From: Coriobacteriia bacterium
Lineage (GTDB): Bacteria; Actinomycetota; Coriobacteriia; Anaerosomatales; Anaerosomataceae
Assembly (NCBI GenBank): GCA_016933785.1
Contig: JAFGAG010000005.1
Location: 1-38,719 of the forward strand
DNA: 38,719 bases
Direction: 5' to 3'
Shown: positions 1 through 38,719 of the stretch, piece by piece
How the letters are laid out: every line of letters starts with the position of its first letter
Position numbering within the stretch: the first letter of the stretch is position 1
Notes under the pieces: model-generated
What the model saw: the letters and a program-made list of their open reading frames with translations, nothing else
Told to the model about the DNA's origin: nothing
Database searches by the model: none
Translations under genes and position numbers: made by a program

Positions 1-2
1 AC

Positions 3-1445
3 CTGTACGTGGACACGAGCGGCAACCTCTACAGAGTCGAGGCCACGCTCGCCGGGCTCGATGGCCAGCCAGCGGCGACGGTCTATCTCGAGCAGCCGGA
101 CCCCGGCCTCGGGGATGGTAGGTTGTGGTTGGTCGTCACCGTCCCACTTGCACTGGGCCTCATCACGGTAGCCCTCGCCTTCCTGCTCGGCATGGCCATC
201 AGCCGCAGCGTCACCGACCCATTGCACCGCTTCGTCACGTACCTGCAGGAAGAGGGGTACCTTGCGCTGCACGGACTCAGGACCGACGACGCGCTCATGG
301 TCGATCCGGGACTCCCGGAGGACTTCGCCGAATTGGGTGAGGTGATAACCGACCTCATGAGTCAGCTCCGCGTCAATCAGGCCGAGCTCCTCGAAGCGAA
401 CGATCAGGCGCTCGCCGCTGAGCGTGCGTTCCGCACCGTCGTGGAGGAGTCTCCCGAACTCAAGATCCTCGTGCGCGACGGCGTCGTGGAGATCGCGAAT
501 CCCGCGGCGGCACACTTCTTCGGTCTGCATCTCGGTGATCTGCTTCGTGCGGATCCCGCCGGGCTGTTCAGCGGAGTCGAGTTCTTCAGTGAGGCCGGCG
601 AGCCGGTCGACCTGCTCGAGGCCGGCAGGGTGTCCGGCGGGCGGACGCAGGTGGTCCGCTGTGTCGCCGGAGAACAGCCCGAGCGCTGGATGGAAGTAAG
701 CGTCGCGTTCATCGATCCCGATCAACACGACTACGTGATCTCCGCCCGCAACGTCACCGAGGAGCGGCGCCTGGAGGCGCTGCGCGAAGAGGTGCTCTCT
801 CTCGCGTCCCATGACCTTCGAAGTCCGCTCACGGTGGTTCGCGGCTACCTCGACATCCTCGAGAAACCGGTCGAGGACCAGCAGCGAGAGAAGGCGGTGG
901 CGAGCGCACGGCGTGCGACAGAGCGGCTGGAGAGCCTGCTCAATGACCTTCGCGACGCGACGCGCGTCGAGCGCGTGCTCGCCCCGCAGGTCATGCGGCC
1001 CGTGGATCTCGGTGAGCTCGCGCGCCAGGTCGCCGGATCGCTGCAGATCGGCGCCCTGCAGCGTATCGTCGTCGACGCAGCCTCGCCCCTTTGCGTTCTT
1101 GGAGACAGCGACCGGCTGGAGCAGGCCCTCACGAATCTCGTGGGCAATGCGATCAAGCATGGCCCGCCGGAGGGCGAGATTCGGATACGCGTCTCGGAAC
1201 GCGAAGGCCATGCGGTCGTCGCGGTGGAGGATGACGGTCCGGGGATCCCTCTCGAGCATCGGGACACGCTGTTCGAGCGCGGAGTGCGAGGCTCGGAAGA
1301 CACGCCGGGGATGGGACTCGGGCTCTACATCGTGCGAGTCGTGTCTGAGGCCCATGGCGGCCGGGCATACGTGGAACCCACAGCCGACGGGACGAGGTTC
1401 GTGATCGAGCTCTCGTCGATCTCCTCCGAGACAGCCGGCCCCTGA
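3..1445 (+). CDS. Sensor histidine kinase, 5' end cut by the window edge
   Basis: Membrane sensor kinase of a two-component system. The frame is open to the window edge, so the N-terminal sensor domain is missing; a GTG at 9 is probably internal. Numbering from that GTG, one hydrophobic helix spans about residues 39-64. It is followed by a HAMP-like linker (about 62-120), a PAS-like domain (about 140-250), and a HisKA dimerisation helix with the phospho-accepting His268 in SHDLRSP. The C-terminal HATPase domain has the N box (NLVGNAIKHG), G1 (DDGPGIP) and G2 (GMGLGLYIV). The extracellular tail that remains before the helix suggests ligand sensing outside the cell. No response regulator is visible; it is probably upstream of the window. 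It converges with ddl, with only nine bases between the stop codons. The kinase assignment is firm; the signal is unknown. Confidence 0.93.
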   Translation: MYVDTSGNLYRVEATLAGLDGQPAATVYLEQPDPGLGDGRLWLVVTVPLALGLITVALAFLLGMAISRSVTDPLHRFVTYLQEEGYLALHGLRTDDALMVDPGLPEDFAELGEVITDLMSQLRVNQAELLEANDQALAAERAFRTVVEESPELKILVRDGVVEIANPAAAHFFGLHLGDLLRADPAGLFSGVEFFSEAGEPVDLLEAGRVSGGRTQVVRCVAGEQPERWMEVSVAFIDPDQHDYVISARNVTEERRLEALREEVLSLASHDLRSPLTVVRGYLDILEKPVEDQQREKAVASARRATERLESLLNDLRDATRVERVLAPQVMRPVDLGELARQVAGSLQIGALQRIVVDAASPLCVLGDSDRLEQALTNLVGNAIKHGPPEGEIRIRVSEREGHAVVAVEDDGPGIPLEHRDTLFERGVRGSEDTPGMGLGLYIVRVVSEAHGGRAYVEPTADGTRFVIELSSISSETAGP

Positions 1446-1454
1446 GGGTCGTGC

Positions 1455-2387
1455 TCAGCGCTCGCGCGCAAATGAGACCAGCGTGCCACACAGTTCGGGG
1501 AACTCGATCCCGGCCGCACGCGCGGCATCCGGCAGCAAGCTCGTCTTCGTCATGCCGGGGATGGTGTTCACCTCGAGCAGGTACACCGTGCCGTCTGCGG
1601 TGACGATGGTGTCGGCCCGGGACATCCCGCGGCAGGTCAGCGCGCGATGCGCCTCGAGCGCGATGCGCTGGCACTCCTCACGCGCCACGTCCGGGACACG
1701 GGCCGGGATGATGTGACGGCTCATTCCGGGCACGTACTTCGACTCGTAGTCGTAGAACTCGTGCTCGGGGACGACCTCGAGCGTCGGAAGCGCGGTGAGC
1801 TCGCTGTTACCGAGCACGCCGACGGTGACCTCGGCACCAGCCACGAACTCCTCGATGAGCACAGTGCGATCATGCTCGAACGCCCGCTCGATCGCTGGCG
1901 CGAGCTCAGCAGGTTCGTGCACGATGGACATGCCTACGGATGAGCCTTCGCTGACCGGTTTGACGACGAGCTTGCCGCCGAGACGACCGACCATCTCCTC
2001 GACCGAGTACGGGTGTCCGCGCCTTACGACCGCCCACGCGGGAGTGGGTATGCCGGCTGCGACGAATATCTGCTTCGACACGACCTTGTCCATCGCGAGC
2101 GCACTCGCCAGTACCCCCGATCCGACGTACGGGAGCTCGAGAAGCTCGAGCAGTCCCTGGATGGTGCCGTCCTCGCCGAAGCGGCCGTGCAGACAGATGA
2201 ACGCCAGGTCGAAGCGTCCGGTGCGCAGTGTCTCGATGAATCCGATATCGGCCGTATCTACGTGGACGACCTCATGCCCGATCGATGCCAGGGCTCTGGA
2301 GACCTGCTCGCCGGTGTGCAGCGACACCTCACGTTCGGCCGAGCGACCCCCCATGAGGATCGCTATACGCAGCGCGCGCTCGCTCAT
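1455..2387 (-). CDS. ddl: D-alanine--D-alanine ligase
   Basis: ATP-grasp ligase that joins two D-alanines for peptidoglycan precursors in the cytosol. The start chosen is the ATG at 2387, which gives MSERALRIAILMGG with GGAG about 10 bases upstream and a 310-residue protein, the usual Ddl size. A longer open frame upstream overlaps the neighbouring gene and has no Ddl character. Visible motifs are the N-terminal GGRSAEREVSLHTG, the ATP-grasp loop KPVSEGSSVG, EEFVAGAEVTVGV, and the C-terminal LLEVNTIPGMT that carries metal and substrate ligands. The EFYDYESKY segment keeps the tyrosine typical of D-Ala-D-Ala rather than D-Ala-D-Lac ligases. The start overlaps the stop of the upstream membrane-protein gene by four bases (ATGA), so the two are probably coupled. 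Confidence 0.95.
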   Translation of the reverse strand: MSERALRIAILMGGRSAEREVSLHTGEQVSRALASIGHEVVHVDTADIGFIETLRTGRFDLAFICLHGRFGEDGTIQGLLELLELPYVGSGVLASALAMDKVVSKQIFVAAGIPTPAWAVVRRGHPYSVEEMVGRLGGKLVVKPVSEGSSVGMSIVHEPAELAPAIERAFEHDRTVLIEEFVAGAEVTVGVLGNSELTALPTLEVVPEHEFYDYESKYVPGMSRHIIPARVPDVAREECQRIALEAHRALTCRGMSRADTIVTADGTVYLLEVNTIPGMTKTSLLPDAARAAGIEFPELCGTLVSFARER

Positions 2388-2830
2388 CCCAGGACTCCAT
2401 TCATCGTCATCAGCTCGATCGCGTACAGAGTGCCGAGCCATATCATCACACCGAACACAGCCGCGAGCGCGCCGCGCGTCATGGCCGAAGCCAGCAGGCC
2501 GCGCCGGGCGCTCTCCGGGCGACGTCCGCGCGCGACCACCCACACGATGAACGAGAGTACAGGGCCCGCAGCCGAGAGCACGGTACCCGCCCAGAGCAGT
2601 GCGGGGTACTCGGGCATCCAGCGCGCGGGGGACTCAGCGGTCGCGCCGCGGAGCAGATACGCCGAGGCTGCAGCGAGAGCGGCCCAGGCGCCCAGGTACA
2701 GCGCGAACGGGACCCAGGTGAGTCCACCGCCGACCGCCTCGACGAGGGCGGCATCGGCCGCAGCGGGAACGGTGGTGACGGTCTCCTCCGACTCCGGATC
2801 AGGTGTTGCGGTGTCGTCTGCATCGGACAC
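2384..2830 (-). CDS. Predicted four-helix membrane protein upstream of ddl
   Basis: Family not recognised. The 148-residue protein starts with GTG at 2830, behind a strong SD-like GAGGGGAG about eight bases upstream. The first 35 residues are acidic and low in complexity (Asp, Glu, Thr, Pro, Ala). About four hydrophobic segments follow, centred roughly on residues 45, 75, 90 and 130. No catalytic motif is visible. Its stop codon overlaps the ddl start in ATGA, so it is the first gene of a two-gene unit with ddl. That makes a link to cell-envelope synthesis possible, but only by context. Confidence 0.75.
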   Translation of the reverse strand: MSDADDTATPDPESEETVTTVPAAADAALVEAVGGGLTWVPFALYLGAWAALAAASAYLLRGATAESPARWMPEYPALLWAGTVLSAAGPVLSFIVWVVARGRRPESARRGLLASAMTRGALAAVFGVMIWLGTLYAIELMTMNGVLG

Positions 2831-2948
2831 GCGGCCGACTCCCCTCGACGGTTTCTCGGGTCAGTCTAGTCGAGCCGCACCGCCTCACACAATGCGCCAT
2901 CGACCCTCGGCCGCGCTATGGAGCTTTCGTGGATTCGCCGTGCGTGGC

Positions 2949-2977
2949 GTCCGTCGGCTCAGTGCGCGGCGTACTAT
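2949..2977 (+). promoter_or_regulatory. Possible promoter for the HtrA-like gene
   Basis: A TACTAT hexamer at 2972-2977 resembles a sigma-70-type -10 element about 43 bases before the start codon. No good -35 is seen at the expected distance, so this is only a candidate within the 189-base divergent intergenic region. Confidence 0.3.
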
Positions 2978-3019
2978 GAGGGCGTCGCGAACATATTCGC
3001 GTGAGAAAGGACCAATGAC

Positions 3020-4306
3020 ATGCACGAAGAACCGACATCCCCGCCCGAGACTCCTGTTGCCCCCTCGGCGCCTGAATCCACCCAGCCCGTCGCGCCCGTT
3101 CCACCGGTGGCGTCGGCACCCCCTGTCGCCGCGACTTCTCCGGTCGCGCCGGTCGCATCGGACGTCCCCCGTCGTGTGGGGGCAGCCGGCGTCATCGCCA
3201 TCGCGGTCGTGCTCTCGCTGTTCGCAGGCGCTGCGGCCGGACTGGTCGGTGGTTATGCGGCGTACCGGTTCGCGCCCGAGTCACCGGTCTCCGCAGGCAC
3301 CATCGAGCTCGTGGGCGACAAGACCGAGGAGGTCGTCGCCGCAGCCGCAGCCGTGGCACTGCCCTCAGTGGTGAACATCGACGTGTCCGCCGGCCGGTCC
3401 TCGGGAGAGGATCTCTCGCCCGGGCATCCCGATGTCCCGATTCAGGGAGAGGGTTCCGGCGTGGCGTACCTGGAGGCCCCCGATGGCGGGACTTACATCA
3501 TCACGAACAACCACGTCGTGGACGGTGCGACGGAGATCATGGTGACCGACTCGACCGGCGAGCGGCACCGTGCAGAGCTCATCGGCGGCGACGGCGACAG
3601 TGACATCGCGGTCGTCCGGGTCGATGCGGATATCCCGACCATCGAGACAGGCGACATCGACACGCTGGTCGTGGGGCAGCTCGCGATCGCCATCGGCTCA
3701 CCGTTCGGCCTCGAGCACTCCGTGACGTCCGGTGTCATCTCGGCCCTGCACCGCCCGCTCACGGATTTCGGAGGCGGCGACGGCGAGTATCCCTACGTCG
3801 ACTCGATCCAGACCGACGCGGCCATCAATCCGGGCAACTCTGGCGGCGCGCTCGTGGACCGCGAAGGGCGGCTCATCGGGATCCCCTCGGCTATCTACAG
3901 CAACACCGGTGTCTCCGATGGCGTCGGCCTCGCGATCCCAGTCGACCGCGCAACCCAGGCAGCCGACGAGCTCATCGAGAAGGGACGCGTCGACACGCCG
4001 TTCCTGGGCGTGATCGGCCAGACGGTCACCCCGGCACTGGTCACTGAGAAGGACCTGCCGGTAGACGAAGGCGCGTACATCGTCGAAGTGTCGCCTGGCT
4101 CGGAGGCCGAGAAGGCCGGGGTCTTGCCGGGCGACGTGATCGTGGCGGTCGATGACGGCCGCGTGCGGACCATGGACGATCTCGTTCTCGCGGTCCGCAG
4201 GCGCGCCGTGGGCGACGAGGTCACGCTGAGGATCTGGCGCGATGGCGAGCGAATCGAGCTCGAGATGGTTGTGGGCGTCAAGCCCGACAGCGTGGCCAGG
4301 CAGTAG
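3020..4306 (+). CDS. HtrA/DegP-like membrane-anchored serine protease with PDZ domain
   Basis: Trypsin-like S1C protease for quality control of extracytoplasmic proteins. The start at 3020 is supported by AGAAAGGA (3004-3011) eight bases upstream. The first 50 residues are a Pro/Ala/Val-rich cytosolic tail. One transmembrane helix follows at about 54-78, so the protease domain faces outward. The catalytic triad is visible: His165 in NNHVVDGA, Asp195 in DSDIAVVRV, and Ser274 in NPGNSGGALVD. A single PDZ domain occupies about residues 325-420, with a GAYIVEVSPGSEAEKAGV-type carboxylate-binding region. The architecture matches the one-TM, one-PDZ HtrA proteins of Gram-positive bacteria. The gene is monocistronic and is followed by a strong hairpin. 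It is divergent from the membrane protein-ddl pair. Confidence 0.95.
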   Translation: MHEEPTSPPETPVAPSAPESTQPVAPVPPVASAPPVAATSPVAPVASDVPRRVGAAGVIAIAVVLSLFAGAAAGLVGGYAAYRFAPESPVSAGTIELVGDKTEEVVAAAAAVALPSVVNIDVSAGRSSGEDLSPGHPDVPIQGEGSGVAYLEAPDGGTYIITNNHVVDGATEIMVTDSTGERHRAELIGGDGDSDIAVVRVDADIPTIETGDIDTLVVGQLAIAIGSPFGLEHSVTSGVISALHRPLTDFGGGDGEYPYVDSIQTDAAINPGNSGGALVDREGRLIGIPSAIYSNTGVSDGVGLAIPVDRATQAADELIEKGRVDTPFLGVIGQTVTPALVTEKDLPVDEGAYIVEVSPGSEAEKAGVLPGDVIVAVDDGRVRTMDDLVLAVRRRAVGDEVTLRIWRDGERIELEMVVGVKPDSVARQ

Positions 4307-4328
4307 CGAGAACCTCACCGGGAACGCC

Positions 4329-4357
4329 GAGGGGGGCGCCCGCCGGGCGCCCCCCTC
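4329..4357 (+). terminator. Strong hairpin terminator after the HtrA-like gene
   Basis: A perfect 13-bp GC-rich stem (arms 4329-4341 and 4345-4357) with a three-base loop starts 23 bases after the protease stop codon. The following bases are only moderately T-rich (GTGTCGTGTCTTGTC). It lies between two convergent genes and could also stop leftward transcription from the cytochrome operon, though that side has no T tract. Confidence 0.8.
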
Positions 4358-4387
4358 GTGTCGTGTCTTGTCGTGTCCGCCCCCTGG

Positions 4388-5773
4388 CTACTTCGCGTTG
4401 CGGCGTTTGACGATCAGGAACACCACGCCCGCGACAAGCGCAACAGCGGCGGCCATGAGCAGCATCTCTACCGTGCCGAGCGCCGTGACAGGGTCTTCCG
4501 AGGCGCCGTCCTCCTGGTCGGCCGCTTCAGGCGCCGGCTCGTCTGACTCCATGGCCTCGGCCGACGAGTACACGGTCTTGGTGATCTCGGCCATGGTCGT
4601 CGTGGGAACCTCTACACCGGCGCCCTCGGCGATCTCCTCCGAGCAGGAGCGGTAATACAGCGCGGCCTTCACGGTGACAGGACCCTCGGCCATGGCGAAG
4701 CTGTACTCGTTGGAGGTGGATTCGCGCGGCGGGATGCGGTCGTCGGTGTGGACCTCGAACGCGTCCCACATCTCGGCCGGGTAGTTGCCCGCTTCGTCCT
4801 TCATCACGGTCCCGAAGTCACGCCGCTCGCGCAGCAGCTCCGTGCCGTCGGCATCGGTCGCGGTGACCTCGAGCCACATCTGCCGCACCTCGGTCAGACC
4901 GGTGGGCAGATAGTGACCGGCACCGACGTTGGTGATGGTCGTCGTGACAGCGACATCGCCGCTCTCTACGATCTCGGGCAACTCGAGGTCGAGCTGCGCC
5001 GCCGCCTTGAGCCGTTCTTCCGCCTTGTCAGCATCACCGAGCGCGACATTCCCGCCGGCGAACGTCATCGTGTAGATATGCTCGCGATCGGGGCCGGTGG
5101 AGGCCGCCTTGCCTGGGTTCGGCTTGGTGACACCCGGTCCGGGAGTCATGTGGCAGTCCTGGCACACGATGCCTTCGGCGGAATACGGTCCGTTCTTCCA
5201 CTCGGTGTAAGTCGCCTCAAGATGGACCCCATTTGAGGGATGGTTCACGTTGTGGCAGGAGCCGCAGAACTCCGCCGTCTCATGGAACTGCGAATATGCG
5301 GCTGCGTGTGGTGCCTGAGGGTCCTTGAGCTGCGCGACTCGCACGTCCTCCTCGCTGACGATCTGCGAGGCGTTGCCGATCGGGTCGTTCGTCCCCGTGA
5401 CGTGGTGACAGAACGCGCACGTCACGCCCTCGTTGGCCACATCAGATGCGCCCGAGTGGTCGAGACCGGAGACTTCACCTGCCATGACGCCGACTGGTGT
5501 GTGGCAGGTGAGGCAGAACGGTGTGACGGCGCCACCCGTCGCCTTATCGGCTTCAGCGATCTTATAGAGGTAGATGGGGTCGGTGAGCGCCTGCGCGTGC
5601 ATGGACGGCTCCCACTGTGTGAAGAGGTCCGAGTGGCACCCGCACGCCGTCGAGGACGGGAAGTTCGAACTCGGCATCGACGGTAGCGCCGCCGCGACGG
5701 CCGGTACTGCGAAGACCGCGAGCACCAACACCATGACGACCATCGATGACACCGAACGTACGGTCATGCGCAT
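4388..5773 (-). CDS. Multihaem c-type cytochrome, membrane-anchored (paralogue 1)
   Basis: Exported cytochrome of 461 residues. A signal peptide (about 1-29) is followed by a cytochrome c554-like haem region with four canonical sites: CLTCH (87-91), CAFCH (119-123), CGSCH (170-174) and CQDCH (204-208). Where the first site is expected, the sequence is Cys44-Gly-Cys-His47, one residue shorter than CXXCH, in front of the family-like DLFTQWEPSMHAQAL. A beta-rich domain follows (about 255-400) with NVGAGHYLPTG, a motif common in large multihaem cytochromes. A C-terminal helix at about 433-455 ends in KRRNAK and is the likely anchor. The start at 5773 is behind AAAGGAGC. It is the second gene of a tandem pair, 52 bases after its paralogue. 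A role in extracytoplasmic electron transfer is likely, but the partner and substrate are unknown. Confidence 0.9.
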   Translation of the reverse strand: MRMTVRSVSSMVVMVLVLAVFAVPAVAAALPSMPSSNFPSSTACGCHSDLFTQWEPSMHAQALTDPIYLYKIAEADKATGGAVTPFCLTCHTPVGVMAGEVSGLDHSGASDVANEGVTCAFCHHVTGTNDPIGNASQIVSEEDVRVAQLKDPQAPHAAAYSQFHETAEFCGSCHNVNHPSNGVHLEATYTEWKNGPYSAEGIVCQDCHMTPGPGVTKPNPGKAASTGPDREHIYTMTFAGGNVALGDADKAEERLKAAAQLDLELPEIVESGDVAVTTTITNVGAGHYLPTGLTEVRQMWLEVTATDADGTELLRERRDFGTVMKDEAGNYPAEMWDAFEVHTDDRIPPRESTSNEYSFAMAEGPVTVKAALYYRSCSEEIAEGAGVEVPTTTMAEITKTVYSSAEAMESDEPAPEAADQEDGASEDPVTALGTVEMLLMAAAVALVAGVVFLIVKRRNAK

Positions 5774-5825
5774 GCCCGCTCCTTTCGAATGTGCGTCTGT
5801 GGCGGCGGGAGGGCCGCCGCCCGAC

Positions 5826-7178
5826 TCACGCCTTCTTCATCATGAATCTCATGCCGACGAGGACGACAGCCATCAGACCGAAGACGACGGCTGTGATGAC
5901 AAGACCGATCAGCCCACCGGTCCCATCCTGCATCGCCCGGAACTCCTCGTCGGTCATCCCCATAGCGTCTTCCGATGAGTACACGGTCCTGGTGACCTCT
6001 GCCATGGTGGTGGTGGGGATCTCGACACCAGCCTTCTTGGCGATCTCCTCGGAGCACGAGCGGTAGTAGAGCGCGGCCTTCACCGTGACCGCACCTTCAG
6101 CCATCGGGAAGCTGTACTCGTTGGAGGTCGACTCGCGCGGCGGGATGCGGTCGTCGCTGTGGAAGCCCACCGCGTCCCACAGGTAGACCGGGTAGTTGCC
6201 GGCCGCATCCTTGAGCACGGTGCCGAAGTCGCGCCGCTCGCGCAGCAGCTCCGTGCCATCGGCATCGATCGCGGTGACCTCGAGCCACATCTGCCTCATG
6301 TCGGTGAGGCCGGTGGGCAGGTAGTGACCGGCACCCACGTTGGTGATCGTGGTCGTCACGGCCACGTTCCCGCTCTCGGCGATCTCGGGCAGATCGAGGT
6401 CGAGCCTGGCTGCCGAGCGCAGCCGCTCCTCGGCCCGCACCGCGTCACCGAGCCCCACGTTGCCTCCCGCGAAGGTCATCATCGCGACGTGCTCGCGAGT
6501 GGGTCCGCCCGCTGCGGCCTTGCCCTCTCGGGGCTTGATCACTCCGGCGCCGGGTGTCATGTGGCAGTCCTGGCAGACGACGCCCTCGGCCGGATACGGG
6601 CCGTTCTTCCACTCCGTGTAGGTCGCTTCGAGCGGTATCCCGTTACCGGGATGGTTGACGTTGTGGCAGTTGCCGCAGAACTCGGCGGTTCGATGGAACT
6701 GCGAGTATGCGGCCTGGTGCGCCGTGCCGGGCTGTGGATCAGCGATGGGGCCGAGCTTCACGCCATCGCCGGTGACTGCGGTCGAGGTGTCGCCGACGTA
6801 GTCTCCCGCCGTCCCGTTGACCTGGTGGCAGAAGTCGCAGGTGACACCTTCGGCACCCGCGGGCGTGACCCGGGACTGATCGAGACTCGTGAGCTCACCG
6901 GCCATGACGGCGATCGGCGAATGACACGCGTTGCAGAACGGCCCGAGCGCTCCACCCGTCGCCTCTTCGCCGAGCTTGAGCTCGTACAGGTAGATAGGGT
7001 CGCTGAGCGCCTTCGCGTGCATCGACACGCCCCACTGGTCGACGAACGCGGCGTGACACCCGCAGCCCGCCGACGATTGGAACAGCGAACTCGGCATCGA
7101 CGGCAAGGCCGATGCAGCCGATGGGACCAACACGACCGCCATGCAGATCGCCAAGAACAGCCTGGGCCTGAGTCTCAT
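5826..7178 (-). CDS. Multihaem c-type cytochrome, membrane-anchored (paralogue 2)
   Basis: Paralogue of the downstream cytochrome, 450 residues from the ATG at 7178. That start is chosen because GAAGGGGG lies about six bases upstream and a clean signal peptide begins there (positive charge, then a hydrophobic core to about residue 24). Haem sites are CNACH (82-86), CDFCH (114-118), CGNCH (168-172) and CQDCH (202-206). The first site is again short: Cys39-Gly-Cys-His42. The beta-rich domain with NVGAGHYLPTG and the terminal hydrophobic helix (GLIGLVITAVVFGLMAVVLV region) match the paralogue. It is first in the operon. The central spacer (about 120-155) differs most from the sister protein, while the C-terminal domain is nearly the same even at the DNA level. 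Confidence 0.9.
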   Translation of the reverse strand: MRLRPRLFLAICMAVVLVPSAASALPSMPSSLFQSSAGCGCHAAFVDQWGVSMHAKALSDPIYLYELKLGEEATGGALGPFCNACHSPIAVMAGELTSLDQSRVTPAGAEGVTCDFCHQVNGTAGDYVGDTSTAVTGDGVKLGPIADPQPGTAHQAAYSQFHRTAEFCGNCHNVNHPGNGIPLEATYTEWKNGPYPAEGVVCQDCHMTPGAGVIKPREGKAAAGGPTREHVAMMTFAGGNVGLGDAVRAEERLRSAARLDLDLPEIAESGNVAVTTTITNVGAGHYLPTGLTDMRQMWLEVTAIDADGTELLRERRDFGTVLKDAAGNYPVYLWDAVGFHSDDRIPPRESTSNEYSFPMAEGAVTVKAALYYRSCSEEIAKKAGVEIPTTTMAEVTRTVYSSEDAMGMTDEEFRAMQDGTGGLIGLVITAVVFGLMAVVLVGMRFMMKKA

Positions 7179-7252
7179 GGTAAGCCCCCTTCTCATCCCC
7201 GATCGGCGCGTCCACGACAGCGCTCCGGCAAGACAAACGTACCGCAGGATGG

Positions 7253-7281
7253 CGCTCAGCGGTTGTGAGATGCGCTGAGCG
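7253..7281. repeat. Inverted repeat in the divergent cytochrome-rubrerythrin intergenic region
   Basis: CGCTCAGC (7253-7260) and GCTGAGCG (7274-7281) form a perfect 8-bp inverted repeat with a 13-base spacer. It sits between the divergent start codons at 7178 and 7376. It could be an operator or a 5'-leader hairpin; the sequence does not decide. Confidence 0.45.
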
Positions 7282-7326
7282 GTCATCAGGGCACGACAGA
7301 AGGTGCGTTTCGTCTGAGCGTGCCGC

Positions 7327-7332
7327 TATGAT
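7327..7332 (+). promoter_or_regulatory. Possible -10 element for the rubrerythrin-rlmN operon
   Basis: TATGAT at 7327-7332 resembles a -10 element 43 bases before the start codon. The -35 position (around 7304-7310) holds only TGCGTTT, a poor match. This is a weak candidate, or a promoter needing an activator. Confidence 0.3.
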
Positions 7333-7375
7333 GGTACCCGTGACCCAAGCCAGTTCACCGGGAGAGGAGCTGATC

Positions 7376-7876
7376 ATGGAGATGTATCGCTGCAAGGGGT
7401 GCGGCTACCTACACGTCGGCCCCGCTCCGGAACGCTGCCCAGTCTGCGGCGCTCCTCAGTCGTTCTTCAACGCGTACGACGGACCCGGCGACCTCACCGG
7501 CACCCGGACGCTTGAGAATCTCATGTCCGCATTCGCGGGCGAATCGCAGGCTTATCAGCGCTACACGCTGTTCGCCCGGATCGCCGGACTCGAGGGCCGC
7601 AATGGCGCGAAGAAGGCGTTCGAGCGGGCGCTGACCGAGGAGGCAGCCCACGCGCTCGGCAACCTTGCGTACGCAGGTGGCTTCGGCTCGACAGATGACA
7701 ACCTCACCGCAGCTGTCGCAGGCGAAGAGCACGAGACCGTCGACATGTATCCTGCCTTCGCCGAAATCGCCGAGGAGGAGGGCTACCCGCAGATCGCCCA
7801 GTACTTCCGGGCGCTCGGAGGCTACGAACGTCAGCACCGTGACGCGTACAAGAAGGTCCTCGACAGTGGTGAATGA
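7376..7876 (+). CDS. Rubrerythrin with N-terminal rubredoxin domain
   Basis: Non-haem di-iron peroxidase of anaerobes that reduces hydrogen peroxide in the cytosol. The 166-residue protein starts at ATG 7376, behind AGAGGAG (7363-7369); a longer upstream frame is not needed. The rubredoxin-type iron site is N-terminal (Cys6, Cys9, Cys21, Cys24), which is the reversed domain order relative to classical rubrerythrin. The ferritin-like four-helix domain follows, with iron-ligand motifs AGESQAYQRY, EEAAH, AGEEH and YERQH. The reductant is likely a rubredoxin or NAD(P)H-linked protein encoded elsewhere. The stop overlaps the GTG of rlmN by 11 bases, which indicates a two-gene unit with coupled translation. 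Confidence 0.93.
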   Translation: MEMYRCKGCGYLHVGPAPERCPVCGAPQSFFNAYDGPGDLTGTRTLENLMSAFAGESQAYQRYTLFARIAGLEGRNGAKKAFERALTEEAAHALGNLAYAGGFGSTDDNLTAAVAGEEHETVDMYPAFAEIAEEEGYPQIAQYFRALGGYERQHRDAYKKVLDSGE

Positions 7877-8915
7877 CCGCGCGCATGCGGACTTCGCGTC
7901 GCTGGACGCCGACGGTATCGCTCGGGCGCTCGGCGAGCTCGGCCAGCCCGGATATCGCGCGAAGCAGGTCCTGTCCTGGCTGTACGGGCGGGTGGTCGCC
8001 GACTTCGATGCGATGACCGACCTGCCAGCCCGGCTGCGCACCGACCTTGCGGAGGCCTGGTCACTCCAGCTTCCGGAGGCCGTCGACGTGCAGCGGTCTG
8101 CGGACGGCACCCGCAAGTACCTCTGGCGACTCGCCGACGGAGCGATGGTCGAAAGCGTGGGTATCCCGACGGATGACCGCCTGACGGTGTGCTTCAGTAC
8201 CCAGGCCGGCTGCGCCATGGGATGCACGTTCTGCGCCACCGGGCGGGGCGGATTCGTACGCGATCTGCTGCCCGGCGAACTCGTGTGGCAGGTGGCGCTC
8301 GTGGGTCGCGACTTCGGAGCACGGGTCTCTAACGCGGTCGCGATGGGGCAAGGGGAGCCGCTCAACAACTTCGAGGCGGTGTTGGGTGGCCTGCGCCTGA
8401 TGAACCACCCCGAGGGGTTGGGCATCGGTGCCCGGCATCTCACGATATCCACGTGCGGCGTCATCCCGGGCATACAGCGTCTGTCTCGCGAGGAAGAACA
8501 GTTCACGTTGGCGGTATCGCTCCACTCGGCGGTGCAGGAGACACGCGACCGGATCATGCCCGGGGTGCGGCGCTGGCCGCTCGCCCGGTTGCGTGAGGTG
8601 TTGATCGACTACACGGATTTCACGGGGCGCCGTCCGACGCTCGAGTACGCCGTCATCCAGGGCACCAACGACACTCCCGCAGAGGTCGACGCCCTCGTGA
8701 AGTTCGCGCGCGGCTGGATGTCGCACGTGAACCTGATACCGATCAACCCTGTGGCGGGTAGCACCGCGACCCGCCCGGGCCACGCGCAGGTACTTGCGGT
8801 GGCATCAGCGCTCAAGGACGCCGGGGTGGAGACCTCGGTGCGGACGGAGCGAGGCACAGATATCGACGCGGCCTGCGGTCAGCTCACGCAGAAGCACCGG
8901 CCTCCGGGCGTGTGA
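7866..8915 (+). CDS. rlmN: Dual-specificity RNA methyltransferase RlmN (radical SAM)
   Basis: Methylates C2 of adenine 2503 in 23S rRNA and of A37 in some tRNAs. From GTG 7866 it has 349 residues. This start is favoured over GTG 7869 by AGAAGG at 7851-7856, nine bases away. The radical-SAM CX3CX2C cluster is GCAMGCTFC (Cys116, Cys120, Cys123). The C-terminal methyl-carrying cysteine is Cys337 in DIDAACGQL. The S-adenosylmethionine-binding GQGEPLNN motif is also present. The start lies inside the end of the rubrerythrin gene. The 3' end overlaps the convergent addA-like gene by 32 bases. Both the family and its completeness are clear. Confidence 0.96.
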   Translation: MVNDRAHADFASLDADGIARALGELGQPGYRAKQVLSWLYGRVVADFDAMTDLPARLRTDLAEAWSLQLPEAVDVQRSADGTRKYLWRLADGAMVESVGIPTDDRLTVCFSTQAGCAMGCTFCATGRGGFVRDLLPGELVWQVALVGRDFGARVSNAVAMGQGEPLNNFEAVLGGLRLMNHPEGLGIGARHLTISTCGVIPGIQRLSREEEQFTLAVSLHSAVQETRDRIMPGVRRWPLARLREVLIDYTDFTGRRPTLEYAVIQGTNDTPAEVDALVKFARGWMSHVNLIPINPVAGSTATRPGHAQVLAVASALKDAGVETSVRTERGTDIDAACGQLTQKHRPPGV

Positions 8916-11900
8916 CCGGACATAGACCACCGAACCCAGGGCAGGAGTCGCATAGTCCCTGCGCATACGAGCCGAGTGGCTTGAACTCGCCTCGGCGTAT
9001 CGCGTGCACAGGTCTTGAGACCCGCTCGATGAGTGCCGGACGGTCGGACGCACTATAGGTGAATGTGATCTCCCGCATGCGCTCGACCTCGGCGAAGACC
9101 ACCTCCGCGCTCTCGGCCCCCGCGTGAAGCGCCGCCAGCGCGTAGCACTCAGCCTGCAACTGATAACGCCCTCGTGCCTCCCGGAGCTCGAGCGGGCCGG
9201 CTCCGGTCTTGTAGTCGACGATGAGCGCACTTGATCCGCTCCAGGCGATCAGATCCATAGCTCCCGAGAGGACCGTGCTGGCGATGGGTACGAGGAACGG
9301 GGCCTCGTGCTCGACCCGCTCCGCCGCGCGGATCCGCCCGGCGAGTCTTGAGTCGAGGAAGGTCTTCGCCGCCTTCTCGAGCGCCGGGCGCCGCGTTGGA
9401 TCGACGCCTGTCGCCCGGAGAGACCTGTCGATGACCTCATCCAGCACATCCGCATCTGATGCGAGCTGGAGTACCAGGTGCAGTGCGCTCCCGTAGTCGA
9501 GCGCAGTGGTGGCCCCGACACTCGGTGGAAGCGGGAGGCGCGCCACGCGCACGAGGTGGTAATGGTAGGGGCACCGCTCGTACGTAGCGAGCGCTGTGTA
9601 CGAAACGGGAGGCACCGACGTGACACTCGGCGTGGTCGGTGCCTCGCTCGTTGGCGCTTCCACGACCTTCGCGACCGCCGGCGCAACCATGCCTGCTGCG
9701 ACATCCGATCCGGCTACCACGTCCGCGGCCGCATCCTCGATGGTGCCCTCTACGACGGATACACCGATCGTGCCCACGCCTACATGCACCTCGCGGCTCG
9801 CGAGGCTTCCGGGCTCGCTCATACCGAACGCGCTCCTCAGGATACCGGGGATCGTGTCACCGGCCTCCCGATCCGATCGCGTCCTGCACACGATCGTCAG
9901 ACCCTCTCGCGCCCGCGTGCATGCGACGTAGAACAAGCGGCGTCGCTCGGCGTCACGGACCGCGGTCCTCGCATCGGCAACAGCTCTCCACGCGAGCGTC
10001 TTGTCGTTGCCGTCCGCACGCGGTAAGACCATCCCAAGCAACATCCGCCCATCGGTGCGCGCAAGCGCGATGCCTGGAGTGCTCGAGTCGGACGAGAGCG
10101 AGCCGACGACCACCACGGGGAACTCGAGCCCCTTGGCCGCGTGGATGCTCATGATGCGCACCGCACCGGAGACGGCATCGAGCGTCGCCTCCTGCTCCCC
10201 TCTCGAGTGCGTCTCGCGAGATTCGAGGCTGTGCAGGAACCCGCCGAGGCCACCCGACCCGCTCGCCTCGAACTCGTCTGCCATCCGCACGAGCTTCATC
10301 ACGTTCGCCCAGGAGCGGATGCCTGGCCGCCCTTCGGTGAACAATGTGAGGTCGTAGTCGACATCAAGGAGCGCCTGCAGCATGGTCTCGCCCAATGGCC
10401 GGACCCCCTGCATCGAGCGCGCGGCGTCCACCGCGGCGATCGTGCGTCCTGCCGCCTCCCGTTCGCCTCCGTCCGGAAGCCCGTGTAGCGCACGTTGGAG
10501 CGCCTCCCACAGCGAGAGGCGTCGTGATGGCCCGCGCTCACTGGTTCGCTCCGAACGCTCGGCGTCGACCTCGCTGCGGATCGAGAACAGCGCATCAGGG
10601 CCGAGCCCAGTGATCCTGCCCGCCAGCACGGTGAGAAGTGCGTGGTCATCTCGGACGTTGTCGATGACACGCAGGAGTGCGCGCACCTCGTGAACCTCAA
10701 CGCAGTCGAAGAAGGCTCCACCCGCAGCAAGCACGGCGGGGATGCCTCGACCCGCGAGTTCGCGTTCGACCGCCGCACCCTGCCCCCTGCTGAGCGCTCC
10801 CAATAGGACGGCTATGTCCCCGGGTTCGATGCCAAGTGCCACGTGCTCGGCCACGCACTCGGCGAGTGCAGCCGCCTCCGCGGCGTGCGGCTCGGTCTCG
10901 CCCGTCGCTGTGTCGACAAACCGGACCGCGAACCTCCCGAGCTGGGTCGGCCACTCAGGGCGGTCCTGGGGCGCAGTAGGACTCCTGAGCGTCATGTACG
11001 CTTCGCCGAGAAGGAGAGGGTGAGCGAACAGCCCATTGATGGCATCGAGCAGCGGCGGCGCAATCCGGTAGTTGATGTCGAGCTCGACGTGCACATCGGT
11101 CGAGCGTCCGTGCGCACGGAAGACACCGACGTCCGCGTGACGGAACGAGTAGATCGATTGATTCTCATCGCCGACGGTGCACAGATCCCCGTCCGCGAGA
11201 CTGCTGATGATTCCAAGCTGCAGTGCATTCGTGTCCTGGAACTCGTCGACCATCACCATCGCGAAGTGTCTGCGGTACCGCTCGGCGATATCGGGCCGCT
11301 GCCGGAGCATGTGCGCGGTCAGCGTCTGAAGGTCCTCGAAGTCCAGGACTCCACGCGCACGCTTCTCCGTAGCGTAGGCGCGCGCGAACCGCTCCAGCGC
11401 CCGCTTGAAGACGTCCTCGTATCGCGCCACCGCACGCTGCGCCGCGTGCATCCGAGCGGCATCAATGAGCATCCGGGCTTCATCGACGAGCTCCTCGTGC
11501 CCTTCGACGCTACGCAGTTGACGGAACAAGATCGCGGTGGCCGATGTGAGCACATCATCAGCGGACAACTCGTCGCGCGAGACGCGCTCCAGCAGATCTG
11601 AGAGGGTGCGCGCCGCCTGCGCGTTGGCGTCGGTCGTCTTGTTCGCGCGCAGTCCCGCGAACCCTTCGGCCAGCTCACTCGCGCGGCCGGCCAGCTCACT
11701 GAGCCCACGATCGACCTCTTCCGGTCCGATCACCTGAAGATCGTGCACCTCCAGACCGGCCGCGAGAAGATCCGCACGGGCAGAACGCAGGGCGTCTGCC
11801 ACGGTCGTGAACGACAGTGCTCCCACCATCTCGGCAGCACCAGGATCGCTCTCGATCAGATCACCAAGCACCTTGTCGAGCACGTCGGTCTCGACGACCG

Positions 11901-12276
11901 ACGACTCGATCCCGTCGAGCACCGTGAAGTGCGGATCGATGCCGATGTCGAGAGCGTGACGCCTGATGATGCGTGAACACATGCCATGGATCGTGGAGAT
12001 CCAGGACTCAGAGACCCGCCGGGCTGCGTCAGGCCGACCCGCGTCGATCAGGCCTCTTCGCATCCGCTCGTTAAGCTCCCCCGCGGCTTTCTCGGTGTAC
12101 GTCACGGTCAAGAGTGCGTCGGGCTCGGTCTGCTCGTATGGAGGTGTCCCGAGGACGGCCGCGACGAATCGTGCGGTGAGAACGCGGGTCTTACCCGAAC
12201 CGGCACCCGCCGCGATGAAGAGGTCCCGTGGGCCCGCGTCGACCGCCTGCTGCTGACGTTCGTCGAGCTCAGGCAT
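8884..12276 (-). CDS. addA: AddA-like UvrD-family helicase-nuclease subunit
   Basis: ATP-dependent superfamily 1A helicase fused to a PD-(D/E)XK nuclease, for processing double-strand breaks before RecA loading. The protein has 1130 residues. The N-terminal Q-motif region (LDERQQQAVD) is followed by Walker A GAGSGKT, motif Ia VTYTEKAAGELNERM, Walker B DEFQDTN, motif IV-like DENQSIYSFRHAD, and later SIHAAKGLEFPVV and FYVACTRARE. A low-complexity Ala/Val/Pro linker precedes the nuclease domain, which has ALIVDYKTG and LQAECYALAALH. Four cysteines bracket that domain (ERCPY, then CDSCPGFGGLC), an Fe-S-type pattern. The start at 12276 sits behind AGGGGGGAG and overlaps the stop of the addB-like gene by eight bases. 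The AddA name fits the partner gene; an AdnA-like assignment is an alternative. Confidence 0.88.
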   Translation of the reverse strand: MPELDERQQQAVDAGPRDLFIAAGAGSGKTRVLTARFVAAVLGTPPYEQTEPDALLTVTYTEKAAGELNERMRRGLIDAGRPDAARRVSESWISTIHGMCSRIIRRHALDIGIDPHFTVLDGIESSVVETDVLDKVLGDLIESDPGAAEMVGALSFTTVADALRSARADLLAAGLEVHDLQVIGPEEVDRGLSELAGRASELAEGFAGLRANKTTDANAQAARTLSDLLERVSRDELSADDVLTSATAILFRQLRSVEGHEELVDEARMLIDAARMHAAQRAVARYEDVFKRALERFARAYATEKRARGVLDFEDLQTLTAHMLRQRPDIAERYRRHFAMVMVDEFQDTNALQLGIISSLADGDLCTVGDENQSIYSFRHADVGVFRAHGRSTDVHVELDINYRIAPPLLDAINGLFAHPLLLGEAYMTLRSPTAPQDRPEWPTQLGRFAVRFVDTATGETEPHAAEAAALAECVAEHVALGIEPGDIAVLLGALSRGQGAAVERELAGRGIPAVLAAGGAFFDCVEVHEVRALLRVIDNVRDDHALLTVLAGRITGLGPDALFSIRSEVDAERSERTSERGPSRRLSLWEALQRALHGLPDGGEREAAGRTIAAVDAARSMQGVRPLGETMLQALLDVDYDLTLFTEGRPGIRSWANVMKLVRMADEFEASGSGGLGGFLHSLESRETHSRGEQEATLDAVSGAVRIMSIHAAKGLEFPVVVVGSLSSDSSTPGIALARTDGRMLLGMVLPRADGNDKTLAWRAVADARTAVRDAERRRLFYVACTRAREGLTIVCRTRSDREAGDTIPGILRSAFGMSEPGSLASREVHVGVGTIGVSVVEGTIEDAAADVVAGSDVAAGMVAPAVAKVVEAPTSEAPTTPSVTSVPPVSYTALATYERCPYHYHLVRVARLPLPPSVGATTALDYGSALHLVLQLASDADVLDEVIDRSLRATGVDPTRRPALEKAAKTFLDSRLAGRIRAAERVEHEAPFLVPIASTVLSGAMDLIAWSGSSALIVDYKTGAGPLELREARGRYQLQAECYALAALHAGAESAEVVFAEVERMREITFTYSASDRPALIERVSRPVHAIRRGEFKPLGSYAQGLCDSCPGFGGLCPVTRPEAGASA

Positions 12277-15190
12277 GGCGACTCCCCCCTACCGGACAGA
12301 AGGGCCGCGCGATGCAGTAGGGCGAGCAGCGCCCGTCGGCGGGGTCCGCATCGATCGCACCGGCGCGCATACCCCGCACCGCCTCATACGCGCGATCGCG
12401 GGCAACCTGGATGACCTCGCCGATACCATCGGCCCCCACCATGTCGGTCGACACGAAGGGCTTCCCTCGCAGGCTCTCGTTCACGAATCCGCGAAGGTCA
12501 CCGTGCTTGATGGACCTGTAGACCGCGCCTGCGACCTCGAGCCCGAGCCGCTTCGATGCGACGTACGCGTAGAGCGGAAGCTGCACGAGCCCCCGCTCCG
12601 CGAACCTTGTCACGCCGCGCTCGGCGCCCACCGCCCCCAGCTTGTAGTCCATGACGAACAGATGCGACCCGGTGCAGTCGATGCGGTCGATACGTCCACG
12701 GAGCGCGTAGCCGTCCATCGGTTCGGCGTCATCACCGGCCGTCATCCCGAAGGACCACTCCCGGTAACGGGGTTCGAACCCGGGTAGCAGCGTGGCATCC
12801 ACGGTCAGGATGCGGGCCGTCGATCCAACGGCGCTGCGAAGATCGGCGACCTCACGAGCGCCCTCGACATGTACCCCGGCGACCACCTCCGCGACGAGGC
12901 TTCTCAGCACAGCGAGAGCATTCTCGAGCGTGTCGGGCGTGACCCTGGGCTCACCCGTCGTCTCGATGAAGCGGTCATACGTGCGGGCGAGCACTTCGTG
13001 CGCCGCCTGCCCCGCGGTCGACGCGTCGACGCGGGCATCAAGGTCAGCTGGTCTTATGACACGCTCGATGTACCACCGGTACGGGCACTGCAGATACGTT
13101 TCGATGTCACTGACCGAGAAGATGTCGCGGTGCTGAAGTGCCCTGCGTGTGTCATCGGAGAGCGTATCGCGCCACGCGCTGTCGCGGTGAACGCGAGGTC
13201 GTCCTGCCGTGGGCCTCGCGGCGGCCTTGGTGATCTCGGAGCCCTCCTCGCCCATCAACGCCGCCGAACGTGCCTTGCGCCGCGATGTGGAGGGAGCCCC
13301 CTCCCCGCTGCACCCGGCATCAAGGCCGAGCACAGAGCCGCCCACACCCGGCCTGGGATCGAGTCCGCCCTCCCCGGCTCCGTAGAGGTCGAGGACCTCT
13401 TCCAGGAATATGGAGGGTTGCACGGGCTGCCCTCTGTCATCGTGAGATCGACGGCTGAGCACGAGCCGCTCGCGTGCGCGCGTTATCACCTGGTAGAAGA
13501 GGAGCCGCTCCGCAGAAACATCGTCGCGTGGCGCCGTATCGATGCCGGCCCGCGCCAGCGCCACCTCGGCACCCAGCGCACCGTATCCCTCATCGCGGCG
13601 GACGCGTGGAAACTCGTCCGCGGTGAGACCACCCACGATGACGCACTGGAAGCGCCTGCCTCGCACACGCTCTGCGCTCAGCACGTGCACGCACCCACCC
13701 TCTGCGGTGCCACCCATTGATACCGGAGTACCCCGTAGCGCGGTGCCAAGCATACGGGTGGGAGCATCCGCATAGGGTAGTCCGCGGAGGCCTGCGACCG
13801 CATCCACCAGCGCGCGCGCCGCCGCCGCGTCGAGCAGGCCTTCCGGCGCAAGCACGGCCCCCTGGCTGTGCGCTCTTCCGATCATCGTCTTCGCTAGCCT
13901 GTGCCAGCGTTCCTCTGAGCCATCCTCGGCAAGGCGGGAGCATGCAAGGCGCGCCTGTCGCATGAAAGCGGCGGTCTCTCCACTGAGCCACGAGTCGAGC
14001 CGCCGGGTAGCCTCCGTGCCGCCGAGACCTAGGCGCCGTATCCGCGCGTCGAGGTCGTCAAGGACCTGCAGGGAGGCTGGGCTGTACGGCGACCGCATGA
14101 GATCCATCCAGGTCACCCTATCAGCCACCCCGTTGCACACCGACAGTACGCCAAGCATGGCGCGTCCGAACCCGGTCCGCTCGAATGGGACTTGCACATC
14201 CCAGCAGACGGGGACGCCTGCCTCGTCGAGGGCGAAGCGAAGAGCCCTCACGTGTGCCATGGGATCACGCAACACGACCGCGATGCCGTCAGGCTCGATG
14301 CCCGAGGCTCGTGCGGCTTCGATCTCTGCGACAATCCTTGCGGCCTCCGAGACGCGGCCCCACGCCTCCGAGATCCTCACCGCCCCCGAGCTGACCAGTG
14401 GCACAGGGCGTTGTGTGCTGAAGTCTCGCTCGATGGCAATGAGTTCTGGTGACGCGGAGTACGGCTCAGCCGGCGCGACTTCTTTCATCTCGCCGACAGC
14501 GCACAGCCGAGAAACAAGTGCTGCGGCTGCCTCCGTGGCCGGCAGCGACGCGGTGTATGTGAGCGAGACGATCACCTCGGCACGCGTGGATGCAGCGGTG
14601 ACATAGCGCTCCTGAGGCCTGGTGAGACCGGTGAACCGATTGACCGCGATCAGGTCAGGAAGGTCGAGTGAGTCGATGCTGTCGGCGACCGCCCGGTACG
14701 CCTCACCGCGCTCAACGAGCCCCGCCGCGCGCAGCGCATCGAAATACGCAGCGATGAAGCGGACAAGACACGACCCGGGGTCGGTGCCCTGCACAGCCGC
14801 GCGCCCCGGTGAGAAGTCCGACTCGGCCGCTCGTTGGACGAGCCTCCCCATCATCCGCCGAAAACCTGGAGTCCTGACTGATGCGCCAAGATCAAGCGCA
14901 TCCGAGTAATTGACAGATTCTTCCAGTACGACTGCTCGCTGAGCCATGCTCACAAGCTGCCGCCCGTCGCCTATCGTCCTCCAGCAAGCATCGAGATGTG
15001 CGCCCAGTGTGGTGACCTCGAGCCCCGTCGGGCACTCCATCGCAAGTTCCGACATGGCTCGGGCGACATCAGGCGGTGAGGGCAGCAGCAGAAGCGCGTG
15101 ACCGCCTGAGGCGACATGTTGGCGCAACCGCTGATGGATGACACCGGTCTTTCCAGCGTTCGCGGTCCCTATCAGCACATGCAGCGGCAT
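12269..15190 (-). CDS. addB: AddB-like helicase-nuclease subunit
   Basis: Partner subunit of a two-subunit break-processing helicase-nuclease, 973 residues. The N-terminus has a Walker A-like GTANAGKTG, and the protein keeps a degenerate UvrD-like core (LSAERVRGRRFQCVIVGGL, YQVITRARERLVLSRR). The C-terminal PD-(D/E)XK nuclease has LFVMDYKLG and LVQLPLYAYVA. Iron-sulfur cysteines are in YLQCPYRWY and the terminal CSPYCIARPFC, the layout known from AddB. The start at 15190 is preceded by AGGAG, which lies in the arm of a 9-bp hairpin. The gene is upstream of and overlaps the addA-like gene, the usual addB-addA order. It follows the parAB-ytxH cluster at 46 bases and may be co-transcribed with it. 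Confidence 0.88.
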   Translation of the reverse strand: MPLHVLIGTANAGKTGVIHQRLRQHVASGGHALLLLPSPPDVARAMSELAMECPTGLEVTTLGAHLDACWRTIGDGRQLVSMAQRAVVLEESVNYSDALDLGASVRTPGFRRMMGRLVQRAAESDFSPGRAAVQGTDPGSCLVRFIAAYFDALRAAGLVERGEAYRAVADSIDSLDLPDLIAVNRFTGLTRPQERYVTAASTRAEVIVSLTYTASLPATEAAAALVSRLCAVGEMKEVAPAEPYSASPELIAIERDFSTQRPVPLVSSGAVRISEAWGRVSEAARIVAEIEAARASGIEPDGIAVVLRDPMAHVRALRFALDEAGVPVCWDVQVPFERTGFGRAMLGVLSVCNGVADRVTWMDLMRSPYSPASLQVLDDLDARIRRLGLGGTEATRRLDSWLSGETAAFMRQARLACSRLAEDGSEERWHRLAKTMIGRAHSQGAVLAPEGLLDAAAARALVDAVAGLRGLPYADAPTRMLGTALRGTPVSMGGTAEGGCVHVLSAERVRGRRFQCVIVGGLTADEFPRVRRDEGYGALGAEVALARAGIDTAPRDDVSAERLLFYQVITRARERLVLSRRSHDDRGQPVQPSIFLEEVLDLYGAGEGGLDPRPGVGGSVLGLDAGCSGEGAPSTSRRKARSAALMGEEGSEITKAAARPTAGRPRVHRDSAWRDTLSDDTRRALQHRDIFSVSDIETYLQCPYRWYIERVIRPADLDARVDASTAGQAAHEVLARTYDRFIETTGEPRVTPDTLENALAVLRSLVAEVVAGVHVEGAREVADLRSAVGSTARILTVDATLLPGFEPRYREWSFGMTAGDDAEPMDGYALRGRIDRIDCTGSHLFVMDYKLGAVGAERGVTRFAERGLVQLPLYAYVASKRLGLEVAGAVYRSIKHGDLRGFVNESLRGKPFVSTDMVGADGIGEVIQVARDRAYEAVRGMRAGAIDADPADGRCSPYCIARPFCPVGGSRHA

Positions 15191-15195
15191 ACGCG

Positions 15196-15216
15196 CTCCT
15201 CTCTCGCAGAGAGGAG
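15196..15216 (-). promoter_or_regulatory. Hairpin covering the addB ribosome binding site
   Basis: A perfect 9-bp stem (arms 15196-15204 and 15208-15216) with a three-base loop lies between ytxH and addB. Read leftward, its 3' arm ends in AGGAG, the SD sequence of addB, five bases before the ATG. It may limit addB translation. It could instead act as a weak terminator or processing site between the two units. Confidence 0.6.
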
Positions 15217-15236
15217 ACTACACCGCGCATCTGACA

Positions 15237-15539
15237 TCAGGACGAGATCACCGTGCGAGAGTAGCGTTGGACCCCATCCCTGAGTTCCTGGACCTTGCGC
15301 CATGCGACTTCTTCATCGCGACCAAGATAGTGATCCATGCGGGAGCCGACACTCTCGACGGCCGTCTCAGCGCGCTCGGCGACGGTCTTAGCCGCCTCCT
15401 GAAGCCTGCCGGCCTCGAACGCCAGTCTCCGGCGAGTCTCACTGCCGCTTCTCGGAGCGAACATAAGTCCGGCGAGGACGCCGGCGGCGGCGCCAACGAA
15501 GATGCCGATGATGAAGTATGTAAGCTTCCCCGTTCTCAT
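15237..15539 (-). CDS. YtxH-like small membrane protein
   Basis: A 100-residue protein with an N-terminal hydrophobic helix (about 7-28) containing the GxxxGxxAGxLFAP-like segment FVGAAAGVLAGLMFAPRSG, typical of the YtxH family. A charged, probably coiled-coil cytosolic tail follows. YtxH-type proteins are small, mostly uncharacterised membrane proteins, and several respond to stress. The ATG at 15539 directly abuts the parB stop codon with no gap, and GGGGGTG lies seven bases upstream. It is therefore the third gene of a parA-parB-ytxH unit. No specific role in segregation can be read from the sequence. Confidence 0.8.
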   Translation of the reverse strand: MRTGKLTYFIIGIFVGAAAGVLAGLMFAPRSGSETRRRLAFEAGRLQEAAKTVAERAETAVESVGSRMDHYLGRDEEVAWRKVQELRDGVQRYSRTVISS

Positions 15540-16409
15540 CTACACACCCCCGGATCCGGGAACGGCCTCGCCCTCAGTCAAGAGGCGAACGATTCTCTCG
15601 AGATCGACCTCATCGTGGAAGTCTATCTCTATCTTGCCCTTCTTCGACGTCTGCTTGACTCGGACGTTCGTGGACAGCAGCCGGCGAAGCTTCCTTGCTA
15701 CCACCTTATAGGACTTCGGCGTGATCGGACGGGGTGTGGAGATACTCGAACCCGCTGCGAGGAGCTTCGCGAGACTCTCAGCCTCGCGGACGGACAGACC
15801 CTCTTCGACGCACTTACGTGCAAGCGTGTGTCGTCGATCGTCGTCGGCGACCGACAGTATCGCTCGGGCATGGCCGGCGGTGAGCTTGTCCTCGTACAGC
15901 AGCTCCTGGATGTCATCTGGCAGATCGAGTAGGCGCAAGGTATTCGTGACGGCCGACCTGGACTTTGAGACACGATCAGCGAGTTCGGCCTGTGTCATGC
16001 CATACTCAGCGATCAGCCGTCGGTATCCGCGGGCTTCTTCGATCGAGTTCAGGTCAGACCGCTGAAGATTCTCTATCAGTGCCAGTGCCAGTGCCTCTGT
16101 ATCGGTTATCGCCATGACGCGGACGGGGACCCTTTCGAGACCCGCCGCCCTGGACGCTCGCCAGCGACGCTCGCCAGCGATGATCTGATAGCCAGCGCCG
16201 TGGGCGCGGACCAGTATGGGCTGCAGGACCCCGACCTTCTTGATTGAATCCGAGAGTTCGGCGATCTGGTCTTCGTTGATGTCCGTCCTGGGCTGGTCTG
16301 GGTTCGGTGCAATCTCGTCAATGCCAAGATCGCGCACCTCCCCGCCAACCTCCTGCCCGGCGCCAGGTATAAGTGCGGAGAGCCCCTTGCCGAGACCACG
16401 CTTAGACAC
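15540..16409 (-). CDS. parB: Chromosome-partitioning protein ParB
   Basis: parS-binding CTPase clamp that loads on the origin region and works with ParA and condensin. The start is GTG 16409, giving VSKRGLGKGLSALIPG with AAGGAAG about nine bases upstream; the protein has 289 residues. The N-terminal segment is the usual ParA-interacting motif. The CTP-binding boxes are visible as AGERRWRA and ENLQRSDLN. A helix-turn-helix follows (MTQAELADRVSKSRSAVTNTLRLL), and a C-terminal dimerisation domain. The start overlaps the parA stop by eight bases. Two matching parS sites lie about 1.6 kb away, at rsmG. Confidence 0.96.
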   Translation of the reverse strand: MSKRGLGKGLSALIPGAGQEVGGEVRDLGIDEIAPNPDQPRTDINEDQIAELSDSIKKVGVLQPILVRAHGAGYQIIAGERRWRASRAAGLERVPVRVMAITDTEALALALIENLQRSDLNSIEEARGYRRLIAEYGMTQAELADRVSKSRSAVTNTLRLLDLPDDIQELLYEDKLTAGHARAILSVADDDRRHTLARKCVEEGLSVREAESLAKLLAAGSSISTPRPITPKSYKVVARKLRRLLSTNVRVKQTSKKGKIEIDFHDEVDLERIVRLLTEGEAVPGSGGV

Positions 16410-17202
16410 GGGCAACCACTTCCTTCGCCAATCGTCTGTACGCATCAGTCCCACGACCTGTCGGATCGTAGAGCATGCCCGGCTGGCCGAAGCTCGGGGC
16501 CTCCGACAACCGCACGCTCCGAGGAATCAGGGTCTCAAAGACACGCTCACCGAAGAAGTCGCGAACCTCGTCCACGACCTGTTGGGAAAGTCGAGTGCGG
16601 CGGTCGTACATGGTCATCACTACACCGAAGACTTCAAGTGCAGGATTCAGCTGTGTCTTGACCAGACGCACCGTCTCGAGGAGTTTCGTCAAACCTTCCA
16701 GCGCGTAGTACTCACACTGAACAGGAATCAACACCCCGTCCGCTGCCGTGAGTGCATTGATGGTGAGCAGGCCGAGCGATGGGGGGCAGTCTATGATCAC
16801 AAAGTCGAAGTCGCCCCGCACGGGCTGGAGGACGGACTTGAGTTTGTTCTCACGGCTGAAGGATGAGACGAGCTCAATTTCCGCACCTGCCAGCTGAATC
16901 GTCGAGGGGACCACGAAGACTCCCTCGACTTCTACCGGTTCGATCAGCTGCTCGATCGGCACTTCGCCGAGCAGGGCGTCGTAGATGCATTGCTCGCGCT
17001 GATTCTTGTCTAGCCCATAGCCTGAGGTCGCGTTTCCTTGAGGATCGAGGTCGACCAGGAGGACGTGCGCCCCTGACTCACCGAGACTGGCTGCCAGATT
17101 GACCGCGGTCGTGCTCTTGCCGACGCCGCCCTTCTGGTTCACCACCGCAAGGACGGATCCCGGTCGCCCGAGCCCATCTCCCTTGCCGTTCGTAGAGTCC
17201 AC
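16402..17202 (-). CDS. parA: Chromosome-partitioning ATPase ParA (Soj)
   Basis: Walker-type ATPase that positions the origin through nonspecific DNA binding and ParB-stimulated hydrolysis. It has the deviant Walker A KGGVGKST, the Walker A' segment LVDLDPQGNATSG, and Walker B DFVIIDCPPSLG. The preferred start is GTG 17202 with GGAGGA nine bases upstream (266 residues). GTG 17220 with AGAAGG nine to ten bases upstream is an alternative that would add six residues. The gene lies 71 bases after rsmG and overlaps parB by eight bases, which is the standard rsmG-parA-parB arrangement near the origin. Confidence 0.96.
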   Translation of the reverse strand: MDSTNGKGDGLGRPGSVLAVVNQKGGVGKSTTAVNLAASLGESGAHVLLVDLDPQGNATSGYGLDKNQREQCIYDALLGEVPIEQLIEPVEVEGVFVVPSTIQLAGAEIELVSSFSRENKLKSVLQPVRGDFDFVIIDCPPSLGLLTINALTAADGVLIPVQCEYYALEGLTKLLETVRLVKTQLNPALEVFGVVMTMYDRRTRLSQQVVDEVRDFFGERVFETLIPRSVRLSEAPSFGQPGMLYDPTGRGTDAYRRLAKEVVARV

Positions 17203-17273
17203 TATGGACACTCCTCCCACATTCGACGGCCTTCTGCCAGTATAGGGCTCCTCGGACCCAGGGTGAATACCCG

Positions 17274-18005
17274 TCAGCCGAGTGGTTCCGACTGTGCGAG
17301 GCCAGGCCTACGGGGAAGACTCATGCGGGCAGGCCCGACACGACGATACACATACAGAGTTCGACGCTCGTCTCCGCCTGGAAGCACGTACTCGGAGACG
17401 CGATCAAGGTCCATTCCGGTAAGACGTGCGGCGCGAGCCGCCTTCTGCTCCTCGTCCTCAGACCGGATGCCCTTCATCGCGAGAAGTCGCCCATTCTCAC
17501 TCAAGAGCGGACTGGACAGCTCCAGCAGAGAGGCGAGTGAACTCACGGCTCTCGTTACCACGAACTCATACTTCGCCGCGCTGCGCACCACCTCTTCGGC
17601 CCGGAGCGCGAGGACACAGGCATCAAGACCCATCTCCCGCACCCACAAGTCCAGGTACGCCGCCTTCTTCTTGCGAGCTTCACAGAGAGTGACGGTGCAC
17701 CCGGCAATCGACAGGGGTATGCCAGGAAATCCCGCGCCCGACCCCACATCGATGAGCTCACCCTGGTGCAAGTCGACGAACTTCAGCACCATGAGCGAGT
17801 CGACGATGTGTAGCCGTATGAAGTCAGACGGGTCAGTGATTCTCGTAAGGTTCGTCGTCGTGTTCGCTGTCAGCACCGACGCGGCGTGCACTGCCAGCAA
17901 GGCTGTCTGCGCGGCCGTCATCGTGATTCCAGACGCCTCGAGCGCAGCCCGGATATCGTCCTGATCAGGTGGTGTGGGTGTGTTCTGCAGTTTCACGTGA
18001 AACAT
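17274..18005 (-). CDS. rsmG: 16S rRNA (guanine 527-N7)-methyltransferase RsmG
   Basis: SAM-dependent methyltransferase acting on G527 of 16S rRNA. The ATG at 18005 gives 243 residues beginning MFHVKLQNT, a normal RsmG size. The SAM-binding motif is LIDVGSGAGFPGIPL, followed by CEARKKKAAYLD. The open frame continues far upstream, but that part contains two parS sites and no RsmG character, so it is rejected as coding. The first five codons are themselves the parS palindrome. No good SD lies directly before the ATG. An AGGAGG 29 bases upstream serves a short leader frame instead (see the findings). It is followed by parA. Confidence 0.93.
   Translation of the reverse strand: MFHVKLQNTPTPPDQDDIRAALEASGITMTAAQTALLAVHAASVLTANTTTNLTRITDPSDFIRLHIVDSLMVLKFVDLHQGELIDVGSGAGFPGIPLSIAGCTVTLCEARKKKAAYLDLWVREMGLDACVLALRAEEVVRSAAKYEFVVTRAVSSLASLLELSSPLLSENGRLLAMKGIRSEDEEQKAARAARLTGMDLDRVSEYVLPGGDERRTLYVYRRVGPARMSLPRRPGLAQSEPLG
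17989..18004. promoter_or_regulatory. parS site 1 (ParB-binding), overlapping the rsmG start
   Basis: AGTTTCACGTGAAACA matches the conserved 16-bp parS palindrome TGTTTCACGTGAAACA at 15 of 16 positions. It overlaps the rsmG start codon and the next codons, so the site also encodes Met-Phe-His-Val-Lys. It lies about 3 kb from the DnaA box cluster, as expected for an origin-proximal centromere. Confidence 0.95.
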
Positions 18006-18060
18006 CTTTGCGTGTTCGTCACAATCACGCAAGACCTCCTGCGGGCCCGGGTGGTCTGGA

Positions 18061-18076
18061 TGTTTCACGTGAAACC
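18061..18076. promoter_or_regulatory. parS site 2 (ParB-binding)
   Basis: TGTTTCACGTGAAACC matches the parS consensus at 15 of 16 positions, with the mismatch in the last base. It is 72 bases from parS site 1 in the intergenic region upstream of rsmG. The pair would nucleate ParB spreading next to the parAB genes. Confidence 0.95.
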
Positions 18077-18594
18077 CCGATGGAGGGCACGCGCTAGGCA
18101 CTCGCACCGGATCAGGACCACAGACACTGCAGGCCACTGACTGGGTTCCACGGTTCATGAAGTCTCGTCGCACGCGGCCCCCGCTGTACGGGTCCCTCCC
18201 AACGAGTAGTGAGCGCTCAAAGACGGGCGCTGTATGACACTGGGACACGAGCCGTGCGTGGTACTACTGTGGTCGGCATCTGCACCGCTGGAGTCGACAC
18301 TCTCGATCGTTGTCCCAGTGGGGTCAGTAGGATATGAGGTGCTCCAGCGGGGCGAACCTCACTGGTACGCCCGCCGCCGCGTACGTGGCGTGAGCGACGC
18401 AACCAGATCGGCTCACGGAGTTCGTCATCACTCCCTCGGCGGCGTTGGCGCTGCAGCATCGTCTTCGCCGGTCACCCGCATACACTCCCTGTCGAAGGTC
18501 CCCCAGAGCCCGCGCGGGCCAATGGAGCAATCTGAGCGCCACTGCCGCCAATCGTGTGTTGATCCGGGTAACCGCGTCGTGCGAGTCGACAGCA
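18077..18594. other. Gene-poor stretch between jag and rsmG
   Basis: About 520 bases with no gene I can support. Open frames exist on both strands, but they have no recognisable protein features and no convincing SD. The stretch contains an 83-base inverted-repeat element (18238-18320). I see no tRNA, SRP RNA, tmRNA or other known RNA gene in it. It may hold the promoter for rsmG-parA-parB, but no clear -35/-10 pair is visible. Confidence 0.6.
18238..18320. repeat. Inverted repeat with about 56-base interior
   Basis: CACTGGGACACGA (18238-18250) is nearly the reverse complement of TCGTTGTCCCAGTG (18307-18320). Ten outer base pairs are perfect, and three more follow after a one-base bulge. As RNA on either strand it could close a structured element of about 83 nucleotides. 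It matches no RNA family that I know. Confidence 0.55.
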
Positions 18595-18622
18595 AAGGGG
18601 ACCCGCATCAGCGGGTCCCCTT
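18595..18622 (-). terminator. Hairpin terminator after jag
   Basis: A perfect 12-bp stem (18595-18606 with 18611-18622) and a four-base loop begin 21 bases after the jag stop when read leftward. The tail is TTTGCTGT, a weak T tract. It probably ends the rpmH-jag transcription unit and separates it from rsmG-parAB. Confidence 0.75.
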
Positions 18623-18643
18623 CTAGTGGTCTGCAACCGAAAC

Positions 18644-19369
18644 CTATCGGGGGTGCACTACCACCATCCTGCGCGGCTCGGCACCCTCGCTCTCGGTGCT
18701 CACCCTCTTGTCCTCGCGAAGGACCACGTGGATCACCCTCCGCTCGAAGCTGCTCATCGGCCGCAACTGCACCGAACGACGCTGACGCACCGCTCGATCC
18801 GCAGCGCCCCGCGCAATCTCCTCGAGCTTCAGTCGGCGACGATGACGATAACCGGACACGTCTACGACCAGCGGATAGCGCATGTCGAGCTTGCGATTGG
18901 TGATAGTCGAAACGATGACCTGAAGTGCGTCAAGCGTACGCCCATGGCGACCGATGAGCACCGCCAGATCGTCACCCGTGATATCAAGGATGATCTCTCC
19001 TTCATCACCTTCGTACTCGTCGATGGAGCCCTCGACTCCAAGCGAACTCAAGATCGCGCGTATGGCGTCAGCACCAGCGTCGGCGATCGCGTCAAGTTCC
19101 TCGTCGGTGAGACCTGCGGAGGCGTCTGTGTCGACATCGGGCTGGACTTCCTCGAGTTCGTCCTCGCTCTCCACACCTCTGTCAAACTCCATCCCGGGCT
19201 TCAACCAGACGCGCACTCGTGCGGGAGCCGAGCCCCCCTTGAACAGTCCACGGCCGGGCTCGGCAAGGACCTCGAACTGGACCGCGTCCTGCTGGACACC
19301 CATCTGATCAAGAGCCGAGTCGATGGCTTCCTCGACTGATGGGCCCTCAACGGTGACTTCGTCTATCAT
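18644..19369 (-). CDS. jag: Jag/KhpB-type RNA-binding protein (Jag-N, KH, R3H)
   Basis: Single-stranded nucleic-acid-binding protein usually encoded next to yidC and linked to cell-envelope and RNA regulation. The 241-residue protein has an N-terminal Jag domain (VEGPSVEEAIDSALDQMG, then GRGLFKGGSAPARVRV) and an acidic linker (about 65-95). A KH domain follows, with VLIGRHGRTLDALQVI in place of the GXXG loop. A C-terminal R3H domain contains RHRRRLKLEEIARGAADRA and LRPMSSFERRVIHVVL. The ATG at 19369 overlaps the yidC stop by four bases (ATGA), so translation is coupled. A strong hairpin follows the gene. Confidence 0.95.
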   Translation of the reverse strand: MIDEVTVEGPSVEEAIDSALDQMGVQQDAVQFEVLAEPGRGLFKGGSAPARVRVWLKPGMEFDRGVESEDELEEVQPDVDTDASAGLTDEELDAIADAGADAIRAILSSLGVEGSIDEYEGDEGEIILDITGDDLAVLIGRHGRTLDALQVIVSTITNRKLDMRYPLVVDVSGYRHRRRLKLEEIARGAADRAVRQRRSVQLRPMSSFERRVIHVVLREDKRVSTESEGAEPRRMVVVHPR

Positions 19370-20085
19370 GCCTGCGCCTCCCGGGCCTTGTAGAGTTTCG
19401 TTTGGATCAACTGTTGTATGACTCCAAGCAGGCCCTGGGTCACCCAGTACAGCACCACGCCTGCAGAAACGCTCCAGCCGAAGAACAGCATCATGGCGGA
19501 CATCATGTAGCTCATCTGCTTCTGCTGGGCCTGCGCACCGGGCTGGAGAAGCTGCGGAACAAGCGTGCTCGCGCCGAAGAGTAGAACGAAGATCAGGTAG
19601 GGGATTGCAGCGGTCAGCCCGTCGCTAGAGTAGACCTGCCCCGCGGAGAGCGTGATATCTGGAAGAATTATCCAGAATCGTGAGGCGGCCGCGGCTGCGG
19701 AGTCAGAGAGTGTCTGTATGTGCTGGGGGAACAACCCTGGTGTCTCGCCAGCTGTTCCCAGCATCCGGAACAGCGCAAAGAAGATCGGCATCTGTAGGAG
19801 CATCGGAAGGCAGCCCCCGAACGGGTTGACCTTGTTCTCCTGGTAGAACTTCAGGGTCTCTTCCTGCAGCTTCTCTTTGTCGTTCTTGTGCTTGTCCTGC
19901 AGTTCCTTGATCTTCGGTTGGATCCGCTGAAGTTCGTACATCGACTTCGTCTGCTTTATGGTAAGTGGCAACAGGATGACCCTGATGGCTACCGTGAGCA
20001 GGATGATCGCAAAACCGTAGTCGTGTACCACGCCGTACAGGACTTGCAGGATGTCGAACAGCAACTTCTCGATTGGTGCGAGCAC
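19366..20085 (-). CDS. yidC: Membrane protein insertase YidC
   Basis: Inserts and folds membrane proteins, alone or with SecYEG. The 239-residue protein is the short Gram-positive form without the large periplasmic domain. It starts with GTG 20085 behind AGGAGG about ten bases upstream. Five hydrophobic segments are visible, with the conserved groove arginine in VAIRVILLPLTIKQTKSM. A charged cytosolic loop follows (ELQDKHKNDKEKLQEE), then VNPFGGCLPMLLQMPIFFALF. I see no lipobox at the N-terminus. It is 111 bases downstream of yidD and overlaps jag. The gap contains an alternating CG palindrome and a TATA-like stretch. Confidence 0.96.
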   Translation of the reverse strand: MLAPIEKLLFDILQVLYGVVHDYGFAIILLTVAIRVILLPLTIKQTKSMYELQRIQPKIKELQDKHKNDKEKLQEETLKFYQENKVNPFGGCLPMLLQMPIFFALFRMLGTAGETPGLFPQHIQTLSDSAAAAASRFWIILPDITLSAGQVYSSDGLTAAIPYLIFVLLFGASTLVPQLLQPGAQAQQKQMSYMMSAMMLFFGWSVSAGVVLYWVTQGLLGVIQQLIQTKLYKAREAQA

Positions 20086-20182
20086 GAAACGCCACCCTCC
20101 TCGGGTTTGGCAGCAGGTCTTCGCGGGGTCGGCTCCACTCCGGATTCTTGCCGGGGGTCTATACGGTTCTCACACTATATAC

Positions 20183-20196
20183 CACGCGCGCGCGTG
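20183..20196. repeat. Alternating CG palindrome between yidD and yidC
   Basis: CACGCGCGCGCGTG is a fully self-complementary 14-mer ending one base before the yidD stop triplet. It is immediately followed, reading leftward, by a TATATA/TATAGT stretch (20174-20181) that could be a -10 for yidC. No matching -35 is visible. Confidence 0.4.
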
Positions 20197-20418
20197 TTAG
20201 GGCACAGGATCGTCCCCACCGGGATTCCAGGGATGGCAGCGCGCGATGCGTTTCAGCGCGAGCAACCCGCCGCGCGCGAGGCCGTGACGCTCGATGGCCG
20301 TGTACGCATAGGCCGAGCACGTGGGCGTGAAGCGACAACTTGGCGGGAAGAGGGGAGAGATGAGCCGCCGGTATACGGTGATACCGACCAGGGCCAGCGA
20401 GGTGAGGGGGTTTCTCAT
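20197..20418 (-). CDS. yidD: Membrane protein insertion efficiency factor YidD
   Basis: Small amphipathic membrane-associated protein (73 residues) that assists YidC-dependent insertion. It shows the family pattern of [37 protein letters not shown] and ends with [11 protein letters not shown]. The three conserved cysteines are in SCRF, TCSAY and RCHPW. The start overlaps the rnpA stop by four bases (ATGA). Its position between rnpA and yidC is typical. Confidence 0.95.
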
Positions 20419-20750
20419 CGATCGATCACGCCGGCACGCCGCAGGCCGGCCTTGATGCCCCGATCGAGCTCATCGTGCGGCGCAGTAGGCGTCGCAGCCC
20501 GCGCCATCAACACCACGTCCCATCCGGGCCATGGGCCCCCACAGCGAGATACCGCCGCCCGCAGCACGCGCTTGCAGCGATTCCTCAGAACCGCGCCACC
20601 AAGTCTCTTGCCGGCGACAAAAAGCACGCGGCCGTCTGAGCCGCGTGCTTCTGGTGTACGACTGATTATGAGTGTGACAGTGCCGCCTGCCGCTCTCACG
20701 CCCTGCCTGAAGATACCATCGATCTCGTTCGCGTTAGTGATCGTCCGCAT
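20415..20750 (-). CDS. rnpA: Ribonuclease P protein component
   Basis: Protein subunit of RNase P, which matures tRNA 5' ends with the catalytic RNA (not encoded here). The start is ATG 20750, giving [17 protein letters not shown] and 111 residues, the normal length. The RNR signature is present as [20 protein letters not shown]. Immediately upstream is a 7-bp hairpin whose loop presents the AGGG SD. The gene is 31 bases after rpmH and overlaps yidD. Confidence 0.94.
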
Positions 20751-20768
20751 GGGCCGACCCTTCGGCCC
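20751..20768 (-). promoter_or_regulatory. Hairpin presenting the rnpA SD in its loop
   Basis: Read leftward, GGGCCGA and TCGGCCC pair perfectly over seven bases and enclose the loop AGGG, which is the SD. The stem ends directly at the rnpA ATG. It lies in the rpmH-rnpA junction and could adjust the ribosomal protein to RNase P protein ratio. Confidence 0.5.
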
Positions 20769-20781
20769 GACTGTCCGTCGG

Positions 20782-20925
20782 TTACGCGGCGCTGGGGCAG
20801 AGGATCTTGCGGCCCTTACGGCGACGAGCGGCAAGGATCGCACGCCCGGCACGGGTCGACATACGCTTACGGAAGCCGTGCGTCTTCGCGCGCTTCCGGT
20901 TGTTCGGCTGATAGGTGCGCTTCAC
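20782..20925 (-). CDS. rpmH: 50S ribosomal protein L34
   Basis: Ribosomal protein L34, 47 residues, beginning [20 protein letters not shown] with the usual very basic body. The GTG at 20925 is chosen over the upstream in-frame codons because it gives the standard L34 N-terminus and has AAGGA eight bases upstream. The short C-terminal extension KILCPSAA is slightly longer than in many bacteria. It is first in the rpmH-rnpA-yidD-yidC-jag unit, transcribed away from the origin from a near-consensus promoter. Confidence 0.97.
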
Positions 20926-20977
20926 TTCTGGTCCTTCCATTCGGCGCGCCGGGCCTGACCCGGGCACAAGCCTGGCG

Positions 20978-21007
20978 ATTATATAGGTGCACTATCGTGG
21001 GTGTCAA
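20978..21007 (-). promoter_or_regulatory. rpmH promoter (near-consensus sigma-70 type)
   Basis: Read leftward, TTGACA (21002-21007) and TATAAT (20978-20983) are both perfect consensus hexamers with an 18-base spacer. The predicted leader is about 45 bases before the GTG of rpmH. This is the strongest promoter seen in the window. Confidence 0.92.
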
Positions 21008-21640
21008 TCCGAGCGAAGCGGAACCCGAAACGACACACCACACCACACTGCGCGCAGGCTCTTGATCGTTGATCTCACACCCTTCCACCCGCGGACCGCA
21101 AATAACCTTCAAATCTGTGGATAATGTGGAAAACCCAGGAACCAAGCACGCCCGGCCTGTGGATAACCTCTGGGGTCGCGTTGTGGATGACAGGGTGTCT
21201 TTGCTAGAATCGGCGGCGTTCCTGTGATGTGTCTTTTGATTGTCGTTCTTTGAAAAACCCCTGGTAAAAGGCTTCTTTTCTTGACCGCCTGCACATTGCA
21301 GTGTGACTGCGGATACAGGTTATCCACAGTCGTGTCAACCCTTCTTCGGGTCTATTCCACAGATTCCTGATCGAAAGGGCCGGCGGGTGAGTTCCCCACA
21401 GGCGACGCGGTCATGGAAACCCCTAAAACCACCTTGAACCGGCTCTACCTGCGTGTTCGGTGCCTGTTCGATTGGTTTTCTGGAAACTCTCTCCACAGGT
21501 GTGGAAAGGATTGTGGATAACCGACAAAACGCCTGTTCAAAGATTGTCATGAGATGTGTCTCAAGGTGTAAGTGAGGCTTGCGGATACGCCATCTACCAG
21601 CGGTTCTTCAGGAACGTTGATTTTGTACCGCTGTGGATTA
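21008..21640. other. oriC: Chromosomal replication origin (oriC) with DnaA box cluster
   Basis: A non-coding interval between divergently read rpmH and the HATPase-HTH/dnaA unit. Four perfect DnaA boxes (TTATCCACA or its complement) are at 21116-21124, 21158-21166, 21320-21328 and 21512-21520. One-mismatch boxes are at 21125-21133, 21182-21190 and 21632-21640. Two-mismatch boxes are at 21353-21361, 21392-21400, 21489-21497 and 21500-21508. The left boxes face left and the central ones face right. The relatively AT-rich stretch at about 21230-21285 is the likely unwinding element. Gene order and transcription direction on both sides support this as the origin. Confidence 0.92.
21181..21210 (+). 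promoter_or_regulatory. Candidate promoter for the dnaA unit, overlapping a DnaA box
   Basis: TTGTGG (21181-21186) and TAGAAT (21205-21210) are spaced by 18 bases. The -10 also carries the TG extension (TTGCTAGAAT). The -35 lies within the near-perfect DnaA box at 21182-21190, so DnaA binding could repress its own unit. The leader would be more than 450 bases long, so a closer promoter may also exist. Confidence 0.45.
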
Positions 21641-21661
21641 CTCGGTGGAATACGGTTCTGG

Positions 21662-22501
21662 ATGGGGGGTCTGGTGGAGTCTTTCTCTGATGATGGCGTG
21701 GTCCGCGAACCGCGCTCGGGGGGGGTCGCGCCGAACCCTCACTCCGCCGCCACGTCTGAGGCAGCGCTGGGTCCGGCTCTCATCGCTGTGTACGACAACC
21801 TCACCTCTTCGCCTCGTGTCGAGCGCATAGCACGCGACTCGGCGCGCGATCTCATCGAGGAGCTTGCGACTCGCACCTACCAGATTTCACACGAGGCTGG
21901 TGGGAAGGTCCCCTACATGGTGATCAGGGAGATCGTCGAGAACTTCATCCACGCTGGCTTCGATGAGGTGGTCGTGAGTGTCCTTGATGGAGGCAACACG
22001 CTGCGGTTCGCCGATCAGGGCCCCGGGATCCAGGACAAGGAACGCGCGTTCCTGCCAGGCTTCACCACCGCCACCGACACGATGAAGCACGTCATCAAGG
22101 GTGTGGGGTCTGGTCTACCGGTCGCTCGTGAGTGTCTGACTTTCTCAGAGGGCACGATCGATATCGATGACAACCTCGGCACAGGTACGGTCATCACGCT
22201 TCGGGTCTCCACCCCCGCCAAGGCCGCGCCGCAGTCACGACCCACCATCCCTACACCCCGGCTGGTGGACGACCCACCCCCCGACCTTTCGATGCGCCAC
22301 AAGAAGGTGTTGTCCCTGGTGATGGAGGTCGGAGCGCTTGGTCCTTCTCTTGTGGCACGTGAGCTCGGCGTTGGTCTCTCTACCGCCTATCGCGATCTCG
22401 AGCACCTCGCCGACCTTGGTTTGGTCGAGGCCGACCTTTCAGGGAAGCGTGTTCTGACAGAAGAAGGAATCCAGTGCCTCGACGCACTGTTTGGACGATA
22501 A
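21662..22501 (+). CDS. HATPase-fold protein with C-terminal winged helix, between oriC and dnaA
   Basis: Not assignable to a named gene. From ATG 21662 it has 279 residues. A GHKL/HATPase domain is clear: the N box REIVENFIHAG (Asn94), G1 DQGPGI (Asp118), G2 GVGSG (147-151) and a final GTGTVITL. No histidine-phosphorylation domain, transmembrane helix or sensor domain is present, so it is not an ordinary sensor kinase. After a Pro-rich linker, residues about 208-279 look like a winged helix (HKKVLSLVMEVGALGPSLVARELG, STAYRDLEHLADLGLVE). This suggests a cytosolic ATP-binding DNA-binding regulator. The start is uncertain: GTG 21572 would extend across the last DnaA box, and GTG 21674 is also possible. 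It ends 14 bases before dnaA and is probably co-transcribed with it. Confidence 0.8.
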   Translation: MGGLVESFSDDGVVREPRSGGVAPNPHSAATSEAALGPALIAVYDNLTSSPRVERIARDSARDLIEELATRTYQISHEAGGKVPYMVIREIVENFIHAGFDEVVVSVLDGGNTLRFADQGPGIQDKERAFLPGFTTATDTMKHVIKGVGSGLPVARECLTFSEGTIDIDDNLGTGTVITLRVSTPAKAAPQSRPTIPTPRLVDDPPPDLSMRHKKVLSLVMEVGALGPSLVARELGVGLSTAYRDLEHLADLGLVEADLSGKRVLTEEGIQCLDALFGR

Positions 22502-22515
22502 GGGGTTGTTGGTAG

Positions 22516-23886
22516 ATGGATGTGCAGCAGGTCTGGCAGGACACGCTTGACGTCGTACGGGGCGAACTGAACACACCGACATTCAAGACATGGTTCGAGC
22601 AGACCTCTCCGCTCGGTATCGTCGAGCATGAGATGTTAGTCGGCGTTCAGAACGACTTTGCCCGCGACTGGCTCGAGTCGCGTTACTCGGGACTCCTGTC
22701 CTCTGCCCTCACGCAGGTCACCGGTGCGCCGATGGTCGTGCGCTTCAGTGTGCCCGGAATGACTCCCACACCCGCCCCTCATCCCGAGCCTGTTCAGGTC
22801 GCTCCGGAGATACATCCTGTCTCGGTCGGGGTCACCCAGAAGGAACCGACAGCGGATCTTGAACCGAACTGTACCTTCGACTCGTTCGTCGTAGGCCCGT
22901 CCAACCAGTTCTCGTACCACGTCGCTCTTGCGGTAGCCGAGGCGCCGGGAACCGCTTACAACCCGCTCTTCATCTACGGGGGAGCCGGACTCGGGAAAAC
23001 ACACCTGCTCCAGGCAATCGGCTCGTATGTACGGTCGAGCTACCCACACCTGCGGGTCAAATACGTCACGAGCGAGCAGTTCACGAACGACTTCATCAAA
23101 TCGATCGGCGACCGCGACAAGAACCGGACCGAGGGTTTCCGTCGAGCTTATCGCGAGAACGACGTCCTCTTGATTGATGACATCCAATTCATTCAAGGCA
23201 AAGAGACCACACAGACGGAGTTCTTCCACACATTCAACACACTCAGGGAAGCCGGGAAACAGATTGTAATGACCTCGGACCGTCCTCCTTCCGAGATCGG
23301 TAACGTCGAGGAGCGGCTTCGTACCAGGTTCGGGTGGGGTCTCATAGCAGACATCCAACCACCTGACCTTGAGACCCGTATCGCCATCCTTCGAAGGAAA
23401 GCCGATATGGCTCGTGTGGCTGCACCAGATGATGTCCTTGCATACATCGCTGAACGTCTTTCCAGCAACATCCGTGAGCTCGAAGGAGCGCTTGTCAGGG
23501 TCGCCGCTTACAGTTCCGTCTCACAGCGTGCGATCGACCTCGATCTTGCGGAGAGTGTCTTGAAAGACACGTTCCCTGAACGTTCCGTGAAACCGATCTC
23601 CATCTCTACGATCCAACAGGAGGTCTGTCGGTTCTATCAGATATCGCGAGCCGACCTCGTTGGAGATAAGCGCTCACAAGCGATCGCGTTCCCGCGTCAG
23701 ATCGCGATGTACTTGTGTCGTGAGCTGACCGACTACTCACTGCCCAAGATCGGTGGGGAGTTTGGCGGACGAGATCACACCACAGTGATGTACGCGAACT
23801 CCAAGATTCAGCGCCTCATCAATGAACAACGCGATGTCTACAACCAGATCCAAACCCTCACGAACATGGTCCGACAGAAGAACTAA
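22516..23886 (+). CDS. dnaA: Chromosomal replication initiator protein DnaA
   Basis: AAA+ initiator that binds the DnaA boxes of oriC and opens the duplex. The protein has 456 residues. Domain I is at about 1-80, and a Pro-rich linker at about 85-110. Domain III has Walker A GGAGLGKTHLL (Lys161), Walker B VLLIDDIQFI and the sensor region TSDRPPSEI. Domain IV carries the DnaA signature DYSLPKIGGEFGGRDHTTVMYA. AAGGGG about 11 bases upstream of the ATG is the likely SD. The short gap after the HATPase-HTH gene suggests a shared transcript. Confidence 0.98.
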   Translation: MDVQQVWQDTLDVVRGELNTPTFKTWFEQTSPLGIVEHEMLVGVQNDFARDWLESRYSGLLSSALTQVTGAPMVVRFSVPGMTPTPAPHPEPVQVAPEIHPVSVGVTQKEPTADLEPNCTFDSFVVGPSNQFSYHVALAVAEAPGTAYNPLFIYGGAGLGKTHLLQAIGSYVRSSYPHLRVKYVTSEQFTNDFIKSIGDRDKNRTEGFRRAYRENDVLLIDDIQFIQGKETTQTEFFHTFNTLREAGKQIVMTSDRPPSEIGNVEERLRTRFGWGLIADIQPPDLETRIAILRRKADMARVAAPDDVLAYIAERLSSNIRELEGALVRVAAYSSVSQRAIDLDLAESVLKDTFPERSVKPISISTIQQEVCRFYQISRADLVGDKRSQAIAFPRQIAMYLCRELTDYSLPKIGGEFGGRDHTTVMYANSKIQRLINEQRDVYNQIQTLTNMVRQKN

Positions 23887-24128
23887 CAGGACCGGTGGAT
23901 ATCGTGTAGGGAGTTTTGTGGAATCACACGGTTAATTGTGGAGGAATGTGGTGGGGTGTTGATATGTGGATGGATCGGAGCATTCTTCACACAGATGTTA
24001 CACAAGGTGGATGACTACACTGACCAGGGAGAACAGGGGTACTCCACATCATCCACAGCCCCTATTACTACTGCTACTGTGATTGATTAATAAGAAGAAC
24101 CAGAAGACCTTAGGAGAAAGGGCACGGT
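23887..24128. other. dnaA-dnaN intergenic region with degenerate DnaA boxes
   Basis: A 242-base gap without a gene. It contains one DnaA box with a single mismatch (TCATCCACA, 24049-24057), a weaker one (TGTGGATGG, 23965-23973), and several GTGG/CCAC repeats. A short AT-rich tract (GATTGATTAATAAGAAG) lies just before dnaN. The gap may be a second origin sub-region, as in bipartite origins that flank dnaA. It must also supply any promoter for dnaN, but no clear one is visible. Confidence 0.55.
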
Positions 24129-25229
24129 ATGAAGATCTCGATCGCACGGGGAGAACTGCTCGATGCACTGTCGACCGTGTCACGAGGTCTTTCCTCGAGG
24201 ACCACACTCCCGATCCTATCCGGGATCCATGTTTCGACACGGGGAGACCATGCCGTGTTCCAGGCAACGGACCTCGAGGTCTCTGTCCGGACATCATGTC
24301 AAGCCAGGATCGATGAAACCGGCCAGACTGTGCTCCCAGGTAAATTGCTCACGGATATCGTCCGCAGCCTTCCTGAAGCTGGGATCTCGATCGAAGTGAC
24401 GGCGACGGGGAGTGCGAAAATCACCTGTGGGCAATCCTCTTTCACGATGAAGACGCTCTCCCCGGAAGATTATCCGAAGTTCCCCGAGGTCTCACCGAGT
24501 GAGACCGTCTCCTTGCCGACCGAGGAGTTCTCGCACGTCGTCCACCAAGTGTCTCGTTCCGTCAGCCGTGATGAGACCCGGCCTATCCTCACAGGGATCC
24601 TGGTCGTCGTGGAAGAAGGGGTCCTTCGAATGGTGGCGACCGACTCGTATCGGTTGTGTGTCAAAGAAGCTGCCGTGTCGGGTTTGAGTGGAGGAATGGA
24701 ACTTGTCGTTCCTGGTAAAGCGATGGAGGATGTCGCGAAACTCATCGGCTCAGCAGAGACCGTCTCGCTTGGTGTTTCGGAGAACCAGGTCATCTTCACT
24801 TTTGGTGAGACGACCTTCATCTCACGACGCATCGAGGGATCGTTCCCGAACTACCGTCAACTACTCCCCAAAGACTACGTGACCCGTGTCGTCGTGGACC
24901 GTATAGAACTCCTGGAGGCGGTCAAGCGGGTTTCGTTGATGGCACAACACAACTCGCCGATCCGGGTTGCTGTGAGTGCGGCCGACCACACCGTGCGCCT
25001 TTCGGCAACATCACAGGATGTAGGCGAGGCGAGTGAGGATATCCAAGCAACTCCCGAGGGGGAGGATATCGAGATCGCGTTCAGTCACGCATATCTCCTC
25101 GATGGTGTCGCTGTTGCCGAAGGGGATACTGTCGCACTGGAGACGACGAGCCCGCTCAAACCCGGCGTGATCAAGACCGCGGAGGGGAACGGGTTCACGT
25201 ACCTCCTCATGCCTGTTCGTATCAACTAG
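24129..25229 (+). CDS. dnaN: DNA polymerase III subunit beta (sliding clamp)
   Basis: Ring-shaped clamp that tethers DNA polymerase III and other enzymes to DNA. The 366-residue length and the three-fold repeated fold are standard: LPILSGIHVSTRGDHAVFQATDLEVSV in repeat 1, RPILTGILVVVEEGVLRMVATDSYRL in repeat 2, and the C-terminal YLLMPVRIN. The last segment is the typical clamp ending. The start ATG at 24129 is preceded by AGGAGAAAGGG. It is followed at 16 bases by recF. Confidence 0.98.
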   Translation: MKISIARGELLDALSTVSRGLSSRTTLPILSGIHVSTRGDHAVFQATDLEVSVRTSCQARIDETGQTVLPGKLLTDIVRSLPEAGISIEVTATGSAKITCGQSSFTMKTLSPEDYPKFPEVSPSETVSLPTEEFSHVVHQVSRSVSRDETRPILTGILVVVEEGVLRMVATDSYRLCVKEAAVSGLSGGMELVVPGKAMEDVAKLIGSAETVSLGVSENQVIFTFGETTFISRRIEGSFPNYRQLLPKDYVTRVVVDRIELLEAVKRVSLMAQHNSPIRVAVSAADHTVRLSATSQDVGEASEDIQATPEGEDIEIAFSHAYLLDGVAVAEGDTVALETTSPLKPGVIKTAEGNGFTYLLMPVRIN

Positions 25230-25245
25230 AGGCGAACAGGGTAGC

Positions 25246-26345
25246 GTGTATATCACACGGATAGAGCTGAAGGACTTCCGGAACATCGAGTCGTGGGAGC
25301 TCGAGCCACAGCGGGCCCTCACAGTCCTTGTGGGGCAGAATGCCGCTGGTAAGACGAACACGATCGAAGCACTACAGGTACTCTGCACGGGTGAATCGTT
25401 CAGGCGACCCCGGTGGGCCGATCTCGTCCGCTGGGATGCTCCGTTCACGCACATCGCGATGAGTGTCGAAGGGGAGTTGCCAACAGTCGACGTTTCACTT
25501 GCGATCGACTCGGGCGGTCAGCGCTCGTGGAGGGTTGGAGGTATCCAGAAGCGGCGCGCATCGGAGGCGGTGCGGTTTGCGCCGGTGGTCGCGTTCACTC
25601 CAGACGACCTCAGTATGGTGAAAGGGCCCGCCGAACACAGGCGGGCGACACTGGATTCACTCGGTGAGCAGCTCTCGGTCGTGTATGGAGTCCTTCGCCG
25701 CGACTATGCGCGTGTCGTCAGGCAGCGCAACAGCCTTCTTCGGGACGGGTCATCCCGAGCATCCTTGGAACCATGGGACATCCAGCTGATCGCCCTTGGT
25801 GCCCGCTTGTACACACACCGCAGGCGCCTCCTGAAGAAGGTGGCCGAAGAGATGAGGCCGGTTTATGCCGAGTTGTCGGGGGGAGAGGCTCTCGATGTGG
25901 AGTTGGCGGACAGGTGCGGTATAGGGAACCTTGGAATCGACCAGGACATCGACCAGCAGGCGGTCGGTCACTCACTCGGTGAGTATCTGGCGTCGCGTAG
26001 TCGGGATGAATGTGAGCGAGGAGTCACGCTCGTGGGGCCACATCGAGACGATGTGGTGTTCACGATCGAAGGGCGAGCCGCGCGTTCGTTCGCGAGTCAG
26101 GGGCAGCAACGGACTATCGCGCTCGCGTGGAAGCTTGCGGAGGTAGGTGTGGTGACATCGGTGTTATCGAAGGCCCCGATCCTTCTCCTTGATGACGTGA
26201 TGTCTGAGCTTGACTCCACGCGCCGTGCCGCGCTCACCGACCTCATCCAGAAGGATATCCAGACCTTCGTCACCACCACGAACACCGGGTACTTCGACCC
26301 GGAGCTTCTCAGCTCGGCGCTCGTCGTGCCGGTGGGGGTGGGGGC

Positions 26346-26349
<4 letters not shown>
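25246..26349 (+). CDS. recF: DNA replication and repair protein RecF
   Basis: SMC-like ATPase that helps RecA load at single-strand gaps. From GTG 25246 it has 367 residues. Walker A is VGQNAAGKTNTIEAL (about 29-43). The ABC-type signature is near FASQGQQRTIALAWKLAE, and Walker B is ILLLDDVMSELDSTRRAAL. The N-terminus YITRIELKDFRNIESWELE is family-typical. SD strength is moderate (CAGGG). The stop overlaps the next start in ATGA, so translation with the DciA-like gene is coupled. Confidence 0.97.
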
Positions 26350-28915
<2,566 letters not shown>

Positions 28916-28940
28916 AGCGCGGTGCAGACGGAGGCGCACG

Positions 28941-29378
28941 ATGACGCCGGACGACAGGCCGCAGCCACGATTCGAGCCGCCGCCCTGGGAGACGGAGGCC
29001 TTCGAGCGGTTCCGTCGCGAACAAGAGAAGTCGCAGGCGGCCGAGGAGCCGGCGGGCACAACACCCACCGTGCACAGAGTCCCCGCCGTGCGAGAAGCGG
29101 CCGTCCCGGACGCACGGGTCGAAGCGATGCTCGCCGAGCTTCGGGTAGAGGAGGCTCCCGCCACCAGGGCGGGACTCACGTTGATCTACTCGGCAGTGGC
29201 GTTCCTGGGCACGATGGGCTTCTTCATAGCGCTCGCCGGGCTCGTGCTGTTCGCCAGGACGCAGCCGACCGATGGAGCGGCCACCATGCTGGCGGCGCTG
29301 ACCTCGCTGGTCATGTTGTTCACGGGTGCCGGCTGCATCGCGGGTGCCGTCATGTTGTACCGCAAGCACCATCAGTGA
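28941..29378 (+). CDS. Small two-helix membrane protein between gyrB and gyrA
   Basis: Not recognised. From ATG 28941, with GGAGG six bases upstream, it has 145 residues. The first 75 are Pro/Glu-rich and charged (RPQPRFEPPPWETEAFERFRR then Glu/Ala-rich) and probably cytosolic. Two hydrophobic helices at about 80-106 and 112-140 are joined by a short ARTQPTDGA loop, and the protein ends RKHHQ. It sits 25 bases after gyrB and 16 before gyrA, so it is almost certainly co-transcribed. It is not the DUF3566 protein found after gyrA in mycobacteria, judging by order and lack of similarity that I can see. Confidence 0.8.
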   Translation: MTPDDRPQPRFEPPPWETEAFERFRREQEKSQAAEEPAGTTPTVHRVPAVREAAVPDARVEAMLAELRVEEAPATRAGLTLIYSAVAFLGTMGFFIALAGLVLFARTQPTDGAATMLAALTSLVMLFTGAGCIAGAVMLYRKHHQ

Positions 29379-29394
29379 TGAGGAGTGACGCTAG

Positions 29395-31956
<2,562 letters not shown>

Positions 31957-32032
31957 CACGACAGCGCATCAGACCGTTGCGGAGCTGAAACCGGACTATC
32001 AGCCATCTCAGCGGTACCATATGCACGAGACA

Positions 32033-32060
32033 ATCGGCGCTCCTCCAGAGGAGCGCCGAT
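32033..32060 (+). terminator. Hairpin after gyrA, adjoining the MFS gene
   Basis: A perfect 13-bp stem (32033-32045 with 32048-32060) with a two-base apex starts 76 bases after the gyrA stop. No T tract follows. The 3' arm contains GAGGAG and the first bases of a possible ATG (32059) of the MFS reading frame. It could therefore be a terminator for the gyrase unit or a translation-inhibiting hairpin. The better MFS start at 32086 favours the terminator view. Confidence 0.65.
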
Positions 32061-32085
32061 GTTCATGCAGTGGAGAGGATGGTCG

Positions 32086-33354
32086 ATGCGCCCGAAGCGA
32101 AGCCTGATCGGCAGGTTGTTGCCGGCGGGGACTTTGGATGTGGCGCGTGGCTTCAGCGACAACGCCCGCCGTTACCTCCTCACCGCCGCTATGCAGAACG
32201 CGGGCTACGGCGTCATAGGCACCACCTTCGCTATCTACCTGAAGGACCGCGGTTTCTCTGAGGCGGTCGTAGGTGATGTGGAGGGGGCTCTCGCCTTGGC
32301 GGCGGCCGTCGTCTGCCTCACACTGCCCCCTCTCGTGGTCTCCGTAGGGTACCGGCGGCTCATGATCGCCGCAGGCATAGCGCTCGGCCTCTCCCGTCTC
32401 GGACAGGCCTATGCACCGACAGCGTTCGTGATCGTCGGCCTGGGCCTGCTCTACGGCGTCGGCGATGGGGCGATGCAGACACTCTCGACGGCGTTCCTCT
32501 CCGAGAACGCGGGGCATGGAGGACGCACGAGGCTGTTCACGGCCGACTTCATCGTGCGTACCAGCTCCATGGTCGTCGGGTCGCTCGTGGGCGGCATCGT
32601 CCCCGTGCTGTTGCGCCCGATGACCGGCGAGCTCGATGCGTACCGGACGACGATCGTCCTCGCGGGCCTGATGATGGTCTCGAGCGCAGTCTTCGCGTCA
32701 GGCATCAGGGACCTGCCACACGGTGGCGCCAAAGGTCTGGCAGGTTGGCTCACGACCCTTCGAGGCTTCAGCTCGTGGGGTCGGGTCACGCGTCTGCTCG
32801 TTCCCGAAATGCTGATCTCGCTGGGCGCAGGGCTCGTCATGCCGTTCGTCGCCCTGTTCTTGAAGCATCGGCTTGGCGCGAGCGTCACGGAGGTCGGCAT
32901 CATCCAGGCGGTGAGCTCGGTCGCGATGGCCGCGGCCGCACTCGCGACGCCGCGACTTGCCAAGCGTATCGGACTGGCAGGAACGGTCGTGCTCACTGAG
33001 CTCGCCTCGCTGCCGTTCCTGCTCTCGATACCCTTCGCACAAAGCCTGCCGGTCGCAGCGGTGTTGTTCTGGTTGCGCGGGATGCTCATGAACATGTCGT
33101 GGCCGATCTACAATCAACTCTCGATGGCCGGTCTACCCGCCGCGGACAAGCCCCTCGTGGCGGGATGGGTGCGCTTCGGGTGGAGTGTCGCGTGGCTTGC
33201 GGGCAGCTCGATCGGTGGGCGGCTGATGGAGCAGTCCTATACAGTGCCATACTTCTTCACCGCCGCCCTGTACGCGGCAGGCGCCACAGCGACGTGGGTG
33301 CTCCTGCGCCGTGTGCGCGACGAGGACGATCACCAGTCGTTGGCGCACTCGTAG
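32086..33354 (+). CDS. Major facilitator superfamily transporter
   Basis: Integral membrane transporter of 422 residues with about 12 hydrophobic helices. The start ATG 32086 has GGAGAGG (32072-32078) seven bases upstream; an earlier in-frame ATG at 32059 lies inside the hairpin stem. N-terminal half signatures: FSDNARRYLLTAAMQNAGYGVIGTTFAIYLKDRGFS, followed by the loop VGYRRLMIAAG where the MFS loop 2-3 motif is expected. The C-terminal half shows FVALFLKHRLGASVTEVGIIQ and FWLRGMLMNMSWPIYNQL. The general shape resembles drug or sugar efflux MFS proteins, but no substrate can be named. It precedes the HAD gene by about 90 bases. Confidence 0.87.
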   Translation: MRPKRSLIGRLLPAGTLDVARGFSDNARRYLLTAAMQNAGYGVIGTTFAIYLKDRGFSEAVVGDVEGALALAAAVVCLTLPPLVVSVGYRRLMIAAGIALGLSRLGQAYAPTAFVIVGLGLLYGVGDGAMQTLSTAFLSENAGHGGRTRLFTADFIVRTSSMVVGSLVGGIVPVLLRPMTGELDAYRTTIVLAGLMMVSSAVFASGIRDLPHGGAKGLAGWLTTLRGFSSWGRVTRLLVPEMLISLGAGLVMPFVALFLKHRLGASVTEVGIIQAVSSVAMAAAALATPRLAKRIGLAGTVVLTELASLPFLLSIPFAQSLPVAAVLFWLRGMLMNMSWPIYNQLSMAGLPAADKPLVAGWVRFGWSVAWLAGSSIGGRLMEQSYTVPYFFTAALYAAGATATWVLLRRVRDEDDHQSLAHS

Positions 33355-33441
33355 GCACGCCACCTGCTGTGGTGTGGCATCGACCTTTGCTGCATGCACG
33401 TTCGGGAGGCCGAACGAGCCGTGGATGATAGGATGATCAGT

Positions 33442-34116
33442 GTGAAGATACGAGAACCGCTCCCGGCCGCCATCGACGCGGTCCTCTTCGACCTCGATGG
33501 CACCGTCGTCGACACGATTCCACACATCCTGGCGTCCTTCCGGCACGCGACTGCAGACGTGCTGGGCGCGGCGCTTCCCGACGACGAACTCATGCATCAC
33601 GTCGGCATACCGCTGGCGCATCAGATGCGGATATTCACGACCGACGAGGGCACCGTCGAGCAGCTGCTCGCGTCGTACCGCGAGTACAACCACCGGACGC
33701 ACGACGAGATGGCCCGGCTCTACCCCAACACCGTGAGCGCGCTTGAGATCCTGCATGGCGCCGGGGTATCGATGGGCATCGTCACATCCAAGAGCCGCAC
33801 GATGGCTGACCGCGCGATTTCGCTCTTCGGGCTTGGACAGTACTTCGGAGCGGTGGTGACCGCCGACGACACACAAGTGCACAAACCCGACCCGATGCCG
33901 GTCATCATCGGAGCCGAGATGCTCGGCGTATCGCCGGTGCGTGCGGTCTATGTGGGCGACAGCCCCATGGACATCGAGGCCGGAAACAGCGCAGGCGCAT
34001 ACACGATAGCGGCGACCTGGGGGGTCGCCTCCCGCGAGCGCCTGCAGGCGGCGTCTCCCGGTGCGATCATCGATGACATCGCCGAGCTCCCGTCGCTGCT
34101 CGGCGTCGGCTCTTAG
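33442..34116 (+). CDS. HAD-superfamily phosphatase (Gph/PpaX-like)
   Basis: Haloacid-dehalogenase-type phosphohydrolase. From GTG 33442 it has 224 residues; AGGA eight bases upstream supports this start, while ATG 33433 is an alternative. Motif I is FDLDGTVVDT (nucleophile Asp), motif II is VTSKSR, motif III includes the Lys of QVHKPDP, and motif IV is VGDSPMDIEAG. A helical cap follows motif I, as in phosphoglycolate phosphatase and the pyrophosphatase PpaX. The substrate is not determined by sequence. The export-system adaptor begins 18 bases later, so a common transcript is possible. Confidence 0.9.
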   Translation: MKIREPLPAAIDAVLFDLDGTVVDTIPHILASFRHATADVLGAALPDDELMHHVGIPLAHQMRIFTTDEGTVEQLLASYREYNHRTHDEMARLYPNTVSALEILHGAGVSMGIVTSKSRTMADRAISLFGLGQYFGAVVTADDTQVHKPDPMPVIIGAEMLGVSPVRAVYVGDSPMDIEAGNSAGAYTIAATWGVASRERLQAASPGAIIDDIAELPSLLGVGS

Positions 34117-34134
34117 GGGATTCTGGAGGTCAGC

Positions 34135-35649
34135 GTGTCGAAGAAGATCAGAGCCCGGATCGCGCTTACGCTCGTGCTGATCGTGGCCGCCGCCGCTGTG
34201 GCGTTTGCCATCACCGGCTCGGACATCGAGACCGTCGAAGTCGCCGAGGCCACCCGTGAGGACCTCGCGGTGCTGGTTTCCGCGTCCGGCCAGGTCGAGG
34301 CCGATGACAGCATCGACGTCTACCCTCCCACGGCAGGCACGATCGCATCGATCGAAGTGACAGAGGGCGATCGGGTCACCGCGGGACAGGTGCTCGCTTT
34401 CATGGACACCGCGCCCATAGAGGTGCAGGTGGCGCAGGCACAGGCCGCCTACGAAGGCGCGATGGCGCAGCGCGACGCGATCAGCAGGACTGCGCCCGGC
34501 GCGGGCGACATCGAAGCCGCGGAGGCGGCCGTAGCGGCAGCGCGCACGGCGTATGAGGCGGCCGATGCCGCGTACACCGCGGCCGTATCGGGTGTGGGCG
34601 GCGTGGGTAGCACCGAGATCGCACAGGCCGAAGCGGCTGTCACGCTCGCGCGCACGGTGGCCGAGGCGGCACAGGCGGCCTACGACGCATACTACGAGAA
34701 CGTGTACCTACCCGCCCCTGAGCCCCGGGATGCGGCGCTGGAGTCGACGCTGACCACGCTCGAGAGCGCACGTGATCAGACCGCCGCGAGTCTCGACGAG
34801 GCCGAGGAGGCGCTTGCCACGATCAGCACAGGCATCGCACAGGCCGACATCATCTCCGCCAGGATGGCGCGCGACCAGGCCTACGCGGCTTACCTCGGCG
34901 CGTCATCTCAGCGAGACGCGCTCATCAGGGGGTCGGACCTCTCGGGCGCGCGGTCGTCCGCCGATGCGGCGGTCGCGGCGGCGGAGGCGGCGCTCGCCTA
35001 CGCGAAGCAGACGCTCGATCGCGCGGAGATCGTCGCGCCACGCGACGGTATCGTGAGTTTCGCGGGTTCATCAGGCACATCGCTCCTGGCAGGCGCGGGA
35101 GTGCCGGCCGTTTCCGCCGGACTGTCTGAAGGCGGACCGGTCACGCCTGCGGCGCCGCTGTTCACCATCATGGACCTGAGCGAACCGGTGTTCAGGGCCC
35201 AGATCGATGAGACCGATATCGCGCGCATCAAGCCGGGCATGAACGCCGAGGTCGCACTCGATGGGTTCGCCGCCCGGACGTTCGCCGCCGAGGTGGAGCG
35301 CATCGGGATATCCTCGGTGCTCACCGTCACCGGTGGTACCGCATTCCCGGTCTGGTTGCGGTTCCGGGCCGATGGTGAGCCGGTGCTTCTTGGCATGAAC
35401 GGCTCGGTCGAGATCGAGATCGAGACCATTGGAAGCGCAGTCTCCATCCCCGTGGAGGCGTTGCTGGAGGATCGTGCGACCGCGTACGTGTATACCGTTC
35501 GGGACGGTCGGGCGCAGCGGGTGGACATCGAGATCGGAACGATGACCGACACGCGCGTCGAGGTACTCTCCGGACTCGCCGAGGGCGAGACGGTCATCGT
35601 GAGCGGTGTGGGTGACCTGGCCGACGGTGCTCGCGTAGAGGTCGAGTAG
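34135..35649 (+). CDS. Efflux membrane-fusion/adaptor protein (MacA-like, HlyD family)
   Basis: Extracytoplasmic adaptor of an ABC export system, 504 residues from GTG 34135 with GGAGG upstream. One N-terminal helix (about 8-25) anchors it. A lipoyl/barrel-sandwich half follows at about 50-95 (GTIASIEVTEGDRVTAGQVLAFMD). A long Ala/Glu-rich coiled coil (about 96-300) comes next, then the second lipoyl half (AEIVAPRDGIVSFAGSSG), a beta-barrel domain and a membrane-proximal domain ending GVGDLADGARVEVE. The coiled coil has near-repeats rich in EAAxAAARTAYEAAD-type heptads. It is followed after three bases by the ATPase gene. No outer-membrane channel is present, as expected for a monoderm. Confidence 0.92.
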   Translation: MSKKIRARIALTLVLIVAAAAVAFAITGSDIETVEVAEATREDLAVLVSASGQVEADDSIDVYPPTAGTIASIEVTEGDRVTAGQVLAFMDTAPIEVQVAQAQAAYEGAMAQRDAISRTAPGAGDIEAAEAAVAAARTAYEAADAAYTAAVSGVGGVGSTEIAQAEAAVTLARTVAEAAQAAYDAYYENVYLPAPEPRDAALESTLTTLESARDQTAASLDEAEEALATISTGIAQADIISARMARDQAYAAYLGASSQRDALIRGSDLSGARSSADAAVAAAEAALAYAKQTLDRAEIVAPRDGIVSFAGSSGTSLLAGAGVPAVSAGLSEGGPVTPAAPLFTIMDLSEPVFRAQIDETDIARIKPGMNAEVALDGFAARTFAAEVERIGISSVLTVTGGTAFPVWLRFRADGEPVLLGMNGSVEIEIETIGSAVSIPVEALLEDRATAYVYTVRDGRAQRVDIEIGTMTDTRVEVLSGLAEGETVIVSGVGDLADGARVEVE

Positions 35650-35652
35650 CGC

Positions 35653-36408
35653 ATGTCCGCCGGCCAAATCGACTCCCGGGAGCCCGTTCTCGAGGCGCAC
35701 GGCGTGACGAAGACCTACGTGCTTGAAGGCATGGAGGTCAACGCACTGCGTGGCGTGGACGTGGCGATCCACAAAGGTGAGATGGTCTCGATAATGGGCC
35801 CCTCCGGGTCCGGGAAGTCCACGCTCATGCACATCGTCGGGCTCCTCGATCGCCCCACGTCGGGGCAGGTGATCCTGAACGGTGAGGACGTATCGCGCAT
35901 GTCGCCGAACGAGCTTGCCGAGTTGCGCAATCGCCACATCGGTTTCGTCTTCCAGGCGTTCAACCTGCTCCCGCGTACCAGCGCGCTCGCCAACGTCGAG
36001 CTCCCGCTCGTCTACGGCGGGGTGGGCGGGGAGGAGCGCACGCGGCGCGCCCGGGAGGCGCTCGAGCGCGTTGGACTCGGGGACCGGACCGGCCACACCT
36101 CCGCTCAGCTCTCCGGCGGACAGCAGCAGCGCGTGGCGATCGCGCGGGCGCTCGTGAACAACCCGAGCATCGTCCTTGCCGACGAGCCGACCGGCAATCT
36201 TGACTCGAAGTCGGGCGTCGAGATCATGGGCACGCTTCAAGAGCTGCATTCCCAGGGCATCACGGTCATCCTCGTCACGCACGATGACCGCATCGCGCGG
36301 CACGCCAACCGCATCATCCGCGTCTTCGATGGCCAGGTGCAGGCTGACGTCGACGTGGCGGACCGCATCCTCGCGGCATCGGAGACGGCCGAGGTGGTGG
36401 CCGAGTGA
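35653..36408 (+). CDS. ABC transporter ATP-binding protein (MacB/LolD type)
   Basis: Cytosolic ATPase of the export system, 251 residues. Walker A is GPSGSGKST, the Q-loop is [22 protein letters not shown], and the signature is [16 protein letters not shown]. Walker B is [16 protein letters not shown], and the H-loop is [16 protein letters not shown]. The PTGNLD sequence is characteristic of the MacB/LolD/FtsE group. It lies three bases after the adaptor and overlaps the permease by four bases. Confidence 0.95.
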
Positions 36409-37595
36409 ACTACGTCGAGAGCTTCCGCATCGCGGTGCGCGCGCTTGCCGCCAACAAGGCCCGCAGCCTGCTCACGATGTTGGGCGTGATCATCGGTGTC
36501 GCCGCGGTCATCCTGCTCGTCGGCATCGGTACGGGCGTGCAGGACGAGGTCACCGGGTCGCTCGAGGGGCTCGGCTCCAACCTGTTGTTCGTTATCCCGG
36601 GCGAGTACGACATGAGCATGGAGGGCGGTGGAGCCCCGCCGCGCTACTTCTCCCTCGACGACGCCGATATGCTCGAGCGGCGAGTCGAGGGCGCGAGCGC
36701 CGTGGTGCCGATCATGCGCGTGGGTTCGACGATGAAAGCCGGGAACCGGGACGTCCGGGTTTCGGTCGCCGCCGCCAATGAGCAGGGCACCGAGGTGTTC
36801 ACCTCTGACCTGGCGGGTGGGCGCCACTACCGGAAGAGCGAGGTGGACGCCGCCTCCCGGGTGGTTGCGCTCGGATCGGACGTGGCCACGCAGCTGTTTC
36901 CCAATCAGGACCCGGTCGGCAAGCAGGTGACGCTCAACGGCCAGCGGTTCACCGTCATCGGACACTACGAGCCGATGGGTGGCGGGCTGTCGGGCAACCA
37001 GGACGGACAGGTCTACATACCTATCACCACGGCTCAGAAGATCTTCGGCACGACCGACATCGTCTCCATCGTCGTGAAGTCCGCAGACCCCGATGAGGTG
37101 GACGCGGTACGTCGCGAGATCAGGCGCGCACTCTCGCCGACCTTCGGTGAGGAGTTCACCGTCTTCTCGCAGGAACAGACACTCGGCATCCTCGCCGACC
37201 TGCTCGGCATGCTCACCTATATGCTCGCCGGCATCGCCGGCATCTCACTTCTCGTGGGTGGCATCGGCATCATGAACATCATGCTGGTGAGTGTCAGCGA
37301 GCGGACCCGCGAGATCGGTATCCGCAAGGCCGTGGGAGCCCGCACATACGACATCATGTCGCAGTTCGTCATCGAGGCGGTGGGGCTGTCCATCCTCGGC
37401 GGCGTCATGGGCATCATCGTGGGATGGGGTGGCGCGACGCTCATCGAGCAGCTCACGCCCGTACCCGCCAACGTGACACTCTGGGCGGTTGCGATGTCGT
37501 TCTTCTTCGCAGTCTTCGTAGGTGTGTTCTTTGGTGTCTACCCGGCGTATAAAGCGAGCCAACTCGACCCGATCGAGGCGCTTCGGTACGAGTAG
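36405..37595 (+). CDS. ABC transporter permease (MacB/FtsX-like)
   Basis: Membrane subunit of the export system, 396 residues from GTG 36405, which overlaps the ATPase stop in GTGA. It has the MacB layout. The first helix (about 20-45) is preceded by SFRIAVRALAANKARSLLTMLG. A large extracytoplasmic domain follows (about 50-265). Three helices near 270-300, 320-350 and 360-385 contain GGIGIMNIMLVSVSERTREIGIRKAVGA. It ends YPAYKASQLDPIEALRYE, the standard FtsX-family tail. With the adaptor and ATPase it forms a complete three-gene exporter; the cargo is unknown (a peptide, lipid or antibiotic). Confidence 0.95.
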   Translation: MNYVESFRIAVRALAANKARSLLTMLGVIIGVAAVILLVGIGTGVQDEVTGSLEGLGSNLLFVIPGEYDMSMEGGGAPPRYFSLDDADMLERRVEGASAVVPIMRVGSTMKAGNRDVRVSVAAANEQGTEVFTSDLAGGRHYRKSEVDAASRVVALGSDVATQLFPNQDPVGKQVTLNGQRFTVIGHYEPMGGGLSGNQDGQVYIPITTAQKIFGTTDIVSIVVKSADPDEVDAVRREIRRALSPTFGEEFTVFSQEQTLGILADLLGMLTYMLAGIAGISLLVGGIGIMNIMLVSVSERTREIGIRKAVGARTYDIMSQFVIEAVGLSILGGVMGIIVGWGGATLIEQLTPVPANVTLWAVAMSFFFAVFVGVFFGVYPAYKASQLDPIEALRYE

Positions 37596-37617
37596 CCCGC
37601 GGGGCGTATCCCCGGGG
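37596..37617. terminator. Weak hairpin between the exporter operon and the DUF151 gene
   Basis: CCCGCGGGG (37596-37604) and CCCCGGGG (37610-37617) can pair over eight bases with one bulge and a five-base loop. It starts immediately after the permease stop and lies between convergent genes. No T tract is seen, so its function as a terminator is uncertain. Confidence 0.45.
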
Positions 37618-37629
37618 ACAGGACCCGTG

Positions 37630-38121
37630 CTACGACATGAAGTCGCTCGGGTCGACGTGGTCGAGGAAGTCGCGGAACTTCTCCACCTCTTCCTCCTCGT
37701 CGATCTCAGTGACCTCGACCACCGCTTCGGCGAACACGTCCTCCGCTACGAATATGGGGCAGCCGGCGCGAACAGCGAGCGCGACCGAGTCCGACGGCCG
37801 CGCGTCGAGCACGAGATCACGATCGTCGCCGTGGAGGATCACCGACGCATAGAAGGTCCCGGAGTCCAGCTGGGTGATCTCCACGCGGGCCACGGTGTGG
37901 CCCAGCGCCTCGATGGCATCGTGCAGCAGGTCGTGCGTCATGGGCCGCGGCGCCTCGATCCCCTGCAGGCCGAGCAGTATTGCGCTCGCCTCGGCATGTC
38001 CGATCCAGATCGGGAGCGCGAGCCGCGGGTTCTCCGAGGGGTCGTCAGCACGCACGAGCAGCAGGACCGGCTGTTCGCTCACCGGATCGAGACTGAGTCC
38101 CGCTATACGTACCTGGATCAC
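37630..38121 (-). CDS. Bifunctional nuclease family protein (DUF151/BFN)
   Basis: A 163-residue member of the DUF151 family, whose plant member was described as a bifunctional nuclease. The GTG at 38121 follows GAAGGAG. The core has VLLLVRADDPSENPRLALPIWIGHAEASAILLGLQG, then TFYASVILHGDDRDLVLDARPSDSVALAVRAGCPIFVAEDVF. These match the family pattern, with the conserved RPSDAIALA-like segment. A C-terminal acidic tail (TEIDEEEEVEKF) is also common. Its physiological role in bacteria is unclear. It is convergent with the exporter operon and divergent from the YjbQ gene. Confidence 0.92.
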   Translation of the reverse strand: MIQVRIAGLSLDPVSEQPVLLLVRADDPSENPRLALPIWIGHAEASAILLGLQGIEAPRPMTHDLLHDAIEALGHTVARVEITQLDSGTFYASVILHGDDRDLVLDARPSDSVALAVRAGCPIFVAEDVFAEAVVEVTEIDEEEEVEKFRDFLDHVDPSDFMS

Positions 38122-38192
38122 AGACGCTCCTTCGGATTCGGCACCTCCAACCGTAGCACGTGCTTGCGAAGCGCGCGCGGAAGGAGATACTT

Positions 38193-38624
38193 GTGCAACG
38201 GGGAGTGGGGACGGGGGCCGCTATGCGATTCGAGATCCAGACGCATCGTCGTGAGCAGATGATCGAGATCACCCGGGAGGTGGCCGACGTCGTCGCGCAC
38301 GCGGGCGTGGACGAGGGTAGAGTGCTCGTGTTCTGCCCGCACACGACAGCAGCGGTCACGCTCAACGAGGCTGCGGACCCGGACGTGCGAACGGACATCC
38401 TGTGCGGGCTTTCCCGACTCGTGCCCGAGGATGGCGGGTGGCTTCACGTGGAGGGCAACTCCGACGCACACATCAAGGCCTCGCTCATCGGCGCGAGTAT
38501 CGACATCCCCGTCAGCGGCGGCAGACTTGTCCTTGGCTCCTGGCAGGGTGCGTATCTGTGTGAGTTCGACGGGCCGCGTCGTCGCTCACTCGTGGTCACG
38601 ATCACGCGCGCGAACGGTTCTTGA
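38193..38624 (+). CDS. YjbQ/UPF0047 family protein
   Basis: Small protein of the YjbQ family, which is annotated as a secondary thiamine-phosphate synthase on the basis of weak activity; its true role is not settled. The start is GTG 38193, with AAGGAG (38181-38186) six bases upstream (143 residues). ATG 38223 gives a shorter form. Conserved residues are in VFCPHTTAAVTLNEAADPDV and the histidine-rich LHVEGNSDAHIKASLIG. The C-terminus GRLVLGSWQGAYLCEFDGPR is typical. The tRNA promoter overlaps its stop codon. Confidence 0.9.
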   Translation: MQRGVGTGAAMRFEIQTHRREQMIEITREVADVVAHAGVDEGRVLVFCPHTTAAVTLNEAADPDVRTDILCGLSRLVPEDGGWLHVEGNSDAHIKASLIGASIDIPVSGGRLVLGSWQGAYLCEFDGPRRRSLVVTITRANGS

Positions 38625-38650
38625 CGCTAGTTCGAACCGTGGGCTATTGT
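38621..38650 (+). promoter_or_regulatory. Promoter for tRNA-Ile
   Basis: TTGACG (38621-38626) and TATTGT (38645-38650) are spaced by 18 bases and lie 20 bases before the tRNA. The -35 includes the stop codon of the YjbQ-family gene, so the tRNA would be transcribed independently with a very short leader. Confidence 0.65.
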
Positions 38651-38670
38651 AACCAGGCTGTTCGCAGCAT

Positions 38671-38719
38671 GGGCCCGTAGCTCAGTTGGTTAGAGCGCAC
38701 GGCTGATAACCGTGAGGTC
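38671..38719 (+). tRNA. tRNA-Ile (anticodon GAT), 3' end beyond the window
   Basis: The first 49 bases of a tRNA are present. The acceptor strand is GGGCCCG, the D arm is GCTCAGTTGGTTAGAGC, and the anticodon arm is CACGGCTGATAACCGTG with GAT at the anticodon. The T arm and the 3' acceptor strand are cut off by the window edge. Isolated tRNA-Ile(GAT) is often followed by tRNA-Ala, which would lie outside the window. Confidence 0.95.

Follow-up and report, generated by a model that had tools for sequence, protein, structure and literature searches.

The locus and the encoded protein

The window, by which we mean the whole stretch of DNA that was analysed (38,719 nucleotides of contig JAFGAG010000005.1 from a Coriobacteriia bacterium, GCA_016933785.1), carries a gene between rpmH and dnaA whose product joins a GHKL-type ATP-binding domain to a winged helix. 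The features of this GHKL-winged helix gene and of its downstream neighbour are as follows:

21674–22501, + strand: GHKL-winged helix gene, an open reading frame with Pfam matches, a conserved GTG start and 101 distinct homologues
21776–21829, + strand: N-terminal hairpin ALIAVYDNLTSSPRVERI, which opens the conserved core (A42, Y44 and P51 invariant in the alignment; strands at residues 39–43 and 52–56 in the model)
21914–22210, + strand: GHKL ATP-binding domain (HATPase_c, PF02518; structural match to 3lmm), residues 85–183 of the frame beginning at 21662
21926–21955, + strand: N box REIVENFIHA (column counts over distinct sequences: E90 99/101, N94 101/101, H97 101/101)
22013–22030, + strand: G1 box D118-QGPGI (D118, G120 and G122 101/101)
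22100–22120, + strand: G2 box and ATP lid G147-VGSGLP (G147 and G151 101/101, G149 100/101)
22211–22273, + strand: disordered linker (pLDDT below 50 at residues 184–202), variable in the family
22274–22498, + strand: C-terminal MarR-like winged helix with recognition helix STAYRDL (VIA Z 12–13; R244 93/101, L246 98/101)
22516–23886, + strand: dnaA (PF00308, PF08299 and PF11638), whose start lies 14 bases beyond the stop codon of the preceding gene, a short gap that is conserved

The initial annotation had started the gene at ATG 21662, a frame that translates into 279 residues. Relatives share a GTG-GAG/AAG-TC start placed after a G-rich run, which in the window corresponds to GTG 21674. The open reading frame is real; because this start is conserved and ATG 21662 overlaps the ribosome-binding site, it probably begins at GTG 21674 and encodes 275 amino acids.

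Residues 85–183 match HATPase_c with an E value of 3.7e-11 and a score of 43.9 against a cut-off of 26.4 bits, and the same profile is matched by 18 of the 18 members of the family alignment. The winged helix occupies residues 205–279 approximately, where the IclR and TrmB profiles fall slightly below their cut-offs (residues 210–270 or so). Pfam gave no HisKA or further domain, and sequence, Pfam and model agree on two domains only, with neither a sensor domain nor a membrane segment, so that the intact ATP site joined to a winged helix and lacking a phospho-acceptor domain, as initially described, was borne out. The AlphaFold2 model (built with 13 sequences; mean pLDDT 73) consists of the GHKL domain, the disordered linker and a confident winged helix; its first 32 residues are disordered, and the conserved core begins at residue 39. 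All complete members read contain the winged helix, despite a linker that ranges from short to long and Q/P-rich.

The N, G1 and G2 boxes of the GHKL ATPase superfamily are all intact. Six residues of the site (N94, D118, G120, G122, G147 and G151) are invariant in the 101 distinct sequences and E90 is nearly so; the GHKL domain therefore appears, from this pattern of conservation, to be under selection to bind ATP. An N box with Glu and Asn is of the type seen in SpoIIAB and in ATP-hydrolysing GHKL proteins, and the ATP lid, with GVGSGLP behind a PGFST-like box, follows the kinase/CheA pattern. Elsewhere in the window, positions 9–1445 (+ strand) encode an ordinary histidine kinase (HisKA and HATPase_c) unrelated to this gene, and two large AddAB-like genes lie near the origin at 8884–15190 (− strand), one for a UvrD helicase with a PD-(D/E)XK nuclease and the other for a second PD-(D/E)XK nuclease protein.

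Distribution and linkage to dnaA

We searched for the gene within Actinomycetota, using 198 Coriobacteriia genomes and a 296-genome sample of the phylum. It was found in 186 of the Coriobacteriia genomes and in 122 genomes of the phylum sample, 34 of them Coriobacteriia and about 88 other Actinomycetota. Among the 12 Coriobacteriia genomes that lack it, seven gave no match for dnaA at E ≤ 1e-30, and in another the contig begins inside dnaA. The remaining four (G034, G071, G045 and G142) carry dnaA without the gene, which is therefore not indispensable: its function can be done without or be taken over by something else. The surroundings of dnaA were also inspected in 30 loci from phylum members that gave no match, and the gene was absent there too. 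Viral contigs yielded no relative of the protein and plasmids only weak partial ones, below 30% identity and with at most 66% coverage among the matches listed. Distances between the proteins correlate with those between the corresponding DnaA sequences (Spearman 0.70, 89 genomes), a correlation that any pair of vertically inherited genes should show. DnaA appears to be fast-evolving in family f22, where in several genomes it matched the DnaA of the window worse than 1e-40 and the ATP-binding partner was still found.

In 121 loci with both genes, the GHKL-winged helix gene lies upstream of dnaA and always on the same strand, mostly with a gap of 2–70 bases; larger apparent gaps are partly due to an unmatched DnaA N terminus. 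Removal of duplicate genomes left about 94 of these loci, to which 40 further genomes were added. The two genes are neighbours in about 134 of 134 distinct genomes in which both are readable, and in all but two the gene directly precedes dnaA in the same orientation. None of the loci with both genes readable had an unlinked copy. The position immediately upstream of dnaA, proposed from the window alone, thus recurs in related genomes, the opposite of homologues scattered and never linked to dnaA. The other neighbour is rpmH, and no sigma or STAS genes are found beside the gene.

Gene order around the pair does vary. The 40 added genomes, together with three that were re-checked, comprise 27 with the standard order (five at a contig start, with rpmH out of view), 14 in which the pair has been flipped as one block between rpmH and dnaN, and two with divergent genes. 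Block inversion was observed in family f19 (L122, L123, L129, L175, L177, L179, L181, L184, L185, L186, L190, L192, L193 and L194), where it takes dnaA away from its usual place before dnaN. One genus, g66, holds both orders (L120 and L192), from which it follows that the inversion has recurred, with ends that spare the gene-dnaA pair. In the two divergent genomes (G171 and G101, loci L169 and L170), the gene and dnaA share a region of about 535 bases, a layout that is common among regulators. Of all the evidence, this adjacency maintained through inversions speaks most strongly, in our view, for a joint function of the two genes; it must be borne in mind that conservation is general in the dnaA region and that adjacency could persist from its general synteny.

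The origin region and candidate DNA sites

The following elements were identified around the gene and dnaA:

20978–21007, − strand: rpmH promoter, a perfect sigma-70-type TTGACA-N18-TATAAT on the far side of the intergenic region
21116–21640: cluster of nine DnaA boxes, four of them exact TTATCCACA
21181–21210, + strand: promoter-like TTGTGG-N18-TAGAAT with TGC before the −10 element
21454–21472, + strand: direct repeat TGTTCGGT-GCC-TGTTCGAT, origin-specific in close relatives
21492–21505: inverted DnaA-box pair TCCACA-N2-TGTGGA
24043–24076, − strand: DnaA boxes followed by DnaA-trio-like repeats in the dnaA-dnaN gap, the likely unwinding site

The nine exact or one-mismatch DnaA boxes in the 0.7 kb interval between rpmH and the gene compare with 0.5 expected from shuffles, and none occurs inside the gene, so the boxes end at its start, as had been noted. 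The same annotation placed the gene between oriC and dnaA, which needs to be qualified. The gene does lie within the origin region; however, DnaA-trio-like repeats stand next to DnaA boxes in the dnaA-dnaN gap, an arrangement conserved in the relatives read, and the unwinding site is therefore probably located there, in a bipartite origin. Rfam gave no match in 20000–25000.

The promoter-like sequence at 21181–21210 directly follows a conserved exact DnaA box and recurs about 450–590 bases before the gene in 21 of 23 close relatives. A generic promoter scan did not detect it; judged from its sequence and conservation, it is likely the promoter of the gene-dnaA unit. Given the 14-base gap, dnaA is probably transcribed through the GHKL-winged helix gene, and both would then probably be under DnaA autoregulation. 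The gene usually comes first in the dnaA unit, preceded by DnaA boxes and a conserved promoter-like sequence.

The inverted DnaA-box pair was considered as an operator for the winged helix and rejected. It is present in 56 of 101 upstream regions of relatives (against 0–3 for other spacings) and absent in four of four gene-less Coriobacteriia, but it also occurs upstream of dnaA in 17 of 30 Actinomycetota genomes without the gene, which marks it as an element of the dnaA region. Whether or not the gene is present, Actinomycetota show this pair ahead of dnaA with a strict 2-base spacing (L139–L168). Because gene-less genomes have this pair directly before dnaA, the gene sits inside the dnaA leader, or regulatory unit.

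The direct repeat at 21454–21472, TGTTCGGTGCCTGTTCGAT, has an 11-base period. Its consensus, TGTTCGRT-N3-TGTTCGRT, is present at the origin in eight of eight close genomes, with one extra one-mismatch site in one genome, and is missing from more distant relatives, though the recognition helix is conserved more widely. We consider it a candidate binding site, either of the GHKL-winged helix protein or of some other protein that binds the origin. Comparison of upstream regions gave no assignable operator for the winged helix.

Possible function and relation to known systems

The best explanation of these data, which we hold with about as much confidence as doubt, is that the family is vertically inherited and encodes an ATP-dependent, nucleotide-switched DNA-binding regulator of dnaA expression or of the origin. 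The GHKL domain would bind or hydrolyse ATP in the cytoplasm, and would thereby alter how the MarR-like winged helix of the same protein dimerizes or how tightly it binds DNA. In this way the protein could tune how strongly the dnaA unit is expressed, how DnaA assembles at the origin next to it, or both. If a promoter with DnaA boxes on its flanks drives the protein together with DnaA, a feedback loop would result. In this scheme we infer the co-transcription with dnaA, the control of DNA binding by ATP and the dnaA/origin region as the target. The initial annotation had likewise proposed an ATP-dependent regulator of dnaA transcription or origin firing: a role related to dnaA or the origin is supported by the linkage in about 134 of 134 genomes and by the intact ATP site, while binding to the origin and control of dnaA transcription are inferences from it.

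Alternatively, the winged helix could regulate unrelated targets, such as nucleotide- or energy-responsive genes, in a protein that is merely locked in the dnaA unit. The general MarR/TrmB type of the winged helix, the lack of an assignable origin site in the comparison and the general conservation of the dnaA gene cluster are compatible with this; yet the pair stays together through repeated local inversions, even with the gene orientation flipped, while the surrounding order changes, and we consider unrelated targets unlikely. Rather unlikely, too, is a protein-acting kinase or anti-factor resembling SpoIIAB/RsbW, which would bind or phosphorylate DnaA or a helicase-loading partner and use the winged helix only as an origin tether. 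E90 and N94 in the N box are as in SpoIIAB, the gene adjoins dnaA, usually on one strand, and the structural matches include SpoIIAB, RsbW and UsfX at Z 7–8, level with histidine kinases. Against such a role, the SpoIIAB family model TIGR01925 scored 15.9 bits against a cut-off of 135, the neighbours are rpmH and dnaA instead of sigma or STAS genes, and DIP2311 of Corynebacterium diphtheriae is a far better structural match (Z 11.9 versus less than 8).

An ATP-driven dimer clamp comparable to GyrB and MutL, acting as a structural or remodelling factor that helps DnaA to open or organize the bipartite origin, would fit the location at the origin and the presence of E90 in 99 of 101 sequences, since GHKL domains with an N-box Glu often dimerize on ATP. 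Nevertheless, a lid of the kinase/CheA type speaks against it, as do the absence of a GyrB/MutL transducer domain from the Pfam matches and the PDB comparison, in which DIP2311 and kinase-type domains matched best; such a clamp is improbable. A bolder version of the nucleotide-switched regulator, which we put forward only tentatively, would make the family an ancient, dedicated initiation-control protein of deep Actinomycetota branches, the first GHKL-type ATP switch that reads the energy state of the cell, or its own nucleotide state, and sets the level of DnaA or its assembly at the origin. In other bacteria, initiation control is exerted by unrelated proteins, such as Hda, SeqA and YabA.

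We found no description of the protein or of its pairing with dnaA in the full-text literature, and a paper on DciA, another gene of the dnaA region, does not mention it. The fusion of a GHKL domain to a winged helix has precedent; the lock to dnaA has none that we found, and the pairing across the class and beyond appears to be undescribed. To our knowledge, hardly any work has addressed how replication initiation is controlled in Coriobacteriia, which are common gut bacteria, or in Rubrobacter-like groups. If confirmed, a conserved ATP-binding regulator locked to dnaA would provide a direct handle on this control in both.

Several known systems resemble parts of the protein. It shares with YabA, Hda and other DnaA regulators only the proposed role in tuning initiation, with no sequence relation, and YabA gave no match above cut-off in 21 relatives. 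The fold of its C-terminal winged helix is that of MarR, TrmB and Csa3 regulators (Z 12–13), which have effector domains or dimer helices of their own where this protein has a GHKL domain; PADLOC likewise noted a resemblance of the winged helix alone to CARF/Csa3 regulators, with no defence context. The CA domain of histidine kinases and CheA shares the G1, F-like and G2 boxes and accounts for the most numerous sequence and fold matches, but histidine kinases have a HisKA domain, a sensor and a membrane segment, all absent here, where a winged helix is found instead. SpoIIAB and RsbW have in common with this protein a small soluble GHKL domain without HisKA and an N box with Glu and Asn; they lack a DNA-binding domain, and the protein described here lacks a sigma or STAS partner gene alongside. 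Families missing from the fold lists were not counted as excluded. SpoIIAB/RsbW and histidine kinases are more distant than DIP2311.

DIP2311 (PDB 3lmm), like the protein described here, combines in a single chain a GHKL ATP domain with a winged helix behind it, and it is by far the best structural match, so that the fusion does have a precedent, contrary to what the initial annotation had suggested. It aligns with residues 34–274 of the whole model at Z 12.0 (rmsd 8.9, 188 aligned residues) and with the ATP domain alone at Z 11.9 (rmsd 3.8, 135 aligned residues), where the next match reaches Z 7.9. The Pfam profile of its winged helix, DIP2311-like_C (PF22168), matched one of 18 family members, at E=0.0012. 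At about 556 residues, 3lmm includes an additional N-terminal part, which we take to be AlbA_2 and which the GHKL-winged helix protein lacks; proteins with AlbA_2, HATPase_c_4 and a winged helix presumably constitute COG2865. Neither AlbA_2 (residues 1–32 are disordered in the model) nor HATPase_c_4 was among the Pfam matches, HATPase_c being the profile matched, and for this reason we do not file the protein as a DIP2311/COG2865 member. We know of no link between DIP2311 and dnaA and of no established function for it, and a regulator of the kind proposed would also give the first functional clue for DIP2311-type GHKL-winged helix proteins, whose structure is solved. In its architecture, the GHKL-winged helix protein could be described as a DIP2311 type that lacks the N-terminal domain.
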